Shown: one piece after another, positions 1-64,000 of the stretch | Position numbering within the stretch: position 1 is the first letter of the stretch | Layout: every line of letters starts with the position of its first letter | Assembly (NCBI RefSeq): GCF_009377235.1 | Contig: NZ_VMNX01000009.1 | Coordinates: 1-64,000 of the forward strand | Length of the DNA stretch: 64,000 bases | Source of the DNA: Streptomyces acidicola | Lineage (GTDB): Bacteria; Actinomycetota; Actinomycetes; Streptomycetales; Streptomycetaceae | Direction: 5' to 3' | Translations under genes and position numbers: made by a program | The notes under the pieces: model-generated | Seen by the model: only the letters and a program-made list of their open reading frames with translations | Told to the model about the DNA's origin: nothing | Database searches by the model: none

Positions 1-468
1 GTTCCTCCTGGGGGGGGGTGGGCCGTCGGGTGTGGGGATGACGGCGTGACCAGTCCGCTCGCGAGGGCCGCGGGAATTCAGGACCGTATTTCGCCACTTC
101 CTTGTTTCCGAACGTGAGTAGCCCATAGCGGGAAAAAACTTTGAGCGGTACGACACGCACTGTTCGAGATATGGAACGGGTGTGGCGCCGGTAAGGGACG
201 GCAGGAATGCAGCCACCTGTCGAACGAACCGTCCATGTGGCTCCGGAAACCCGGTGTCCGCAAGTATCCAGCCGCGAAGTGCGGCGTCAAGGGGCCGTGC
301 GCGGACAACTCCCCACCGGAAAGGGCAATTTCATTTCTGCGGCACACATATCCGTCTGCTTACTGGCGGATCGCACCTGTGCGTTCGAGGTCGCGCGCGC
401 CATGATGATCGCCATCGGTAACCGCCCCTGTGGACCAGACCAGCTGAGACGACCGTTCAAGGAGAGCC
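1..468. other. Intergenic region at left edge
   Basis: No convincing gene is seen here. The complement of bases 1-8 reads GGAGGAAC, a good Shine-Dalgarno sequence, so a minus-strand gene probably starts just left of the window and its promoter should lie in this stretch. The right part (from about 440) is the leader of the thioesterase gene, ending in AAGGAG at 459-464. Short open frames on both strands here lack plausible ribosome sites and look like GC-rich noise. Confidence 0.5.
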
Positions 469-924
469 GTGGAAGACCAGAAGCAGCAGGAGCAGGCAAG
501 CCCCGAGGTGCGGGCGCGCGTCCAGGCCAGCTTTGAACGCCAGGGACTGATGACTCATCTCGGTGCACGCATCACGCACATCGCACCGGGCTGTGTACAC
601 ATCGCGCTACCCGGCCGACCCGAAGTGACCCAGCAGGACGGCTACTTCCACGCGGGCGCCACCAGTGCCATCGCCGACAGCGCGGGCGGTTACGCGGCGT
701 TCACGTTGTTTCCCGAGGACGCCTCGGTACTCACCGTCGAATACAAGATCAACCTTCTCGCACCCGCTGTGGGCGACCACATCGAGGCCGTGGGCACGGT
801 ACTGAAGTCGGGGCGGACACTGACCGTGTGCCAACTGGAGGTGTTCGGCGTCCAGGGGAACCGGAGGTCACTCGTCGCGTCCGGCCAGCAGACGCTGATC
901 CGCCTCTCCGAGAACGGGCGGTGA
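469..924 (+). CDS. PaaI-type hotdog-fold thioesterase
   Basis: A 151-aa protein with the hotdog layout of the PaaI/YigI acyl-CoA thioesterase family. An N-terminal helix (about residues 10-30) is followed by GYFHAGATSAIADSAGGYAA (about 57-76), matching the family's HGG..aladsaaG helix, and by strands containing EYKINLLAPA. These cytosolic enzymes hydrolyse acyl- or aryl-CoA thioesters; the substrate cannot be read from sequence. The start is GTG 469, placed 5 nt after AAGGAG; the upstream in-frame region has no comparable site. It stands alone, with a large gap to the next operon. The usual HGG is HAG here, a conservative change. Confidence 0.85.
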   Translation: MEDQKQQEQASPEVRARVQASFERQGLMTHLGARITHIAPGCVHIALPGRPEVTQQDGYFHAGATSAIADSAGGYAAFTLFPEDASVLTVEYKINLLAPAVGDHIEAVGTVLKSGRTLTVCQLEVFGVQGNRRSLVASGQQTLIRLSENGR

Positions 925-1101
925 CTCCGCTCGGCCATCGGCCCGACACACGTCGCGGAGTTCTCAGGGACCGGCCCGACGCGGGTCTCCCGCGCGTGAA
1001 AGCGGTGGACTCCGCACAGTCCACCGTGGTGGCGACCACGGGACAACAGCCACCGGTGAGGGCGGCAGCGTCGCACTCGTCGGTGCTCTGACGCACCGTG
1101 T

Positions 1102-1123
1102 CGGCGCCCCCCGGGGGGCGCCG
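1102..1123. terminator. Perfect 22-bp GC palindrome, terminator-like
   Basis: CGGCGCCCCCC at 1102-1112 is followed directly by its reverse complement at 1113-1123. It lies 178 nt after the thioesterase stop and 60 nt before the next promoter, where it would insulate the two units. There is no U-tract, as is usual for Streptomyces hairpin terminators. Confidence 0.5.
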
Positions 1124-1185
1124 GCTCGCCCGGACCCCCATCGCCCAGTCGCACCTCCCGGCGGCAACCTCCTCGCGCAACACCC

Positions 1186-1214
1186 TTGACACGATCACGA
1201 AACGAGCCGATAGT
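1186..1214 (+). promoter_or_regulatory. Putative sigma-70 type promoter of the sugar operon
   Basis: TTGACA at 1186-1191 is a perfect -35 hexamer. GATAGT at 1209-1214 follows after 17 bp and matches the -10 consensus in four of six places. The predicted start near 1221 falls on the palindrome at 1223-1236, which fits repression by a LacI-type protein. Confidence 0.55.
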
Positions 1215-1222
1215 ACCAGGAC

Positions 1223-1236
1223 TTAAAGCGCTTTAA
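1223..1236. promoter_or_regulatory. LacI-family operator-like palindrome
   Basis: TTAAAGCGCTTTAA is a perfect 14-bp palindrome with the central CG typical of LacI-family operators. It overlaps the predicted transcription start of the sugar-binding protein operon. No LacI gene adjoins it inside the window, so the regulator may be to the left or elsewhere. Confidence 0.6.
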
Positions 1237-1387
1237 ATTGTCCTGTTGTTCCAACGAAGCCGGCTCGAGAGTGCGGCTCCGCACCGCTCGCGCTGCACGA
1301 CTCCCCTGCCACAGCGCCCTGTGCGCCGGCGGTCACCCTTCCCGGCACACGTCACCCCTTTCAGCTGCACAGTGAGGTGCACGAAGC

Positions 1388-2407
1388 ATGAATGGCACAC
1401 CCCTCCCCCTCGCCCGCAGAATCACCCCCGTCGTGGCCGTGGCCACCGCGGCCGCGCTCACGCTCGTGGGCTGTTCCAGCAGCTCCGGCGGCAAGAAGTC
1501 CGAAGAGGGCGGGACCGTGGCGTCGGCCGGAAAGGCCAGTACGCCGCGTATGACCATCGCGATGGTCACCCACGCCCCGGCCGGTGACACCTTCTGGGAC
1601 ATCATCCGCAAGGGCGCCGAGGCGGCCGCGGCCAAGGACAACGTCAAGCTCATCTACTCCAGCGACGAGAGCGCCGCCAACCAGGCGAACCTGGTACAGA
1701 ACGCGATCGACCAGAAGGTCGACGGCATCGCGGTCACCCTGGCCAAGCCGGACGCCATGAAGGGCGTCGTGGCCAAGGCGGAGAAGGCAGGCATCCCCGT
1801 GGTCGGCCTCAACTCCGGCATGGACCAGTGGAAGCAACAGGGCATGCTGGAGTTCTTCGGACAGGACGAGTCCGTCGCCGGCCAGGCCTTTGGCAAGAAG
1901 CTCAACGAGACCGGTGCCGAGCACGCCATCTGTGTCGTCCAGGTCCAGGGACACGTCGGCCTGGAACAACGCTGCGCGGGCGTGAAGAAGACATTCGAGG
2001 GCAAGACGGAGAACCTCTACGTCAACGGCACGGACATGCCGTCGGTGAAGTCGACGATCACGGCCAAGCTCAAGCAGGACTCGTCCATCGACCAGGTCGT
2101 CACGCTGGGTGCCCCGTTCGCGCTGACCGCCGTGCAGTCGCTGTCCGACGCGGGCAGCAAGGCCAAGGTGGCCACGTTCGACCTGAACAAGGACCTCGTC
2201 GCCGCGATCAAGGACGGCGACATCGAGTTCGCGGTCGATCAGCAGCCCTACCTGCAGGGTTACCTCGCGGTCGACGCGCTGTGGCTGTACAGGAACAACG
2301 GCAATTACATGGGCGGCGGCGAGGCCCCGGTGCTGACCGGTCCGGCTTTCGTGGACAAGTCCAACGTCGAGACGGTCGCCAAGTTCGCCGCGAAGGGCAC
2401 TCGGTGA
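1388..2407 (+). CDS. Sugar ABC transporter substrate-binding lipoprotein (RbsB/type I)
   Basis: A 339-aa lipoprotein. The signal peptide ends in the lipobox LVGCSS (Cys about residue 29) and is followed by a Ser/Gly linker. The rest matches periplasmic-binding fold I proteins of the ribose/inositol type: TIAMVTHAPAGDTFWDIIRKG (about 56-76), then AIDQKVDGIAVTLAKPDAM, GIPVVGLNSG and a C-terminal DQQPYLQGYLAVDALWLY hinge region. It would sit on the outer membrane face and deliver a sugar or cyclitol to an ABC importer. The start ATG 1388 follows a weak GAGG. Oddly, no ATPase or permease gene follows; the next genes are isomerases and a dehydrogenase, so the transporter core must be elsewhere or left of the window. 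Confidence 0.88.
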   Translation: MNGTPLPLARRITPVVAVATAAALTLVGCSSSSGGKKSEEGGTVASAGKASTPRMTIAMVTHAPAGDTFWDIIRKGAEAAAAKDNVKLIYSSDESAANQANLVQNAIDQKVDGIAVTLAKPDAMKGVVAKAEKAGIPVVGLNSGMDQWKQQGMLEFFGQDESVAGQAFGKKLNETGAEHAICVVQVQGHVGLEQRCAGVKKTFEGKTENLYVNGTDMPSVKSTITAKLKQDSSIDQVVTLGAPFALTAVQSLSDAGSKAKVATFDLNKDLVAAIKDGDIEFAVDQQPYLQGYLAVDALWLYRNNGNYMGGGEAPVLTGPAFVDKSNVETVAKFAAKGTR

Positions 2408-2544
2408 CGAGCGTGACCCGACAGGCCGAGGCCACGTGGGCAGTGGAGACACCGCCGGCCTCCGGACCCAAGCGAACCGCCCTGCGGACACGGCGTGATG
2501 GCCGTCGCTCCGCCCCTCAATGACTTACCGGAAGGCACTCTCTC

Positions 2545-3402
2545 GTGAAGATCGCACTCGACCCGTACATGATCCGGCACCTCCCGCTCCTCGAACTCCC
2601 GACCGTGGTAGCGGAGTTGGGCTACGAATGGATCGAGCTCTCGCCCCGAGAGGACTTCATCCCCTTCTTCCGCCACCCCCGGGTCGACGACGGCACGGTC
2701 CGCAGGTTCCGCAAGGCCCTGGACGCGGCGGGCGTCCGGATCTCGTCAATGCTGCCTCTCTTCCACTGGTCGGGGCCCGACGAGGACGACCGGCAGGCGG
2801 CCGTCCGCTACTGGAAGAGGGCCGTCCAGATCTGCTCCGACCTCGGCGTGGACAGCATGATCTCCGAGTTCAACGGCCGCCCGGAGGCCGCAGAGCGCAG
2901 CGAGGCGCAGTTCTGGCGCTCGATGGAGGAACTGCTCCCGCTCTTCGAACGCGAGGGCATCAAGCTCGCCCTGGAACCCCACCCGGACGACTTCATCGAG
3001 AACGGCTACGACGCGGTCAACCTCATCCGCGGCATCAACCACCCCCACGTCACCTTCCTCTACTGCGCCCCGCACACCTTCCACATCGGCAACGACGCCC
3101 CGGGCATCATCCGGTACGCCGGTGACCTGCTCACCCATGTGCACCTGGCCGACGCCTTCGACCACACCGCCTCCTCCGGCAACCGCTACATCCTCAACCC
3201 GCCCGGCACCCCCGCCCGCATCCACCAGCACCTCGACATGGGCGAGGGCGAGGTCGACTTCGACGAACTCTTCCGCGAGCTCCGCGCCAACGACTTCGAC
3301 GGCACCCTCACCGCCTGCGTCTTCGCCTGGGAGGAACGAGCCAAGGAATCCTCCGCGTTCATGCGGAAGAAGATCGACGAATACCTGGCCGGCTGGTCCT
3401 GA
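2545..3402 (+). CDS. Sugar phosphate isomerase/epimerase-like TIM-barrel protein
   Basis: A 285-aa protein of the AP-endonuclease-2 / xylose-isomerase-like TIM barrel superfamily (IolE, IolI, hydroxypyruvate isomerase relatives). Support includes GYEWIELSPREDFIPFFRHP near the N-terminus and the metal-ligand pattern ISEFNG (Glu), LALEPHPDDFIENG (Glu/His), CAPHTFH and THVHLADAFDH, ending with GEGEVDFDELFREL. Such enzymes isomerise or epimerise keto-sugars or inososes with a divalent metal. The start is GTG 2545, 9 nt after GGAAGG. It follows the binding protein by 137 nt and precedes the dehydrogenase by 86 nt, forming one catabolic unit with the second TIM-barrel gene at 4711. Confidence 0.85.
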   Translation: MKIALDPYMIRHLPLLELPTVVAELGYEWIELSPREDFIPFFRHPRVDDGTVRRFRKALDAAGVRISSMLPLFHWSGPDEDDRQAAVRYWKRAVQICSDLGVDSMISEFNGRPEAAERSEAQFWRSMEELLPLFEREGIKLALEPHPDDFIENGYDAVNLIRGINHPHVTFLYCAPHTFHIGNDAPGIIRYAGDLLTHVHLADAFDHTASSGNRYILNPPGTPARIHQHLDMGEGEVDFDELFRELRANDFDGTLTACVFAWEERAKESSAFMRKKIDEYLAGWS

Positions 3403-3488
3403 CGGCCGTGGTCATGAGCCCCTTCGGACTCCTTCGGCATTCTTCGACCCCCTTCGTATCTCTTCGTATCTCTCTGGAAGGCACCGCC

Positions 3489-4685
3489 ATGACCACGTCC
3501 GCCAAACCGCTTTCCGTCGCAGTGATCGGAGCCGGTATGGCCGGCCGCAGCCACGCCGCCGGATACCGCAACGTCAACACGGTCTTCGGCGCCGGCCTGC
3601 CTCCGGTCCGGCTGGCCGCGATCGCCGATGCCAACCCCGAACTCGGGGAGGACGCCGCCCGTCGCTATGGGTTCGAGAGGGCGCTGCCGAGTTGGGAGGC
3701 CGTCGTCGAGGACCCGACAATCGACGCCGTCAGCATCGTCGTGGGCAACGCGTTGCACCGCCCGATCGCGGAGGCGCTGGTCGCGGCGGGCAAGCACGTG
3801 CTGTGCGAGAAGCCGCTGGCCGGATCGCTCGAAGACGCCCGTGCGATGGCCGAGTTGGAGCGCACCGCCGACGTGGTGACCGCCGTCGGGTACACCTTTC
3901 GCCGTTCCCCGGCCATCGCGGCGATCCGTGACCACGTACAGCGGGGCGAGCTCGGCGACCTCACGCTGTTCAGCGGCCGGTACTGGTGCGACTACGCCAC
4001 CGACCCGAACGTGCCGCTGAGCTGGCGGTACAAGGGAGGCCCCGGTTCGGGTGCGCTCGGGGACATCGGCGCGCATGTGATCGACGCCGCCGAGTACATC
4101 GCAGGTCCCATCGCCGCGGTCTCCGGCGCCTCACTGTCGACGCAGATCCCCAAGCGGCCCCTGCCGCTGGGCGCGGTCGTCGGGCACAACGCCGCTCCCG
4201 TCTCCGACGAGTTCGGCGAGGTCGAGAACGAGGACACCGCGTCCTTCACCGCTCGCTTCGAGTCCGGCCTGGTAGGCACCTTCTCGGTGTCCCGCACCGC
4301 GTTCGGCCTGCCCAACGGGCTCTCCTTCGACGTCCTGGGCCTCGGCGGCCGGGCCGCGTTCGACCAGCACCGGCCGGCCGAGTACCTCTTCGACGACGCG
4401 CAGCCCGAGGCCCGCACACGCGGCGCCCGCCAGATCATCGCCGGCCCGCAGTTGCCGTACTTCGCGGGCGGCTACCCGATGGAGGCGCCGGGTGTGGGCG
4501 GCGGCAACGCCGAGATGTTCACCTTCCAGGCCCGGGCCTTCCTCGACCGGATCGCGGGCGTCGCCCACCCGCTGCCGGCCTGCGCCACCTTCGCCGACGC
4601 GCTGCGCACCATGGAGATCATCCAGGCAGTCGTCGACTCCTCCCTCGGCGGCGGCGCGGCCACCCCCGTTCCGCCCGCCGTCTGA
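3489..4685 (+). CDS. Gfo/Idh/MocA family NAD(P)-dependent oxidoreductase
   Basis: A 398-aa dehydrogenase. The Rossmann motif SVAVIGAGMAGRSHAAGYRN lies at about residues 10-29. The family signature VLCEKPLAGSLEDA, with the catalytic Lys of EKP, follows at about 105, and the C-terminal alpha/beta domain has GDIGAHVIDAAEYI with the usual Asp/His. It probably oxidises a sugar or inositol at one carbon. ATG 3489 is chosen because GGAAGG (3476-3481) lies 7 nt upstream; an in-frame ATG at 3408 adds a low-complexity stretch encoded by repeated TTCG and has no good site. It lies between two TIM-barrel isomerases, the usual company of inositol- or rare-sugar-type pathways. Confidence 0.9.
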   Translation: MTTSAKPLSVAVIGAGMAGRSHAAGYRNVNTVFGAGLPPVRLAAIADANPELGEDAARRYGFERALPSWEAVVEDPTIDAVSIVVGNALHRPIAEALVAAGKHVLCEKPLAGSLEDARAMAELERTADVVTAVGYTFRRSPAIAAIRDHVQRGELGDLTLFSGRYWCDYATDPNVPLSWRYKGGPGSGALGDIGAHVIDAAEYIAGPIAAVSGASLSTQIPKRPLPLGAVVGHNAAPVSDEFGEVENEDTASFTARFESGLVGTFSVSRTAFGLPNGLSFDVLGLGGRAAFDQHRPAEYLFDDAQPEARTRGARQIIAGPQLPYFAGGYPMEAPGVGGGNAEMFTFQARAFLDRIAGVAHPLPACATFADALRTMEIIQAVVDSSLGGGAATPVPPAV

Positions 4686-4710
4686 CCACCCGCATCCAAG
4701 GAGCGATCCC

Positions 4711-5709
4711 ATGCCTCTCAAGCTCGGCGCCTACACCGCCTGCCTGCACGACCGGACCCTCACCGAGGCCCTCGACATCCTCAAGGAGAACGGTCTGACC
4801 TCCGTGGAGGTCAACACCGGCGGCTTCATCCCCTCCCCTCACTGCCCGGTCGACCTGCTGCTGTCCTCGGCCACCGCCCGCGAGGAGTACCTTGCGGCCT
4901 TCGCCGACCGCGGCATGGAACTGACCGGGCTCAACTGCAACGGCAACCCCCTCAACCCACTCCCGGGGGTCGGCCCGAAGCACGCCGACGACCTGCGCCG
5001 GACCATCCGCCTCGCGGCCCTGCTCGGTGTGCGGCACGTCGTGACGATGTCCGGCACCCCGGGCTCCGACCCCGACGCCAAGTACCCCTCCTGGGTCGTC
5101 AACCCCTGGGACGGCGTCTACATGGACGTCCTCGACTACCAGTGGGGCGTGGCCGTCGAGTTCTGGAAGGAGATCGACGCCCTCGCCCGCGAGAACGACG
5201 TCCGGGTCGCCATCGAGATGCACCCGCACAACCTGGTGTTCTCCCCGGTCACCCTGAAGCGGCTCGTCGACGAGGCCGGCACGACGAACATCGGCGCCGA
5301 GATGGACCCGTCCCACCTGATGTGGCAGGGCATGGACGTGATCGCGTGCATCAAGTGGCTGGGCCCGCTGGTGTTCCACGCCGCCGCGAAGGACGCGACG
5401 CTCTGCACGGGCGCCGACATCCGCGGCGTACTCGACACGTCGTTCACCCGCGTGCCCGCCGACGCGCCCGGCAAGGTGCCCACCGGCTACGGGTTCTGGT
5501 GCAACGCCTGGCCGGAGAACCCGGCGTGGAAGTTCGTCGCCGTCGGCATCGGAAACGACGTCCCCTACTGGACCGAGTTCCTGCGCGCCCTCGCCGAGAT
5601 CGACCCGGACATGGCCGTGAACATCGAGCACGAGGACGCCGCCTACTCCCAGACCGAAGGACTCGCCCTGGCTGCCAAGAACCTCCACGCCGCCGCCGCG
5701 GCTCTCTGA
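4711..5709 (+). CDS. Sugar phosphate isomerase/epimerase-like TIM-barrel protein
   Basis: A 332-aa TIM-barrel protein of the same superfamily as the gene at 2545 but clearly different in sequence. Visible elements are KLGAYTACLHDRTLTEALDI at the N-terminus, GLTSVEVNTGGF, the conserved Glu of VAIEMHPHNLVFS (about 170), GAEMDPSHLMWQGMD, HAAAKDA and a final NIEHEDAAYSQTEGL. These supply the Glu/Asp/His metal ligands. The start ATG 4711 follows AAGGAG at 4698-4703; a longer in-frame extension overlaps the upstream dehydrogenase and is not credible. It is the last gene of the operon, closed by a strong hairpin 15 nt later. The substrate is unknown; inosose- or 3-keto-sugar-like compounds are plausible. 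Confidence 0.87.
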   Translation: MPLKLGAYTACLHDRTLTEALDILKENGLTSVEVNTGGFIPSPHCPVDLLLSSATAREEYLAAFADRGMELTGLNCNGNPLNPLPGVGPKHADDLRRTIRLAALLGVRHVVTMSGTPGSDPDAKYPSWVVNPWDGVYMDVLDYQWGVAVEFWKEIDALARENDVRVAIEMHPHNLVFSPVTLKRLVDEAGTTNIGAEMDPSHLMWQGMDVIACIKWLGPLVFHAAAKDATLCTGADIRGVLDTSFTRVPADAPGKVPTGYGFWCNAWPENPAWKFVAVGIGNDVPYWTEFLRALAEIDPDMAVNIEHEDAAYSQTEGLALAAKNLHAAAAAL

Positions 5710-5723
5710 CCCGGCCTGCGTGG

Positions 5724-5750
5724 CCCCGTGCCCGGTCGGCGGGCACGGGG
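5724..5750 (+). terminator. Hairpin terminator of the sugar operon
   Basis: CCCCGTGCCC (5724-5733) pairs perfectly with GGGCACGGGG (5741-5750) across a 7-nt loop. It starts 15 nt after the operon's last stop and sits between convergent units, so it can serve both strands. Confidence 0.8.
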
Positions 5751-5755
5751 TTATG

Positions 5756-5799
5756 GCTGTGGCCAAGAATCCTGCGGGCTGTGGCCAGGAATCCTGCGG
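5756..5799. repeat. 22-bp tandem duplication
   Basis: A 22-bp unit beginning GCTGTGGCCA is present twice back to back (5756-5777 and 5778-5799) with one substitution (A to G). It lies exactly between the terminator and the stop codon of the minus-strand membrane-protein gene. It looks like a recent slippage duplication. Confidence 0.8.
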
Positions 5800-6330
5800 C
5801 TAACCCGCCAGTGCCTCGTCCTCGACCGGCTCGTCCTGGGCCATGCGACCGGCCACCCACAACGGCATCAGCCAATGGGTCACGAGCACGGCGATGAGTA
5901 CGGGCGCCACGTACGCCCGCAGCGCGTCTCCACCGATCCCGCCGACGATCAGCAGGCCGGCCACGGCCGAGGCCAGCAGCAGGGTCATCGCCCTGTGGGA
6001 AACGGCCAGGACCCGGCGGCGTTCGGCCGACTGGCGCTCGTCCAGGGCCCGTTCGCGCAGTTCCAGCAGGCCGCGGGTGGCGCCGTTGATCACCCCGGTG
6101 GCGACCATCCAGGGCAGCAGCAGTACCGCTGTCGCGATGATGGCCCACAGGGGCTCCGCGTTCGCCAGGTAGATGTAGGCCACCAGCGCCTCCATGGCCA
6201 CGGTGAGCGCGACATGCACCGCCACGACCACCCGCCGGCGCGCGGCCGTGGCGTACAGCGGCCGCCCCGCGGGGTCGTTCATCAGTTTCAGCATGCTCCG
6301 GTCGTAGCCGGTCATCCGCGTCGTCGTCAT
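5800..6330 (-). CDS. Four-helix integral membrane protein paired with an XRE regulator
   Basis: A 176-aa membrane protein I cannot assign to a named function. Hydrophobic segments are at about residues 33-54, 62-82, 114-132 and 138-158, separated by a charged loop rich in Arg/Glu (ELRERALDERQSAERRR). The start ATG overlaps the upstream XRE gene's stop as ATGA (6327-6330), so the two are translationally coupled. Small XRE regulators of the YozG type are often coupled to a short membrane protein like this, and the membrane partner may modulate the regulator. That pairing is known; its role here is inferred. Confidence 0.75.
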   Translation of the reverse strand: MTTTRMTGYDRSMLKLMNDPAGRPLYATAARRRVVVAVHVALTVAMEALVAYIYLANAEPLWAIIATAVLLLPWMVATGVINGATRGLLELRERALDERQSAERRRVLAVSHRAMTLLLASAVAGLLIVGGIGGDALRAYVAPVLIAVLVTHWLMPLWVAGRMAQDEPVEDEALAG

Positions 6331-6575
6331 GGCTGTTTCCTCCCGTAGACCTCGTCCGTGAGCGGCCGGAACGGTTCGAGGGAGAACAACGCCTCCACCG
6401 GCAGCTCGAAGTGCTTCGCGATCTTCAGCGCCAGGTCGAGGCTCGGGTTGTACTGCCCCCGCTCGATGTAGCCGATGGTCTGGTAGTGCGCCCCCACCGC
6501 CTCGGCCAGGCTCTGGCGCGACACCTTCCGTTCGGCACGCACCATCGCCAACCTGTTGTGCACCTGCTCGCTCAT
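6327..6575 (-). CDS. Small XRE-family HTH regulator
   Basis: An 82-aa protein that is essentially one Cro/CI helix-turn-helix: NRLAMVRAERKVSRQSLAEA, VGAHYQTIGYIERGQYNPSL and DLALKIAKHFELPVEALFSL. It belongs to the YozG-like group. The start ATG 6575 has no Shine-Dalgarno. TAGTAC lies on the coding strand about 10 nt upstream, so the mRNA may be leaderless or nearly so. It overlaps the downstream membrane-protein gene by 4 nt. A cytosolic DNA-binding protein, probably regulating its own two-gene operon. Confidence 0.85.
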   Translation of the reverse strand: MSEQVHNRLAMVRAERKVSRQSLAEAVGAHYQTIGYIERGQYNPSLDLALKIAKHFELPVEALFSLEPFRPLTDEVYGRKQP

Positions 6576-6697
6576 GTATAAGAAGTACTACATTTCAGAG
6601 GGCAACTGCAATCCCACTCGCTGCCGTCTCACTGCCGTCCGCACCCGCTTGGGGCTGTGGAACTGCGTGGCGGCCGGTTCCAGTGCATGGTGGTGGC

Positions 6698-6916
6698 ATG
6701 GACAGCCACGCACCTGTAGTGGTGCTGCCGCCCTCGCCGGACGGTGGGCGGCAGGTGACGATCCATGGCGAGGACGTGGGCATCGCGTACAGCCTGTTCG
6801 ACGTGCTGGACCTGCTGCGCGATGCCGGTCTGCCCACCGAGGACCGGGCCGTCGACGATCCCGAGCTGATCGAATGGCGCGGCGGCGGACCGTACGACTG
6901 GAACGGCGCCGCGTAG
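6698..6916 (+). CDS. Small conserved-type hypothetical protein
   Basis: A 72-aa protein I do not recognise by function. It has a short beta-rich N-terminus (PVVVLPPSPDGGRQVTIHGE) and an amphipathic helix (GIAYSLFDVLDLLRDAGLP), then an acidic tail ending in GGPYDWNGAA. Codon use matches the neighbours and the protein looks compact and folded. ATG 6698 is preferred over GTG 6683, which would add HGGG; neither has a strong ribosome site. It lies alone between the divergent XRE pair and the large sensor-like protein. Confidence 0.6.
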   Translation: MDSHAPVVVLPPSPDGGRQVTIHGEDVGIAYSLFDVLDLLRDAGLPTEDRAVDDPELIEWRGGGPYDWNGAA

Positions 6917-7031
6917 CGGCCTGCGCACCAGCCCTCCACAAGTGGATCCGCCGCCCTCCGCGAGGTTGCCGTTTCGCTGCCTTCGAGTTCGTTTAGTGCA
7001 CGTAGGTGCGAGGGAAACCACTTCTGTCCCA

Positions 7032-7069
7032 CAGGAAGTCAATTGACCTTCAGGAAGTCAATTGACCTT
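7032..7069. promoter_or_regulatory. Twin 19-bp direct repeat, each with a GTCAATTGAC palindrome
   Basis: CAGGAAGTCAATTGACCTT occurs twice with no spacing (7032-7050, 7051-7069). Each copy holds the perfect 10-bp palindrome GTCAATTGAC (7038-7047 and 7057-7066), 19 bp apart, about two helical turns. The array ends 34 nt before the start of the 973-aa membrane protein, where a regulator site is expected. The region is unusually AT-rich for this DNA. Confidence 0.6.
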
Positions 7070-7102
7070 GTTGGTGGCCGTAGTTGACCGGGGGGAACGG
7101 AC

Positions 7103-10024
7103 ATGCGCAACGGGGATCGTGACAGACTGCCGACCTGCTCGGCGGATCATCCCGGGATGTCGACCGAGGGCGGGATCGAGGTTCAACGGCAGCTGGAAAC
7201 GCTCGTCAGGGACTTCCGCACCAGTGAGCCGCCGATGCCGGTCGTGGTCCTGCACGCCGAGGAAGGAGCCGACGACACCCAGGTCACGGGTCTTGTCGCC
7301 GAACTGCGCGACGGGCAGGACACACATGGAACCCGCTGCGCCGTCGCGCCCCCGGCGCAGGAGGGCCCGACGGAGGTCCTACGGGCCGCCCGTCTCGTGC
7401 GCGAACTCGGCGATCCGAAGCGATGGGGCAACCGGCACTCGATCTACCGGCGGTACGCGTTCCCGCGCGTTCGACTCGTGCACGCCATCGAGGACGCCGT
7501 CCGCGCACTGGGCGCCGACTGGCCCGGTCCGCCGGCCGGATCCGCGGCACCGGAGGCCGGGCATGATCCCGCGCAGGCCCTGCTGAACCAGCTGGCCAGA
7601 CAGCGGTGGCGGCCCGAGGGGGCCGCGCGCTGGCATTCGGGGCTGCCCATGTTCGACATGGCGCACATACTCCCGGCCAGCCTGGTGACGGTACTTGCCG
7701 CGCTCCTCGCTCGAAGCGACTGGTACATGGCGGTCGCGTCGGGCGTCGGCTTTCTGTTGCTGCTCGCGGTGCTCAACTACGTACTGCCGGGGCGCGCGCC
7801 GATCTTCCTGTGGTTGCGCCGGGAGAGCCGCTGGTTCATGACCACGACCTTCCTCAGGGCAGCGGCGCAGGACCGTCCCACCGAGGTCTCGCTGCTGCGG
7901 CCGGTCCGCTCCTGGAAGGCGATCGCGGCGCGCGCGTACGACGTGGCGGAGGCACTGAAGGCGGGCCACGAGTTCCAGCTCCAGCTCTATGTGCTGGCCC
8001 TGTTCGAGGACCTGCGGGACAACCACCGTCGGCGCAGCTGGGATCTGCGCGGTTTCAAACGGCTGCGACCGCCGCTGCTGTTCGTACCGGGGGCCGGCAC
8101 GGACAACGGCGGCATCGAGCTGATCAAAGCCGTGAGCGACGTGCGCAGCCGCCGGAGCGAACTGGATCCGCTGCTTCTCGTCGCGGCCGTGGGCGCTGAC
8201 GACGTACGGCGACTGGAGCGCAGCGTCGTCCAGGGGACGCGTGCCGACGGGCCGGACCAGCAGGGGTTCCAGACCCGGTTGCGGGGCTGGTACGACGAGT
8301 GGGCGAGGAACCTGCGCGCGGAACAGTCACCGAGCCGCGAACGAGCGGTTCTGCCCTGGGTGTTGAAGATCCCGCTCCCCCGGGACGAGCTGAGACGTCT
8401 CCCGGACAGACAGCGGCACTGTGTGAAGGCTCCCGCACGGCCCTCGGTCGCCCGTATGGTGTGGGCCCTGCACACCCTCGCCCTGGTGCTGGTCCTGAGC
8501 GCCGCGACCACGGCCTGGCGCGCCGAGAGACTCTCCAAGGAGTACTGCTCCTCGTCCGTCCTGTCCGCCAACCGGGACACGGAACGCAGACCCGCGCCCG
8601 ACGGCGACACGGAGTGCATAGGGATCGCCACGGGCGGCGTGCGCTTCGCCGACTGGCTGCCGGACGACGCCAAGGAGCCGGACACCAGGGCACAGGCCGA
8701 CGGGAGCGGGGCGCCCTGGACCCTCGCCGAGCTGGAAGACCGTATCGCCCGGCAGAACGACGAGGTCCTCGGCGAGGAACGAGGCTACGTCACCCTGGTG
8801 TACGCGGGCCCGCTCAGCGCCGACCCCGACGGCGGCTCCTCACCGGTGAAGGGCCTGGAGGAACTTGCGGGTGTGTACCTGGCGCAGGCGGTCATCAACG
8901 ACACCTTCCCCGTGAAGCTGCGCGTCCTGGTCGCCAACGGGGGCGTGGATCTGCACCACCAGACCGACATGGCCGACGCCATAGCGGCGTACGCGGCGAA
9001 GGACCCGACGGTGGTGGGCGTCGTCGGCACCGGGCGCGACCTCAAGTCCAGTGCGGCGACGACCCTCAAGCTCCGGAACGCCGGGCTGCCCGTCGTGTCG
9101 GGGACGAACTCCGCCACCTACCTGCCACGCGACTTCGCCAACTGGTTCAGCCTGGCCGCAACCGACGAATGGCAGTCCGCCCAACTCGGCCTGATAGCAC
9201 AACAGTTGCGTACACGTGCCCGCACCCAGTACGGCCTGGTGCTGACCCGCGACACCAAGAAGACCGACGACCGCTACACCACCGAGCAGGCACGCTACGG
9301 CGGGAGGATGCTCGACAGGTACGGCTTCACGCTGCTGTCCGAGCGCCACTACACCCTGAGCGGCGGCAAGCCCGAGTTCCGCCGGCACACCGAGGAGCTC
9401 TGCCGGGGGACGCGCGTACCGTCCGTGATCTACTTCGCGGGCCGTGTCGAGGACGTCGATCCGCTGATGACCCAGCTCGGTACGGAACCCGGCTGTGCGG
9501 GGAAGAAGATGTCCATCATCACGGGCGACGACCTCTCCAAGGCCAACTTCTCGCAGGGCGAGGACGGCGTGGCCCCCAACGTCACGCTGTACCACGCCGC
9601 GCTCGCCGAACTGGCCAAGGCGGCCCGGGACACGGACTTCTACAAGGACGCCCGCACCTACCTTCCGGGGCTCGGCGAGCAGCGTGTCGGCCCCGACACG
9701 CCCGCGTTCGCCAGCGGCCAGACGGCCTTGTCACACGACGCGACGCAGGCCCTGTACTGGGCGGCCTCCCTCGACAACGCCCCCCAGAGCCGGGCGGCGA
9801 CCTGGGTGAACCTCAGAACCGTCAAGCTTCAGGGCATGGCCACGGGCACGATCGACTTCACCGACGCGCCACTCTTCGGCGACAGGAAGGGCCACGGCAT
9901 CGTCCTCACGGAAGTCTGGCGCACCGCCGACGGGGACTCGAAGTCTCGTGTCGTGTGCAGCAGGGTGGCCGGCGACGCGCGGGCCCTGACCGTGAAGGAG
10001 TGCGCCATCGAGCGTCGCGGCTGA
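7103..10024 (+). CDS. Membrane-anchored protein with extracytoplasmic type I periplasmic-binding domain
   Basis: A 973-aa protein. Residues 45-70 (VVVLHAEEGADDTQVTGLVA) look like the first strand, loop and helix of a P-loop NTPase, but the Walker A lysine and glycines are missing. Two membrane segments lie at about 188-203 and 208-228, then a cytosolic region (240-450), a third membrane segment (about 452-471), and an outside domain from about 555. That domain resembles LivJ/LivK-type amino-acid receptors: KGLEELAGVYLAQAVIND, VVGVVGTGRDLKSSAATTLK and NAGLPVVSGTNSATYLPRDF. Several cysteines (about 482, 505 and later) could form disulfides outside. I infer a ligand sensor or scaffold, not a transporter subunit. 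Start ATG 7103 follows GGGGGA. It is monocistronic as far as can be seen. Confidence 0.7.
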   Translation: MRNGDRDRLPTCSADHPGMSTEGGIEVQRQLETLVRDFRTSEPPMPVVVLHAEEGADDTQVTGLVAELRDGQDTHGTRCAVAPPAQEGPTEVLRAARLVRELGDPKRWGNRHSIYRRYAFPRVRLVHAIEDAVRALGADWPGPPAGSAAPEAGHDPAQALLNQLARQRWRPEGAARWHSGLPMFDMAHILPASLVTVLAALLARSDWYMAVASGVGFLLLLAVLNYVLPGRAPIFLWLRRESRWFMTTTFLRAAAQDRPTEVSLLRPVRSWKAIAARAYDVAEALKAGHEFQLQLYVLALFEDLRDNHRRRSWDLRGFKRLRPPLLFVPGAGTDNGGIELIKAVSDVRSRRSELDPLLLVAAVGADDVRRLERSVVQGTRADGPDQQGFQTRLRGWYDEWARNLRAEQSPSRERAVLPWVLKIPLPRDELRRLPDRQRHCVKAPARPSVARMVWALHTLALVLVLSAATTAWRAERLSKEYCSSSVLSANRDTERRPAPDGDTECIGIATGGVRFADWLPDDAKEPDTRAQADGSGAPWTLAELEDRIARQNDEVLGEERGYVTLVYAGPLSADPDGGSSPVKGLEELAGVYLAQAVINDTFPVKLRVLVANGGVDLHHQTDMADAIAAYAAKDPTVVGVVGTGRDLKSSAATTLKLRNAGLPVVSGTNSATYLPRDFANWFSLAATDEWQSAQLGLIAQQLRTRARTQYGLVLTRDTKKTDDRYTTEQARYGGRMLDRYGFTLLSERHYTLSGGKPEFRRHTEELCRGTRVPSVIYFAGRVEDVDPLMTQLGTEPGCAGKKMSIITGDDLSKANFSQGEDGVAPNVTLYHAALAELAKAARDTDFYKDARTYLPGLGEQRVGPDTPAFASGQTALSHDATQALYWAASLDNAPQSRAATWVNLRTVKLQGMATGTIDFTDAPLFGDRKGHGIVLTEVWRTADGDSKSRVVCSRVAGDARALTVKECAIERRG

Positions 10025-10270
10025 GCCACGCTCCACGAGCACGCCGGGCGCACCCACGAGTCGTTCTTCCGCCACTTGTTCGCCTCCGACATGCTGGAGG
10101 CCTGCCGCCGGGCCGGTCGACACCTCCCGGTGGCTCTTCGGTGAGGACCGCCAGGGCGTACGGCCCGGCGGCCGACGAACAGCGCGACAGCTCCCCCACC
10201 CATGGCCCACCGGGTCACCCACGGGATCAGCCCACCGGATCAGTCCACCGGATCGAAAGAGGTGCCGGAC

Positions 10271-11398
10271 ATGAAGCACTCCCAGCGGCTCGGCGTCAGT
10301 GCCGCCGCCCTTGCCATCCTCGCCGCGCTTTCCGCCTGCGGAGGCGGGGATTCAGCGTCCTCGTCGTCGCCCAGAGACGCGTCAGGTGCCCCGGCGACGC
10401 TCAACGTCGCGATCCCCTCGGCCGTGGTCGCTCCCAAGGAGGAGGTCGCCACGTACGCGGTGGGCGACGCCGAGGGTTACTTCGCCGAGGAGAAGCTGAA
10501 GGTCGACGTGATCAACACCGACGGCTCGGTCGCCGCGGTCCAGGCCGTCGCCTCGGGCAGCGCCGACATCACGCCGGCGGACGCGGGAGCCATCCTCGCC
10601 GCGCGAGAGAAGGGCGTCCCCGTCAAGGCCGTAGGCGGCCTGGTGCGGAACTGGCCGTGGCGCATGGCCGTCCGGCCGGACAGCGAGATCAGGACCCCTG
10701 CCGATCTCAAGGGCAGGAAGGTCGGGGTCATCAGCCTCGCCTCCGGCTCGGCCATCTACGCCCGGGCGTACGCGGGCGACGCCGGACTGGACGCGGCCAA
10801 GGACGTCGAGTTACTGCCGGTCGGTGTGGGTGCGCAGGCACTGTCCGCGCTGGAGGACGGCAAGGTCGACGTGCTCGCGCTGTTCACACAGGCGTACACC
10901 ACGATCGAGAACACCGGCGCCGAGTTCCGCTACCTGGACAACTCCGATGCCTTCGAGGGCATCCGCTCCCTGACGTTCGCGGTGACCGAGAGGACCCTGA
11001 AGGAGAAGAAGGACGTGTTGACGCGCTATCTGCGCGCTTCGTACAAGGCACTGCTCTTCTCCGCCGTCAACCCCGAGGCCGCCATGCGCGACGGCTACGA
11101 GGTCTTCCCGCGGCTGCTGACCGGCAAGAAGGCCGACGACCGTGTCGGCGACGACAGCAGGAGCCTCAACGCGTGGATCAGGACCGCCGTCCCCGCCGCC
11201 GGTGAGCCCGAGGGCTTCAGCAACTGGGGTGCGATCAGCGAAGCGGAGTGGAACAAGACGGTCGCCTACACCAAGGCGTCCGGCCAGACCACCCAGGACA
11301 CCGATCTCGCGGAACTGTGGGACGACAGCCTGCTCCAGGGCGCCAACGACTTCGACAACACGGCCGTGATCGAGAAGGCGAAAGCCGCCGAACAGTGA
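10271..11398 (+). CDS. NMT1/SsuA-type ABC transporter substrate-binding lipoprotein
   Basis: A 375-aa lipoprotein with a signal peptide ending in LSACGGG (Cys about residue 24). The mature part has the NMT1/ThiY/SsuA/TauA pattern: YAVGDAEGYFAEEKLKVDVI, VASGSADITPADAGAILAA, IRTPADLKGRKVGVISLASG and KVDVLALFTQAY. It captures a small organic nutrient outside the membrane for the ATPase and permease encoded next. ATG 10271 is chosen for position of the signal peptide and AAGAGG 8-13 nt upstream; an in-frame ATG at 10202 would prefix hydrophilic sequence to the signal. It begins a four-gene operon ending in a dihydropyrimidinase-like hydrolase, which suggests a cyclic amide, hydantoin or pyrimidine substrate. 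Confidence 0.87.
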   Translation: MKHSQRLGVSAAALAILAALSACGGGDSASSSSPRDASGAPATLNVAIPSAVVAPKEEVATYAVGDAEGYFAEEKLKVDVINTDGSVAAVQAVASGSADITPADAGAILAAREKGVPVKAVGGLVRNWPWRMAVRPDSEIRTPADLKGRKVGVISLASGSAIYARAYAGDAGLDAAKDVELLPVGVGAQALSALEDGKVDVLALFTQAYTTIENTGAEFRYLDNSDAFEGIRSLTFAVTERTLKEKKDVLTRYLRASYKALLFSAVNPEAAMRDGYEVFPRLLTGKKADDRVGDDSRSLNAWIRTAVPAAGEPEGFSNWGAISEAEWNKTVAYTKASGQTTQDTDLAELWDDSLLQGANDFDNTAVIEKAKAAEQ

Positions 11399-11437
11399 GC
11401 GACCCGACGCCACCAGCAGGGAGATCAGGACGCCGTT

Positions 11438-12220
11438 ATGGACGAAGACCGCTGGATCGAAGTCGACGGACTGCACAAGATCTACCGGCCGCGCAAGTCC
11501 CGGCCGACCCACGCACTCTCGGACATCACCTTCACTGTCCGGCGCGGTGAGTTCATCTCGGTCGTCGGGCCCTCGGGGTGCGGCAAGACCACGTTGCTGA
11601 AGATCCTCGCCGGGATCGTCCGCGGGAGCGAGGGGACGGTCCGTGTCGCGGGCCGCGACGTGACAGGGCCACTGCCCGAAGTGGGCATGGTCTTCCAGGC
11701 GGCCACCCTCCTGCCGTGGCGCACGATTCTGCAGAACGTGATGGTGCCCGTGGAGGTGCGGAAGCTCGACGCCCGTGTGTACCGGGAGCGGGCCGAGAGG
11801 CTGCTCGGGATGGTCGGCCTCGACGGCTTCGAGGGCAAGTACCCGCATGAGCTGAGCGGCGGGATGCAGCAGCGCGCCGGAATCTGCCGGGCCCTGGTGC
11901 ACGACCCGGCCGTGTTGCTGATGGACGAGCCCTTCGGTGCGCTGGACGCCCTGACCCGCGAGTACATGAACGTCGAGCTGCTGCGGATCTGGCGGGAGAG
12001 CGGCCAGACGATCGTGTTCGTCACCCACTCCATCCCCGAGGCGGTCTTCCTCTCCGACCGGGTGGTGGTTCTCAGTCCCCGTCCCGGCCGCGTCGCCGAG
12101 ATCGTCGACATCGGGCTGGAACGCCCGCGCTCGATCGGCGCCATGGCCTCGCACCGGGCCGGGGCCCATGTGGGCCGGATCCGCAGACACTTCAACGCCA
12201 CGTGGGTGATCGACTCATGA
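11438..12220 (+). CDS. ABC transporter ATPase (SsuB/TauB/NrtD type)
   Basis: A 260-aa ATPase with Walker A GPSGCGKTT (about residues 43-51), Q-loop in MVFQAATLLPWRT, signature LSGGMQQRAGICRAL (about 142), Walker B LLMDEPFGALDAL and the H-loop in VFVTHSIPEAV. The spacing and the phrase LPWRTILQNV are typical of the nitrate/sulfonate/taurine group. It energises import through the permease encoded next. The start ATG 11438 lies 39 nt after the binding-protein stop, following GGGAGATCAGG. The stop overlaps the permease start as ATGA. Confidence 0.93.
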   Translation: MDEDRWIEVDGLHKIYRPRKSRPTHALSDITFTVRRGEFISVVGPSGCGKTTLLKILAGIVRGSEGTVRVAGRDVTGPLPEVGMVFQAATLLPWRTILQNVMVPVEVRKLDARVYRERAERLLGMVGLDGFEGKYPHELSGGMQQRAGICRALVHDPAVLLMDEPFGALDALTREYMNVELLRIWRESGQTIVFVTHSIPEAVFLSDRVVVLSPRPGRVAEIVDIGLERPRSIGAMASHRAGAHVGRIRRHFNATWVIDS

Positions 12221-13011
12221 AGCGCTTCCGCGTGGACCTGAGAGAACGCCCCGAACTGCTGCTGGTTCCGGGCGTCTTCGCGATCGTCGTGCTGTCCTGG
12301 GAGTTCGCCGTCCCCGCCTTCGGGATCGACGACTATGTGCTGCCGCGCCCCTCCCAGATCTTCGACGCCCTGCTGACGCAGCTGGGCGACCCGTTGTTCT
12401 GGGGCCATCTGAAGGTCACGGTGCTGGAGTCGTTGTACGGCTTTCTCCTCGGCGTGGGGGCGGCGCTGGTGCTGGGTACGGCGATCTCGCAGGTGCGGCT
12501 GATCGAGCGCACCTTCATGCCGTACGTCGTCGCCTTCCAGACGGTGCCCAAGGTGGCCCTCGCGCCGCTGTTCGTGGTGTGGTTCGGCTTCGGTATGACG
12601 AGCAAGGTCGTCATGGCGGCGGTGATCTCGTTCTTCCCGATGCTGGTCAATGTGATCGAGGGGCTGCGCTCGGCCGATGCCGACCGGATCCAGATGCTCA
12701 CGGTGTTCGGCGCCGGCCGGTTCCAGGTCTTCAGGATGGTGCGTCTGCCGAGCGCGCTCCCCTTCATCTTCGCCGGCCTCGACATCGGGATCGTCTTCTC
12801 GATCCTCGGCGCCGTCGTCGGCGAGTTCATCGGCGCGAAGGAGGGCCTGGGATACCTCCTGCTGCAGACCAACTACAACTTCGACATCGCGGGGATGTTC
12901 GCCGTGCTGGTGGTGCTCTCCGTACTGGGGCTGATCGCCCACTTCATCATCCGGTTCGCCCAGCGGCGCCTGGTGTTCTGGGCCGAGGAGAACCGGGTGA
13001 TCGGCGCATGA
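12217..13011 (+). CDS. ABC transporter permease (SsuC/TauC type)
   Basis: A 264-aa inner-membrane permease of the binding-protein-dependent type. It shows FGIDDYVLPRPSQIFDALL near the N-terminus, about six membrane segments, and the cytosolic EAA-like loop SADADRIQMLTVFGAGRFQV before RLPSALPFIFAGLDIG. The start ATG 12217 overlaps the ATPase stop (ATGA), giving translational coupling; a GTG at 12202 is in frame but less likely. Together with the two preceding genes it forms a complete importer. Confidence 0.92.
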   Translation: MKRFRVDLRERPELLLVPGVFAIVVLSWEFAVPAFGIDDYVLPRPSQIFDALLTQLGDPLFWGHLKVTVLESLYGFLLGVGAALVLGTAISQVRLIERTFMPYVVAFQTVPKVALAPLFVVWFGFGMTSKVVMAAVISFFPMLVNVIEGLRSADADRIQMLTVFGAGRFQVFRMVRLPSALPFIFAGLDIGIVFSILGAVVGEFIGAKEGLGYLLLQTNYNFDIAGMFAVLVVLSVLGLIAHFIIRFAQRRLVFWAEENRVIGA

Positions 13012-13043
13012 GGAGCTCGGGACAACAGCGGCAGGAGGCCGGC

Positions 13044-14534
13044 GTGGCTGAGATGACAGAGTATGACCTGGTGGTGAAGGACGCCCGCGTCGTCACCCAC
13101 GACCGTGACGACGCCAGGACCGCGGACATCGCCGTCAGCGGTGGGCGCATCGCCGCCGTGGCTCCCGGCATCGCCGTGGGAGACACCCGTCGCGTGGTCG
13201 ACGCCGGCGGCAGGCTGGCGTTCCCCGGCGTGGTCGACGCCCACCAGCACTGGGGGATCTACAACCCGCCGGCCGAGGACGCGGTCACCGAGAGCCGCGC
13301 GTGCGCGCAGGGCGGGGTGACCACCGCCCTGACCTACGTGCGGACCGGCCGGTACTACCTCAACAGGGGCGGCGCGTACGCCGACTTCTTCCCCGAGGTA
13401 CTGGACGCCGTCTCGGGCCGCGCCCACATCGACTACGGCTTCCACCTCGCGCCGATGTCACGCGCTCACATAGCCGAGATCCCCGATTTGATCGAGCGGT
13501 TCGGCGTCAGCTCGTTCAAGGTCTTCATGTTCTACGGCGGCCACGGCCTGCACGGCAGGTCCGACGACCAGAACGCGTTCCTCATGCTCCCCGAGGACGA
13601 ACGGTACGACTACGCGCACTTCGAGTTCGTCATGCGCGGGGTGCAGGCCGCACGCGAGCGGTTCCCCGGCCTCGCCGACGAGATCTCGCTCTCCCTGCAC
13701 TGCGAGACCGCCGAGATCATGACCGCCTACACCAAGCTGGTCGAGGAGACGGGCGACCTCACCGGGCTCGCCGCGTACAGCGCCTCCCGGCCACAGCACT
13801 CCGAAGGACTCGCGGTCTCCATCGCCTCCTACCTGGCGCACGAGACGGAGCTGCCGACCATCAACCTGCTGCACCTGTCCTCGCGCAAGGCGGTCGACGC
13901 CGCCGTACGGATGAGCCGGGCGTTCCCGCACATCGACTTCCGCCGCGAGGTCACCGTCGGGCATCTGCTCGCCGACATCACCACCGCGCACGGCCTCGGC
14001 GGCAAGGTCAACCCGCCGCTGCGGCCCCGTGACGACGTCGAGGCGCTGTGGGAGTACGTACTCGACGGTACGGTCGACTGGGTCGTCAGCGACCACGCGT
14101 GCTGCCGCGAGGAGGTGAAGTTCGGTGAGCCCAGGGACGATGTCTTCCTCGCCAGGTCCGGATTCGGCGGAGCCGAGTACCTCCTCGCGGGCGTGATCAC
14201 CGAGGGGACGAGGCGCGGCCTGTCGCTGGGCCGGATCGCCGCGCTGACCTCCTGGAACCCGGCCCGGCGCTACGGGCTGCGCACCAAGGGCGCCATCGCC
14301 CCCGGCTTCGACGCGGACATCGCCCTGGTCGATCCGGGCCGCACCTGGACCGTGCGCGCCGCGGAGTCGGAGTCGACGCAGGAGTACACCCCCTTCGAGG
14401 GCTTCGAGCTGACCGCGCGGGTCACCGACACCTTCCTGAGGGGCCACCACGTCCTGCGGGCGGGCAAGGTCGTCGGTGAGCCCGTCGGCGCCTACCTGCA
14501 TCGCCCGGCCCGCACCCCGGCCCGCACCACGTAG
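13044..14534 (+). CDS. Dihydropyrimidinase/hydantoinase-like amidohydrolase
   Basis: A 496-aa cytosolic amidohydrolase of the cyclic-amidase group (dihydropyrimidinase, D-hydantoinase, allantoinase). Metal-site motifs are visible: FPGVVDAHQHWG (HxH), SSFKVFMFYGG (candidate carboxylated Lys), LSLHCET, INLLHLSS and VVSDHACC (catalytic Asp). It ends with the family's beta-domain motif GAIAPGFDADIALVD. GTG 13044 follows AGGAGG (13033-13038) at 5 nt; ATG 13008, overlapping the permease stop, is an in-frame alternative. Operon position after a full ABC importer suggests it opens the ring of the imported compound. Which ring (hydantoin, dihydropyrimidine, allantoin) cannot be decided. Confidence 0.85.
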   Translation: MAEMTEYDLVVKDARVVTHDRDDARTADIAVSGGRIAAVAPGIAVGDTRRVVDAGGRLAFPGVVDAHQHWGIYNPPAEDAVTESRACAQGGVTTALTYVRTGRYYLNRGGAYADFFPEVLDAVSGRAHIDYGFHLAPMSRAHIAEIPDLIERFGVSSFKVFMFYGGHGLHGRSDDQNAFLMLPEDERYDYAHFEFVMRGVQAARERFPGLADEISLSLHCETAEIMTAYTKLVEETGDLTGLAAYSASRPQHSEGLAVSIASYLAHETELPTINLLHLSSRKAVDAAVRMSRAFPHIDFRREVTVGHLLADITTAHGLGGKVNPPLRPRDDVEALWEYVLDGTVDWVVSDHACCREEVKFGEPRDDVFLARSGFGGAEYLLAGVITEGTRRGLSLGRIAALTSWNPARRYGLRTKGAIAPGFDADIALVDPGRTWTVRAAESESTQEYTPFEGFELTARVTDTFLRGHHVLRAGKVVGEPVGAYLHRPARTPARTT

Positions 14535-14557
14535 GCGGTGTCCGTTTCGGACGCCGC
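14535..14557. terminator. Bidirectional hairpin terminator
   Basis: GCGGTGTCCG (14535-14544) pairs with CGGACGCCGC (14548-14557) with one G-T wobble and a TTT loop. It fills the whole gap between the convergent amidohydrolase and esterase stops. Confidence 0.75.
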
Positions 14558-14558
14558 T

Positions 14559-15746
14559 TCAGTCGCTTGAGCCGCTGCGGTCCGTGAAGGCGCCGTGGGT
14601 GTCGAAGGCCAGCTTGGCGAAGCGTTCGCCGATGCGGCGGTGGGTGGCGGCGTCCGGGTGGAGCTCGTCGGGCAGCGGCAGCTCGGCGAAGTCGGCCTCG
14701 CCGTAGAGGTCGCGGCCGTCGAGGTGGTGGAGGTTCGGGTCCTCGGCCGCCCGCTGCTCCACGATGCGGGCCAGCTCGTCCCGTATGACGCCGAGGGTCA
14801 GCTTCCCGAGGGCGCGTTCCGCCGGATCGCCCATGGCGACGAACCGCAGTCGGCCGGTGCTGAGGTTGCTGAAGTCCGGGGCGCTGGGCCCCGGCGTGTC
14901 CTCGTGGATGGGGCACAGGATGGGCGAGACGACCAGCAGCGGTGTCGTGGGGTGGCCTTCGCGGATGGTGTCGAGGAAGCCGTGGACGGCGGGAGTGAAG
15001 GCGCGCAGACGCATGAGGTCGGCGTTGACCAGGTTGATACCGATCTTGACGCTGATCAGGTCGGCGGGAGTGTCACGGATGGTACGGGCCGTGAACGGAT
15101 CGAGCAGGGCGCTGCCGCCCAGGCCCAGGTTGATCAGTTCCACACCGCCGAGGGAGGCGGCGAGTGCGGGCCAGGTGGTGGTGGGGCCGGCGGCGTCGGA
15201 GCCGTGACTGATCGAGCTGCCGTGGTGCAGCCACACCCTGCGGCCCGAATCCACGGCAGGCTCGATGGGGGCGTCCGTGCGCAGGGCGGCGAGTTCGGTG
15301 GTCTCGTTGTGCGGCAGCCAGATCTCGACGTCCTTGACGGTGCCGGGAAGTCCGGTGAAGCGGAGGGTGCCGGGAGGGCCGGAGTACTGCTCGGCCGTTC
15401 CGGTGGACATGTCGATGGTCAGGGTGTTGCCGCCCGTCACGCTGCCCTGGCCGGCCAGGCGGCCGTCGACGATCAGGTCGTACACGCCGTCCGGGCGGGG
15501 AGGAGCGCCCACGTAGACACGTTTGGTGGGCAGCGTGTCCAGCTCGACCGCGGTGGCCCGGGTGCGGAAGACCAGGCGTACGCCCGACGGCTGGGCCTCG
15601 GCCATGGCCAGTTGCGGGTCGGCGCACTGGGCGCGGGCCCGGGCCGGCAGCCGGTGCGGCAGGACGCCGTACTCGGTGCGCTCCACGTCCAGGGCGCCGC
15701 GCAGGAGCTCCGCGGTGACGGGCGTGGTGATCCAGTGGTTGTCCAT
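14559..15746 (-). CDS. SGNH/GDSL-family esterase with N-terminal beta domain
   Basis: A 395-aa hydrolase. Residues 1-165 form a beta-rich jelly-roll-like region (VELDTLPTKRVYVG, TLTIDMSTGTAEQY). The SGNH blocks follow: HHGSSISHG (nucleophile Ser about 177), INLGLGGSAL (Gly), SVKIGIN (Asn about 238) and LPLPDELHPD (Asp 360, His 363). It likely removes acyl or acetyl groups from a carbohydrate or lipid. No signal peptide is seen. ATG 15746 lies 25 nt downstream of the TetR stop, so the two are co-transcribed from the promoter at 16389-16418. Upstream in-frame codons overlap tetR and are less likely. Confidence 0.85.
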   Translation of the reverse strand: MDNHWITTPVTAELLRGALDVERTEYGVLPHRLPARARAQCADPQLAMAEAQPSGVRLVFRTRATAVELDTLPTKRVYVGAPPRPDGVYDLIVDGRLAGQGSVTGGNTLTIDMSTGTAEQYSGPPGTLRFTGLPGTVKDVEIWLPHNETTELAALRTDAPIEPAVDSGRRVWLHHGSSISHGSDAAGPTTTWPALAASLGGVELINLGLGGSALLDPFTARTIRDTPADLISVKIGINLVNADLMRLRAFTPAVHGFLDTIREGHPTTPLLVVSPILCPIHEDTPGPSAPDFSNLSTGRLRFVAMGDPAERALGKLTLGVIRDELARIVEQRAAEDPNLHHLDGRDLYGEADFAELPLPDELHPDAATHRRIGERFAKLAFDTHGAFTDRSGSSD

Positions 15747-15771
15747 GGTGTGTGCTGCCTCAACTTGTTGA

Positions 15772-16362
15772 TCAGTGTGCGGGACCCTGGGCGGTCGGTG
15801 CCGGCCAGTTCCGGAGCAGGGCATCGAGGGCGTCGACGATGCGTGTCCAGGTGGTCTGCGTGTCGGGGGCGCTGTGACTGAACCCTCCCCCCAGTTCCAG
15901 GCTGACGTAGCCGTGGAAGACGCTGCCCAGGAGCCGGACGGCGTGCGTCTGGTCCGGCTCCGTCAGGTCGTAGCCGCGCAGGATCGCCCGCGTCATCTGG
16001 GCGTGTCTGACACCCGCGCTGGCGGCCGCCGCCTCCGGGTCGAGCCTCAACTGGGCTGCGGCATAGCGGCCGGGGTGCTCCCGGGCGTAGTCACGGTAGA
16101 CGTTCGCCAAGGCGGCCAGGGCGTCCTTGCCGGCCCGCCCGGCAAGCGCGGCGGCACCCCGGTCGGCGAGCTCTTCCAGGGCGAGCAGACAGATCAGGGT
16201 CTTGAGGTCGTGGGAGTTCCTCACGTGTGAGTACAGGCTCGCGACCTTGACGTCGAACCGCCTGGCGAGCGCCGAGACCGTCACCTCGTCGAAGCCGACC
16301 TCGTCGGCCAGTTCCGCACCCGCCCGGGCCAGGCGTTCCCGGGTCAGCCCTGCGCGCGCCAT
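15772..16362 (-). CDS. TetR-family regulator (WHG-type C-terminus)
   Basis: A 196-aa repressor. The N-terminal HTH reads LTRERLARAGAELADEVGFD, EVTVSALARRFDVKVASLYS and HVRNSHDL. The C-terminal ligand domain has YREYAREHPGRYAA-like helices (here VYRDYAREHPGRYAAAQLRL) and LLGSVFHGYVSLELGGGF, typical of the TetR WHG-domain group. ATG 16362 is preferred because GAGGGG lies about 6 nt upstream; an ATG at 16368 abuts that sequence. It probably represses itself and the esterase through the palindrome in their promoter. Confidence 0.9.
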   Translation of the reverse strand: MARAGLTRERLARAGAELADEVGFDEVTVSALARRFDVKVASLYSHVRNSHDLKTLICLLALEELADRGAAALAGRAGKDALAALANVYRDYAREHPGRYAAAQLRLDPEAAAASAGVRHAQMTRAILRGYDLTEPDQTHAVRLLGSVFHGYVSLELGGGFSHSAPDTQTTWTRIVDALDALLRNWPAPTAQGPAH

Positions 16363-16388
16363 AACCATCCCCTCGTTGAACTACATCG

Positions 16389-16418
16389 ATTATGCAATTA
16401 CCTAAAGCCTTTAGGCAA
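16389..16418 (-). promoter_or_regulatory. Promoter with TetR-type palindrome in the spacer
   Basis: On the minus strand TTGCCT (16418-16413) and CATAAT (16394-16389) are separated by 18 bp. The perfect palindrome CCTAAAG-C-CTTTAGG (16401-16415) occupies most of the spacer and clips the -35 hexamer. A bound dimer would directly exclude RNA polymerase from the tetR-esterase promoter. Confidence 0.65.
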
Positions 16419-16526
16419 CCAGGGTAGCCGTGTGTGAGACGGCTCTCGTACGTCGCAATCAGTCGCAATCCGTCGCACCCCGGGGCCGACGTGCGCCGAC
16501 GCCCCGCCCGGTGGAGTCTGAGGTGC

Positions 16527-17462
16527 ATGGAGCTCAAGGGCGCACGCCGACGCGGCGGCAGGGAGCACGATGTCGACGCCGTGCTCGACGAGCTCTACAC
16601 CACTCCCCCGGCCCACTTCGTCCCGCGCCGCGAGGAGTTGGCCGCCGCGGCGCGGACGGCGGGCCGCGCCGAGGACTCCCGCCGGATCCGATCGGCCCGC
16701 CGCCCCACACTGGCGGCGTGGGCCGCGAACCTGCTCCTGCGCTCCAAGCCGCAGGAAAGCCGGCAGTTCCTGGAGCTCGGGAGCGCGTTGCGCGAGGCCC
16801 ACCGCACCATGGACCCCGGCGCGATCAAGGACCTGTCCGGGCAGCGGCGGCGCGTCGTCGCCGCCCTGTCCCGGCAGGCGGCACAGCTCGCCCTCGATGC
16901 CGGGCACCGGCTGTCGGACTCGGTGCGGCACGAGGTCGAATCCACCCTGAACGCGGTGCTCGCCGACCCGGACGCCGCCGACCTGTGGGCCACCGGCCGT
17001 CTGCACAGCGCCCTCACCCCACCGGCGGCCTTCCCGTCCGGCACTGCTCCGGCGGCCGGGACCCGGCGGAAGGCGGCAAGCCCGACCGCACCTCCGTCGC
17101 CCCGGGCGCAGCGGACCGACGAACTCGCCGAGCGGCGACGCGCACGGGAGGAGAAACTCGCCCAGGCCCACAGGGCGGCCGAAGAGGCCGTGCGGCGGCT
17201 CCGCGACCAGCGCACGGAGTACGCGGCTGCCGAAGCCTCGCTGGAGCAGGCACGCGACCGCCAGGACCGGGCTCAGCAGCGGGTGGTTGACGCGGAACAG
17301 CAGGTGCAGCAGGCGCGCGAGGCCCTCAAGCCGGCCGGCCGCGAACAGCGGCAGGCGGAGAAACAGCTCCGGGCCTCCGCCGACGCGCTCGCCCGCGCCG
17401 AACGAGAGGCCCGCGAGACCGCGCGCGAAGTGCAGCGCCTCGGCAGGGGGCAACGCTCATGA
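16527..17462 (+). CDS. Hypothetical coiled-coil protein
   Basis: A 311-aa protein of unknown function. Residues 1-165 form an Ala/Arg-rich alpha-helical domain with a recurrent ELAAAARTAGRAEDSRRIRS motif and the Trp-containing PTLAAWAANLLLRSKP. A Pro/Ala linker (about 168-200) leads to a long continuous coiled coil (about 200-311) rich in Arg, Glu, Gln and Ala. There is no signal or membrane segment, so it is probably cytosolic. ATG 16527 follows GAGG; an earlier in-frame start at 16434 would lie in the divergent promoter. It converges on the channel gene. Confidence 0.75.
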   Translation: MELKGARRRGGREHDVDAVLDELYTTPPAHFVPRREELAAAARTAGRAEDSRRIRSARRPTLAAWAANLLLRSKPQESRQFLELGSALREAHRTMDPGAIKDLSGQRRRVVAALSRQAAQLALDAGHRLSDSVRHEVESTLNAVLADPDAADLWATGRLHSALTPPAAFPSGTAPAAGTRRKAASPTAPPSPRAQRTDELAERRRAREEKLAQAHRAAEEAVRRLRDQRTEYAAAEASLEQARDRQDRAQQRVVDAEQQVQQAREALKPAGREQRQAEKQLRASADALARAEREARETAREVQRLGRGQRS

Positions 17463-17500
17463 GGCGGAAGCCACCGGCATCGTGGCGGGAGAGGACCGAC

Positions 17501-17520
17501 GAGTCCCGAGATCGGGACTC
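17501..17520. terminator. Bidirectional hairpin between convergent genes
   Basis: GAGTCCCGA (17501-17509) pairs perfectly with TCGGGACTC (17512-17520). It lies midway in the 69-bp gap between the coiled-coil gene and the convergent channel gene. Confidence 0.7.
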
Positions 17521-17531
17521 ATCGATCCTGG

Positions 17532-18458
17532 TCAACGCTGTTGTACGGGTTCACGTTGCACGGGTTCACGTTGAAGACTCGCCTCCAGGTCGTCGAGGGC
17601 CTGGCGCGCGGCTGTGATGCGGGCGCGCAGTTCGCGTTCGGCGTCGGCCGGAGGCCCGGCGGACGCGGGAAGAGCCGTCCCGGGCCGCCGGTTCTCGTCG
17701 CCCTGTTCCCGCTCCAGTTCGCGTGCCTCATCCAGAGAGCTGATGACCACACCGATGAGGACGTTCACGAGGACGAAGGAAGCCAACAGGACGTAGGAGG
17801 CGTAGTAGACGATGCTCCAGCGGGAGATCTCCAGACCGGCACGGACCGCGTCGCCCAGGCCGTCCAGGGTCATCAGGAGGAAGAGGGTGAGCACCGCGCG
17901 GCCGAGGGAGCCGTAGTGCTCGGGGTTGGCGTCGGCGAAGAAGACCCAGCCGACCATGGCGTAGACGTACAGCAGCAGGGCGCCGACGACCAGGAAGCTG
18001 AACGTGCCGGGAAGACTGCGGCCCACGGCGACCATGAAGACGCGCAGCTGCGGCAGGAAACGGGCGGTGCGCAGGACACGCGCGAGGCGCAGCAGCCGCA
18101 GGACCGTGCTGTTCTCGCGGACGACGGGCAGGAACGCGGAAGCGACCACGGCCAGGTCGAACAGGTTCCACGGGTCGCGGAAGAACTCGCGCGGACGGTC
18201 GGCGTGCGCGCAGGCACGCAGGAGTATCTCGACGGTGAAGGCGGCCAGACAGAGGTGTTCGGCGAGGCGTAACCAGTACCGCCAGTCCTCGGCGAGTGCG
18301 CTGTACGTCTCCACTCCCAGCAGGGCCCCATTGGTGAGGATGAGGATGAAGACGGTGAGGGCGAACCACCGGGCCTCCGTGACGGTGCGTGCCCACTGTG
18401 CCAGCGCCGGGCGGGAGCCCCACCAAGCCTTGGCCGTACGGTCGTGACGGTCGATCAT
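17532..18458 (-). CDS. Bacterial voltage-gated cation channel (NaChBac-like)
   Basis: A 308-aa six-transmembrane channel subunit that should form tetramers. S1 is about 32-50 and S2 about 64-82. S4 carries five arginines at every third position (R121, R124, R127, R130, R133). S5 is about 148-172, a pore loop follows, and S6 is about 214-242. A C-terminal Glu/Arg coiled coil follows, as in NaChBac relatives. The predicted selectivity filter is TLDGLGD (197-203), with Asp where sodium channels usually carry Glu. The last residues are a duplicated REPVQ encoded by a 15-bp tandem repeat at 17545-17574. ATG 18458 follows GGAG further upstream and GCAGG nearer. Confidence 0.88.
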   Translation of the reverse strand: MIDRHDRTAKAWWGSRPALAQWARTVTEARWFALTVFILILTNGALLGVETYSALAEDWRYWLRLAEHLCLAAFTVEILLRACAHADRPREFFRDPWNLFDLAVVASAFLPVVRENSTVLRLLRLARVLRTARFLPQLRVFMVAVGRSLPGTFSFLVVGALLLYVYAMVGWVFFADANPEHYGSLGRAVLTLFLLMTLDGLGDAVRAGLEISRWSIVYYASYVLLASFVLVNVLIGVVISSLDEARELEREQGDENRRPGTALPASAGPPADAERELRARITAARQALDDLEASLQREPVQREPVQQR

Positions 18459-18552
18459 CCTGCTGTACCTGCTCCTTCGCGCAGCGCGACATTCCCGCCC
18501 AACCGGGGTGGCGGGCGGGCCTGTCGAGCGATCATGCTCCAGGAGAGACTTT

Positions 18553-18564
18553 TACAGCACTGTA
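18553..18564. promoter_or_regulatory. Operator-like palindrome upstream of the channel gene
   Basis: TACAG-CA-CTGTA is a 12-bp inverted repeat about 95 nt upstream of the channel start codon, within the 173-bp gap to the LCP gene. The arms resemble TetR-type half sites. No regulator gene is adjacent. Confidence 0.35.
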
Positions 18565-18631
18565 GATACGCATATCGCGCGGGTGGCCATCCGAACGGGT
18601 CAGGGGCGGGCCGCCCGGTGTCGCGGCGACG

Positions 18632-20017
18632 TCACCGTATGGCGGCGGGATCGAGGTCCGTCCCCACGACGAGCGTCACCACGCCCGCGGCGGCGCTCGC
18701 GTCCTGTGTGGCCTCGGTGTCGGGCAGCCGGGACGACAGGACCTCGGCCTGCTCACGCAGCTCGCCCGGGTACGTGACCTTGGTGGTCCGGGTGGTCTCG
18801 GGAGCGTTGCCCGTTCCGACGACGGTGAGTCCGGCCTCACGCAGCCTCTCGGCGACGGCGGCGGCTCGCCCGGTGACGCCCGTGCCGTTGAGGACCTGGA
18901 TGCGTACGGAGGAGGCGTACACCGGGTTCTTCCCGTCCGCCGTCAGCTTCTCCTTGTCGACCTCGCGGTCCTTGGCGAGGGAGGTGAACAGGTCGGCGGC
19001 CTGCGGGTACTGCCACACGACGTTGGCCTTGTCGGTGGCCACGTCGGCCTCGCGCGGGTAGTTGGGGACGGTGAGGAAGGTCAGCCGGTCGCTCGGTATG
19101 CCCTTGAGTTCGGAGGCGAGGCCGTAGAGCGGCTTGATACCGGCCAGGTCCTCGTCCGTGGTCAGGGACTTCGTGGCGGACTCCAGGAAGCCGTACAGCG
19201 CGTTGGGGCTGGTCAGTTTGGACTGTGCCTTTTCCGCCAGGGCCTTCATGAACTCCTGCTGGCGGCCGATACGGCCGATGTCGGAGCCGTCGCCGACGCT
19301 GTAGCGGGCGCGTACGTAGCCGAGCGCCTTCTCGTCCTTGACGGTCTGGCAGCCGGCTTCCAGATCCAGGTGCGCCTTCTCGTCGTGGATGGCCTGCTCG
19401 GGGCAGACCTCTATGCCGTCCAGGGCGTTGACCATCCCCTTGAAGCCCTGGAAGTCCACGGACATGAAGTGGTCGATACGCAGGCCGGTGTTGGCCTCGA
19501 TCGTCCTGATGCTGCAGGCGGCGGCGTCGGCGACCTCGCCGCCGGTGCCCCCGATCGCGAACGCCGCGTTGATCTTGGAGTGTTGGGCTGCGGAAGTGGC
19601 GCCGTCGCCGCTGTCGCACTCCGGTATCTCCACCCACGAGTCACGCGGGAACGACACCACCGTGGCCCACTTCCGGTCCGCCGGGATGTGCACCACCATC
19701 AGCGTGTCCGACTGCATGGTGGTGAGGCCCTTGCCGTACCCGGCATTGGCACCGTCACGGCTGTCCGAGCCGACGACCAGGATGTTCTTCGAACCGGGGC
19801 TGAGGTTGACGGGACGGTTCCCGCCGAGCTTGTTGTCGAGATCGGCGGACCCGATGTTGTCGTCCAGGCTCTGGTACATCCAGGCACCGACCCCGCCGAC
19901 GCCGAGGGCGCACACGGCCAGTCCCCCGGCGCCCCACACGACGATCCGCCCCCGCCTGGTCAGCCGCGTCGGCCGGCCCTCGCGCGGCGTACTCCTCGAT
20001 TTCCCCCTGTTGCCCAC
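18632..20017 (-). CDS. LytR-CpsA-Psr (LCP) family cell-wall glycopolymer ligase with LytR_C domain
   Basis: A 461-aa protein anchored by one membrane segment (about 25-48) with its bulk outside. The LCP domain starts at NILVVGSDSRDG (about 78) and contains SDTLMVVHIPADRK, VVSFPRDSWVEIP and later IGRIGRQQEFMKAL, which holds the conserved Arg pair. The C-terminal LytR_C domain covers about 370-461 (VRIQVLNGTGVTGRAAAVAE). These enzymes transfer undecaprenyl-linked glycopolymers onto peptidoglycan. GTG 20017 follows GGAAGG. It lies between the YjdF-like and channel genes on the same strand but with clear gaps. Confidence 0.92.
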   Translation of the reverse strand: MGNRGKSRSTPREGRPTRLTRRGRIVVWGAGGLAVCALGVGGVGAWMYQSLDDNIGSADLDNKLGGNRPVNLSPGSKNILVVGSDSRDGANAGYGKGLTTMQSDTLMVVHIPADRKWATVVSFPRDSWVEIPECDSGDGATSAAQHSKINAAFAIGGTGGEVADAAACSIRTIEANTGLRIDHFMSVDFQGFKGMVNALDGIEVCPEQAIHDEKAHLDLEAGCQTVKDEKALGYVRARYSVGDGSDIGRIGRQQEFMKALAEKAQSKLTSPNALYGFLESATKSLTTDEDLAGIKPLYGLASELKGIPSDRLTFLTVPNYPREADVATDKANVVWQYPQAADLFTSLAKDREVDKEKLTADGKNPVYASSVRIQVLNGTGVTGRAAAVAERLREAGLTVVGTGNAPETTRTTKVTYPGELREQAEVLSSRLPDTEATQDASAAAGVVTLVVGTDLDPAAIR

Positions 20018-20141
20018 CGGCGCCCTTCCCCCGTCTCGGCCGCACCGGGCCGGTCAACTCCCTCTGCACGTCCGATGCCGGTGCGCATCGAACGACGTAA
20101 CTCTAGGCCCACGCAGGGACACTTGGACGCGGTCACCGCGT

Positions 20142-20834
20142 TCAGTGGTGTCCCGGGCCGAGGCGGGCGAGATGGCGGTCGTGGACCCGGCTGAGGAGCA
20201 GCAGCGAGCACGTGGCGCCGATCAGGGCGCAGAACATGTCCCACTGGGTGTCCCACGCGTCGCCCTGGGTGGCCAGGAACGCGTCGGCGGCGTGACCGCC
20301 CGTCACGGCCGCGGCCCACTCCAGCATCTCGAAGACCGCGCTGAAGGCGAGGCAGGCGCACACGGTGAGCGGGGCCAGCCAGCGGCTGCCGCGCAGCGGT
20401 GAGGTCCGGGTGAGGATCTCGCGGACCAGGATGGCCGGTACGAAGCCCTGCATGAGGTGGCCGAAGCGGTCGTAGGGATTGCGCTCCAGGCCGAGCCAGT
20501 CGCGCACCCAGTCACCCGCGGGCACCTCGGCGTAGGTGTAGTGGCCGCCCACGACGAGGACCAGGGCGTGTGCGGCCAGCAGGCAGCACAGCAGATTGCT
20601 CAGCGGGAACCGCTTGCGGAACAGGACCGCCAGCGGCAGGCCGACCATCACCCACACCGTCTCCAGCAGCCAGGTCGTCGGGTCCTTCGGGTGCCACGCC
20701 GACACGGCGAGCGCGAGGGCGACGACGGCGAGCAGGGCGGCCGGCAGCCGCCGTCCGGTGCCACGGCCGGGGCGTCGAGCCGCGGACGGCCGGGATTCCG
20801 CCGAGGGACGGACGGCGGTCGGGAGGGCGGACAT
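20142..20834 (-). CDS. DUF2238 / YjdF-family membrane protein
   Basis: A 230-aa integral membrane protein with about six hydrophobic segments after a basic, disordered N-terminus. The segment containing YTYAEVP (about 100) followed by NPYDRFGHLMQGFVPAILVR is the signature of the YjdF/DUF2238 family, and FEMLEWAAAVTGG plus TQGDAWDTQWDMFCALIGA continues it. The function is unknown. ATG 20834 follows AAGGAG at about 9 nt, a strong site. Confidence 0.88.
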   Translation of the reverse strand: MSALPTAVRPSAESRPSAARRPGRGTGRRLPAALLAVVALALAVSAWHPKDPTTWLLETVWVMVGLPLAVLFRKRFPLSNLLCCLLAAHALVLVVGGHYTYAEVPAGDWVRDWLGLERNPYDRFGHLMQGFVPAILVREILTRTSPLRGSRWLAPLTVCACLAFSAVFEMLEWAAAVTGGHAADAFLATQGDAWDTQWDMFCALIGATCSLLLLSRVHDRHLARLGPGHH

Positions 20835-20953
20835 GATGATGATCTCCTTGTTTCAGGGTGGTCATCATCTTCCGGTCGCTCCCGACCGCCGGGCATGAGT
20901 ACGGGTACTCATCGGCACTGGTACACATCGGCACCTCGGGTGCCGGCCGGGTA

Positions 20954-23026
20954 CTACTTGGTCGTGTCGCCCACCTGGTTCGTCACGTCGACGACCTTCC
21001 ACCGCTGGTTGGACCCGGAGTTCGGGGTCCACGTGGTGACGGCCGCGCCCTCGTTGGTCGCCTGGCCGCCGACCTCCAGGAGCCGGTGGGTGGCGACGTT
21101 GACGAGCGTCCAGGTGCCGTCGCCCGTGCTGGACATGAGCCACTGGGCGGCCTTGTCGCGCTCGCCCTCGTCGGGCTCCACCACCGGGGAACCGTCACGG
21201 ACGGCCAGCCGTTTGCCCTCGACGGGGTTGGTGAAGACGTACCGGTCGAGGACCCCGGGGCCGGAGCGCACCGAGCGCAGCTGCCACTGCTGGCCAGGGG
21301 CGGCGGCGTCCGTGGCGCCGGACCGGATGACCAGGTTGGTGCCGTTGTCGGCGACGGTGACGGCCTTGCCGCTCTGGACGCCGGTCAGGGTGTAGGAGTG
21401 GCCCTTGCGCAGCAGCGGGGCGTCCTTGGCGACGCCGGACACGCCCTTGATGACGAAGGACGTCACGGACTGGGCGGGCACGGTGAAGGTGGCCGCGCGG
21501 TCGCTGACCTTGATCGGGTCGTGCTTCTCCAGCTTGCCGTTCGCGTCGGTGACGACCGGGGTGACGGTCGCGCCCCGGCTGACGTCGCGGAACTTCGACA
21601 GGTCGACCGTGACCGTGCGGGCCTCGGTGGTGCTGTTGACGTGGACGAGCGAGGCGCCCTCGCCGTCCTTCGCCACCGCGGCCGCGCTGGAGGTGTCGTT
21701 CACCTTGATCAGCCGGTCGCCGGGCTTGATGAAGTGGGTGAAGTTCCGCGCGGTGTCGAACTTGGTGTTCGTGTAGATGGGGCAGGTTTCGAGGGTGTCC
21801 TCGGAGGTGCAGCTGAACGGGAGCTGGATGCTGCCCCAGTTGCCGCCCTTGGCGGACTCTCCGCCGGGCTTCATGTTGTCGTAGTCCTCGACGGGCTGCC
21901 AGAACACCCAGGCGCGCGGCTCCAGTTCACGCAGGTCGTCGACGATGCGCTGGGCGAGACCGAGGCCCGGCCGCATGTCCGTGAAGCTCTGGCCGTCGCC
22001 CCAGTCGCCCTCGACCTCGCTCATCCACAGCCGCTTGTTCTCGGCCTTGGAGATGTCGCGCACGGTGGTGCGCTGGCCGGTGCCGTAGGTGTGGACGTTC
22101 ATCTGGCCGACGAGCTCGCGGGACTCGGGCGAGTACGTGTTCCAGTTCTGCGCGAAGATCGACGGGTTGGTCTCGTCCATCGCGGCGATCTGGGCCCTGG
22201 TCTTCGCCTTCTTCAGGGCGGGCGCCAGGGCTCTGATCACCTTGTCCTGGAGCTCGGGGCCGATGTGCGCCCCTTCCTGGCGTCCGCCGACGGGCTCACC
22301 GTCGGGGCCCAGGCGGGTGCTCCAGTAGTTGGTGTTGGGCTCGTTGAAGGGGTCGATGGTGTCGACCTTGATGCCCTCGGCCTTCTCCAGCCGCTTGGTC
22401 GCGCCCGCCATGTAGGCGGCGAAGTCGTCGATGGACTCGGTCTTGAGCTGGTCGTCGGTGGCGTTGAAGCCGCCGGACACATAGCCGCTGACCGTCATGA
22501 ACCACGGCGGGGAGTTGCTGAACGTCTCCCAGTGGTCGATGTCGTCCTTGATGCGCTCGACCCACCAGCGCTGGGTGAGGTCGGCGTTCTCTTTCCAGTC
22601 GGCCGGGTCGTCGGCGCTCCACCAGTCGGTGTCCTCGCGGGTGGTGCCCTCGGGGGCGTTCCACCAGCCCTCCACGGCTCCGCCGGCCCGCAGGTAGTCC
22701 TTGACGTCGGGGGCGTTGCCGCCGCCGATGTTGTAGCGGGCGATGTTGAGGGCGAGGCCGTCGTCGTCGAAGAGGAGCTTCGCGAGCTTCTCGCGGATCT
22801 CCTTGGGGTAGTCGCCGGTGGCGTTGGCGAACCATACGAGACTCGTGCCCCAGCCCTCGAACTTCTCCTGCTGGTACGAGGGATCCGGCTGGACGGTGAC
22901 GGAGGCGGCGGCCGCCTCCGGCGTCTGCGCCTGGAGCGGCGGGGCGGTGACCAGAGCGGCTCCGGTCGCCAGGGCGGTGAGACTCGCGGCTCCGAGGAGC
23001 CGTCTGCTGCGGGTACGGCGTGCCAT
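20954..23026 (-). CDS. Secreted GH30 endo-galactanase-type hydrolase with ricin-type CBM13
   Basis: A 690-aa secreted enzyme. The signal peptide covers about 1-34. The GH30 catalytic domain begins with KFEGWGTSLVWFANATGDYP and has acid/base Glu 229 in DPFNEPNTNYW and nucleophile Glu 337 in LWMSEVEGDW. A beta domain follows (about 430-540), then a ricin-like CBM13 (about 555-690) with repeated W.L/QRW motifs ending in NSGSNQRWKVVDV. The architecture matches Streptomyces endo-beta-1,6-galactanases that attack arabinogalactan side chains. ATG 23026 follows GGGAG. It is the last gene of the galactan operon, downstream of a strong hairpin. Confidence 0.88.
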   Translation of the reverse strand: MARRTRSRRLLGAASLTALATGAALVTAPPLQAQTPEAAAASVTVQPDPSYQQEKFEGWGTSLVWFANATGDYPKEIREKLAKLLFDDDGLALNIARYNIGGGNAPDVKDYLRAGGAVEGWWNAPEGTTREDTDWWSADDPADWKENADLTQRWWVERIKDDIDHWETFSNSPPWFMTVSGYVSGGFNATDDQLKTESIDDFAAYMAGATKRLEKAEGIKVDTIDPFNEPNTNYWSTRLGPDGEPVGGRQEGAHIGPELQDKVIRALAPALKKAKTRAQIAAMDETNPSIFAQNWNTYSPESRELVGQMNVHTYGTGQRTTVRDISKAENKRLWMSEVEGDWGDGQSFTDMRPGLGLAQRIVDDLRELEPRAWVFWQPVEDYDNMKPGGESAKGGNWGSIQLPFSCTSEDTLETCPIYTNTKFDTARNFTHFIKPGDRLIKVNDTSSAAAVAKDGEGASLVHVNSTTEARTVTVDLSKFRDVSRGATVTPVVTDANGKLEKHDPIKVSDRAATFTVPAQSVTSFVIKGVSGVAKDAPLLRKGHSYTLTGVQSGKAVTVADNGTNLVIRSGATDAAAPGQQWQLRSVRSGPGVLDRYVFTNPVEGKRLAVRDGSPVVEPDEGERDKAAQWLMSSTGDGTWTLVNVATHRLLEVGGQATNEGAAVTTWTPNSGSNQRWKVVDVTNQVGDTTK

Positions 23027-23062
23027 CGTGTGCTCCCAACTCAGGTGTGGTCGCTGCGGTGG

Positions 23063-23091
23063 CCCCTCCCGCCCGTCGGGGGCGGGAGGGG
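23063..23091 (-). terminator. Intra-operon 12-bp hairpin between GH42 and GH30
   Basis: CCCCTCCCGCCC (23063-23074) pairs perfectly with GGGCGGGAGGGG (23080-23091) across a 5-nt loop. It sits between the GH42 stop (23127) and the GH30 start (23026). It may terminate part of the transcripts or stabilise upstream mRNA ends, giving unequal expression along the operon. Confidence 0.65.
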
Positions 23092-23126
23092 ATGGCCCTC
23101 GAACGCGTGCGGAGCCGTTCGAGGAG

Positions 23127-25172
23127 TCAGGCGGTGGGCTGTCGCAGTACGGCGACGTCCCTGGGGTGCAGGACGGGAGAGCCGTCGGCGCCGGTCGCGC
23201 CGACCAGAACCTCTCCGGCCAGGCCGGGCAGCGGCACCGTCCTGTCGGTCCGGTTGACGAGGAACAGGAAACGGCCACCGGGACCGCCGCGTACGGTCAG
23301 CTCGACCAACCCCCGTGCGGGGGCGGGCAGTTCGCTCTCGACTCCGGCCGGGGCGAGCAGCCGCAGCAGCAGGGCGGTGAGCCCTTCGGTGCCGAGGCGG
23401 GTGGAGACGTACGCTGCCGAACCGCTGCCCGTGGACCGGCGGGTGACGGCGGGGCGCCCGGCGTGCACGCCGGTGCGGTAGGCGGCCAGGACGTCCGTCT
23501 CCGGGTCGGTGACGGTGATCCGGTCGGTCCACAGGCTGCCGGTGGTGGCGTCGTCCAGTTCGACGGTGTCCCCGGCGAGCAGTGGGCCGAACTCCTCGAT
23601 GCGGATGCCGAGCAGGTCGCGCAGGGCGCCCGGGTAGCCGCCGAGCCAGATGTGGTCGTTCTCGTCGACTATTCCGGAGAAGTACGTGGTGACGAGGTGA
23701 CCGCCGTTCTCGGCGTACCGCGCGAGCTCCTTGGCGAGGTCGGCGGGGACGACGTGGAGCACGGGCGCGATGAGCACCTGGTAGCGGTCGAGGTCGGTGC
23801 GGGTGGTGACGACGTCGGCGCGGACACCGAGGGCGAGGAGCGCCGAGTACCAGTCGAGCGCTTCCTGGCGGTAGTCGAGCAGGGACGTCGGGTGGGAGTC
23901 CTGCTCGCTCGCCCACCACGACTCCCAGTCGAAGACGATGCCCACCGGGGCGGCCTCGCGCTCGGAACCGGCCACGGGGGCCAGGGTCTTGAGGGTGTCG
24001 CCGAGGGCCACGACCGCGCGGAAGAGGTCGCTGTCCTCCCCGACGTGCGGCACCATCGCCGAGTGGTACTTCTCGGCGCCCGCGGCCGACTGCCGCCACT
24101 GGAAGAAGCAGACGGCGTCGGCGCCGTGCGCGACGTGGAGGAGCGAGTCGCGGGCCAGATCGCCGGGCCGCTTGGCGACGTTGACGGGCTGCCAGTTGAC
24201 GGCGCTGGTGGAGTGCTCCATCAGGAACCAGGGCCGTCCGCCGGCGATGCCGCTGGTGAGGTTGGCGGAGAAGGACAGCTCGTCGCGGTCCTGGGGGCCG
24301 GGGTGGACGTAGTGGTCGTTGGAGACGAAGTCGATCTCGTCCGCCCAGTCCGGGTAGTTCATGCCCTTGGTGCCGCCCATCACCATGAAGTTCGTGGTGA
24401 CCGGCACATCGGGGGTGATCTCCCGCAGCACGTCCCGCTCCGCCCGCAGGTACTCCTTCAGCGCGTCCGAGGAGAAGCGCTTGAAGTCCAGCTGCTGGGT
24501 GGGGTTGGGGTAGGAGGCGGCCAGCCGGGGCGGCAGGATCTGCTCCCAGTCGCTGTAGCGCTGCGACCAGAACGCGGTGCCCCAGGCGTGGTTGAGCGCG
24601 TCGAGCGTCGTGTAGCGGGCACGCAGCCAGTCGCGGAAGGCGCGGGCCGCGTCGTCGGAGTAGTCGTAGACGTTGTGGCAGCCCAGCTCGTTGGACACGT
24701 GCCAGGCCACCAGGGCCGGATGACCGGCGTAGCGCCCGGCCATCGTCCGCACCAGACGCAGGGCGTACTCGCGGAAGACCGGTGAAGTGGGCCGCCAGTG
24801 CTGTCGTCCTCCCGGCCACAGCGTCTCCCCGGTGGCGGTCACCGGGAGGATCTCCGGGTGGGCCGTGGTGAGCCAGGGGGGCGGGGACGCGGTGGCGGTG
24901 GCCAGGTCGACCCCGATGCCGCCCTGGTGCAAAAGGTCCATGACCTCGTCGAGCCAGGCGAAGTCCCATGCGTCCGGGGCCGGCTGGATACGGGCCCAGG
25001 AGAAGATCCCCACGGAGACGACGGTGACGCCGGCCTCGCGCATCAGCCGGACGTCCTCCTCCCACACCTCGCGCGGCCACTGCTCGGGGTTGTAGTCGGC
25101 GCCGTAGCCGAGACGGGGGGTGGAGTCACCGTCCGGCCCGCTCAGCAGGCGGGTCAGGCGGGTGGAGGTCAT
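23127..25172 (-). CDS. GH42 beta-galactosidase
   Basis: A 681-aa cytosolic glycosidase. The catalytic TIM barrel begins with GYGADYNPEQWPREVWEEDV and contains acid/base Glu 162 in AWHVSNELGCH and nucleophile Glu 319 in WFLMEHSTSAVNW. The trimerisation domain (about 400-600; VGIVFDWESWWASEQ) and C-terminal beta domain complete the standard GH42 fold. It would cleave imported galacto-oligosaccharides. No signal peptide is present. ATG 25172 follows GGAAGG. It lies in the operon MalF-MalG-binding protein-GH42-GH30. Confidence 0.94.
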   Translation of the reverse strand: MTSTRLTRLLSGPDGDSTPRLGYGADYNPEQWPREVWEEDVRLMREAGVTVVSVGIFSWARIQPAPDAWDFAWLDEVMDLLHQGGIGVDLATATASPPPWLTTAHPEILPVTATGETLWPGGRQHWRPTSPVFREYALRLVRTMAGRYAGHPALVAWHVSNELGCHNVYDYSDDAARAFRDWLRARYTTLDALNHAWGTAFWSQRYSDWEQILPPRLAASYPNPTQQLDFKRFSSDALKEYLRAERDVLREITPDVPVTTNFMVMGGTKGMNYPDWADEIDFVSNDHYVHPGPQDRDELSFSANLTSGIAGGRPWFLMEHSTSAVNWQPVNVAKRPGDLARDSLLHVAHGADAVCFFQWRQSAAGAEKYHSAMVPHVGEDSDLFRAVVALGDTLKTLAPVAGSEREAAPVGIVFDWESWWASEQDSHPTSLLDYRQEALDWYSALLALGVRADVVTTRTDLDRYQVLIAPVLHVVPADLAKELARYAENGGHLVTTYFSGIVDENDHIWLGGYPGALRDLLGIRIEEFGPLLAGDTVELDDATTGSLWTDRITVTDPETDVLAAYRTGVHAGRPAVTRRSTGSGSAAYVSTRLGTEGLTALLLRLLAPAGVESELPAPARGLVELTVRGGPGGRFLFLVNRTDRTVPLPGLAGEVLVGATGADGSPVLHPRDVAVLRQPTA

Positions 25173-25199
25173 GGTGGTCCTTCCGGTGTGTCGCACGGG

Positions 25200-25225
25200 G
25201 GGGGCGGCGCGATGGTGCCGCCCCC
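25200..25225 (-). terminator. Hairpin between binding-protein and GH42 genes
   Basis: GGGGGCGGC (25200-25208) pairs perfectly with GCCGCCCCC (25217-25225) across an 8-nt loop. It follows the binding-protein stop (25239) within the operon. Such a hairpin commonly protects the abundant binding-protein mRNA or causes partial termination. Confidence 0.55.
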
Positions 25226-25238
25226 TCGCACGGCGGTC

Positions 25239-26582
25239 CTACTTCTCGACGGTGAAGCCCTGCTCGTTGCCGTACTTGACCGAGGCGTCCTGCCAGGCCT
25301 TCAGGCCGTCGGCCAGCTTGGTGCCGGACACGTAGGCCTTGCCGACGGTGTCGTTGAAGATCGAGTTGGCGTACTGCTGGAAGGGCAGGTACGACCAGTC
25401 GTCAGCGACGTTCGCGGCCGACTCGGCGAAGATCTCGTTGGCCTTCTGCCCGCCGAAGTACTCGAACTCCTTGTTCTTGAACTCCGTGGACTGAACGTCC
25501 GCGGTGGTCGCCGGGAAGGCGCCCTCCTTGATGCGGCTCTGCACACCGTCACCGGAGTTGGCGTACTCGACGAAGGCGTAGGCGAGTTCCTTGTTCTTGC
25601 CCAGCGTGGGCACGGTCAGGGAGCTGCCGCCGTTCTCGGCGCTCGCCTTGTCGCCCTTGGTCCAGGCGGGCAGCGGGGCCGCTCGCCAGTCGCCGGAGGC
25701 GTTCGGCACACCGGTGACGAAGTTGGCGGGCATCCAGGCGCCGCTGGGCAGCGTGGCGATGGTGCCGTCGCCCAGACCCTTGTACCAGTCGTCGGTCCAG
25801 CCGGTGATGGGCGCGACGAGCTTCTCGTCGATGAGCTTCTGCCGGTTGTCGGTGAACTTCTTGGCAGCCGCGTCGGAGAAGTCGATCTTCACCGTGGTGC
25901 CGTCGACCTGGTAGGGACGCGAACCGGCCTGCCAGAGCAGGCTGGTGGTGAGGCCCGCGTCGCCGGCGTCGGCGGCGATGAAGACCTTGGGGTCCGCCGT
26001 GTGCAGCTTGCGGGCCGCGTCGACGTACTCGTCCCAGGTGGTCGGGACCGCGACCTTGTACTTGTCGAAGATCTTCTTGTTGTAGAACATCGCCATCGGG
26101 CCGGAGTCCATCGGCAGGCCGTAGACGGCGTCACTTCCCTGGGTCACCGCGTTCCACGGACCCGCGGTGTACTTGTCCTTCAGCTTGTCCGCGCCGAAGG
26201 GGGCCAGGTCGGTGAGGCCCTTGGTCAGGGCGTACTGGCCCAGCGCGAAGTACTCGACCTGCGCGACGTCGGGCACGCCCTTCTCGGCTTCGATGGCGTT
26301 CGACAGGGCGGTGTAGTGCTTGTCGCCGGACCGCTCGCCGACGAGGTCGATCTTGACCTTGGGGTACTTCTTCTGGAAGTCGGCGGCGACCGTCTTGAGG
26401 GTGGGCTCCCAGGCCCAGACCGTGACGGTGCCGCCCTTGTCCAGGGCTGCCTTGAGGTCCGCGGCGGAGACCGGCTTCTGGTCGGAACCCTCGTCGTCGG
26501 AGCCGCCGCAGGCGGTCGCGCCCAGGGCGAGGGCGGAGAACAGGGCTATGCCGCGCAGCAGGCGGCCGGTGGTTCTGCGCAT
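25239..26582 (-). CDS. Carbohydrate ABC transporter substrate-binding lipoprotein (family 1)
   Basis: A 447-aa lipoprotein. The signal peptide ends in the lipobox LGATACGGS (Cys about 25), followed by an acidic linker. The mature protein is a cluster B sugar-binding fold: GGTVTVWAWEPTLKTVAADF, DVAQVEYFALGQYAL, GLPMDSGPMAMFYNKKIFDK and WMPANFVTG. It should bind galacto-oligosaccharides outside the membrane and feed the MalF/MalG-type permeases encoded upstream. The start is ATG 26582. No ATPase gene is present; Streptomyces often use one shared ATPase (MsiK) for such importers. Confidence 0.92.
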   Translation of the reverse strand: MRRTTGRLLRGIALFSALALGATACGGSDDEGSDQKPVSAADLKAALDKGGTVTVWAWEPTLKTVAADFQKKYPKVKIDLVGERSGDKHYTALSNAIEAEKGVPDVAQVEYFALGQYALTKGLTDLAPFGADKLKDKYTAGPWNAVTQGSDAVYGLPMDSGPMAMFYNKKIFDKYKVAVPTTWDEYVDAARKLHTADPKVFIAADAGDAGLTTSLLWQAGSRPYQVDGTTVKIDFSDAAAKKFTDNRQKLIDEKLVAPITGWTDDWYKGLGDGTIATLPSGAWMPANFVTGVPNASGDWRAAPLPAWTKGDKASAENGGSSLTVPTLGKNKELAYAFVEYANSGDGVQSRIKEGAFPATTADVQSTEFKNKEFEYFGGQKANEIFAESAANVADDWSYLPFQQYANSIFNDTVGKAYVSGTKLADGLKAWQDASVKYGNEQGFTVEK

Positions 26583-26661
26583 GGAGGTGCTTCCACTTCT
26601 TTGTGGGTGGGACAGATGAGAGTGGGACGAGGTGCGACTGAGGGGGTGGTGCGCAGGAGGG

Positions 26662-27609
26662 CTACTCCTTGACGCTTCCCGCGGCGAGCCCGGACTGCCA
26701 GTACTTCTGCAGCAGCAGGAACGCGGCGATCAGCGGCACGATGGTGAGCAGTGATCCGGTGATCACCAGGTTGAAGATCACGTCCCCGCCGATCGTCTCG
26801 GCCTGGGAGTTCCAGACACTCAGGCCCAGGGTCAGGGGGTACCAGTCCGAGTCCTTGAGCATGATCAACGGCAGGAAGTAGTTGTTCCAGGTCGCGACTG
26901 TCGTGAACAGCAGCACCGTCACGATGCCGGGGGCGAGCAGCGGCAGGGCGACCTGGAAGAAGGTGCGCGCCTCGTTCGCTCCGTCCATCCGGGCGGCTTC
27001 CAGCAGTTCGGTGGGGATGGCCTCGGTGGCGAAGACCCACATCAGGTACAGGCCGAAGGGCGAGACGAGCGAGGGGATGATCACCGCCCACGGGGTGTCG
27101 GTCAGCCCCATCTTGCTGAACATCAGGAACGTCGGCACCGCGAGGGCGGTCCCCGGGACGGCGACCGCGCCGATGACCACGGCGAACACGGCACGTTTCC
27201 CGGGGAAGTCGAACTTCGCCAGCGCGTAACCGCCCAGGATCGCCAGGAAGGTGGCCCCACCGGCACCGACCACGACGTACAGCAGGGTGTTCAGCAGCCA
27301 GCGCGTGAAGACGCCGTCGTTGTACGTGAACGTGTCCCTGATGTTGTCCCAGAGGGCGAAGTCGTCGGCGAACCACAGCCCGCCCGAATCGGCCAGCCCC
27401 TCCTGGGTCTTGGTGGCGCTGATGACGAGCCAGATCAGCGGCACCACGGTGTAGAGCAGCATCAGACCGGTGAGCACGGTCAGCAGAACGCTGCGCTTGG
27501 GGCGCCCGGCAGTGTGCCGACGGGGCGTACGCAGACGGGACGCGCCCTTGCCCGCGCCGGCGGCCCGGGCGGGTATGGACTCGGAAGCGGTGGTGACGGG
27601 GCTGCTCAT
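26662..27609 (-). CDS. Carbohydrate ABC transporter permease (MalG type)
   Basis: A 315-aa inner-membrane protein with six membrane segments after a basic N-terminal tail. The EAA loop that contacts the ATPase reads LLEAARMDGANEARTFFQVA LPLLAPG in two parts (about residues 213-239). The C-terminus ends LLQKYWQSGLAAGSVKE, the common MalG-type tail. It starts 4 nt after the MalF-type stop, so the permeases are coupled. Partner of the binding protein at 25239. Confidence 0.94.
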   Translation of the reverse strand: MSSPVTTASESIPARAAGAGKGASRLRTPRRHTAGRPKRSVLLTVLTGLMLLYTVVPLIWLVISATKTQEGLADSGGLWFADDFALWDNIRDTFTYNDGVFTRWLLNTLLYVVVGAGGATFLAILGGYALAKFDFPGKRAVFAVVIGAVAVPGTALAVPTFLMFSKMGLTDTPWAVIIPSLVSPFGLYLMWVFATEAIPTELLEAARMDGANEARTFFQVALPLLAPGIVTVLLFTTVATWNNYFLPLIMLKDSDWYPLTLGLSVWNSQAETIGGDVIFNLVITGSLLTIVPLIAAFLLLQKYWQSGLAAGSVKE

Positions 27610-27613
27610 CGGG

Positions 27614-28540
27614 TCACGCTCCCTTGCTCATGCCGCGCAGCTGCACGATGTAGGCGATCACCATGGTGATCAGTCCCATGATGATCGCGACCGTCGCGGA
27701 GTAGTTCTGCTGCTGGCCGTTGAAGGACAGCGAGTACGTGTAGAAGTTCGGGGTGAAGTCGGTGGTGATGGCGTTGCGTGCGAGCTGCCGGAGGATGTTC
27801 GGCTCGTTGAACAGCTGGAAGCTGCCGATGATCGAGAAGATCGTCGCGATGACGAGGGCTCCGCGGATGGCGGGGAGCTTGATGGCGGTGATGACGCGGA
27901 TCTGTCCGGCGCCGTCGATCTCCGCGGCCTCGTAGAGGGAGTGCGGGATGACACGGAGCGCGGAGTAGAAGATCAGCATGTTGTAGCCGACGAACTCCCA
28001 GGTGACGATGTTGCCGATCGACGCCAGCACCAGGTCGGGCGAGAGCGGGTCGGGCAGGGTCACACCGAAGGCCTCGTTGATGTCCCCGACGAGACCGTAG
28101 CGGGTGCCGTACATGAAGCCCCACATCAAGGTGGCGACCACGGCCGGTACCGCGTACGGCAGGAAGATCGCGATGCGGAAGAAGTCCCTGCCGTAGAGGC
28201 GGCCGCTGTCCAGGGCGAGAGCGATCAGCAGGGCGATGCCCAGCATGATCGGTACCTGGACGACGAGAAACAGCGAGACCCGTCCGAGGGAGGCCCAGAA
28301 CCGGTCGTCCTCCAGGGCCTGCGTGTAGTTGTCCAGGCCGACGAAGGTGGTGCCGCCGATCAGCTGGTCACGGAAGAGGCTGAGATAGATCGAGTACGCG
28401 ATCGGCGCCAGGAAGACGAGGGCGAACACGGCCACGAAGGGGCCGAGGAAACCCCACCCGGTCCAGGAGCGGCGGTCTCGTCTCGCCGGGGGCGGCGCCG
28501 GTCGCGGTTCCACGGCCGCCGGAGGTTGTTGCGTCGTCAT
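27614..28540 (-). CDS. Carbohydrate ABC transporter permease (MalF type)
   Basis: A 308-aa permease, first gene of the galactan operon. A Pro-rich N-terminal tail precedes six membrane segments. Typical MalF-like phrases are FLAPIAYSIYLSLFRDQLIG, FVGLDNYTQAL and RIAIFLPYAVPAVVATLMWG, and the EAA loop is YEAAEIDGAGQIRVITAIKL. ATG 28540 follows GAGGAA. Transcription is presumably driven from the intergenic region with two LacI-type palindromes shared with the divergent regulator gene. Confidence 0.94.
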   Translation of the reverse strand: MTTQQPPAAVEPRPAPPPARRDRRSWTGWGFLGPFVAVFALVFLAPIAYSIYLSLFRDQLIGGTTFVGLDNYTQALEDDRFWASLGRVSLFLVVQVPIMLGIALLIALALDSGRLYGRDFFRIAIFLPYAVPAVVATLMWGFMYGTRYGLVGDINEAFGVTLPDPLSPDLVLASIGNIVTWEFVGYNMLIFYSALRVIPHSLYEAAEIDGAGQIRVITAIKLPAIRGALVIATIFSIIGSFQLFNEPNILRQLARNAITTDFTPNFYTYSLSFNGQQQNYSATVAIIMGLITMVIAYIVQLRGMSKGA

Positions 28541-28607
28541 GTCGTTCCTCGCTCGTCACATCCCGGAACCGGCGGTGCCGCCCGATGTCGAGGAGGCCGC
28601 ACCGCGC

Positions 28608-28625
28608 GATGTTTACGTAAACATC
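28608..28625. promoter_or_regulatory. LacI-family operator 1 of the galactan cluster
   Basis: GATGTTTACGTAAACATC is a perfect 18-bp palindrome with central CG, 68 nt upstream of the MalF-type start. An identical 16-bp core recurs at 28653-28668, centres 44 bp apart. Both lie between the divergent transporter operon and its LacI gene. Confidence 0.85.
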
Positions 28626-28652
28626 TCCTCGGAAAGGAGGCCGTGCGCTGTT

Positions 28653-28668
28653 ATGTTTACGTAAACAT
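28653..28668. promoter_or_regulatory. LacI-family operator 2 of the galactan cluster
   Basis: ATGTTTACGTAAACAT is a perfect 16-bp palindrome identical to the core of operator 1. It is 98 nt from the lacI start codon and likely controls lacI autoregulation or cooperates with operator 1 by looping across about four helical turns. Confidence 0.85.
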
Positions 28669-28765
28669 CTAATGGCGGAATGTCTACACCGCCCCGATCA
28701 CGGCGGTCAAGGGATCCTTGGCGAATCCGTGACGCAAGCTGCGCAGGAGAGGAGGCGGCCGAGGG

Positions 28766-29863
28766 ATGGACACGGCTGACAGAACGCCGACGGGCGTCCC
28801 CGGTAGTGGTCGAAGACGATCCCGGGCCGGGATCAGGTCCCAGACCGCTTCCATGGCCGACGTCGCCCGGCTGGCGGGGGTCTCCTCGCAGACCGTGTCA
28901 CGCGTCTCCAACGGCTACGCCGGGGTGACCGAGGAGACCCGGCAGCAGGTGCTGGCGGCCATGAAGGAGTTGGGCTACCGGCCCAACAGCGCCGCCCGGG
29001 CCCTCAAGCGGGGCGAGTTCCGCACGATCGGCGTCATCACCTTCTCGCTCTCCACCACGGGCAACGTCCGCACCCTGGAGGCGATCGCCAACTCGGCGGC
29101 CCACGAGGGGTACGCGGTGACGCTGCTGCCGGTCGCCGTACCCACCCAGGACGAGGTCCGGGGCGCGTTCTCCCGCCTTGAGGAGCTCGCGGTCGACGCG
29201 GTGATCGTCATCATGGAGGTCCATCTGCTCGACGCGGCGACCATCGCGCTGCCGCCGCACGTCCAGGTCGTGGTCGTCGACTCCGACGCCGGCGACCGCT
29301 ACACCGTCGTCGACACCGACCAGGCCGGCGGCAGCCACGCCGCCGTACGGCACCTGCTCGACCTGGGCCACGCCACGGTGTGGCACCTGGGCGGCCCGGA
29401 CGGATCCTTCGCCGCCCAGCGCCGAGCGGACGCCTGGCACGCGGCCCTCATCGAGGCGGACCGCACGCCGCCGCCGCTGGTCCGGGGCGACTGGTCGGCG
29501 GAGTCCGGCTACCGCGCCGGGCTCGTCCTCGCCGACCACGAGGACTGCACCGCCGTCTTCGCGGCCAACGACCAGATGGCGCTGGGGCTGCTGCGGGCCC
29601 TCCACGAACGCGGCCGGCGCGTCCCCGAGGACGTCAGCGTCATCGGCTTCGACGACATCCCCGAGGCGGGCTCCTTCCTGCCCCCGCTCACCACCCTCCA
29701 CCAGGACTTCGCCGAGGTGGGGCGGCTCTGCGTCGAGAACGTCCTGCGCAAGATGCGCCACGAGGGCGCGGAGCGCGGCACGACCCTGGTGCCGACCCGG
29801 CTGGTGGTACGGGAGAGCACGGCTCCGCCGCCTTCGCTCGCCCAGGGCCTGTGTCGGAAGTGA
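28766..29863 (+). CDS. LacI-family repressor of the galactan cluster
   Basis: A 365-aa regulator. After a basic, disordered N-terminus of about 28 residues the HTH reads MADVARLAGVSSQTVSRVSN with hinge helix NSAARALKRGEF. The effector domain begins TIGVITFSLSTTGNVRTLEA and contains VFAANDQMALGLLRALHERG and VSVIGFDDIPEAGSFLPPLT, typical of GalR/LacI sugar sensors. It is divergent from the transporter-hydrolase operon and the two palindromes between them are its probable operators. The inducer is presumably a galacto-oligosaccharide or galactose. ATG 28766 follows GAGGG; an internal Met at residue 30 is a possible alternative start. Confidence 0.93.
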   Translation: MDTADRTPTGVPGSGRRRSRAGIRSQTASMADVARLAGVSSQTVSRVSNGYAGVTEETRQQVLAAMKELGYRPNSAARALKRGEFRTIGVITFSLSTTGNVRTLEAIANSAAHEGYAVTLLPVAVPTQDEVRGAFSRLEELAVDAVIVIMEVHLLDAATIALPPHVQVVVVDSDAGDRYTVVDTDQAGGSHAAVRHLLDLGHATVWHLGGPDGSFAAQRRADAWHAALIEADRTPPPLVRGDWSAESGYRAGLVLADHEDCTAVFAANDQMALGLLRALHERGRRVPEDVSVIGFDDIPEAGSFLPPLTTLHQDFAEVGRLCVENVLRKMRHEGAERGTTLVPTRLVVRESTAPPPSLAQGLCRK

Positions 29864-29895
29864 CGCCTGCTGGGCGACGCCACTTCCGTCACAGG
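29848..29895 (+). terminator. Hairpin terminator overlapping the lacI stop
   Basis: CCTGTGTCGGAAGTG (29848-29862) pairs with CACTTCCGTCACAGG (29881-29895) with a single mismatch, leaving an 18-nt loop. The left arm includes the end of the lacI coding sequence and part of its TGA stop. Confidence 0.75.
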
Positions 29896-30005
29896 TCCTG
29901 GCCGCCTTCGCGAATTCCGGGTTCCCCGGGCGACGCGGGACGGGAATCCTGTCGTCCGTGCGGCCTCTCCCCCACAATGGTTCGGATCCCGCGGAGGGGA
30001 GCCGT

Positions 30006-31217
30006 ATGAACGCCGAGCCCGAGCAGCGGACTTCCGCTCCTCGTCGTCGTGAACTGGACGTCCTCCGGACGCTCGTGGTGCTCGGTCTGGTCTTCTTCCA
30101 TGCCGCCCTGGTGTTCGACCCCAGGGACGACTTCTACGTCAAGAACGCGGACACGACCGAAGCCGTCACCGTCCTGGCGGGTCTGGCCGTGGTGTGGGCG
30201 ATGCCCATGTTGTTCCTCGTCGCGGGTCTCGGTGCCCGGCACTCCGTCCGCCGCCGTGGTGCGGGGCGCTTCGCCCGTGAACGCCTGTTGCGCCTGGGCG
30301 TTCCGCTGGTGTTCGTCACGGTCGTCCTCAATCCCCTCCCCCAGTGGCTGCGGGCGCGGGCAGCCGATCCCGGCCACCACGAGTCGTACTGGAGCTTCTG
30401 GCCCCGCTTCCTCACCGTCCACCTGGACCTCGGTGACTTCCCGTTCCTCCTCGACGGGGACCACTTCGACACGGGACACCTGTGGTTCGTCGTTCTCCTG
30501 CTCACCTTCTGTCTGCTCCTCGCCCCCCTCGCCGCCCTCCTCCCGGCCGGCACCGACGGTGCGGGGAGGGCGGTGGCGCGCCGCCCGTGGCTGCTCCTGC
30601 TGCCCGCGCTGCCGCTCGCCGCGGTCAACTCCCTGCTCGGCATGGAGGAGGGGTACGCCGGCTGGAACCGCTGGGCGTATCTGATCTTCTTCCTCTGCGG
30701 CTACACCCTCGCCGACGACGACCAGGTCCGCGCCGTCCTGCGCCGCCTCGCGCTGCCGGTGGGCGTGCTCGGGCTCGTCCTGTTCGCCGCCACCGCGCCC
30801 GGCTTCCTCTCCGGCGACGACCCGTTCACCGCTCGGACCTGGACCGCGATGGCCACGCGGGCCCTCTTCGGTGCGGCCGGGTGGTGCTGGGTGACCGCCG
30901 TCCTCGGGTTCCTCGACCGGCCACGCGAACCGGGCACGTCCGCCCTCGACCGGCCCGGGCGCGGACGGGACCTGCTCGCGTACTTCGCGGTCGCCGCGCT
31001 GCCGCTGTACGTGCTGCACCAGCCCCTGGTGGTCGCCTTCGCCTACGGAGTGGTGGGGTGGTCCGCACCGATCGTGGTCAAGTACGTGGTCATCGTGACC
31101 GGTTCCCTGGCCGTGCTCCTCCTTGTCTACGAATTCGGGGTGCGCAGAACCCGTGTGACGCGCTTTCTGTTCGGCATGCGTCCCGAGCCCAGCTCCGTGC
31201 GGCCCCGAACCACCTGA
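30006..31217 (+). CDS. Membrane acyltransferase (acyltransferase-3/OpgC-like)
   Basis: A 403-aa integral membrane protein with about ten membrane segments. It starts RRRELDVLRTLVVLGLVFFH, which matches the acyltransferase-3 motif (R-lD-lr...v...H) that carries the catalytic His. It continues with RHSVRRRGAGRFARERLLRL, FDTGHLWFVVLLL and LLAYFAVAALPLYVLHQPLV near the end. Members O-acylate sugars, peptidoglycan or secondary metabolites in the membrane; the substrate here is unknown. ATG 30006 follows GGAGGGGA. It converges on the graspetide ligase with a 15-bp gap; no functional link is evident. Confidence 0.85.
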   Translation: MNAEPEQRTSAPRRRELDVLRTLVVLGLVFFHAALVFDPRDDFYVKNADTTEAVTVLAGLAVVWAMPMLFLVAGLGARHSVRRRGAGRFARERLLRLGVPLVFVTVVLNPLPQWLRARAADPGHHESYWSFWPRFLTVHLDLGDFPFLLDGDHFDTGHLWFVVLLLTFCLLLAPLAALLPAGTDGAGRAVARRPWLLLLPALPLAAVNSLLGMEEGYAGWNRWAYLIFFLCGYTLADDDQVRAVLRRLALPVGVLGLVLFAATAPGFLSGDDPFTARTWTAMATRALFGAAGWCWVTAVLGFLDRPREPGTSALDRPGRGRDLLAYFAVAALPLYVLHQPLVVAFAYGVVGWSAPIVVKYVVIVTGSLAVLLLVYEFGVRRTRVTRFLFGMRPEPSSVRPRTT

Positions 31218-31232
31218 CCCACCGCTGCCCCG

Positions 31233-32189
31233 TCACCAACGAGGCTTGGGCGCCCGCGATTCCGGCCGGCGCCATGACAGCCACAGGGCGACCGCTTCCG
31301 CGATGGGCTGCTCCGTCTCCAGTTCGACGAAGCCGAACTGCCCGCCCTGATTGCATTCCAGAAACCACCACACCCCCTCATCGTCCTCGGCGAAGTCGAA
31401 TGCTGCGTACGCGAGACCGGCGAGGGACAGGTACTCCAACGCCGACGTGGTGATGCGGTCGGGCACCGGGACGGCTTCCCAGACGTACTCGGTGTCGCCG
31501 TAGCGGCCGTCGATCTGACCGGGGGCGGCCCGCTTGCGGGCGGCGAACAGACGGTCGCCGACGCAGGTCAGACGAATGTCGGCCCTCTTGGGTACGTACC
31601 GCTGCAGCAGCGCGGGGCCGGCGGCCACCGCGCCGAAGTCGATGCCGGGCCCGATCAGCGTCGTCGGCAGGGCGACGGCGGGGTCGTCGGGCGGTGGGCC
31701 CGAGGCCGACTTCACGACCACGTCCCGGTGCAGCTCGGCGAACTGCTCGGCCACCCTCGGTGCCGTGGTGAAGACGGTCGGCGGTACGGCGAAGCCGCTG
31801 AAGTGGGCGACCCTCAACTGCCATGGTTTGTGCCGCGCCTGGTCGGCGTTGCCCGGGTGGTTCATCCACGCGGGCGAGGCCGAGTAGAGCATGCCGTAGA
31901 GCGCCTGCCGCGTCTCGGCGGTCAGCCATGCGGACGGCTGGGCCGCGTGGGCGGCGGGGTCGCCCGGCCTGCGCACCCACACGGAGCGCAGGCCGCCCAT
32001 GCTCAGCACATGCCCGTTGACCGACAGATGGCCGTCGAAGTCGCCGTGTGCGTAGTCCGCCGACAGCACGGCCTTACCCGGGATGTCGGCCGGATCCAGG
32101 CGCATCACCGGCGCGCCCAGCCTGTTGAGCTCCGCCACCACCATATCGGCGGTGACGTCCTGCTCCGACGTGAGGATCAGTACGGTCAC
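31233..32189 (-). CDS. Graspetide (RiPP) ATP-grasp ligase
   Basis: A 318-aa ATP-grasp enzyme of the omega-ester/amide peptide (graspetide) maturase type. The N-terminal domain TVLILTSEQDVTADMVVAEL NRLG and SVWVRRPGDP match these maturases (shown in parts). The ATP-grasp core has DVVVKSASG (about 158), ALLQRYVPKRADIRLTCVGD, AFDFAEDDEGVWWFLECNQG and QFGFVELETEQPIAEAVA; the Mg ligands are the Glu and Asn of ECN. It should link Thr/Ser hydroxyls of the precursor to Asp/Glu side chains. GTG 32189 lies 12 nt after the precursor stop, so they form an operon. No methyltransferase, protease or exporter is adjacent. Confidence 0.85.
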   Translation of the reverse strand: MTVLILTSEQDVTADMVVAELNRLGAPVMRLDPADIPGKAVLSADYAHGDFDGHLSVNGHVLSMGGLRSVWVRRPGDPAAHAAQPSAWLTAETRQALYGMLYSASPAWMNHPGNADQARHKPWQLRVAHFSGFAVPPTVFTTAPRVAEQFAELHRDVVVKSASGPPPDDPAVALPTTLIGPGIDFGAVAAGPALLQRYVPKRADIRLTCVGDRLFAARKRAAPGQIDGRYGDTEYVWEAVPVPDRITTSALEYLSLAGLAYAAFDFAEDDEGVWWFLECNQGGQFGFVELETEQPIAEAVALWLSWRRPESRAPKPRW

Positions 32190-32201
32190 GGGCGGCGGCT
32201 G

Positions 32202-32393
32202 TCAGTCGTCGAAGTGTGTCTGGGAGCCCGCCGTGGACGTCGTGGTGCCGACCGCGAGCAGGAGGTCCCGGTCGGCGACGGCGGGACGGCCGTCGCCGAG
32301 CACGTTCAGCTGCAACGAAGCGTCGAAGCTGTAGGGCTCCACCACGATCGGCAGGGCTCTGGGCCGGACGTAGTTCAAGGTGAACGGTCGCAA
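32202..32393 (-). CDS. Graspetide precursor peptide
   Basis: A 63-aa peptide matching the ATP-grasp-modified RiPP precursor pattern. The leader has RPFTLNYVRPRALP and the recognition-like YSFDASLQLNVLGDGRP. The C-terminal core GTTTSTAGSQTHFDD supplies Thr/Ser donors and a terminal Asp pair. I choose TTG 32393 because GGGAGG (32405-32400) lies exactly 6 nt upstream. An ATG at 32429 would add 12 residues, but its AAGGA abuts the codon. It is the first gene of the two-gene operon, read directly into the ligase. If matured, product chemistry would be one or more side-chain ester rings near the C-terminus. Confidence 0.82.
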   Translation of the reverse strand: MRPFTLNYVRPRALPIVVEPYSFDASLQLNVLGDGRPAVADRDLLLAVGTTTSTAGSQTHFDD

Positions 32394-32427
32394 GGCGAAC
32401 CTCCCAGGTCGAACGATGTCTGTACGC

Positions 32428-32457
32428 ATTCCTTAACGTCCGTATGTCGTAAGGAAT
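32428..32457. promoter_or_regulatory. Inverted repeat upstream of the graspetide operon
   Basis: ATTCCTTA (32428-32435) and TAAGGAAT (32450-32457) are perfect 8-bp arms separated by 14 bp. The repeat lies 35-64 nt upstream of the TTG start in a locally AT-rich stretch. It could be an operator or a leader hairpin; it also covers the alternative ATG. Confidence 0.5.
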
Positions 32458-32689
32458 TCATCACTTTCCGCCACATCAGGGTGAAGGTCATCACATCAAC
32501 CTCGGGGCTCGTTTTTGCGTCCGCCCCCTGTGTGCACGGGTCCTGAGGAGCCGTCAGAGACGCGGGTTGCATCCCGTTCACGATCCCGGCGCATGGTGGT
32601 GAAGGTCAGGCCCCGCGTGAAAGGCTCGCCCCGCACGGTCTCCGTCAGGGGTCGGTGACGTACGGGATCGGCACAGGAGAGGCGGCGGC

Positions 32690-33577
32690 ATGCGCATCGG
32701 ACTGCTCGGTACAGGACCGTGGGCCGACATGGCCCATGCCCCGGCGTTGAGCGGGCATCCCGGACTGGACTTCGTGGGGGTGTGGGGCCGGCGCGCGGAG
32801 GCGGCCGAGGAACTGGCCGGCCGGCACGGCACACGGGCGTACGAGGACGTCGACGCGCTGCTCGCCGAGGTGGACGCGGTCGCTGTCGCGCTGCCTCCAT
32901 CCGTACAGGCCCCGCTCGCCGTGCGTGCCGCGCGGGCGCGGTGCCATCTGCTGCTGGACAAGCCCGTCGCGACCAGCGTCGAGGAGGGGCGGGCCGTCGT
33001 CGAGGCGGCCCGCGAGACCGGGGTTTCCTCGGTCGTGTTCTTCACCTCGCGTTTCCAGACGGCGACACAGGCCTGGATCACCGAACAGGCGGCCCTGGAC
33101 GGCTGGTTCACGGCGCGGGCGGAGTGGCTCGGCTCGGTGTTCACCAGCGACAGTCCGTTCGGGGCGTCACCGTGGCGCCGGGAGAAGGGGGGCCTGTGGG
33201 ACGTCGGTCCGCACGCCCTGTCGCTGCTGCTGCCGGTGCTCGGCGACGTCGCGCGGGTGGCTGCCGCCGCACGCGGCCCGGAGGACACCGTCCATCTGGT
33301 CCTCGAACACGCGGGCGGGGCGTCGAGCACTCTGACCCTCGGCCTCACGGCTCCGCCGGCGGCCGCCGGGGCCACGGTGGAGCTGCGCGGCAAGGCCGGA
33401 GTCACGGTTCTGCCCTCGTCCTCCGAGGGACCGGTGGAGGCTCTCCAGCGGGCCGCCGACGCCCTCCTCTCCGCCGTCGAGACCGGCCGCCCGCACGACT
33501 GCGACGCCGCCTTCGGCCTGCGGGTGACGGAGATACTCGCCGAGGCCGAGGGACAGTTGGGCGGTGCGGACGAGTAG
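32690..33577 (+). CDS. Gfo/Idh/MocA-type oxidoreductase
   Basis: A 295-aa protein, shorter than most family members. The Rossmann motif is MRIGLLGTGPWADMAHAPAL, followed by GVWGRRAEAAEELAGRHGT, VAVALPPSVQAPLAV and the family signature LLLDKPVATSVEEGRAV with Lys of DKP. The C-terminal domain has GGLWDVGPHALSLLLPVLGD, which carries the catalytic Asp/His pair. It likely oxidises a sugar or related alcohol with NAD(P). ATG 32690 follows GGAGAGG. It stands alone and is distinct from the enzyme at 3489. Confidence 0.87.
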   Translation: MRIGLLGTGPWADMAHAPALSGHPGLDFVGVWGRRAEAAEELAGRHGTRAYEDVDALLAEVDAVAVALPPSVQAPLAVRAARARCHLLLDKPVATSVEEGRAVVEAARETGVSSVVFFTSRFQTATQAWITEQAALDGWFTARAEWLGSVFTSDSPFGASPWRREKGGLWDVGPHALSLLLPVLGDVARVAAAARGPEDTVHLVLEHAGGASSTLTLGLTAPPAAAGATVELRGKAGVTVLPSSSEGPVEALQRAADALLSAVETGRPHDCDAAFGLRVTEILAEAEGQLGGADE

Positions 33578-33752
33578 CGCTGACCACGCGTACCGTCTCG
33601 TTCCGCACGACACCGCGCCACAACTCGGCCGCTACGAGGGCTGGTCGACACGCACCGCAGTGACGGATGCTGTGGGCCGCACTCGTTCATGTCACACACG
33701 ACGGCGAAGGAGGCTGCCCGGTGCTGGCTGTGGCTGTGGGGGATCCGGTCCG

Positions 33753-34946
33753 ATGAGCGATGCCGAGGACGACGCGCGGAAGATCGACAGGGGGCGCCCC
33801 CACCCGGGTTGTCCGGTCCGCCGGGCGGACGACGGATCGTGGCAGGTGCACGGTTATACGGCCGCGCGATCGGTGCTGCGCAGTTCCGGGACCGTGCAGG
33901 CCGGGCTGGGCATCGAGACCGTGGAGAAACTGCCACCGAACGTCCGTCGCCCGGTGCTGTACCGGGACGGCCCCGAACACCGGGAACACCGGCGGCAGAC
34001 CGCGCGCTTCTTCACCCCGCGCCGGGTGGACGAGCACTACCGCGAGCTCATGGAGCGCATCGCGGAGCAGCAGTTGGAGACGCTGCGTACGAAGGGCGAG
34101 ACACAACTGGCCGACCTGGGCTTCGGCATGGCCATCGGAGTGGTGAGCGAGATCGTCGGCCTGCGGTACAGCAGGCCGGGCATCCGCCGACGACTGGAGC
34201 GCTTCTTCCCGGAGAAGTTCGGTGAACCGGGTCTGACCAGTGCGCGGGGCATCTACTGGTTCTTCCGGCAGAACACCAACTGGCTCCGTATCTACCTCGC
34301 CGACGTCCGCCCCGCCATCCGCGCGCACCGGCGCCGCGCACACGATGATCTGATCTCGCATCTGATCGACGAGGGCTGCACGGACGCCGAGATCCTCGGC
34401 GAGTGCCTCACCTTCGCCGCCGCCGGAATGGTCACCACGCGGGAGTTCATCTCCGTGGCCGCGTGGCACCTGTTCAGCGACGCGGAGCTGCTCGGACGTT
34501 ACCGGGCCGCGGACGAGGCAGGACGCCTCGCTGTCCTCCACGAGATCCTGCGGCTGGAGCCCGTGGTCGGCAGGCTGCGCCGCCGGGCAACGGCCGAACT
34601 GCGGGTGCCTTCGGCCGACGGGCCCGTTCTCGTGCGGCCCGGCGAGTTCGTCGACATCTTCCTCGACGACGCCAACACCGATGCGGACGTGGTGGGTTAC
34701 CGGCCATTGCGGGTCCAGCCGGGCCGAGACCTGGCGGAGGGCCCCGGCGCGGCGGGTCTGTCCTTCGGCGACGGCGCGCACCGTTGTCCCGGGGCGGTCG
34801 TCGCGATCCAGGAGGCCGACATCCTTCTCACTCGTCTCTTCGCTCTGGACGGCGTCCGGATGACGGCGCACCCACGTATCTCCTTCAAGGACGACATCGG
34901 GGGTTACGAGATCCGCGGCCTGACGGTGGCGCTGGGCGGGGCCTGA
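33753..34946 (+). CDS. Cytochrome P450
   Basis: A 397-aa soluble P450. The I-helix reads FAAAGMVTTREF (about 221-232), the ExxR motif is EILR (264-267), and the heme loop is SFGDGAHRCPGAVV with Cys 345. The usual acidic residue before the conserved Thr pair in the I-helix is Val here. It is a monooxygenase of unknown substrate, needing ferredoxin and reductase partners not encoded nearby. ATG 33753 follows GTGGGGGA. The next gene is a convergent epoxide-hydrolase remnant. Confidence 0.9.
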   Translation: MSDAEDDARKIDRGRPHPGCPVRRADDGSWQVHGYTAARSVLRSSGTVQAGLGIETVEKLPPNVRRPVLYRDGPEHREHRRQTARFFTPRRVDEHYRELMERIAEQQLETLRTKGETQLADLGFGMAIGVVSEIVGLRYSRPGIRRRLERFFPEKFGEPGLTSARGIYWFFRQNTNWLRIYLADVRPAIRAHRRRAHDDLISHLIDEGCTDAEILGECLTFAAAGMVTTREFISVAAWHLFSDAELLGRYRAADEAGRLAVLHEILRLEPVVGRLRRRATAELRVPSADGPVLVRPGEFVDIFLDDANTDADVVGYRPLRVQPGRDLAEGPGAAGLSFGDGAHRCPGAVVAIQEADILLTRLFALDGVRMTAHPRISFKDDIGGYEIRGLTVALGGA

Positions 34947-34963
34947 CCCGGGCCTGACCGGGG

Positions 34964-35293
34964 TCAGCGCGTCTTGGCGAAGAACTCGCGTACGTCGCCG
35001 ACGAGGAGGTCCGGTGCCTCCGTGGCGAGGAAGTGTCCGCCGGGGTCGAGTTCGGTCCACCGGACGACGTAGTGGTCGCGCTCGGCCCGGCGGCGGACGG
35101 TCACGTCGTGGGTGGAGGAGCATGGGCGCGATGCCCGAACTGCCGCTTGCCTTCCACATGTTCCGTAACCGCGCGATCACTGCACTGTCCGGCCGGTGGG
35201 GTGGAGAAACCGAAACCCGGCAGTGACGGCACGACCAGGTGGAAGGCGACCGCCGGGTCATCGCCGTGGGCGCGGGGATCGACGCACTACGGG
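34964..35293 (-). pseudogene. Epoxide-hydrolase family remnant (alpha/beta hydrolase)
   Basis: Two separated fragments of one family are seen on the minus strand in different frames. Near 35290-35190 the translation [16 protein letters not shown] is the oxyanion-hole region of epoxide hydrolases. Near 35133-34964 the translation RRAERDHYVVRWTELDPGGH, then FLATEAPDLLVGDVREFFAK, is their C-terminus with the catalytic His. About 200 residues between, including the nucleophile, are missing. The start is also absent. This is a decayed gene with a large internal deletion. Confidence 0.75.
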
Positions 35294-35352
35294 CCGGGTA
35301 GTCGCTCGCTCTTCCGGTCCGGTCTCACGGGGCGCCCGGGCTCAGGGTCACG

Positions 35353-37542
35353 TCAGGAGCTCGTCAGGATGACGAGTTGCCGGGTGGCCCGGGTCATCGC
35401 GACATAGCGGTCGACGGCTCCTTCGACGCCCTCACCGAACTCCTCCGGGTCGACGAGGACGACCAGGTCGAACTCAAGCCCCTTCGACAGCTCCGGGGTC
35501 AGCGACCGGACGCGGGACGTCGTCCGGAACGTGGGATCGCCGATCACGCAGGCGATACCGTCGGCATGTTCGGCGAGCCAGGCGTCGAGGATCGAGCTCA
35601 GATCCGAAGTGGATCCGTGTACGACGGGGATCTCGCCGCTGCGGATGGAGGTCGGCACGTTGGCGTCCGGGAGCACGGCCCTGATGACCGGTTCGGCTTC
35701 CGCCATGATCTCTTCCGGCGTCCGGTAGTTGATGGTCAGGGAGGCCAGGTTGATCCGGTCGAGCCCGATCCGATCGAGCCGTTCCTGCCACGACTCCGTG
35801 AACCCGTGCCTGGCCTGGGCTCGGTCCCCGACGATGGTGAAACTTCGGGACGGGCACCGGAGCAGCAGCATCTGCCACTCCGCGTCGGTCAGTTCCTGGG
35901 CCTCGTCCACGACGATGTGAGCGAACGGACCGGCGAGAAGGTCCGGATCGAGGACGGACAGTTCCGACTCGTCCACGAGGCTGACCTTGGCGTCCTCGCC
36001 ACGCAGCATCCTCACCAGGCCTTCGCCCTCGTCACCGTCGGCGCCGGAGTCGGCTGCGGCCTGGATGAGGTTGTCGACGACCTGCGTCATGCGTGCGCGC
36101 TGGGCGGCGAGGACGGCCTCGTGCCGGCGCTTGCGCCGTGCCGCCTCCGGGTCGCCGAGCCGCTGCCGTGCCGCGTCCAGGAGCGGCAGGTCGGACACAG
36201 TCCAGGCCTGGGGGTCCGCGCGCTGGAGCCGCTGAACGTCGTCGCGGCTGAGCCAGGGAGCGCACATCCGCAGGTAGGCGGGGACCGACCACAGGTCGCC
36301 GACGAGGTCGGCCGCTTCCAGTAGCGGCCACGCGCGGTTGAAGGCCGTGAGCAGCTCCCTGTTCTGCGTCAGCGATCTGCGGAGCAGGTCGGCCGAGACG
36401 TCGCCGTCGACCGCCGCGGCGTCGTCGTCGTGCTTGTCCACCAGGATCGTGAGCAGTTCCTCCCAGACCTGGTCGCGCGCCTCGTTGTGCGGAGTACCGG
36501 GTTCCGCCGCTTCGAAGGCGATGGCCCAGTCGTCGGCGCTCAGCCGGATGTCGGACCAGTGGGTGGTGATCGCCATCGACTCGGTGGGCGGCTCCTCGTA
36601 GAACCTGACGGCCTTCTCGATCGCCTTCACGAGGTCCGCGGACGACTTCAGGCGGGCCACGTCCGGGTCGGCCTCGACCGTCGCCTCGGCTCCCTCGGCG
36701 ACGAGGTCCCGCAGGGTGCAGATCTGCACGCCCTCCTCTCCGAGGCTGGGGAGGACGTCGGCGACGTAGGCCAGGTAGGGCCGGTGCGGACCGACGAACA
36801 GCACGCCGCCCCGGCGGTGACCGAGACGGGGATCGGAGTGGAGGAGGTAGGCGGAGCGGTGCAGAGCGACGACGGTCTTGCCCGTACCCGGACCGCCGTC
36901 GACGACGAGAGCGCCGCGGGATCCCGCGCGGATGATGGCGTCCTGGTCGGCCTGGATGGTGCCGAGCACGTCTCGCATCCGCGGTGACCGGTCGCTGCCC
37001 AGGCTGGCGATGAAGGCGGACTGGTCGTCCAGCGCGGCGTGCGCGGTGAACCCGTCCGAGGTGAACACCTCGTCCCAGTAGTCGCTGATCCGGCCATCGG
37101 TCCAGCGGTACCTGCGGCGGCTCGCCAGACCCATCGGGTTGGCGTGGGTGGCTCCGAAGAACGGCTCGGCCGCCGGGGAGCGCCAGTCGACCAGCAGCCG
37201 ACGCCCCGCACTGTCCGTGAGGCCGAGTCGTCCGACATACACGGGCTCGGAGTCGTCTGCGCCCACCATGTGGCCGAGGCACAGGTCCAGACCGAAGCGA
37301 CGCAGTGTGCGCAGGCGAGCGGTCAGCCGGTGGATCTCCGAGTCCCGGTCCATCGCCTGCTGGCCCATGCCGCCGGGCGCCCTGCGCTGGGCGTCGAGGC
37401 GGTCGGACAGTTCGGCGATCGTCTGCGCGAGGCACTCCGCGATGGCCGTGAAGTGCTGCTCGTCGTCGGCGATCAGCTTCGGTTCGGCCTTGGGGGCGAG
37501 GCGGTCGGGAAGAGCGAACGCGCTGGTGGTCAGGGGTTCCAT
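35353..37542 (-). CDS. helR: HelR-type RNA polymerase-recycling ATPase (rifamycin tolerance)
   Basis: A 729-aa UvrD/HelD-like superfamily 1 ATPase. The N-terminal part (about 25-85) is a helical arm expected to enter the polymerase secondary channel. Next come GLDLCLGHMVGADDSEPVYV and VDWRSPAAEPFFGATHANP, then Walker A GGPGTGKT (216-223). Further motifs are IVVDEAQELTDAEWQ, FTIVGDRAQARHGF, INYRTPEEIMAEAEPVI and VAMTRATRQLVIL at the end. HelR proteins displace rifamycins from RNA polymerase and rescue stalled enzyme. ATG 37542 lies 189 nt after the rgt stop, with a strong hairpin between. Pairing with a rifampin-type glycosyltransferase and an RAE supports the call. Confidence 0.88.
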   Translation of the reverse strand: MEPLTTSAFALPDRLAPKAEPKLIADDEQHFTAIAECLAQTIAELSDRLDAQRRAPGGMGQQAMDRDSEIHRLTARLRTLRRFGLDLCLGHMVGADDSEPVYVGRLGLTDSAGRRLLVDWRSPAAEPFFGATHANPMGLASRRRYRWTDGRISDYWDEVFTSDGFTAHAALDDQSAFIASLGSDRSPRMRDVLGTIQADQDAIIRAGSRGALVVDGGPGTGKTVVALHRSAYLLHSDPRLGHRRGGVLFVGPHRPYLAYVADVLPSLGEEGVQICTLRDLVAEGAEATVEADPDVARLKSSADLVKAIEKAVRFYEEPPTESMAITTHWSDIRLSADDWAIAFEAAEPGTPHNEARDQVWEELLTILVDKHDDDAAAVDGDVSADLLRRSLTQNRELLTAFNRAWPLLEAADLVGDLWSVPAYLRMCAPWLSRDDVQRLQRADPQAWTVSDLPLLDAARQRLGDPEAARRKRRHEAVLAAQRARMTQVVDNLIQAAADSGADGDEGEGLVRMLRGEDAKVSLVDESELSVLDPDLLAGPFAHIVVDEAQELTDAEWQMLLLRCPSRSFTIVGDRAQARHGFTESWQERLDRIGLDRINLASLTINYRTPEEIMAEAEPVIRAVLPDANVPTSIRSGEIPVVHGSTSDLSSILDAWLAEHADGIACVIGDPTFRTTSRVRSLTPELSKGLEFDLVVLVDPEEFGEGVEGAVDRYVAMTRATRQLVILTSS

Positions 37543-37612
37543 GTCATCAGTTCCGATCTGAGGCCGCTCGCGGTCATGGCGTGCGGCACGGCGTCCGGAC
37601 CGGCGTGCCGAG

Positions 37613-37658
37613 CCCGGGGGCCACGACGGGCGACGCTCCGCCTGACGTGGCCCCCGGG
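37613..37658 (-). terminator. Hairpin between rgt and helR
   Basis: CCCGGGGGCCACG (37613-37625) pairs perfectly over 13 bp with CGTGGCCCCCGGG (37646-37658). It would end or reduce rgt transcription before helR, so helR may need read-through or its own promoter in the remaining 70 nt. Confidence 0.7.
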
Positions 37659-37731
37659 CCGTTGTCGGTTCAGATCGCCAGGGTGTACGGGTTCTCGTGT
37701 TCCGGGTACTGGCTCGACGGTCCTACGTGAC

Positions 37732-38964
37732 TCACGCGGGCACTGGCGGCCTTTCGCGGCTGATCTCGGACAGCAGTTGCGCGGCCACCGTCGCCCCGTC
37801 GGTGCGGACCATGCCGGCCACGGCGGTCGCGCGTGCGCGGGTCTCGGGGGTCAAAGCCGTCCTGAGTCCGGCCGACAGGGACTCGAAAGTCGGCGTCGGA
37901 CCGTCGTGTGCCGCGCCGATGCCCAGGTCGGCCACCCGGCCGGCCCAGTACGGCTGGTCCGTGCCCTGGGGTACCACCACCTGGGACGCGCCGGCCCGGG
38001 TCGCCGTCGTCGTGGTGCCCGCCCCGCCGTGGTGCACGACGGCGGCCACCCGGCTGAACAGCGCCTGCTGGTTGACCTCGCCGACGGCGAAGCAGTCGTC
38101 CCGGTCGTCGATCAGGGCCAGGTCGGCCCAGCCGCGGGCGACGACCGCGCGGCGGCCCTGCGCGCGAACCGCCTCGATGGCCACCCGGGCGACGTCCGTC
38201 GAGGTGTGCATGGGCATGCTGCCGAAGCCCACGTACACCGGTGGTGTGCCGGCGTCCAGGAACGCCACCAACTCGGCCGGGAGCGGCTGAACGTCGGGCA
38301 GGATCCATGCGCCGGTCTGGACGACGTCGAAGTCCGGCGTCTCCTGGCACGGGTCCAGCACCGGGTCCGTCGCCAGCCACGGCCGGTCGCCGATGACGTA
38401 GTCGCGGACGTTGTCCACCGGTGGCAGGCCGTTCGCCGCTCGGTTCGTGTTGAGCGCCGCACCGAACAGCGCGTTGATGCTCTGGGCGTCCAGGTCCCAC
38501 AGCACCCGGTTGTCGGTCACCTCCGGCGGGAACGGCCGGCCCGGATACGCCAACGGCGCGTGGTGCGGCGACGGCAGGGTGAGCTGCTGGAAGGTCACGG
38601 ACACGGAGGGGATGCCCAGCTTCTCGGCCACCGATCGCGCGCCGGCTGCGGCCGGCATCAGGCCGGTCGCCACCAGCACATCGCATCCCTCGGCCGCCGC
38701 GGTGACCGCGTCGAACTGGTGGGCGATCAGCTGGGCCGCGCGCTCGGGCAGGGACGACGGCGGCGGCGCCGCGGTCGTCAGTGCGCGCGCCGACGGGCCG
38801 ACCGGCACCAGCGGCACGCCGACCCCGGCCAACCGCTGCGCGAAGTCCTCGTCCGGTGGCGCGCACACCCGCACCTCCGCACCGAGTGCCCGCAACCGCT
38901 CGGCGAGTCCCGCCAGCGGTTCGACGTCCCCGCGCGACCCATACGTCGACAGCACCACACGCAC
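37732..38964 (-). CDS. rgt: GT1 glycosyltransferase, probable rifamycin glycosyltransferase
   Basis: A 410-aa GT-B enzyme of the macrolide/vancomycin type. It begins MRVVLSTYGSRGDVEPLAGL and carries the nucleotide-sugar motif HHGGAGTTTTATRAGASQVV (311-330) followed by PQGTDQPYWAGRVADLGIG. Enzymes of this group glucosylate small molecules, and the rifampin-inactivating Rgt of Streptomyces belongs here. The specific call rests on context: an RAE 58 nt upstream and helR downstream. GTG 38964 is chosen by family N-terminus; the ribosome site is weak. A longer in-frame start at 39216 would cross the RAE and is unlikely. General macrolide or other xenobiotic specificity remains possible. Confidence 0.8.
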   Translation of the reverse strand: MRVVLSTYGSRGDVEPLAGLAERLRALGAEVRVCAPPDEDFAQRLAGVGVPLVPVGPSARALTTAAPPPSSLPERAAQLIAHQFDAVTAAAEGCDVLVATGLMPAAAGARSVAEKLGIPSVSVTFQQLTLPSPHHAPLAYPGRPFPPEVTDNRVLWDLDAQSINALFGAALNTNRAANGLPPVDNVRDYVIGDRPWLATDPVLDPCQETPDFDVVQTGAWILPDVQPLPAELVAFLDAGTPPVYVGFGSMPMHTSTDVARVAIEAVRAQGRRAVVARGWADLALIDDRDDCFAVGEVNQQALFSRVAAVVHHGGAGTTTTATRAGASQVVVPQGTDQPYWAGRVADLGIGAAHDGPTPTFESLSAGLRTALTPETRARATAVAGMVRTDGATVAAQLLSEISRERPPVPA

Positions 38965-39022
38965 TTCGCAACACCCGTTTCCGTAGGTTGTGGCTTCGGC
39001 CGGTGATTCTGCGGCACGACCC

Positions 39023-39041
39023 GGGTCTTGCGGCAAGCCCC
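39023..39041. promoter_or_regulatory. Rifamycin-associated element (RAE)
   Basis: GGGTCTTGCGGCAAGCCCC is a 19-bp inverted repeat that differs at one position from a fully symmetric GGGGCTTGCGGCAAGCCCC, the RAE consensus I recall from actinomycete rifamycin-resistance genes. On the minus strand its TTGCCG could serve as a -35 hexamer with CAGAAT (39011-39006) after 19 bp, placing the rgt start about 35 nt upstream of the GTG. The promoter reading is inference. Confidence 0.8.
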
Positions 39042-39056
39042 CCAGTGCGCTATAAG
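39028..39056 (+). promoter_or_regulatory. Plus-strand promoter-like pair overlapping the RAE
   Basis: TTGCGG (39028-39033, inside the RAE) and TATAAG (39051-39056) are spaced 17 bp. Transcription would start near 39063 and meet the U-tract terminator at 39065-39100 at once. No plus-strand gene follows, so it may make a very short RNA or be fortuitous. Confidence 0.4.
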
Positions 39057-39064
39057 TTGAGAGT

Positions 39065-39100
39065 GGCAAGGAATGGGTGTTCTCCTTGCCCTCTTTTTTT
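39065..39100 (+). terminator. Canonical intrinsic terminator with U-tract facing plus strand
   Basis: GGCAAGGA (39065-39072) pairs perfectly with TCCTTGCC (39083-39090) and is followed by CTCTTTTTTT. A U-tract this clear is rare in such GC-rich DNA. It faces away from both neighbouring genes, which are on the minus strand; read on the minus strand the hairpin is the only structure after the P450 stop and lacks a U-tract. Confidence 0.7.
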
Positions 39101-39203
39101 GCCCTGTTGCGCCCTGTTGTGTCCGCTGTGGACGGGCAGCCCTCCCGGGCAGCGGCAGCGCGCCGCGAACTCAGCTCCTCAGTTTCTGCGCCGTCTTCCG
39201 CCG

Positions 39204-40556
39204 TCAGTCGAAGCACAGGGGCAGCGCGGTCAGGCCACGGAGCAGCGTGCTGGTTCGCCAGGTGAGTGCCGTCGGGTCGGTGGCGAGCGTGAGCGTGGGG
39301 CGGTGGGCCAGGAGCAGGCGCAGGGCCACGGTCGCTTCGACGCGGGCCAGGGGCGCGCCGAGGCAGTGGTGAAGGCCGTGCCCGAATCCGAGGTGTGCCG
39401 GTCCCTCGCGCCGTATGTCGAAACGGTCGGGCTCGGGGAAGTGCAGGGGGTCGCGGGAAGCCGCGGCGAGCGAGATCAGCACGGGGTCGCCTGCCGGTAT
39501 GCGCGTGCCCGCGAGGTCCAGCGCTTCGGCCGCGAAACGGAACGCGGTCGCGTTGACGGGTGAGTTGTAGCGCAGCGACTCCTCGACCGCGGCCGCCGTG
39601 AGGCCCGGATCGGCGCGGAGGAGGGCGAACTGGTCGGGGTGGGCCAGCAGGGCGTGAACGGTTGAGGAGATCAGGTTGACCGTCGTCTCGTGGCCGGCGA
39701 CGAGGATGAGGAAGGCCATGCCGAGCAGTTCCTCGGCGGTGAGGTGCGCGGGAGCCGGGTGGGCCGTCCCGTCGTGAAGCGCGGGGTCGCGGGGCGCGCC
39801 GTCGTGGGGTGCGTCGTCGTGGGGTGCGTCGTCGTGGGGTGCGTCGTCGTGGGGTGCGTCGTCGTGGGGTGCGCGGGCGCCGGCGTCGGCCGCGTTTTCC
39901 CCGGCAGCCGCGACGAGACCGCCGAGCAGGTCGGCGTCCGGCGCTCCCGGGTCACGTACGACCGCGTCGCGCTTGGCCTCGATGAGGTCGGTCAGGTAGG
40001 CCGTCAGGGCTGCCGCTGCCGAGGTCGCCGCCTCTGGCGAGGTGGGCATGACGAGTTCGTTGGACCAGGTGTGGAAGCGGGCACGATCAGGGTCGGGGAC
40101 CCCCAGCACGTCGCAGATCACGGTGACCGGCAGCGGTAGCGCGTACCGGCTCACCAGGTCCACCGGCCCGCGTTCCGGGAGCGCGTCGAGCAGTTCACCG
40201 GCCACGGATTCGATCCGCGGGCGCAGCGCGGCGATCCGTCCAGCGGTGAAGTGCGCCGCGACGAGACGTCGCAGCCGGGTGTGCTGCGGCGGGTCGGTCT
40301 GGAGCATGTTGCGCCCGATGGCGTGGCCGCCGTCGCTGCGCCAGGACGCCGAGTGCCGGATGTCGTTGCGCAGGCGCGGGTCGGTCAGTGCGGCGCGGGC
40401 CGCGCCACGCGTGACGACCAGCCAGCACTCACCGCTTCCGGGTACGAGGACGCGGTGTACGGGACCTTTGGCGCGCAGGGCGGCGTAGACGGGATACGGG
40501 TCCGCGGCCAGGTCGTGGCCCTCGGGGGCCAGGTCCCGCAGGGTGGGCGCTGTCAT
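39204..40556 (-). CDS. Cytochrome P450 with internal acidic repeat insert
   Basis: A 450-aa P450 of the CYP107-like bacterial type. Helix C has the PPQHTRLRRLV motif, the I-helix reads ILVAGHETT (about 284-292), ExxR is ESLR, and the heme loop is LGFGHGLHHCLGAPLA. Between the G/H region and the I-helix (about 229-263) an extra segment of tandem APHDD repeats is inserted, encoded by a 15-bp repeat. ATG 40556 follows GGGAAG. It is divergent from a TetR gene with two matching palindromes between, so it is probably induced by its substrate or a related compound. Confidence 0.9.
   Translation of the reverse strand: MTAPTLRDLAPEGHDLAADPYPVYAALRAKGPVHRVLVPGSGECWLVVTRGAARAALTDPRLRNDIRHSASWRSDGGHAIGRNMLQTDPPQHTRLRRLVAAHFTAGRIAALRPRIESVAGELLDALPERGPVDLVSRYALPLPVTVICDVLGVPDPDRARFHTWSNELVMPTSPEAATSAAAALTAYLTDLIEAKRDAVVRDPGAPDADLLGGLVAAAGENAADAGARAPHDDAPHDDAPHDDAPHDDAPHDGAPRDPALHDGTAHPAPAHLTAEELLGMAFLILVAGHETTVNLISSTVHALLAHPDQFALLRADPGLTAAAVEESLRYNSPVNATAFRFAAEALDLAGTRIPAGDPVLISLAAASRDPLHFPEPDRFDIRREGPAHLGFGHGLHHCLGAPLARVEATVALRLLLAHRPTLTLATDPTALTWRTSTLLRGLTALPLCFD
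39791..39868. repeat. 15-bp in-frame tandem repeat inside the P450 gene
   Basis: The unit GTCGTCGTGGGGTGC is repeated about five times, the first and last copies imperfect. It encodes the APHDD repeats of the P450 loop. Being in frame, copy-number changes would alter loop length without breaking the gene. Confidence 0.8.
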
Positions 40557-40698
40557 GCTGCTTCCCTTTCGGTGCCGGTCTCTCGGTTGGCGGGATACCG
40601 GAAGGCTGTGCCGATGGCCGTGACGGCGTCGACGGCCATGGTCCGCGGCGCGTGCCCAGCCCCGGCGACAGGGTCACCGCAGGCTCCCCCCGAAAAAC

Positions 40699-40712
40699 GG
40701 GGAGCACTCCCC
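40699..40712. promoter_or_regulatory. TetR operator-like palindrome 1
   Basis: GGGGAG-CA-CTCCCC lies 143 nt upstream of the P450 start and recurs at 40742-40757 with a 44-bp centre spacing. Both lie in the divergent P450/tetR intergenic region. Confidence 0.7.
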
Positions 40713-40741
40713 ACTTCATGTCCTGACGATAGCATCTCTTC

Positions 40742-40757
40742 CGGGGAGCACTCCCCG
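40742..40757. promoter_or_regulatory. TetR operator-like palindrome 2
   Basis: CGGGGAG-CA-CTCCCCG is the longer copy, 39 nt upstream of the tetR start. A weaker related GGGAGAGCTTCCC follows at about 40764-40776. Confidence 0.7.
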
Positions 40758-40795
40758 ATGACAGGGAGAGCTTCCCGGCAGGACGGAGGGCGAGA

Positions 40796-41503
40796 ATGAC
40801 GGTCGGCGCCAGCAGTGCCAACGCCGCGAGGACGCCGGGGCGGCGGCGTGACGCGCGGCGCAACCGGGAGCTGTTGATCGAGGCGGCACACGAGGTGTTC
40901 TCCGAGCAGGGGCTCGAAGCACCGCTGGACGTGATCGCCCGCCGGGCGGGGATCGGCAACGCCACTCTGTACCGGCACTTCCCCAGCCGCCCGGCCCTCG
41001 TCGACGCCGTGTTCCGCGACGTACTGACGGACACCATGACCGTCGGTGAGGAAGCACGGGCCGTCGAGGACGCCTGGGCGGGCCTGACCGGCTACCTGGA
41101 GGCGGTCTTCTCGGTCCTGGCCGCCGACCGCGGCACGAACGACCTGATGACCACGCACCTGGAGGGCGTCGACGCACTGCAGTCGGTGCACGCCCACAAC
41201 CGGGAGACGATCGAGCTGTTGCTGAGCCGTGGCCGCGACCAGGGGACCGTCCGCGCGGACGTCACCACGGAGGACGTCCTGTTCTCCCTTGCCGCTCTCG
41301 GCCGGGCTGTCCCGGCCCTCGCCTCGGCGGCCGCCCCGGACGCCTGGCGACGCCCCCTCACTCTGCTCCTCGACGGGCTGCGCGCCTCGCCGGCCGCGTC
41401 CCCTCTCCCCTCCCCTTCGCTCACCGCTCCCCAACTCGGCGATGTCCTGCGAGGGTTGGGCCCACACCGCGCACCCCGTGGGCCGGTGGCAGGTCCGGTC
41501 TGA
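40796..41503 (+). CDS. TetR-family regulator divergent from P450
   Basis: A 235-aa regulator. The HTH covers about 20-65: RRNRELLIEAAHEVFSEQGL, EAPLDVIARRAGIGNATLYR and HFPSRPALVDAVF. The C-terminal half resembles the SbtR-like TetR ligand domain (YLEAVFSVLAADRGTNDLM). A Pro/Ser-rich tail of about 30 residues is probably disordered. ATG 40796 follows GGAGGG. It likely represses the divergent P450 and itself through the paired CTCCCC palindromes. Confidence 0.92.
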   Translation: MTVGASSANAARTPGRRRDARRNRELLIEAAHEVFSEQGLEAPLDVIARRAGIGNATLYRHFPSRPALVDAVFRDVLTDTMTVGEEARAVEDAWAGLTGYLEAVFSVLAADRGTNDLMTTHLEGVDALQSVHAHNRETIELLLSRGRDQGTVRADVTTEDVLFSLAALGRAVPALASAAAPDAWRRPLTLLLDGLRASPAASPLPSPSLTAPQLGDVLRGLGPHRAPRGPVAGPV

Positions 41504-41569
41504 GGACGGAGAGCACCCGTCGCGGACCTCCCGCGTGCGCAATCCCGGCCGAGGTAGGAGCGTGGTGGT

Positions 41570-42721
41570 GTGAGTCGGGTGCGTATCGAGCGGTTGCGCC
41601 GGGACCCGGACCGGGACCGGGACCGGCGGAGCTGGTTGCGCGGCGCCGCGCCGCCGCCGATATGGGTGCGGGTGCTGCCGGTCGCCCTGCTGGGGGTCGT
41701 GTGCGCGGCCACGCTGTCGAGCCGCGAACCGCTCGACATCGGGTTCCTGCTCGGTGCCATCCCTCCGCTGGCCGTGCTGTCGTACGGGCCCGCGGCCACC
41801 GCGATCCTCGGCGCCCTGGTGATCGGCCTGTTCCACGTTCCCGCCCTGCAACTGAACCGCCCGGGCAACAGCGATCTACTGACCCTCATCTTTGTCGCCG
41901 TGCTGAGCGTGTTCGTGGCCTTCGTGCGCAGCCACCGCGACGCCCAGCTGGTCACCGTGCGCACGGTCGCCGAGGCCGCCCAGCGGGCCGTCGTGCCGCC
42001 GCTGCCGGAGCGGGTGGGACCGGTGCGGTGTGCGGGCCTGTATCGGGCGGCGCAGCGCGGGACACTCGTCGGCGGCGACTTCTTCGACGTGCGCGACGGA
42101 CCGTACGGTGTCCGGGCGGTGATGGGTGATGTCCAGGGGCACGGCCTGTCCGCCGTCGCCACGGTCGCGTCACTGCTGGGGGCGTTCCGGGAGTCGGTCC
42201 TCGACCAACGTGACCTGGAGTCGGTCGCGGCCCACCTGGACCGCAGGCTGGTGGTGGACTCCGCGGCCGTACAGCACGCCGAGCTGTTCGCGACGGGCAT
42301 GCTGCTCGAATTCTCCGCCGACGCCCACACGGTACGGATCGTGGCCTGCGGTCACCCACCGCCGCTGCTGATGCGCGACGGGCACGCCACCGAGCTGGCG
42401 GTCGCACCGGGGCTGCCGTTCGGGCTCGGCCTGGGCGACGGCCCCCCGGCGGAGGAGCTCTCGGTGGAACTGCGGCCCGGTGACCGTCTGTTCCTGGCCT
42501 CCGACGGAGTCCTGGAGGCCAGGGACGAGAGCGGTGCGTTCTATCCCTTGGTCGACCGGATCGCCTCCCTCGACGATGGGGACCCGGCGACGCTGACCGA
42601 GCACGTCTGGGCCGATCTGGTCCGTCATTGCGGCGTCATCCGGGACGACGCGACGATGCTCGTCCTCACGCCGGACCACGCGGGCCCCGCGGGCCCCGAG
42701 GACCTCACGAACGGCCACTGA
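41570..42721 (+). CDS. Membrane-anchored PP2C-type (SpoIIE) serine phosphatase
   Basis: A 383-aa protein. A basic N-terminus precedes three to four membrane segments (about 32-122). The cytosolic SpoIIE/RsbU-like phosphatase follows, with GGDFFDVRDG (about 165), VMGDVQGHGLSAVATVASLL, ACGHPPPLLM, FLASDGVLEARDESGAFYP and RDDATMLVLTP. The Asp residues of GDFFD, GDVQGHG and SDG form the metal site. Such enzymes dephosphorylate anti-anti-sigma factors in partner-switching pathways. There is no sensor domain beyond the membrane part. GTG 41570. A candidate functional relative, the HATPase kinase at 50187, lies 8 kb away. Confidence 0.9.
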   Translation: MSRVRIERLRRDPDRDRDRRSWLRGAAPPPIWVRVLPVALLGVVCAATLSSREPLDIGFLLGAIPPLAVLSYGPAATAILGALVIGLFHVPALQLNRPGNSDLLTLIFVAVLSVFVAFVRSHRDAQLVTVRTVAEAAQRAVVPPLPERVGPVRCAGLYRAAQRGTLVGGDFFDVRDGPYGVRAVMGDVQGHGLSAVATVASLLGAFRESVLDQRDLESVAAHLDRRLVVDSAAVQHAELFATGMLLEFSADAHTVRIVACGHPPPLLMRDGHATELAVAPGLPFGLGLGDGPPAEELSVELRPGDRLFLASDGVLEARDESGAFYPLVDRIASLDDGDPATLTEHVWADLVRHCGVIRDDATMLVLTPDHAGPAGPEDLTNGH

Positions 42722-42750
42722 TCACACCAGGCACGGCCACGAAGCGGCGC

Positions 42751-42782
42751 AACGGGTCAACGGGTCAGCGGGTCAGCGGGTC
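42751..42782. repeat. 8-bp tandem repeat, four copies
   Basis: Four head-to-tail copies of ARCGGGTC (two AACGGGTC, then two AGCGGGTC). The run lies 30 nt after the phosphatase stop in a non-coding gap. Probably slippage; no function evident. Confidence 0.8.
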
Positions 42783-42903
42783 GAGCGCATGAGTCGGCCA
42801 CCCCTGCGGAGAACACGTCCGGCATCAGCCCCTTCACGCCCCATCCGTCACTCCAGCATCCCGGACACCATGGGGGCGGTAACGGGTGATGCTGTCGAGA
42901 CCG

Positions 42904-42932
42904 TTGACATGTACGCAGCTCGACGACAATCT
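42904..42932 (+). promoter_or_regulatory. Promoter of the GH64 glucanase gene
   Basis: TTGACA (42904-42909) is a perfect -35, and CAATCT (42927-42932) follows after 17 bp. The -10 abuts the palindrome at 42932-42945, so repressor binding would block initiation. Confidence 0.55.
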
Positions 42933-42945
42933 GAGAGCGCTCTCA
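42932..42945. promoter_or_regulatory. CebR/LacI-like operator upstream of GH64
   Basis: TGAGAGCGCTCTCA is a perfect 14-bp palindrome that differs at two symmetric positions from TGGGAGCGCTCCCA, the known box of the cellobiose repressor CebR of Streptomyces. It covers the -10/start region of the glucanase promoter. Confidence 0.7.
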
Positions 42946-42994
42946 ACAGGTACGGACCAACCCCCCACTACGGCTCTCGTACAGGAGGCGGAGA

Positions 42995-44203
42995 GTGCAG
43001 ATCGGACGACACAAGCACCGGACCCTGGCCATCACCGCGGCGATCGGCATGGCCCTCACGCTGGCCCTCGGCACACCCGGGACGGGGCCACCGGCCCATG
43101 CCGCGGTCCCCGACACCATCCCCCTGAAGATCACCAACAGTTCGGGCCGGAGCGAACCGGTCTACGTTTACAACCTCGGCACCCAACTCTCGACCGGCAA
43201 GCAGGGCTGGGCCGACGCGAACGGGGTGTTCCACGCGTGGCCCGCCGGCGGCAACCCGCCCACGCCGGCACCGGACGCCTCGATCACCGGTCCGGCCGCA
43301 GGGCAGTCGACGACGATCCAGGTGCCCAAGTTCTCGGGGCGGATCTACTTCTCGTACGGGCGGAAACTCGACTTCAGGCTGACGACCGGCGGACTCGTGC
43401 AGCCGGCCGTGCAGAACCCGAGCGACCCGAACCGCGACATCCTCTTCAACTGGTCCGAGTACACCCTCAACGACTCGGGGCTGTGGCTCAACAGCACCCA
43501 GGTCGACATGGTCTCCGCGCCCTACGCGGTCGGCGTGCAGCGCGCCGACGGCAGCACGGCCACCACGGGCCATCTCAAGCCGGGCGGCTACAACGGCTTC
43601 TTCAACGCGCTGCGGAGCCAGCAGGGCGGCTGGGGCAACCTGATCCAGACCCGCTCCGACGGCACTGTCCTGCGCGCACTCTCCCCGCTCTACGGGCTGG
43701 AGACCGGCGCCCTCCCGAGGGCCGTGATGGACGACTACATCAACCGTGTCTGGCAGAAGTACGCCACGACGACGCTGACGGTCACGCCGTTCACCGACCA
43801 GCCCGGCACGAAGTACTCCGGCCGGGTGTCGGGCGACGTCATGAACTTCACCAACGGTGCCGGAGCCGTGGTCACCACCTTCCAGAAGCCCGACGCGGAC
43901 AGCGTCTTCGGCTGCCACAAGCTGCTCGACGCCCCGAACGACGCGGTGCGCGGCCCGATCTCCCGCACCCTGTGCGCGGGCTTCAACCGCTCCACCCTCC
44001 TCACCAACCCCAACCAGCCCGACGCCACCTCGGCCGACTTCTACAAGGACGGGGTGACCAACCACTACGCCCGCGCGATCCACGCCCAGATGGCCGACGG
44101 CAAGGCGTACGCCTTCGCCTTCGACGACGTCGGCAACCACGAGTCGCTCGTGCACGACGGCAGCCCGCGGGAGGCGTACCTCACGCTGGACCCGCTGAAC
44201 TGA
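42995..44203 (+). CDS. Secreted GH64 beta-1,3-glucanase
   Basis: A 402-aa secreted enzyme. The signal peptide (about 1-36, ending AHAA) precedes the GH64 domain: IPLKITNSSGRSEPVYVYNL, FSGRIYFSYGRKLDFRLT, ILFNWSEYTLNDSGLWLNST (the GH64 acidic site), VDMVSAPYAVGV and YAFAFDDVGNHESLVHDGSP near the C-terminus. These laminaripentaose-producing enzymes attack fungal and callose beta-1,3-glucan. GTG 42995 follows AGGAGG. It lacks an extra carbohydrate-binding module. The CebR-like box suggests control by a beta-glucoside-responsive LacI regulator encoded elsewhere. Confidence 0.9.
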   Translation: MQIGRHKHRTLAITAAIGMALTLALGTPGTGPPAHAAVPDTIPLKITNSSGRSEPVYVYNLGTQLSTGKQGWADANGVFHAWPAGGNPPTPAPDASITGPAAGQSTTIQVPKFSGRIYFSYGRKLDFRLTTGGLVQPAVQNPSDPNRDILFNWSEYTLNDSGLWLNSTQVDMVSAPYAVGVQRADGSTATTGHLKPGGYNGFFNALRSQQGGWGNLIQTRSDGTVLRALSPLYGLETGALPRAVMDDYINRVWQKYATTTLTVTPFTDQPGTKYSGRVSGDVMNFTNGAGAVVTTFQKPDADSVFGCHKLLDAPNDAVRGPISRTLCAGFNRSTLLTNPNQPDATSADFYKDGVTNHYARAIHAQMADGKAYAFAFDDVGNHESLVHDGSPREAYLTLDPLN

Positions 44204-44217
44204 GTACCCTCCATGGC

Positions 44218-44673
44218 ATGCGGATCTCCGTTTCCTCGGACATGGACGAACCCGTGGCGCGCCTCCTGCTCGCAGAACTGCGGGGGCGCGGCCACGAGGT
44301 GGTGGCGCACGGGGCGCTGAGCCCCGGCGACGACCCCCAGTGGGCGGCCTGCTCGGAGGCGGCCGCCCGCGAGGTCGCTTCCGGCACGTCGGACCAGGCG
44401 GTTGTGTGCTGCTGGACCGGCACGGGCGCGTCGATCGCCGCGAACAAGGTGCCGGGGGTCCGGGCGGCCCTGTGCACGGACGCGTACACGGCGGACGGCG
44501 CACGCCGCTGGAACGACGCCAATGTGCTCGCGCTCAGCCTGCGGCTGACCTCCGAGCCGCTGCTCAAGGAGATCCTCGACGCCTGGTTCGCCGCCGAGGC
44601 CAGTGAGGACGCCGACGACCGGGCGAACGTGGACCGCGTCGGACGCCTGGACACCCCCCGGACCGCTCCCTAG
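44218..44673 (+). CDS. RpiB/LacA/LacB-family sugar-phosphate isomerase-like protein
   Basis: A 151-aa protein beginning MRISVSSDMDEPVARLLLAE. The central motif VVCCWTGTGASIAANKVPGV matches the RpiB active-site loop (C-G-T/S-G.s...NK..G.RA), followed by RAALCTDAYTADGARRWNDA and NVLALSLRLT. The usual N-terminal GSDHAG is replaced by SSDMDE, so the phosphate/His part of the site differs. It may isomerise a phosphorylated aldose/ketose pair or have diverged. ATG 44218 lies 14 nt after the glucanase stop with a poor ribosome site. It converges and overlaps by 4 bp with the minus-strand Clp_N gene. Confidence 0.8.
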   Translation: MRISVSSDMDEPVARLLLAELRGRGHEVVAHGALSPGDDPQWAACSEAAAREVASGTSDQAVVCCWTGTGASIAANKVPGVRAALCTDAYTADGARRWNDANVLALSLRLTSEPLLKEILDAWFAAEASEDADDRANVDRVGRLDTPRTAP

Positions 44674-45353
44674 ACGGCGAGGGCCGCCGCGTCGAAGCCG
44701 GCGTCCGTGAGGACCGCGGCCGCCGCTCCGCGCCCGACCTGGGCGAGGCCGACGAGCAGGTCGTCGCAGTCGATGAGGTCGGAACCCCCTGCTCCGGAGC
44801 GCGCTTCCGCGAGGGTGATCGCCTTGCGGGAGTACGGCGTCCACGCGATCCGCTCGGCCGCCTGGGAGGCGCCCATGCTCAGCCGGGCGGCCACGGCCTC
44901 GTGGACGCGCTCGGGTGGGACTCCGGCGTCCCGCAGAAGCCGGGTGGCGCTGTTGTCCTCCACCGTGAGCCCCCACAGGAGGTGCTCGGTGCCGATGTAG
45001 TTGTTCCGGTTCTGCACGGCCGCCCGCTTGACGTGCGCCATCGCCGCGCGGAGGGCTTCCGTCATCGTGTCGGGGCTGTAGCGCTTGTGGGGGGCGTGGA
45101 AACGCTGCTGCACGGCCTGCCGGGTCACTCCGAGGGCCGCGCCGATGTCCGTCCAGGAACAGCCGTGCATACGGCAGTGCTCGACGTAGTCCTCGACCAA
45201 GTCGTCCGCCAGTGACTGGAGTTGGCCCGATATCTGCGCGGCCGCCGTCAACAGGGCAAGCCAGTCGGGTTGTTCCTGTCCGCCGGGGCGGTGCGCCGTG
45301 GCGCAGGTCCGGTCCACTTCGGCGATGAGATCGTCAAGATCCGGGAGAGGCAT
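44670..45353 (-). CDS. HTH protein with C-terminal Clp_N (ClpA/B N-domain-like) repeats
   Basis: A 227-aa protein. A helical N-terminal region (about 1-55) leads to an HTH, CSWTDIGAALGVTRQAVQQR (about 65-85), and then two Clp_N-type repeats: EHLLWGLTVEDNSATRLLRD AG and DDLLVGLAQVGRGAAAAVLT (shown in part). The ATPase domains of Clp proteins are absent. Such proteins are thought to be regulators or adaptors that read protein quality signals. ATG 45353 is preferred; an upstream ATG at 45395 would overlap a 25-bp near-perfect palindrome that is better seen as its operator. Confidence 0.82.
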   Translation of the reverse strand: MPLPDLDDLIAEVDRTCATAHRPGGQEQPDWLALLTAAAQISGQLQSLADDLVEDYVEHCRMHGCSWTDIGAALGVTRQAVQQRFHAPHKRYSPDTMTEALRAAMAHVKRAAVQNRNNYIGTEHLLWGLTVEDNSATRLLRDAGVPPERVHEAVAARLSMGASQAAERIAWTPYSRKAITLAEARSGAGGSDLIDCDDLLVGLAQVGRGAAAAVLTDAGFDAAALAV

Positions 45354-45365
45354 AACGCAAGTACG

Positions 45366-45390
45366 CCTTGACAGTTCGGAATTGTCAAGG
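45366..45390. promoter_or_regulatory. 25-bp near-perfect palindrome upstream of the Clp_N-HTH gene
   Basis: Arms CCTTGACAGTTC (45366-45377) and GAATTGTCAAGG (45379-45390) flank a single G; only one position breaks symmetry. It contains TTGACA on both strands and ends 13 nt upstream of the ATG at 45353. A likely autoregulatory operator and possibly a -35 element. Confidence 0.7.
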
Positions 45391-45427
45391 TGCACTTGCC
45401 TTCACCGCAGACCTCCGTCGGGGTGCT

Positions 45428-46237
45428 TCAGGGCTTGTGGGCCACTCCCCCGTACACGTCCGTCGGCGTCGGGCTCGTACCGGACTCCGGGCGCCACAGG
45501 GGGCAGGAGACGATGCCGGGGTCGAGGAGCTCCAGGCCCTCGTAGTACGCGGCGAGCTGCGCCGGGCTGCGCAGGACGTACGGGACGGCGCCGGTGTCGT
45601 CGTAGCCGTCCTGGGCGCGCTTCAGTTCCTCGTCGGTGTCCGTGCTGTCGTAGTGCACGAAGTAGCTGCCCGAGGGAAGCGCCGCCTGGAGGCGGCTGAC
45701 GATCGACTTGGCCTTCTCGTAGTCCTGGATGTGACCGAGGATGCCCATGAGCATCAGGGCGACGGGCTTGCCGAAGTCCAGGATCCTGCCCGCCGATTCG
45801 AGGATGGCCTCCGGGTCGTGCAGGTCGGCGTCGACGTAGTCGGTGACGCCCTCGGGGGTGCTGGTGAGCAGGGCCTGGGCGTGGCGCAGGACGAGGGGGT
45901 CGTTGTCGACGTAGACGATGCGGGAATCGGGGGCGGCCTTCTGGGCGACCTCGTGGGTGTTGTCGTACGTGGGCAGGCCGGTGCCGATGTCGAGGAACTG
46001 GCGGATGCCCCGTTCGCGGGCCACGAAGGTGACCGTGCGGATCAGATAGGTGCGCGAGGCCCTGGCCATCGTTTCGATGTTGGGGGCGATCTCGCGGTAG
46101 GCGTCACCCGCGACGCGGTCGACCTCGTAGTTGTCCTTGCCGCCCATCCAGTAGTTCCAGATGCGGGCCGAGTGCGGCACCGTGGTGTCGATCTTCGACA
46201 GGGCTTCCTGGTCGGGGGTGGGGCGGCCGTCTGTCAT
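45428..46237 (-). CDS. SAM-dependent methyltransferase (DUF574/Methyltransf_19 type)
   Basis: A 269-aa protein of the large actinomycete family starting DTTVPHSARIWNYWMGGKDN YEVDR (shown in part). SAM-binding motif I is QFLDIGTGLPTYDNTHEVAQ, followed by VYVDNDPLVLRHAQALL, then YVDADLHDP and PVALMLMGILGHI. The family fold is known, the substrates are not. ATG 46237 has an excellent AGGAGA 6 nt upstream. However, the frame stays open without a stop back to 46813, so a fusion with the kinase-like sequence is possible. If translated from 46237 alone it is normal length for the family. Confidence 0.85.
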   Translation of the reverse strand: MTDGRPTPDQEALSKIDTTVPHSARIWNYWMGGKDNYEVDRVAGDAYREIAPNIETMARASRTYLIRTVTFVARERGIRQFLDIGTGLPTYDNTHEVAQKAAPDSRIVYVDNDPLVLRHAQALLTSTPEGVTDYVDADLHDPEAILESAGRILDFGKPVALMLMGILGHIQDYEKAKSIVSRLQAALPSGSYFVHYDSTDTDEELKRAQDGYDDTGAVPYVLRSPAQLAAYYEGLELLDPGIVSCPLWRPESGTSPTPTDVYGGVAHKP

Positions 46238-46813
46238 GGGGAGTCTCCTGCCTCGCATCGCGGTCGTCGCCAACTTACCGTCAACTGTCGTGCGTCTCCT
46301 GGCGGTTGGTACTCCTGGGCAGGGCGGGCACGGATGGGGCGCGCCGGCCGGCTCGACGGCGCCGCTTCCGACGTCCAGCGTCACCACGGGCACATGCTGG
46401 GCGAGGGTCAGGAACACGCGGGCGTACGCCGCCGTCGCGTCGGCCCTCTCCGCGCCGTGCCGCTGCTCGCACCCGGCGGGCGGCGACGCCGTGAGGTGGA
46501 GCATCGCTCCGTCGCGCTCGGCCACGGCCTCGGCGAAGTCGAGGGCCTGGATCCAGGTCACCCGGGAGTTTCCCCGGCGCAACGGTCCGTAGACGAGTTC
46601 CCTGATGATGCTGCCGTCGATGACGAGCCGGCCCGGAGCGGCGAGGAGTTCGCGGTAGGGCAGGGCCGGATCGAGGTGGTGCAGGGTCGCCGGCATGCGA
46701 CGGACCAGGAAGCCGAGGCGGGCGAGCTCGGCGACGAGGGCGTCCCTGCGGGTGCCTTCGTGTCCCTCGACGATCACGGTCCGGTACTGGGTGAGGAGGG
46801 GAGGCAGGGTCAT
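46238..46813 (-). CDS. Decayed P-loop kinase-like N-terminal segment, in frame with the methyltransferase
   Basis: From ATG 46813 the frame encodes about 192 residues before the methyltransferase Met, with no stop between. It starts RTVIVEGHEGTRRDALVAEL, which has the shape of a thymidylate/nucleoside-kinase P-loop, but the GxDGTGKT loop has become GHEGTRRDA, losing the lysine. Later RLVIDGSIIRELVYGPLRRG and RVTWIQALDFAEAVAERDGA resemble the lid and active region of such kinases. Either a dead domain fused to the methyltransferase or a pseudogene that lost its stop. Confidence 0.6.
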
Positions 46814-47054
46814 CCCCGTCCCTCGGGCGAGCCATCGGGAGAGCCAGGGGTGCGAACTCGCCCGCCGAGCGGCACCGCTCGTCTCCGGTCGCGAGGCGAC
46901 GTACGCATGCCGCTCCCTTCGAGTGATGCGGGGCGGAGGGCAACTCTCCCAGTGTGGGAGGCGCTTCCGTACCAGGGGGAGTGCGCGGGCGGGTTGTCCG
47001 GTTGTGCGGGCGTAGTGGCTTCGACGGCCGTTTCGACGCCCGCACCGGACTGGG

Positions 47055-47300
47055 TCAGGCGATCAGGAAGTCCGCCTGGCCCGCCTTCGCTCCCTCCAGG
47101 AACGAGATCATCTCGTCCCGCGAGTAGACCAGCGCGGGGCCGGTCGGGTCCGTGGACTGCCGGAAGGCGACGCTGCCGTCGGGCAGTCGCTTGGCCTCGA
47201 CGCAGGAACCACCGTTCGTGCCGCTCCAGGGCTTGTGCCAGCCCTCCGTGCCGAGGTCGCGGGCGGGCATGCCGTTGTAGATGGGGCCGTCGGTTGCCAT
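47055..47300 (-). CDS. DUF397 protein
   Basis: An 81-aa protein of the DUF397 family. The hallmark is WSGTNGGSCVEAKRLPDGSV (normally W.kSs.S...G.CVEVA), then RQSTDPTGPALVYSRDEMIS FLEG (shown in part), matching the D...GP.L.fs...W..F pattern. DUF397 proteins act with an XRE/DUF5753 regulator as WhiJ-like pairs that affect development and antibiotic production. ATG 47300 begins 1 nt after the stop of that partner. A longer in-frame frame upstream overlaps the partner and is not used. Confidence 0.9.
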   Translation of the reverse strand: MATDGPIYNGMPARDLGTEGWHKPWSGTNGGSCVEAKRLPDGSVAFRQSTDPTGPALVYSRDEMISFLEGAKAGQADFLIA

Positions 47301-47301
47301 G

Positions 47302-48177
47302 TCACAGCTCCTTACGCAGTGCTGCCAGGATGTCCCTGGTACGGGAGACCGGTTCCGCCTGCACGGACATCCGGTCCAGTACTTCCAGGTAGGTGACGAC
47401 GTCGGCGGGCTGGTCGACGTACTGGGAGCCCGCGAGGCTTTCGGTGTAGACGATGTCCGGGAGTTCGGAGAACCCGAACCGGAAGTAGTGGAAGGGGCCG
47501 AAGGCTCCCGGATGGGGTCCTGCGGCGAAGCGCATGATCTGGATCCTGACCCTCGGGCTCGCAAGCATCTCGGTCATGCGGTCGATCTGGGCCCGCATCA
47601 CCTCGGGGCCGCCGACGGGCCGGCGCAGCACCGTCTCGTCGAGGATGGCCCAGATGGCGGGTGCCTCCGGTTTGGCCAGCAGGTCCTGGCGCCGCAGGCG
47701 CAGCGAGACCCGGCGTGCGATGTCCTCCTCGGTCGCGTTGGGGAAGCCGACGCGCATGAGCGCGGCGGCGTAGTCCGGGGTCTGCAACAGGCCGGGGACG
47801 TACTGGGGTTCGTAGAGCCGGATGACCGCGGCTTCGCTCTCCAGGCTGACGTAGGCGCTGAACCATTCCGGCAGTACGTCGCGGTACTTGTACCACCAGC
47901 CGGGCTGGTTGGCCTCGCGGGCGAGGGAGACGAAGTCCTCGATCTCCGTGGCGGAGACCCCGTAGGTGCGCAGCAACTCCTTCACGTAGGGGATGCGGAG
48001 TCCGACCTCGGCCTTCTCCATGCGTCGGACCGTCAGGGCGGTGACCTCGATGACCCGTGCCGCCTCCTCGAAGGACACTCCGGCCTGTTCACGCAGCTGC
48101 CTGAGCCGCTTGCCGAGCACCATGCGCAGGACGGTGGGGGCCGCCGGGGCGCCGCCTCCTGAGCGGGTCTCACTCAC
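47302..48177 (-). CDS. XRE-family regulator with DUF5753 (WhiJ-like)
   Basis: A 291-aa regulator. The XRE HTH covers about 18-75: LGKRLRQLREQAGVSFEEAA, RVIEVTALTVRRMEKAEVGL. The DUF5753 sensor domain (about 100-285) shows WFSAYVSLESEAAVIRLYEP, VPGLLQTPDYAAALMR and IWAILDETVLRRPVGGPEVM. GTG 48177 follows GGGAGG by 6 nt. It forms a tight two-gene unit with the DUF397 gene. In Streptomyces such proteins repress developmental genes and their DUF397 partners modulate binding. Divergent from the NsdA-like gene. Confidence 0.92.
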   Translation of the reverse strand: MSETRSGGGAPAAPTVLRMVLGKRLRQLREQAGVSFEEAARVIEVTALTVRRMEKAEVGLRIPYVKELLRTYGVSATEIEDFVSLAREANQPGWWYKYRDVLPEWFSAYVSLESEAAVIRLYEPQYVPGLLQTPDYAAALMRVGFPNATEEDIARRVSLRLRRQDLLAKPEAPAIWAILDETVLRRPVGGPEVMRAQIDRMTEMLASPRVRIQIMRFAAGPHPGAFGPFHYFRFGFSELPDIVYTESLAGSQYVDQPADVVTYLEVLDRMSVQAEPVSRTRDILAALRKEL

Positions 48178-48278
48178 GTGCTGCCTCCCAGGACGGGATT
48201 CACAGCGTGCAGTGTGCCACGCCATCCGTTGACACCGACAGGTCCTTGCGGTTCATTCTGAAATTATCAGAACGCTGG

Positions 48279-48308
48279 TTGCGAGCTGAGTCTGTCGGCC
48301 ACCATAGT
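48279..48308 (+). promoter_or_regulatory. Promoter-like pair upstream of the NsdA-like gene
   Basis: TTGCGA (48279-48284) and CATAGT (48303-48308) are 18 bp apart, 120 nt before the start codon. This is a plausible housekeeping promoter on sequence alone. Confidence 0.4.
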
Positions 48309-48427
48309 GATCGAGTGACCTGGCGCACATGCGCGGCAGTGTCATTCGAACTCGTCCGGCCCGCCCGGGAGTTGGCGCCTGAAGCGGGTACGGGTCAAGC
48401 CGCGCGCCGACATGAAGCGAGACCTGG

Positions 48428-49852
48428 ATGGCCGCCGTGACGAACGGACAACCGAGAAACGCAGGAAAGGGTGCCAAGGACTCTGGCGGCCCCAACAAGG
48501 CATTGGCGGCCGCCCTCAAGGAAGCCGGATGCTCCTACGCCTCGCTCGCGCTCCGGGTCAACGAACTGGGCCGCTGTCAGGGCGCGGACACCAACTACGA
48601 CAAGGCGTCCGTCACGCGCTGGCTCCAGGGCCAGCAGCCCCGCGGCAACACGCCGGAGGTCATCGCGGCGGTCCTCGGCGAGCGGCTGGGCCGCCCGCTG
48701 ACGCCCGCGGACCTCGGTTTCCCGCTCGACGGCGGGCGCCCGGTCGTGGGGCGGGCGCTGGTGTACGGAGACAACGTGGCGGAGACACTGCACACCCTGG
48801 TCGAACTCGCTTCCACCGACATCTCCCGGCGCACCCTGCTCGGCGCGGTGCCCTTCGTGCCGGGCGCCCTGATGAGCCCTCAACGGGCCTGGCTGCTCTG
48901 GCTGGTGGAGAGCGAGGAGACCCCGGCCCGGCTCGCGTCCCTGTCGGATGCCGGGCCGGTGGAGCAGGTCCACGCGATGATCGCCCTGTTCGACGAGATG
49001 GACAACCACTACGGCGGCGGCGGGGTGCGCACGAGCATCGTGCAGTACCTGTCGGCCGAGGTCGTCCCGATGCTGCAGCAGCGCGGCACGACCGAGCAGC
49101 AGCGGCGGGAGCTGTTCGCCGCGGGGGCCCGGCTCGCGGCGATGGCGGGCTGGAGTTCGTACGACGCCGGGGAGTACGGCCTGGGCCAGCGCTATATGAC
49201 GCAGGCGCTGCGGCTGTGCGCGGAGGGCCGCGACCGTGTACTGGGCGGGCAGATCCTGGCGGGTCTGTCCCACCTGGCGACCAGCCTGGGCCGGCCCGAC
49301 GAGGGGGTGGCGCTGGCCCGGGCCGGTATCGCCACCGCGCGCGACGCCGGCAGCCCGCTCGGGCTGATGCGCCTGTACGCCATGTCCGCGCGCGGTCACG
49401 CGGCGCTCGGCCGGCCGCGCGAGACCACCGAGGCGCTGCGCGCCGCCGAGAAGCAGCTCGACACGAGCCGCGGGGCCGCCCAGGAGTCGCCGTGGGTCCG
49501 TTTCATCGACCACCACTACCTGCAGGCCGAGTCCGCCGTGTGCTTCCGCGATCTGGGCCTCGCCGCGCAGGCCGAGCAGACCGCGAGCGAGTCCGTGCGC
49601 GCGCACGCCGACCGGCGCCGGCGCCAGGCCATCAGCCGGTCGGTGCTGGCGACGGCGCACCTCCAGCAGAACCGCCTGGACGAGGCCGTCGCCACGGCCA
49701 CCGAAGCGCTCGACGCGCTGAGCGGTGTCCACAGCGAACGGTCGATCCAGGCCCTGCGCGACTTCCGCGGGCGGCTGGCGTCGCGCCGTGACGAGCCGCT
49801 TGTGCGGGAGTTCGAGCTGAGGTCGCGGCCGGTGTTGGGGGTGGCGGCCTGA
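48428..49852 (+). CDS. NsdA-like TPR regulator with N-terminal HTH-like domain
   Basis: A 474-aa protein. The N-terminal region (about 22-95) matches the NsdA-type DNA-binding-like domain: NKALAAALKEAGCSYASLAL, SVTRWLQGQQPRGNTPEVIA and LGRPLTPADLGFPL. The remainder is alpha-solenoid with TPR-like helices, for example QALRLCAEGRDRVLGGQILA, LSHLATSLGRPDEGVALARA and QAEQTASESVRAHADRRRRQ. NsdA-family proteins negatively affect sporulation and antibiotic synthesis in S. coelicolor; the exact paralog is uncertain. ATG 48428 lies 8 nt after weak GAGACC. A strong hairpin follows the stop. Confidence 0.85.
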   Translation: MAAVTNGQPRNAGKGAKDSGGPNKALAAALKEAGCSYASLALRVNELGRCQGADTNYDKASVTRWLQGQQPRGNTPEVIAAVLGERLGRPLTPADLGFPLDGGRPVVGRALVYGDNVAETLHTLVELASTDISRRTLLGAVPFVPGALMSPQRAWLLWLVESEETPARLASLSDAGPVEQVHAMIALFDEMDNHYGGGGVRTSIVQYLSAEVVPMLQQRGTTEQQRRELFAAGARLAAMAGWSSYDAGEYGLGQRYMTQALRLCAEGRDRVLGGQILAGLSHLATSLGRPDEGVALARAGIATARDAGSPLGLMRLYAMSARGHAALGRPRETTEALRAAEKQLDTSRGAAQESPWVRFIDHHYLQAESAVCFRDLGLAAQAEQTASESVRAHADRRRRQAISRSVLATAHLQQNRLDEAVATATEALDALSGVHSERSIQALRDFRGRLASRRDEPLVREFELRSRPVLGVAA

Positions 49853-49967
49853 ACACCATGCGTGAGTGCTCACCACAGCCCCGGTTCACCACGGCGGCGA
49901 ACGTACAGGTCACACCACCACGTGCCCGCAGCCGAACAACCCCCTCACCACCTCGACCCAGTTGTGT

Positions 49968-49998
49968 CCGGTGCTGTTGTCTTCGACAACAGCACCGG
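49968..49998 (+). terminator. Perfect 14-bp hairpin after the NsdA-like gene
   Basis: CCGGTGCTGTTGTC (49968-49981) pairs with GACAACAGCACCGG (49985-49998) over a TTC loop. It lies 116 nt after the stop and 43 nt before the next small gene. The near-loopless symmetry would also suit a protein-binding site. Confidence 0.7.
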
Positions 49999-50040
49999 CG
50001 GCCGCCGCCCGGGCACGCCCCAGACGTAAGGAGGCACACG

Positions 50041-50190
50041 ATGACGGCAGCCAGTGTCGGCGCACGTCGCCGCCGGTTCCCTGCCACACCAGCACACGGC
50101 ATCCGGTGGCGCTCGTGCGCCGCGCATGCGGCCGCCCCCGGGCAGGGGGACGGACCGGGGTTATCCACCGACGGGGTGACGCTCCCTTGA
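50041..50190 (+). CDS. 49-aa upstream ORF coupled to the HATPase kinase gene
   Basis: ATG 50041 is preceded by the best ribosome site in the neighbourhood, TAAGGAGG at 50028-50035. The peptide is Arg/Ala/His-rich (RRRRFPATPAHGIRWRS) and ends STDGVTLP with TGA at 50188-50190. That stop overlaps the TTG start of the kinase gene (TTGA), so its translation likely delivers ribosomes to the kinase. The peptide has no recognised family and may be a translation-coupling leader. Confidence 0.6.
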   Translation: MTAASVGARRRRFPATPAHGIRWRSCAAHAAAPGQGDGPGLSTDGVTLP

Positions 50191-50609
50191 TCTCGCTCAG
50201 CAGGGCGCCGCGCCTCTTCCAGGTGGCCGTGGCCGCGGACCCCTCGTTCGCCGGCGGAGTACGGCGCATGGTCGCCGCCCACCTCAGACTGTGGCGGCTC
50301 CCCCACCTCATCGACGATGTCGTGCCGGCGACGGACGAGCTGTTCGCCAACGCGGTGCGGCACGCGGGCACCGGCCCCTCCGGCACCGTCGCCGTGTCAC
50401 TGGAGTACTCCGGCGACGAGGTACGCGTCACCCTCGCCGACTCGTCGCCCGCGCCGCCCCGGCCGCGCACGCCGGACGCGGGCGCCGAAACGGGTCGCGG
50501 ACTGGCGATCGTCGAGGCACTGGCCGACGACCGGGGTACCGACCCGCCCTCGCCCGGCAACATCGGCAAGAAGGTGTGGTTCTCGATCGCCGTCCGGGGG
50601 ACGACATGA
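50187..50609 (+). CDS. RsbW-like HATPase serine kinase / anti-sigma factor
   Basis: A 140-aa protein of the HATPase_c_2 group. The N-box reads VVPATDELFANAVRHAGTG (Glu and Asn of E..xNA..Ha). The G1 box region is VRVTLADSSPAPPRPRTPDA followed by GRGLAIVEALADDRGTDPP. Such proteins bind ATP and phosphorylate anti-anti-sigma partners or hold sigma factors; many Streptomyces copies have unknown partners. The start TTG 50187 overlaps the upstream mini-ORF stop. The stop overlaps the next gene (ATGA). Confidence 0.85.
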   Translation: MISLSRAPRLFQVAVAADPSFAGGVRRMVAAHLRLWRLPHLIDDVVPATDELFANAVRHAGTGPSGTVAVSLEYSGDEVRVTLADSSPAPPRPRTPDAGAETGRGLAIVEALADDRGTDPPSPGNIGKKVWFSIAVRGTT

Positions 50610-51160
50610 GGGGCGCACCGTCCATGGGACACGAACAGAGGGCCTCCGTACGGGAGCACGCACTCGCCGCCGAACTGGTCCACAGGATCGAGGAGGAGCA
50701 CCGGCTGGCCCGCGAGGCGCGTTCGGTGCCGGCCGCGGTCGGCCGTCATCGCATCACCCGGTGCCGCAAGGACAACGCGGAAGCCCTCGGAGCGATGGTC
50801 GCCGGCCACGGCTGGCCCACCTCCGAGATGGTCGGCGAACCCGCGTCGACGGCCGCGCTGATGATCCTGCTGCACGCCTCGGACCTGGGCTTCCAGCTCA
50901 CCTGCCGCGACCTGATCGCGGAGGCCGTCGCGGACGGCACCTGTCCGGCCGTGCACCACGCCTACATCGCCGACCACTGCGCCGTCGAGCTGGACCAGCC
51001 GCAGTTCTACGGCACGCGCATCAACCCGGTCACGCTCCACCCGTACCCCATCCGTCGCCCGGGGACCGTCGACGAGCGCCGCCACGATGTGGGACTCGGT
51101 CCGCTGGGCGACCATCTGCGGGCGCTGCGGGGCGGTCTGGGGGCCACGGGGGAGCTTTGA
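50606..51160 (+). CDS. Hypothetical protein coupled to the HATPase kinase
   Basis: A 184-aa protein whose function I do not recognise. The N-terminal half is helical: ASVREHALAAELVHRIEEEH RLAR, then HRITRCRKDNAEALGAMVAG HGWPTSEMVGEPASTAALMI (in parts). The pattern resembles the DUF6624 type, in which a residue count of helices and HHAYIADHCAVELDQPQFYG TR is typical. The latter part reads YGTRINPVTLHPYPIRRPGT VDERRHDVGLGPL. ATG 50606 overlaps the kinase stop, so it belongs to the same operon. Confidence 0.7.
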   Translation: MRGAPSMGHEQRASVREHALAAELVHRIEEEHRLAREARSVPAAVGRHRITRCRKDNAEALGAMVAGHGWPTSEMVGEPASTAALMILLHASDLGFQLTCRDLIAEAVADGTCPAVHHAYIADHCAVELDQPQFYGTRINPVTLHPYPIRRPGTVDERRHDVGLGPLGDHLRALRGGLGATGEL

Positions 51161-51196
51161 CGAAGCACGCTCGGGCGAGCGGGCGAGTGGTTCCCG

Positions 51197-51880
51197 TCAG
51201 TGCGCGCCGTGGCCCAGGAGTGAACGCGCGACGCGGAAGCCGGTGTCGTCGATCCGTAGCGTCGGGTGGCTGCGGCGGCGTACGGAGGCGCGGCAGCTCC
51301 AGTGCTCGTCGAACCAGCCGCCGCCCCGGAGCACCCGGTAGGAGCCGTAGACCTCCGCGTCGTAGACGTCCCAGCACCACTCCCAGACATTGCCCAGCAT
51401 GTCGTACAGGCCCCACGGGTTGGGACGTCTGCCGCCGACGTCATGGATGCGCTCGTGCGAGTTGCCCCGGTGCCAGGCGATCTCGTCGAGGGCGCCGTAG
51501 CGCGGGCCGGTGGTACCGGCCCGGCAGGCGTGCTCCCACTCCGCCTCGGTCGGCAGCCGGTACCCGTCGGCGCCCCTGTCCCACTCGACGCGTTCCTCTT
51601 CGAGGAGGCGGTACGCGGGTGTCAAACCCTCGCTCAGGGAGAGGGAGTTGCAGTAGCGGACCGCGTCCCACCACGACACGGTCTCGACGGGCAGCCGGTC
51701 GCCTTCCGCGGTGCTCGGCCGCTCACCGGTGACCTGTGCGTACCGCGCCTGGGTGACCGGGAACGCGCAGAGTTCGTAGGGTGCCACGTCGACCGTCCAA
51801 CGCCGTTGTGTCCGGCGGTCCGACAGTGTCACTCGTCCCTGCGAGACAGTGATCATCCCGTTGTCCGTACGCGTGTCCAT
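51197..51880 (-). CDS. SUMF1/FGE-like protein lacking one active-site cysteine
   Basis: A 227-aa protein that is mostly one formylglycine-generating-enzyme-like domain: FPVTQARYAQVTGERPSTAE, PVETVSWWDAVRYCNSLSLS, YRLPTEAEWEHACRAGT, PNPWGLYDMLGNVWEWCWD and YRVLRGGGWFDEHWSCRASV. True FGEs carry two catalytic cysteines in GGSYLCHDSYC; here the first aligns to Asp 191 and only Cys 196 remains. A role as sulfatase activator is therefore unlikely. It may act like other SUMF1-fold oxidases or binding domains. The start codon is ATG 51880. Confidence 0.8.
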   Translation of the reverse strand: MDTRTDNGMITVSQGRVTLSDRRTQRRWTVDVAPYELCAFPVTQARYAQVTGERPSTAEGDRLPVETVSWWDAVRYCNSLSLSEGLTPAYRLLEEERVEWDRGADGYRLPTEAEWEHACRAGTTGPRYGALDEIAWHRGNSHERIHDVGGRRPNPWGLYDMLGNVWEWCWDVYDAEVYGSYRVLRGGGWFDEHWSCRASVRRRSHPTLRIDDTGFRVARSLLGHGAH

Positions 51881-51921
51881 CGACGTGATCCTACGGGGCG
51901 TGGCCCGGGAGCGGGCCGGGC

Positions 51922-52884
<963 letters not shown>

Positions 52885-52981
52885 CGTCGCCACTCCTGTC
52901 ATCGGGGGGGGTGATCCTGAGGAGCAGCGTACGAAGCGTGCGGCAAAGCGCGCTGGAGGCGGCCGGGCGGGTCGACGGCTC

Positions 52982-54307
52982 TCAGACCCGGTACCGGCGC
53001 AGGGCCGGTGTCGTCGTGGCCAGGAGGAGCATCGCCACGACGACCAGGAGTCCGCCGCCCGCCACGGCCACGCGCGGGCCGAAGGCCGAACCGGCGGTGC
53101 CGTGCAGGACGTCGGCGAGGCGTGGGCCGCCCGCGACGACGACCGTGAAGACGCCCTGCATTCGGCCGCGCATCTCGTCGGTGGCGGCCGAGAGGAGAAT
53201 GGCGCCGCGGAAGACCATGGACACCATGTCGGCCGCTCCTGCGACGGCGAGGAACGCCACCGCCAGCCACAGGCTCGTGCTCATCCCGAACCCCGTGATC
53301 GCCACGCCCCAGGCCACAACGGCCGCGATGACCATGAGACCGTGCCGACGCGCGCGGGAGAACGTGCCCGAGAACAGCCCGCCGAGCACGGCACCGATGG
53401 GTATCGCCGCGAACAGCAGCCCGAGCGCGAGGCCCTCCCCGTAGGGGGCGTACGTCTCGGCGGCGAGCTGGGGGAAGAGGGCGCGGGGCATGCCGAGGAC
53501 CATGGCGATGATGTCGGCGAGGAAGGACAGCAGCAGCACCTTGTGCAGCGAGATGTAGCGGAAGCCCGCGGCGACCTCGCGCCAGCCGGCCCGCCGCTGC
53601 CCGGAACCGGCGGTGGTCAGGGGCGGCAGCGCGGGGAGCCGTGCGACCGCCCAGACGGTGACGCACAGGGCCAGCGCGTCGATCAGGTACAGCTCCGCCA
53701 GTCCCACGACCGGGATCAGGGCGCCGGCGAGGAGCGGGCCCACCACGAGGCCGGTCTGCATCACGGTGGAGCCCAGCGCATTGGCCGCGGCGAGTTCGTC
53801 GCCGGGCACCAGGCGGGCGATGGAGGCGTTGCGGGCCGGTGCGTTCAGGCCGAAGAACGCCTGCTGGAGGGCGAGCAGGACCATCAGCACCGGGACCGAG
53901 TCGAGTCCGGTGACGGCCTGGAGCCAGAAGAGGACGGAGGTGACCGCTATGCCCGCGTTGGTGATCAGCATGAGCGTGCGGCGGTCCATGCTGTCGGCGA
54001 CAGCGCCGCCCCACAGCGCGAAGACCATCAGCGGCAGGAGCCCGGCGAGGCTCGCGTAGCCGACCCAAGCGGAGGAACCCGTGATGTCGTAGATCTGCTT
54101 GGGTACCGCGACGGCGGTCAGCTGGCTGCCGACCGCCGTGACGATGGTCGAGGACCACAGGCGGCGGTAGGCGGGGCGGCGCAGCGGGCGGGTGTCCATC
54201 GCCCAGCGGCGCCACCCGCGGGTGCGGGACCCGGCCGGCTCCCCTGTCCCGTCTGTGTCGCCGTCCGGTCCCGTATCGCTGCTCGTACTGTTCTCGCTCG
54301 TGTCCAC
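52982..54307 (-). CDS. MFS exporter (DHA3/EntS-like)
   Basis: A 441-aa membrane protein with twelve predicted segments after an acidic Ser/Asp N-terminal tail (about 1-30). Family phrases are RRPAYRRLWSSTIVTAVGSQ, VGYASLAGLLPLMVFALWGG AVADSMDRR (in part), FGLNAPARNASIARLVP and EMRGRMQGVFTVVVAGGPRL. These exporters move siderophores or hydrophobic drugs. GTG 54307. No regulator or biosynthetic gene adjoins it. Confidence 0.9.
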   Translation of the reverse strand: MDTSENSTSSDTGPDGDTDGTGEPAGSRTRGWRRWAMDTRPLRRPAYRRLWSSTIVTAVGSQLTAVAVPKQIYDITGSSAWVGYASLAGLLPLMVFALWGGAVADSMDRRTLMLITNAGIAVTSVLFWLQAVTGLDSVPVLMVLLALQQAFFGLNAPARNASIARLVPGDELAAANALGSTVMQTGLVVGPLLAGALIPVVGLAELYLIDALALCVTVWAVARLPALPPLTTAGSGQRRAGWREVAAGFRYISLHKVLLLSFLADIIAMVLGMPRALFPQLAAETYAPYGEGLALGLLFAAIPIGAVLGGLFSGTFSRARRHGLMVIAAVVAWGVAITGFGMSTSLWLAVAFLAVAGAADMVSMVFRGAILLSAATDEMRGRMQGVFTVVVAGGPRLADVLHGTAGSAFGPRVAVAGGGLLVVVAMLLLATTTPALRRYRV

Positions 54308-54433
54308 CGGCGTCCTGGTTGCTCGCTACATCTTTCGGTACGGGCATCACTATCGCCCACCCGGCGGCGGGCTCGGCAGGCGGGTGGTGGACCCGGCCGG
54401 CGGACGGTCGCGCGCTCAGTCGCCGGTGGCCGC

Positions 54434-55045
54434 TCACGCCCTGGCGATCAGAGTCGCGCCCAAGGCGAGCATGGTCGCGGCGACGAGACCGTCCAGTACC
54501 CGCCACGCCGACGGCCGGGACAGGAAACGGCTGAGGAGGCGGGCGCCGAAGCCGAGGGCGGCGAACCAGCACAGGCTCGCGGCGGCGGCGCCGAGACCGA
54601 AGGTCCAGCGCAGGGGGCCGCGTTCGGCGGCGACGGAACCGAGCAGGAACACGGTGTCGAGGTAGACGTGGGGGTTGAGCCAGGTCAGCGCCAGGCAGGT
54701 GAGGACCGCCCGGCGGCGTGAACCGGTCGAACCGGGCTCCGGACGCAACGCCCCGGGTCGCAGGACGCGTCGCGCGGCCAGGACGCCGTAGACCAGGAGG
54801 AAGGCGCCTCCGAGCAGTGCCACCGCCGTCAGGGCCGCGGGCCAGGCCACGACCAGGGCGCCGACTCCGGCGACCCCGAGGGCGATCAGCACCGCGTCGG
54901 AGAGCGCGCAGATTGCCACGACAGGCAGCACCGCGTCCCGGTGGATGCCCTGGCGGAGGACGAACGCGTTCTGGGCGCCGATCGCGACGATGAGGGAGAG
55001 GCCGGTGCCGAACCCGGCGGCCAGCGTGATGAGAGCGGTGTTCAC
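54434..55045 (-). CDS. lysE: LysE/ArgO-family amino-acid exporter
   Basis: A 203-aa membrane protein with six segments. It opens with [23 protein letters not shown], the LysE/ArgO signature (shown in part), and contains [20 protein letters not shown], another family hallmark. It exports basic amino acids such as lysine or arginine. GTG 55045. Divergent from a LysG/ArgP-type regulator, the standard arrangement for this system. Confidence 0.92.
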
Positions 55046-55097
55046 CCGCCCGACGCTAAGGGTCGGGCATACAGCAGTACAGCTAAAGATTCTTACG

Positions 55098-55103
55098 TAA
55101 CAT
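55098..55103 (+). promoter_or_regulatory. -10-like element just upstream of lysG
   Basis: TAACAT ends 11 nt before the lysG ATG at 55115, which would place transcription start on or next to the start codon. With no Shine-Dalgarno present, a leaderless mRNA is likely. The palindrome TTACGTAA (55093-55100) overlaps it. Confidence 0.4.
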
Positions 55104-55114
55104 TAGCGATCGTG

Positions 55115-56020
55115 ATGTCAGACCTTCCGATAGACCTGGTGCGCACCCTGCTCGCGGTGGTGGACGAGGGGACGTTCGACGCGGCGGCCGGCGCTCTGCA
55201 CGTGACGCCCTCGGCGGTCAGCCAGCGGGTCAAGGCGCTCGAACAGCGCACCGGCCGGGTGCTGCTGGTCCGCACGAAGCCGGTACGGCCCACCGAGTCG
55301 GGCGCGGTGATCGTGCGGTTCGCCCGTCAGCTGGCCCGTCTCGAACAGGACGCCCACACCGCCCTCGGCATGACCGGCTCCGCGGAGACCACGCGTGTGT
55401 CGATCGCGGTGAACGCCGACTCGCTGGCGACCTGGTTCCTGCCTGCCCTGACACGGGTGCCCGAGGAGCTGCGGGCCTGCTACGAGCTGCGGCGCGAGGA
55501 CGAGGACCACACGGCCCAGCTTCTGCGCGAGGGGCTGGTGATGGCCGCGGTCACCTCGTCACCGGACGCGGTGGCCGGCTGCTCGGTGCGCGCGCTGGGC
55601 CGGATGCGGTACCTCCCCGTCGCCTCCCCCGCCTTCGCGCGGCGCTGGCTCGGCGCGGGGTCCGACGTGCCCTTGCGCGAGGTGATCGCCGACGCACCGG
55701 TCGTGGCCTTCGACCGGCGGGACGACTTCCAGGACGCGTTCGTCCAAAAGCTGAGGCGAGGTCACCGCGCAAGCGCGCAACGGCATTTCGTGCCGACCTC
55801 GGAGGGCTTCGTCGATGCCGTCGCCGCGGGGATGGGCTGGGGCATGCTGCCCGCCGCACAGGCGGAGCCGCTGCTCGACGTCGGCCGGCTGGTTCTTCTG
55901 GCACCGGACCGGAGCACGGAAGTCCCCCTGTTCTGGCAGCAGTGGAAACTCGACTCCCCCGCGCTCACCGCCGTCGCGGAGGCCGTCGCGGCCGCGGCGG
56001 CCGGCGCGCTCGGCACCTGA
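55115..56020 (+). CDS. lysG: LysR-family regulator of lysE (LysG/ArgP type)
   Basis: A 301-aa LysR regulator. The HTH covers about 1-60: DLVRTLLAVVDEGTFDAAAG, ALHVTPSAVSQRVKALEQRT. The effector domain starts near residue 90 (VSIAVNADSLATWFLPALTR), and VVAFDRRDDFQDAFVQKLRR plus FVDAVAAGMGWGMLPAAQAE match ArgP/LysG proteins that sense lysine or arginine. It is divergent from lysE with a 69-bp gap. ATG 55115 has GTG directly before it and no ribosome site. It activates amino-acid export when the pool is high. Confidence 0.93.
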   Translation: MSDLPIDLVRTLLAVVDEGTFDAAAGALHVTPSAVSQRVKALEQRTGRVLLVRTKPVRPTESGAVIVRFARQLARLEQDAHTALGMTGSAETTRVSIAVNADSLATWFLPALTRVPEELRACYELRREDEDHTAQLLREGLVMAAVTSSPDAVAGCSVRALGRMRYLPVASPAFARRWLGAGSDVPLREVIADAPVVAFDRRDDFQDAFVQKLRRGHRASAQRHFVPTSEGFVDAVAAGMGWGMLPAAQAEPLLDVGRLVLLAPDRSTEVPLFWQQWKLDSPALTAVAEAVAAAAAGALGT

Positions 56021-56027
56021 TGCCGGC

Positions 56028-56054
56028 GCCCCGCCGCAGCGGCCGCGACGGGGC
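56028..56054. terminator. Bidirectional hairpin between lysG and NUDIX gene
   Basis: GCCCCGCCGC (56028-56037) pairs with GCGACGGGGC (56045-56054) with a single mismatch. It lies between the convergent stops at 56020 and 56061. Confidence 0.7.
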
Positions 56055-56060
56055 AGGGGA

Positions 56061-56738
56061 TCAGGCTCCGCCGGCCCCGGCGCTGAACGGGCCCTCCAGC
56101 GCCGCCCACTGGAGCAGCATGATGGTCTTCGCGTCGGCGATCTCGCCGGTGCGGATCATCTCCAGTGCCCGGCGGAAGGGCAGTTCGACGATCTCGATGT
56201 CCTCGCCCTCCTCGTCCAGTCCCCCGCCCTCGTGCGTACGGGTCGACGGGCCGTACGAGGCGGCGTAGAAGCTCACCCGCTCGGTGACGGAACCCGGGCT
56301 CATGTACACGTCGAAGACGTGCCGGACCTCGCCGATGGTGTGGCCCGTCTCCTCGACGACCTCGCGCCGCACCGCGACCTCGGGGTGCTCGTCCTCCTCG
56401 TCGAGCAGCCCGCCCGGCGTCTCGACCAGCATCCCGTCGGGGTGGCCGTTGACGTACACGGGGTAGCGGAACTGCCGGGTGAGCAGCACGGTCTGCCGGT
56501 CCGCGTCGTACAGCAGCATGGTGGCGCCGTTGCCCCGGTCGTGGGTCTCGCGCTCCTGGGTGCTCCAGGTGCCGTCGGCGTGCTGGAATTCGAAGGTGGT
56601 GGTGCGCTCCACGTACCAGTGGCAGGACAGCAGCTTCACGTCCCGCACCTTGATCCGCGGGTTGCCCGTCAGGTCCCGCCCGACGCGGTCGAGTCCGGTA
56701 CGGCCGCGGCGGTCCGGGGTGTCGATGCCCGCGGTCAT
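56061..56738 (-). CDS. NUDIX hydrolase (NudK/ADP-ribose pyrophosphatase type)
   Basis: A 225-aa hydrolase. The NUDIX box is at ETPGGLLDEEDEHPEVAVRR EVVEETG (shown in parts), with the catalytic Glu pair in REVVEE. The N-terminal NPRIKVRDVKLLSCHWYVER and downstream VFDVYMSPGSVTERVSFYAA place it with GDP-mannose/ADP-ribose pyrophosphatases, which cleave nucleoside-diphosphate sugars. ATG 56738 is chosen at the start of conserved sequence; the ribosome site is weak and upstream ATG 56798 is possible. It is preceded by the FGGY kinase gene on the same strand with about 200 nt between. Confidence 0.88.
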   Translation of the reverse strand: MTAGIDTPDRRGRTGLDRVGRDLTGNPRIKVRDVKLLSCHWYVERTTTFEFQHADGTWSTQERETHDRGNGATMLLYDADRQTVLLTRQFRYPVYVNGHPDGMLVETPGGLLDEEDEHPEVAVRREVVEETGHTIGEVRHVFDVYMSPGSVTERVSFYAASYGPSTRTHEGGGLDEEGEDIEIVELPFRRALEMIRTGEIADAKTIMLLQWAALEGPFSAGAGGA

Positions 56739-56945
56739 CGCGTGCGGGCCGGGTGCGAGCAGGGAACCCCGGGAACCGTGCGCGAGCAGGGACAACACGG
56801 GGAACAGACACAGCTGAACTTGGTCATGATCGCTTCTACCATTCCGGTCCGGCCGGTGTCAGGCGTTCCCCCCACGGGTGGGTTCGGCGCGTGTCGCCCG
56901 CGGTGCGGCGCCGTCGGCGGCCGCCGGAACGCCCCGCGTCCTCCT

Positions 56946-58424
56946 TCAGGTTGCGGGGGCGTCGCGCTGGTGCCGGGCCAGGGTGTGCGCGATGTCGCGC
57001 GTCGCCGGGTACAGGCGGCGGTAGAGCTCGTACAACTCGTCGTACCGGCACCGGAGTCGGGCATCGGGTGTGACGCGTTCGCGTACGGGGTTCCAGGCGT
57101 CCATGCGCGCCGCCCCGAGCGCGCCCGCGGCCAGGAACGCGGCGCCGTAGCTGGCCCCGAGGGTGACGCTCCTGATCTCCTGGTCCAGGCCGGTCACGTC
57201 GGAGACGACACGCGTCCACAGTCCGCCGCGGGTGCCGCCGCCGACGGCCACCACTCGGTCGATGCGGGCACCGGCGGCGCGCATCGCCTCGACGTTGTGC
57301 CGCACGCCGAACGCCGTGGCCTCCAGAGCGGCGCGATAGAGGTCGCCGCGGGTGTGCTCCACCGTCAGCCCGGCGATCAGGCCCCGTGCGTCGGGGTCTG
57401 CGACCGGGGTCCGCTCCCCGGCGAAATACGGGAGCATCAGCAGGCCCCGGGCACCCGGCCCCGACCGCTCGGCCTCCGCGAGGAGGGTGGCGGTGTCGGC
57501 CGCGCCGAACAGGTCCCGCAGCCAGTCGGTGACCATGCCGGAGGTGGCCATGCCGCCCGCGAGGCTGCGTGTTCCGGGCAACGCGCCGACGGTGCTCCAC
57601 AACTGGGGCACGAGTACGCGCTCGGCGGTCGTGTTGATCAGGAACATGGTGCTGCCATACATGAGCATCAGGTCACCGGTGTGCTGGGCATCTACGCTCA
57701 GCGCCTCCGACCAGGCGTCGATCGTGCCGGTGATCACAGGGACGCCTGTCGGAAGTCCGGTGGCGGCGGCCGCTTCGGCGGTGATGTGACCGGCGATGTC
57801 TCCGGGCCAGCGCAGGGGCGGGAGTTCGAGGTGCGGAGCGATGTGCCGGGCCCACGGTGCGTACCAGTCCTGGGCGAGGGAGTCGTAGAGCGGCACGGCC
57901 TGGCTGGCGGAGTGGTGGTCGAGGACGTAGGCGCCGGTCAGCCGGTGGACGAGGTAGGAGCTGGGCATGTACAGCCGCCGGGCGCGGGCGGTCACCTCGG
58001 GCTCGTGCTCCGTCAGCCAGGCGATCTTCGGGCCGACGGCCTGGGTGGAGAGCACCGACCCGCAGCGCTCCAGCACCTTGTCCCGGCCCAGCTCGCCCTC
58101 CAGACGCGCGATCTGCTCGGTCGCCCGGGTGTCGACGCCGTAGAGGATCGCCGGCCGCAGCGGTACGCCCGCCTCGTCGGTCAGCGCGACGCAGGGGCCC
58201 ATGCCGCTGACGCCCACGGCCCCGACCGGCGCTCCCGACTCGCTCAGCTCGCGGGCGAGGGAGACAAATTCGTCCCACCACACGCGGGCGTCCATCTCCA
58301 CGTGGCCGGGGCGCGGCCGGCTGACCGCGTGCGGCCGTACGGCGGTGGCCAGCACCGTCCCGTCGTCGCCGACGAGCACTCCTTTGCTGCTGGACGTCCC
58401 GATGTCGACTCCGAGCACGGTCAT
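56946..58424 (-). CDS. FGGY-family carbohydrate kinase (xylulokinase/gluconokinase-like)
   Basis: A 492-aa kinase of the ASKHA fold. The phosphate loop is TVLGVDIGTSSSKGVLVGDD at the N-terminus. Catalytic Asp is in ITGTIDAWSEALSVD. The second signature is LMLMYGSTMFLINTTAE, with the adenosine motif VVAVGGGTRGGLWTRVVSDV and LGASYGAAFLAAGA. It phosphorylates a pentulose, gluconate or similar sugar. ATG 58424 follows GAGGGGAG. Divergent from the AIM24 gene. The substrate cannot be fixed; no sugar operon adjoins it. Confidence 0.9.
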   Translation of the reverse strand: MTVLGVDIGTSSSKGVLVGDDGTVLATAVRPHAVSRPRPGHVEMDARVWWDEFVSLARELSESGAPVGAVGVSGMGPCVALTDEAGVPLRPAILYGVDTRATEQIARLEGELGRDKVLERCGSVLSTQAVGPKIAWLTEHEPEVTARARRLYMPSSYLVHRLTGAYVLDHHSASQAVPLYDSLAQDWYAPWARHIAPHLELPPLRWPGDIAGHITAEAAAATGLPTGVPVITGTIDAWSEALSVDAQHTGDLMLMYGSTMFLINTTAERVLVPQLWSTVGALPGTRSLAGGMATSGMVTDWLRDLFGAADTATLLAEAERSGPGARGLLMLPYFAGERTPVADPDARGLIAGLTVEHTRGDLYRAALEATAFGVRHNVEAMRAAGARIDRVVAVGGGTRGGLWTRVVSDVTGLDQEIRSVTLGASYGAAFLAAGALGAARMDAWNPVRERVTPDARLRCRYDELYELYRRLYPATRDIAHTLARHQRDAPAT

Positions 58425-58549
58425 GCGGTCACGGCTCCCCTCACTGCGTGGATACGGGCAGTCAGCAATCCTCCCGCTCCGACGGTGGGTTGACACAAAG
58501 GAGTACGGCGAGCTTGGCGGAGGCGGTGGCTCCGGGACAGCATGCCTGC

Positions 58550-59221
58550 ATGAAGGGTGATCTCTTTTCCAGCGAGCACATGGTGCAACCGGCGTACGCG
58601 CCGGGCATGAGCGTGCAGAACGCGAAGACCATCAAGTACGCCGTCGACGGGGAGATGCTCGCGCGGCAGGGGGCGATGATCGCCTACCGGGGGGATCTGC
58701 AGTTCGAACGCAGGGGCCAGGGCGTGGGCGGCATGCTCAAGCGCGCGGTCACCGGCGAGGGGCTGGCGCTGATGGCGGTGCGCGGGCAGGGCGAGGCGTG
58801 GTTCGCGCATGAGGCGCAGAACTGCTTCATCGTCGACATCGAGGCGGGGGACGCGCTCACCGTCAACGGGCGCAACGTGCTCTGTTTCGACCCCACGCTG
58901 GCGTACGAGATCAAGACGGTGAAGGGTGCGGGCATCACCGGCGGCGGTCTGTTCAACAGCGTGTTCACCGGACAGGGGAAGCTCGGGTTGATCTGCGAGG
59001 GCAATCCGCTGGTCATTCCGGTGTCGCACCAGCAGCCCGTGTTCGTGGACACGGACGCCGTGGTGGGCTGGTCGGCCCAGCTGCACACGTCGCTGCACCG
59101 GTCGCAGTCCTTCGGGTCGATGATCCGCGGCGGCTCCGGGGAGGCCGTCCAGCTGAAGCTGGAGGGCGAGGGTTTCGTGGTCGTACGGCCGAGCGAGGCC
59201 ACCCCGCACAAGCCTCAGTAG
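58550..59221 (+). CDS. AIM24-family protein
   Basis: A 223-aa beta-rich protein of the AIM24/TIGR00266 family. Visible stretches are MKGDLFSSEHMVQPAYAPGM, VDGEMLARQGAMIAYRGDLQ FERRG (in part), EAWFAHEAQNCFIVDIEAGD ALTVNG and TSLHRSQSFGSMIRGGSGEA. The family is widespread in actinobacteria, often in several copies, and its function is unknown; some members associate with membranes or stress clusters. ATG 58550 is preferred over 58448, which lies within the divergent promoter area. Confidence 0.88.
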   Translation: MKGDLFSSEHMVQPAYAPGMSVQNAKTIKYAVDGEMLARQGAMIAYRGDLQFERRGQGVGGMLKRAVTGEGLALMAVRGQGEAWFAHEAQNCFIVDIEAGDALTVNGRNVLCFDPTLAYEIKTVKGAGITGGGLFNSVFTGQGKLGLICEGNPLVIPVSHQQPVFVDTDAVVGWSAQLHTSLHRSQSFGSMIRGGSGEAVQLKLEGEGFVVVRPSEATPHKPQ

Positions 59222-59229
59222 CACAGCGG

Positions 59230-59264
59230 CGGGTGCCCCGCCGCGGCCGCCGATGGGGCACCCG
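59230..59264 (+). terminator. Hairpin terminator after the AIM24 gene
   Basis: CGGGTGCCCC (59230-59239) pairs perfectly with GGGGCACCCG (59255-59264) across 15 nt, 9 nt after the AIM24 stop. Confidence 0.8.
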
Positions 59265-59322
59265 TCCCTCAGGACACCCACTCGATCGAACATTCATCCG
59301 AATGCGAGGTACGCTGGCATCT

Positions 59323-59979
59323 ATGGCCACGCACCTCCAGGGCCCGCACCTTCACGGCTCGCACCTCCAGGGATCGCTCTTCGACCAGTCCGACACGGTC
59401 CAGCTCGCACCGCTGGAGGAGACACGCCGGGTCGTGCTCGGCGCGGGAGCCTGGATCGACCTGCTGCCCGGCTGGCTCAGCGGGGCCGACGCCCTCTTCG
59501 CGCACCTCGCCGAGGAGGTGCCCTGGCGGGCCGAGCGGCGGCAGATGTACGAGCAGGTCGTCGACGTACCCCGGCTGCTGGCGTACTACGCGGCCGACGA
59601 TCCGCTGCCCCACCCCGTGCTCGACGAGGCCCGCGACACACTCACCGCGCGCTACGCCGACGAGCTGGGCGAACCGTTCGTCACGGCCGGCCTCTGCTAC
59701 TACCGCGACGGCCGGGACAGTGTGGCCTGGCACGGCGACCGGATCGGCCGGGGCGCCCGCCAGGACACGATGGTGGCCATCCTGTCGGTGGGCACGGCAC
59801 GCGACCTGGCCCTGCGGCCACGCCAGGGCGGCCACACCCTGCGGTTCCCCCTGGGCCACGGCGATCTGATCGTGATGGGCGGCTCCTGCCAGCGCACATG
59901 GGACCACGCGGTGCCCAAGACGAACCACGCGGCGGGGCCGCGCATCAGCATCCAGTTCCGGCCGCAGGGCGTGAACTGA
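59323..59979 (+). CDS. AlkB-like 2-oxoglutarate/Fe(II) dioxygenase
   Basis: A 218-aa dioxygenase. The Fe ligands are His 137 and Asp 139 in VAWHGDRIG and His 195 in TWDHAVPKT; 2-oxoglutarate contacts are Arg 207 and Arg 213 in GPRISIQFRPQ. These match AlkB-type enzymes that reverse N-alkylation of DNA or RNA bases. The first 20 residues hold a curious HLQG/HLHG repeat (HLQGPHLHGSHLQGSLF) that may be disordered. ATG 59323 is chosen; ATG 59302 in frame is an alternative. Convergent with the FAD monooxygenase. Confidence 0.88.
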   Translation: MATHLQGPHLHGSHLQGSLFDQSDTVQLAPLEETRRVVLGAGAWIDLLPGWLSGADALFAHLAEEVPWRAERRQMYEQVVDVPRLLAYYAADDPLPHPVLDEARDTLTARYADELGEPFVTAGLCYYRDGRDSVAWHGDRIGRGARQDTMVAILSVGTARDLALRPRQGGHTLRFPLGHGDLIVMGGSCQRTWDHAVPKTNHAAGPRISIQFRPQGVN

Positions 59980-60000
59980 TGTGCCGCCGCCCTGCACGCG

Positions 60001-61212
60001 CTACTTCCGCGCGGCCAGTGCCCGGGTGTGCGCCGTGCGGGCCAGGCGCGGGCCCAGCCAGCGCTTGAGGCGGCGCAGCACCTCCAGCTGCCCGGCGGCG
60101 CGGTCGAGTCGGTAGTACAGCTGCGGCGGTACGTACGGCAGCAGCGGGGAGTGGCGCTGGCCGAGGAGGGCGAACATCTGCCGTGGCGGCAGGTGCATGT
60201 AGCGCGGGAGGTTCTCGTACCACTGGGCGCTCAGGCGGGCCGCGCTCTGCTGCCGGAGGAGTCCGGCCTTGCGCTGCTGTTCGTACCGGGCGAGCGCGGG
60301 TCGGAGTTCCGCGCGGCCGCGCAGGGCTCCGGCCAGGGAGATGGCGTCCTCCAGCGCGAGGGTGGTGCCCGCGCCGATGGAGTAGTGCGTGGTGTGAGCG
60401 GCGTCGCCGATGAGGACGAGGTTGCCGCGGGACCATGTGCGGTTGGTCAGGGTGCGGAAGTTCAGCCACTGCGCGGCGCCGTCGGCCTGGGCGCGGCCGA
60501 TCAGCGGGTGGCCGTCGAGGATGCCCGCGAAGAGCTTCTCCAGGAGGGCCAGCCCGTCGGCCTCGTTCGCGCGGTCGAGGCCGAGGCCGGTCCAGGTCTC
60601 CGGGGAGCACTCCACGACGCAGGTGCTCTGCTCCCCGCTGAACCCGTAGGCGTAGCACCAGATCCAGCCGTGGCCGGTCTCCTGGAAGGAGAACGTGAAC
60701 GTGTCGAAGACCTGGGTGGTGCCGAGCCAGATGTACCGGTTGCGGCCGAGGCGGACGTCGGTGCCGAAGTGGTCGGCGTGGCGTTCGCGCAGGGTGCTGT
60801 TGATCCCGTCGCCCGCCACGACCAGGTCGGCGTCCGGGATGCGGTCCGCGGTGACCTCGTGCTCGAACTCCAGCCGCACCCCGAGGGATTCGGCGCGCCC
60901 GGCGAGCAGATCGAGCATGCGGCGCCGGCCGATGCCGAAGCCCTCGTCGCCGTGGTGGACCGTACGGCTGCCACGGACGTGGGCGACTCCGTCGCTCCAG
61001 CGGACCGAGTTCGCGGCCACGGCCGCCGCCGACTCGGGATCGTGCTCCCGGAGCTTGTCGAGCAGCCCGGCCCAGTAGGTCACGCCCCAGCCGTATGTCG
61101 AGCCGGGCGGGTTGCGTTCATGGACGGTGATGTCGCAGGAGGGGTCCTGGCGTTTCATCAGGATCGAGAAGTACAGACTTGCAGGGCCGCCGCCGACGCA
61201 TGCGATCTTCAC
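60001..61212 (-). CDS. FAD-dependent monooxygenase (salicylyl-CoA/anthraniloyl-CoA hydroxylase-like)
   Basis: A 403-aa flavoprotein. The dinucleotide fold is KIACVGGGPASLYFSILMKR, followed by TVHERNPPGSTYGWGVTYWA, which resembles the N-termini of SdgC-type salicylyl-CoA and aminobenzoyl-CoA monooxygenases. The second FAD motifs are ADLVVAGDGINSTLRERH (DG motif) and GNLVLIGDAAHTTHYSIGAG (GD motif). It probably hydroxylates an aromatic or CoA-linked acid. GTG 61212 follows TAGGAG at 5 nt; upstream in-frame starts at 61242 and 61218 are possible. An inverted repeat lies directly upstream. Confidence 0.87.
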   Translation of the reverse strand: MKIACVGGGPASLYFSILMKRQDPSCDITVHERNPPGSTYGWGVTYWAGLLDKLREHDPESAAAVAANSVRWSDGVAHVRGSRTVHHGDEGFGIGRRRMLDLLAGRAESLGVRLEFEHEVTADRIPDADLVVAGDGINSTLRERHADHFGTDVRLGRNRYIWLGTTQVFDTFTFSFQETGHGWIWCYAYGFSGEQSTCVVECSPETWTGLGLDRANEADGLALLEKLFAGILDGHPLIGRAQADGAAQWLNFRTLTNRTWSRGNLVLIGDAAHTTHYSIGAGTTLALEDAISLAGALRGRAELRPALARYEQQRKAGLLRQQSAARLSAQWYENLPRYMHLPPRQMFALLGQRHSPLLPYVPPQLYYRLDRAAGQLEVLRRLKRWLGPRLARTAHTRALAARK

Positions 61213-61226
61213 GCGCACTCCTACGG

Positions 61227-61243
61227 TATGACACAGGGTCATA
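61227..61243. promoter_or_regulatory. Inverted repeat in the monooxygenase leader
   Basis: TATGAC and GTCATA (61227-61232, 61238-61243) form a perfect 6-5-6 inverted repeat 15-31 nt upstream of GTG 61212, next to the AT-rich ATTTTGAA. It is a plausible operator, and could also overlap the -10 region on the minus strand. Confidence 0.45.
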
Positions 61244-61351
61244 TTTTGAACGCGCAGCGTAACAGTATGGGTGTGGCTCCGACGGTGGTTGCCGCGCGTG
61301 CGTCACCGATGTGTCGGCCGTACGGAGGCGGCGGCCGAGGGATGTCCCCCG

Positions 61352-62047
61352 TTACGCGCCCGCCGCCGCTGTCGTACGGCACTCCGGGTGGCCCCACCCC
61401 TGGTCGTTCTTCGCGATGGGCTCGCCCGCCGCGTACGAGCGGCCGCACATGCAGCGGCCGGAGAACTTCGCCTTGATCGTGCGGGAACTCGTACGCGACG
61501 AGGCGCCCCGGCGGGCGGCGGTCTTCTTCGGCTTCGCCGAAGCGGCGCCGCCGGCCGGTGCGGGCGGTGGCTCCGGGGAGCCCAGCTCGCTTCCGGCCGA
61601 CTCCTGGACGGTGGCCGCCTGGCTCGCGGCGCGGTCGGCGAAGTCGTTGAGGCGGTCGCCGTCGATCTGGTGGGCGGGAACGTAGCGGAAGTCGACCGAG
61701 CGCCCTGCGAGCAGCTCGTCGATGCGCACGACGAGCTCCTGGTTGGCGACGGGCTTGCCGGCGGCCGTCCGCCAGCCGTTGCGCTTCCAGCCGGGCAGCC
61801 ACGTCGTGACCGCCTTCATCGCGTACTGCGAGTCCATGCGGACCTCAAGCGGTACGTCCGGGTCGGTGGCCGTGAGCAGCCGCTCCAAGGCCGTGAGTTC
61901 GGCGACGTTGTTGGTGGCCTTGCCCAGCGGGCCGGCCTCCCAGCGGGTGGGGGTCTCCTCGGCATCGGCGACGACCCAGGCCCATCCGGCCGGTCCGGGG
62001 TTCCCCTTCGACGCCCCGTCACAGGCGGCCACTACACGTTCCAGCAT
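61352..62047 (-). CDS. RNase HI with C-terminal Cys/His motif domain
   Basis: A 231-aa protein. The RNase H domain (1-145) has the acidic site Asp 10 (ACDGASKGNPGPAGW), Glu 50 (NNVAELTALE), Asp 72 (RMDSQYAMKAV) and Asp 138 (NDFADRAA). A Pro/Ala/Lys-rich linker follows. The last 40 residues contain CMCGRSYAAGEPIAKNDQGW GHPEC (shown in parts), a CxC...HxxC pattern suggesting a metal-binding module. It degrades the RNA strand of RNA-DNA hybrids. The start ATG 62047 or 62059 is uncertain; neither has a clear ribosome site. Confidence 0.88.
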   Translation of the reverse strand: MLERVVAACDGASKGNPGPAGWAWVVADAEETPTRWEAGPLGKATNNVAELTALERLLTATDPDVPLEVRMDSQYAMKAVTTWLPGWKRNGWRTAAGKPVANQELVVRIDELLAGRSVDFRYVPAHQIDGDRLNDFADRAASQAATVQESAGSELGSPEPPPAPAGGAASAKPKKTAARRGASSRTSSRTIKAKFSGRCMCGRSYAAGEPIAKNDQGWGHPECRTTAAAGA

Positions 62048-62122
62048 GAGTCCGATCATGCCACGAACCGGAACCCGGCCCGTCCACGGGCCCGGTGTCC
62101 GCCGCCGGTGCCACCGGAGGGT

Positions 62123-62920
62123 TCAGGTCACGTCGCTCGTCCCCGGCATCCGGCCCTCGGTGGTGCTCGGGTCGATGACGGAGAACGACGCGCCCTGCGG
62201 GTCGCTGAGGGCCGCGAAACGGCCGAACGGCGTGGTCACCGGGCCGAAGCGGAGAATGCCGCCCCGCTCGGTCGCGCTCTTGACCGTCGCGTCGCAGTCC
62301 TGGACGGTGAAGTAGATGTTGATGTACGGCGGTACCTGCGGCGGGAAGTCCTCCGTCATCTTCATACGGCCCATGACCGTGTTCCCGCCGACGTCGAAGA
62401 TGCGGAAGTCGACCTCGGGGTCCTTCAGCTGCTTCGCGCCGTAGCCGAAGACGGCCGGGAAGAATGCGTCGGACTTCTCGGGCTCGCGGGTGAAGATCTC
62501 GCACCAGGCGTACGCGCCGGGCACGCCCGTCACCTCGAAGCCCTTGTGGACGCCCGCCTGCCAGGCGCCGAAGACGACGCCGCTCGGGTCACGGGCCAGC
62601 AGCATCGAGCCGAAGTCACCGACCTGCATCGGCTCCATCAGTACCTCGCCGCCGTTCTCGCGGACCTTGGCCGCGGTGGCCTTGACGTCCGCCGAGGCCA
62701 GGTACACGCACCAGGCGGACTGTCCCTCCGCGCCAGGCATCGGCGGGACGACGGCGGCGACCGACTTGCCGTCGACGTACGCCTGCGTGTAGTTGCCGTA
62801 TTCCGACGACGCCTCGCCGAACGTCCAGCCGAGTACGTCGCCGTAGAAGCGCTTGGCCCCCTCGACGTCGCTGAACATCGCGTCGGCCCAGCAGGGCGTT
62901 CCCTCTTGAGTCAGTGCCAT
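62123..62920 (-). CDS. VOC-family protein with two glyoxalase-like domains
   Basis: A 265-aa protein with two VOC repeats. The first (about 1-125) includes GTPCWADAMFSDVEGAKRFY, GDVLGWTFGE and MLLARDPSGVVFGAWQ. The second (about 130-260) includes GAYAWCEIFTREPEKSDAFF and ALSDPQGASFSVIDPS. The metal ligand pattern is incomplete, as in many CFP32-like actinobacterial proteins, so enzymatic activity is unsure. ATG 62920 begins conserved sequence. It may bind or detoxify a small metabolite. Confidence 0.88.
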   Translation of the reverse strand: MALTQEGTPCWADAMFSDVEGAKRFYGDVLGWTFGEASSEYGNYTQAYVDGKSVAAVVPPMPGAEGQSAWCVYLASADVKATAAKVRENGGEVLMEPMQVGDFGSMLLARDPSGVVFGAWQAGVHKGFEVTGVPGAYAWCEIFTREPEKSDAFFPAVFGYGAKQLKDPEVDFRIFDVGGNTVMGRMKMTEDFPPQVPPYINIYFTVQDCDATVKSATERGGILRFGPVTTPFGRFAALSDPQGASFSVIDPSTTEGRMPGTSDVT

Positions 62921-63060
62921 GGCTGTGGCTCTCTTCGGTTCGACGGATGGTGTGCCTCGTCTCACGCTAGTCAGGGTCGGACCGGGCCGCGCGCCGAACG
63001 GGACTGGGCGCGGCAGACTGGTGGAGGGGCTCCGGTCGTCGTCGACGGGAGGACGGGATG

Positions 63061-64000
63061 ATGCAGGCGTGGGAGCTGGCCCGGCCCGGGCTGATCGAGG
63101 GCGGGCCGTTGCGCTTCGTCCAGAGGCCGGTGCCGGTGCCGCGGTCCGACGAACTGCTCGTGCACGTCCGCGCGTGCGGGGTGTGCCGCACGGACCTGCA
63201 CGTCAGCGAGGGCGACCTGCCTGTACACCGACCGGGGGTGACACCGGGGCACGAGGTGGTGGGTGTGGTGGCGGCCATCGGCGACGACGTCCGCGACTAC
63301 GCACTGGGCGACCGCGTGGGTGTGGCCTGGCTGCGGCGCACCGACGGCACGTGCGCGTACTGCCTGCGCGGTTCCGAGAACCTGTGCCCGGCCTCCACGT
63401 ACACGGGCTGGGACGCCGACGGCGGTTACGCGGAGTACACGACTGTTCCGGCCGCGTTCGCGTACCGGCTGCCCGGGGACGTCGACGACGTGGCGCTGGC
63501 GCCGCTGCTCTGCGCGGGCATCATCGGCTACCGGGCGCTGCGGCGGGCCGCGCTGCCGTCGGGCGGACGGCTCGGGCTGTACGGGTTCGGCGGGAGTGCG
63601 CATCTGTGTGCGCAGCTGGCGCTGGCGCAGGGGGCGACCGTGCACGTGATGACGCGGGGTGCGGCCGCCCGGCGGCTCGCTCTGGAGCTGGGGTGCGCGT
63701 CCGCGGTCGACGCGTACGACATGCCGCCCGAGCCGCTGGACAGCGCGATCCTGTTCGCCCCGGTGGGCGATCTGGTGCCGGTGGCGCTGCGCGCGCTGGA
63801 CAGGGGCGGAGTGCTGTCGGTCGCCGGGATCCACCTCAGCGACACGCCTCCGCTGCGCTACGAGAGCGAGCTGTTCTACGAGAAGGATCTGCGCAGCGTC
63901 ACGTCCAACACCCGTGAGGACGGACGGGAGTTCCTGGCGCTGGCGGCGCGCTACGGCGTACGGGCGACGACGCACACCTACCCGCTGTCCGAGGCGCTGC
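63061..64000 (+). CDS. Zinc-dependent alcohol dehydrogenase (truncated by window edge)
   Basis: The first 313 residues of a medium-chain dehydrogenase; the stop lies beyond 64000. The catalytic zinc site is [16 protein letters not shown] (Cys) and [13 protein letters not shown] (His-Glu). The structural zinc loop reads [16 protein letters not shown], with Asp where the first of four cysteines is expected. The coenzyme fold follows at [20 protein letters not shown]. It oxidises alcohols with NAD(P). GGGAGGA lies 7 nt before ATG 63061; the adjacent ATG 63058 is possible. The sequence [20 protein letters not shown] marks the AdhA-like subgroup. Confidence 0.9.

Follow-up and report, generated by a model that had tools for sequence, protein, structure and literature searches.

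Introduction

A short peptide gene directly upstream of an ATP-grasp ligase gene in Streptomyces acidicola raises the question of whether the pair makes a graspetide and, if so, which rings the ligase would install. The pair lies in the window, i.e. the first 64,000 nucleotides of contig NZ_VMNX01000009.1. A sequence-only reading had taken it for a macrocyclic graspetide locus lacking the methyltransferase that many related loci carry. The closest known system is prunipeptin (PruA/PruB; MIBiG BGC0002725), named for Streptomyces prunicolor; PruB is the prunipeptin ligase. Unno and Kodani are said to have obtained prunipeptin in 2021 from a two-gene cluster, and the peptide reportedly contains one ester and one isopeptide. 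We consider it highly probable that the window locus is a two-gene cassette of the prunipeptin type, in which a PruB-like ligase is predicted to join Asp62 and Asp63 of the precursor to hydroxyl groups of the core.

A PruA-like precursor gene precedes a PruB-like ligase gene

The features of the locus are collected in Table 1. Their coordinates bear out the sequence-only reading on the 63-residue peptide, the gene order, the TTG start, the GGGAGG element and the tail GTTTSTAGSQTHFDD, as well as on the 12 nt between precursor and ligase (positions 32190-32201) and on the core having just two acidic residues.

Table 1. Features of the precursor-ligase locus, in window coordinates
Feature	Position	Strand	Remarks
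ATP-grasp ligase gene, PruB-like, 318 aa	31233..32189	-	GTG start; stop included (31236-32189 without stop)
Precursor peptide gene, PruA-like, 63 aa	32205..32393	-	TTG start 32393-32391; stop codon 32202-32204
Core region GTTTSTAGSQTHFDD, residues 49-63	32205..32249	-	Candidate acceptors Asp62 and Asp63
Leader motif RPFTLNY, residues 2-8	32370..32390	-	Likely ligase-recognition site, by inference
Ribosome-binding site GGGAGG	32400..32405	-	6 nt before TTG; read from the sequence
8-bp inverted repeat ATTCCTTA...TAAGGAAT	32457-32450 and 32435-32428	-	Overlaps the conserved upstream element
Conserved upstream element GTGATGAATTCCTTAC-N10-CGTT	32435..32464	-	Probable promoter or operator for the two genes
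Dyad TGTGA-N6-TCAC	32481..32495	-	Possible regulator site; conserved in aligned upstream regions

In profile searches the precursor matches PF14404 ('Ribosomally synthesized peptide in Streptomyces species') at 115 bits and TIGR04186 ('putative ATP-grasp-modified RiPP') at 47.9 bits, both against a cut-off of 25, and 93 database proteins are its relatives. A search of 79 relatives that permitted any Met, Val or Leu codon at the position of the window TTG found a start there in every case (GTG 42, ATG 34 and TTG 3), and the PF14404 alignment begins at residue 1, i.e. the TTG residue; together these make the TTG start credible. An ATG further upstream in the window would give an alternative 75-residue reading, and this ATG is absent from the relative L001. 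The leader motif is similar to Phhx(1,2)h, a motif described for leaders in PMC8939145. Its residues P3 and F4 are the same in all 71 of the 63-residue precursors; the script that located the starts required PF, and another scan, free of that requirement, likewise finds PF at these 79 loci.

The best-matching family of the ligase is TIGR04187, at 344.7 bits and thus about 5 bits under the cut-off of 350. It exceeds the cut-off of PF21068 (37 bits against 27), falls below those of MvdC (105.6 bits against 425) and MvdD (92 bits against 475), and matches the RimK family weakly, at 28.5 bits. The ligase thus groups with the graspetide synthetases, as the sequence-only reading had it, and its nearest solved relative is PruB: PDB entry 9bou, entitled 'Crystal structure of ATP-grasp ligase PruB from Streptomyces coelicolor A3(2)', matches at 378 bits, with 180 of the 305 aligned residues identical (59%). 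The window genome is the sole one of 26 precursor-bearing genomes that has no TIGR04187 match above the cut-off; of the 14 control genomes, 7 show weak matches below it. An AlphaFold model of the ligase, which served only to name solved relatives, was poor (mean pLDDT 58.2), probably due to a shallow alignment, and the active site was therefore judged from alignments. K121, K160, R206, E278 and N280 are among the residues invariant across 20 aligned ligases. A literature search for PruA/PruB with ATP-grasp or graspetide gave no paper on the PruB enzyme among the matches listed.

Microviridins, whose precursor MdnA is served by MdnB and MdnC, share the ATP-grasp ligase superfamily with the window locus, and the window ligase scores 89 bits to MdnB and 74 bits to the MdnC chain. 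They differ in that the window locus has one ligase, which lies far under the TIGR04184 and TIGR04185 cut-offs. Microviridins have a characteristic core motif, and it is absent from the window core.

Precursor and ligase occur together as a two-gene unit

A ligase scan confirmed 438 relatives, the best 80 of which were kept for locus comparison; the nearest ligases all come from Streptomyces. At 79 of these 80 loci an intact precursor lies 11-38 nt upstream of the ligase; at the 80th (L070) the precursor frame is broken between leader and core, by a real break or a sequencing error. Of 61 genomes of the genus, 26 have a PF14404 match, counting that of the window, whereas none of the 14 control genomes has one. 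All 31 full-length PF14404 matches, again including that of the window, are followed on the same strand by a TIGR04187 match 12-44 nt downstream, measured as the distance between match ends, while two partial PF14404 matches (33 matches in all), at E 1.8e-4 and 5.5e-4, lack an adjoining ligase match. The peptide is thus conserved with the ligase in related genomes; the sequence-only reading had named this, like the grouping of the ligase, as a test of its interpretation, and both come out in its favour. The converse linkage fails: 57 ligase matches exceed 340 bits in the 26 genomes, and while 31 adjoin a PF14404 precursor, 26 do not. Five genomes (G001, G007, G022, G026 and G049) carry two full-length PF14404 precursors each, and G007 has eight TIGR04187 matches, partly incomplete; the window precursor is the only PF14404 precursor of its genome.

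No gene family outside the cassette occurs at more than 18 of the 80 loci (best 80 of 438). The gene calls first used for shared families were rough, with some clusters apparently in the wrong frame, and the question was rerun with six-frame queries of at least 100 residues from 14 of the 80 loci; at this query length, shorter shared genes could be missed. We rejected the neighbouring genes of the window as cassette partners on their occurrence at the 80 loci (E 1e-20): the acyltransferase gene (29958-31217) is found at none, the oxidoreductase gene (32690-33577) at two, the LacI-like gene at three (plus four more at 31-33% identity), and the genes resembling a P450, a helicase and a glycosyltransferase at one. 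Read by eye, positions 25239-29863, beside the cassette, appear to encode an ABC transporter for carbohydrates together with a regulator of the LacI type; the LacI-like gene is common to L001-L003 only, at 93-97%.

The claim that the window locus stands apart from its relatives in lacking a methyltransferase did not survive for this subfamily. Searching with tblastn and the enzyme of contig C53 of the same genome, in flanks of up to 6 kb on each side, we found no PIMT-like methyltransferase gene in the window or at any of the 80 loci (best 80 of 438). With neither a methyltransferase nor another common gene at these loci, the two-gene form is the norm of the subfamily.

The methyltransferase also bears on a reading of the locus as a group 13 graspimiditide, with the enzyme acting in trans from another contig. 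The four graspimiditides that PMC13001092 gives from actinomycetes (fuscimiditide, amycolimiditide, albusimiditide and SsfA) resemble the predicted window peptide in being actinomycete graspetides, with Thr-Asp ester stems, but they differ in their PIMT-like methyltransferase and aspartimide; according to PMC13097080 and PMC13001092, group 13 almost always carries this enzyme. Contig C53 of the window genome does match TIGR04188, at 470 bits. However, this methyltransferase adjoins its own truncated ligase, no such gene was found in the flanks of the 80 relatives of the window locus (best 80 of 438), and the only Asp residues of the window core are the two C-terminal candidate acceptors, which leaves no loop Asp to convert. 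We regard the trans-acting arrangement as very unlikely. The C53 locus itself (approximately 14762-16382; L082 and L083) appears to be a decayed second graspetide locus, in which a ligase piece covering TIGR04187 positions 146-311 only lies next to the full-length TIGR04188 methyltransferase gene.

The core is almost frozen, with swaps at positions 54 and 58

The core has the Thr and Ser candidate donors and terminal Asp-Asp candidate acceptors expected of the prunipeptin type. T51, S53, A55, G56, S57, T59, H60, F61, D62 and D63 are unvarying in 71 precursors (70 relatives and the window, all of 63 residues). The script behind this count demanded a THFDD ending, and a scan without that demand shows THFDD in all 79 intact loci; among the 93 database proteins, 92 end in THFDD and one in THSDD. 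Pairwise pN/pS is 0.105 in the core against 0.50 in the leader, which indicates that selection acts on the peptide.

This difference also speaks to the possibility that the ligase modifies another substrate, as a RimK-like or glutathione-synthase-like amide ligase, and that the peptide is an unrelated small protein. The ligase does share the ATP-grasp fold with RimK (28.5 bits; fold matches), yet its scores to the graspetide families lie far over the RimK score, precursor and ligase are linked in 31 of 31 cases, and selection at the protein level is much stronger on the core than on the leader. Such a role is, in our judgement, extremely improbable, and we retain the prunipeptin-type cassette.

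Positions 54 and 58 of the core do vary. In the 79 loci, position 58 is Q in 44, A in 21 and K in 14, and in the 93 database proteins, a set that overlaps the loci and like them was collected by likeness to window genes, it is Q in 76, A in 8, K in 8 and R in one. Position 54 is T in 75 of the 79 loci and K in four, so that Thr54 is replaced by Lys alone. Lys54 and Lys58 never occur together (0 of 79 loci), and 72 of the 93 database proteins have no Lys at all, as is the case for the window precursor. On the ligase tree the Thr54/Lys swap requires three changes. Well-supported branches force each of the three, and three gains are the simplest explanation; Lys58 requires six changes, three of them forced. 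The swap from Thr54 to Lys keeps a nucleophile in place, and these substitutions in near relatives make Thr54 a likely ring donor. Ligase residue 178 (Leu to Arg) was considered as a tracker of Lys58 and rejected, as it follows the clade instead of the Lys: Arg occurs with Gln58 in L052 and L055, and Leu with Lys58 in L040, L045, L046, L049 and L054.

The near-constancy of the core does not extend beyond this subfamily, since plasmid-borne sisters change Phe61 and add a third Asp. Three such loci on Streptomyces circular plasmids (L109, L111 and L112) share with the window the order of precursor then ligase, and their cores end in TTSTAGSATHNDDD; they differ in having three C-terminal Asp residues (THNDDD ending), an extra small gene directly after the ligase, and ligases 45-49% identical. 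The L112 cassette sits among integrase genes. In the precursor search the cassette is present on three plasmid records, and comparison of the ligase with phage gave just two distant matches, at 26-30% identity.

The Lys-less precursor would allow ester rings only

In a further plasmid locus, L110, the ligase shares 82% of its residues with 9bou, the gene order is that of the window locus, and the core, GTTTSTAGSKTHFDD, is one residue off: Lys58 stands where the window core has Gln58. Counted from the ATG at MQPF, Lys58 is the sole Lys of the mature-frame L110 precursor. The isopeptide of prunipeptin, if present there, would thus presumably be formed through Lys58, which is impossible in the window type. 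Since Lys58 is missing from 65 of 79 relatives it does not define the sequence family, yet its absence bars transfer of the prunipeptin ring pattern to the window peptide. Without Lys every ring of the window peptide would have to be an ester, and with only two side-chain carboxylates there could be at most two rings, the C-terminus aside.

We propose that the PruB-like ligase would bind the leader through its PF motif and phosphorylate Asp62 and Asp63 by the ATP-dependent acyl-phosphate chemistry that is known for graspetide synthetases (PMC13097080). The activated aspartates would then be joined as esters to hydroxyl side chains of the core, with Thr54 as one putative donor and a nearby hydroxyl, best Ser57 or Thr59, as the candidate for the second. 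The outcome may be as many as two rings, with 36 Da lost. To remove the leader and export the product, proteins encoded elsewhere would be needed. From the reasoning on ring donors and the nested Thr-Asp esters of fuscimiditide (PMC12291112), we predict one or two esters in the window peptide, with Thr54 as one donor.

The number of rings invites an alternative, in which a prunipeptin-type cassette would form a single ester ring in the Lys-less branch and leave the second aspartate free. Lys58, found at just 14 of the 79 loci and in 8 of the 93 database proteins, is a residue of the PruB clade that is evidently dispensable: position 58 is Q, A or K, so that the second ring may be absent in the window type, and the isopeptide reported for prunipeptin cannot form on a Lys-free precursor. 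However, all 79 intact relatives keep both aspartates, whether they have Lys58 or not, an argument for the use of both, and Ser57 and Thr59 are likewise unvarying. We therefore consider a single ring unlikely, if a serious contender, and continue to favour joining of both Asp62 and Asp63.

A conserved element lies upstream of part of the family

The upstream DNA was analysed in an alignment of 80 regions (79 relatives and the window), with 50 single-base shuffles as control. The strict pattern GTRRTGARNNCCNTAC-N10-CGTA is present in 38 of 80 regions (shuffled mean 0) and TGTGA-N6-TCAC in 43 of 80 (shuffled mean 0.02); the window copy of the former has one mismatch (CGTT). Shared descent contributes to this conservation, though flanking genes differ between loci. 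In the 61 genomes a looser pattern gave 22 matches, of which 6 are exact and 16 carry a single mismatch; its reversed control gave 7. All six exact matches stand upstream of a PF14404 precursor, as do two of those with one mismatch (the window's and that of G001:C294); the other 14 lie elsewhere. With 8 of 31 precursors in the 61 genomes having the element within one mismatch, it marks part of the family. The off-precursor matches include one site in G039, G042 and G054 and another, nearly identical between G005 and G056, and these recurrent sites are possibly inside conserved genes. No other copy of the 22-mer was found within 3 mismatches in the window's genome.

The conserved element is probably a promoter or operator. 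Its spacing would fit a non-sigma-70 promoter. A scan of positions 31100-32800 for sigma-70 promoters and terminators found nothing; positions 30600-33400 gave no Rfam match. The inverted repeat pointed out earlier is indeed present, but of the 80 regions just those of the window and L002 share it, and we reject it as a regulatory hairpin on this occurrence (2 of 80) and on its folding no better than shuffles (z +0.80).

Discussion

The earlier observation is real, and the locus belongs to an already named, automatically annotated and partly characterised family, the prunipeptin type, for which the preprint PMC11888242 gives 3,589 cluster members, 99.53% of them in Streptomyces. The macrocyclic graspetide reading is supported, but the layout once seen as an exception is the rule of the family. 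New here are the near-invariant core, the choice of Q, A or K at position 58, the swaps of Thr54 to Lys, the Lys-less window type and the conserved upstream element.

Taken further, these features would suggest a scenario that we put forward tentatively, at somewhat less than an even chance. The nearly frozen scaffold GTTTS[T/K]AGS[Q/A/K]THFDD would have switched repeatedly between all-ester and ester-plus-amide forms through one Lys, at position 54 or 58; the Lys-less window type, the commonest, would be an undescribed two-lactone peptide; and a dedicated promoter element would travel with both genes.

The natural Thr/Lys and Gln/Ala/Lys swaps provide a substrate set for probing the choice between hydroxyl and amine donors, for which a solved PruB structure exists, and the upstream element offers a handle on the timing of peptide production. 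This self-contained peptide-stapling cassette, its core almost unchanged, is present in 26 of the 61 genomes sampled from the genus, or roughly two fifths with that of the window counted. A near-constant core across genomes is the pattern of a conserved function and not of a diversifying antibiotic, and the conservation of the peptide points to a single target or signal that Streptomyces strains have in common.
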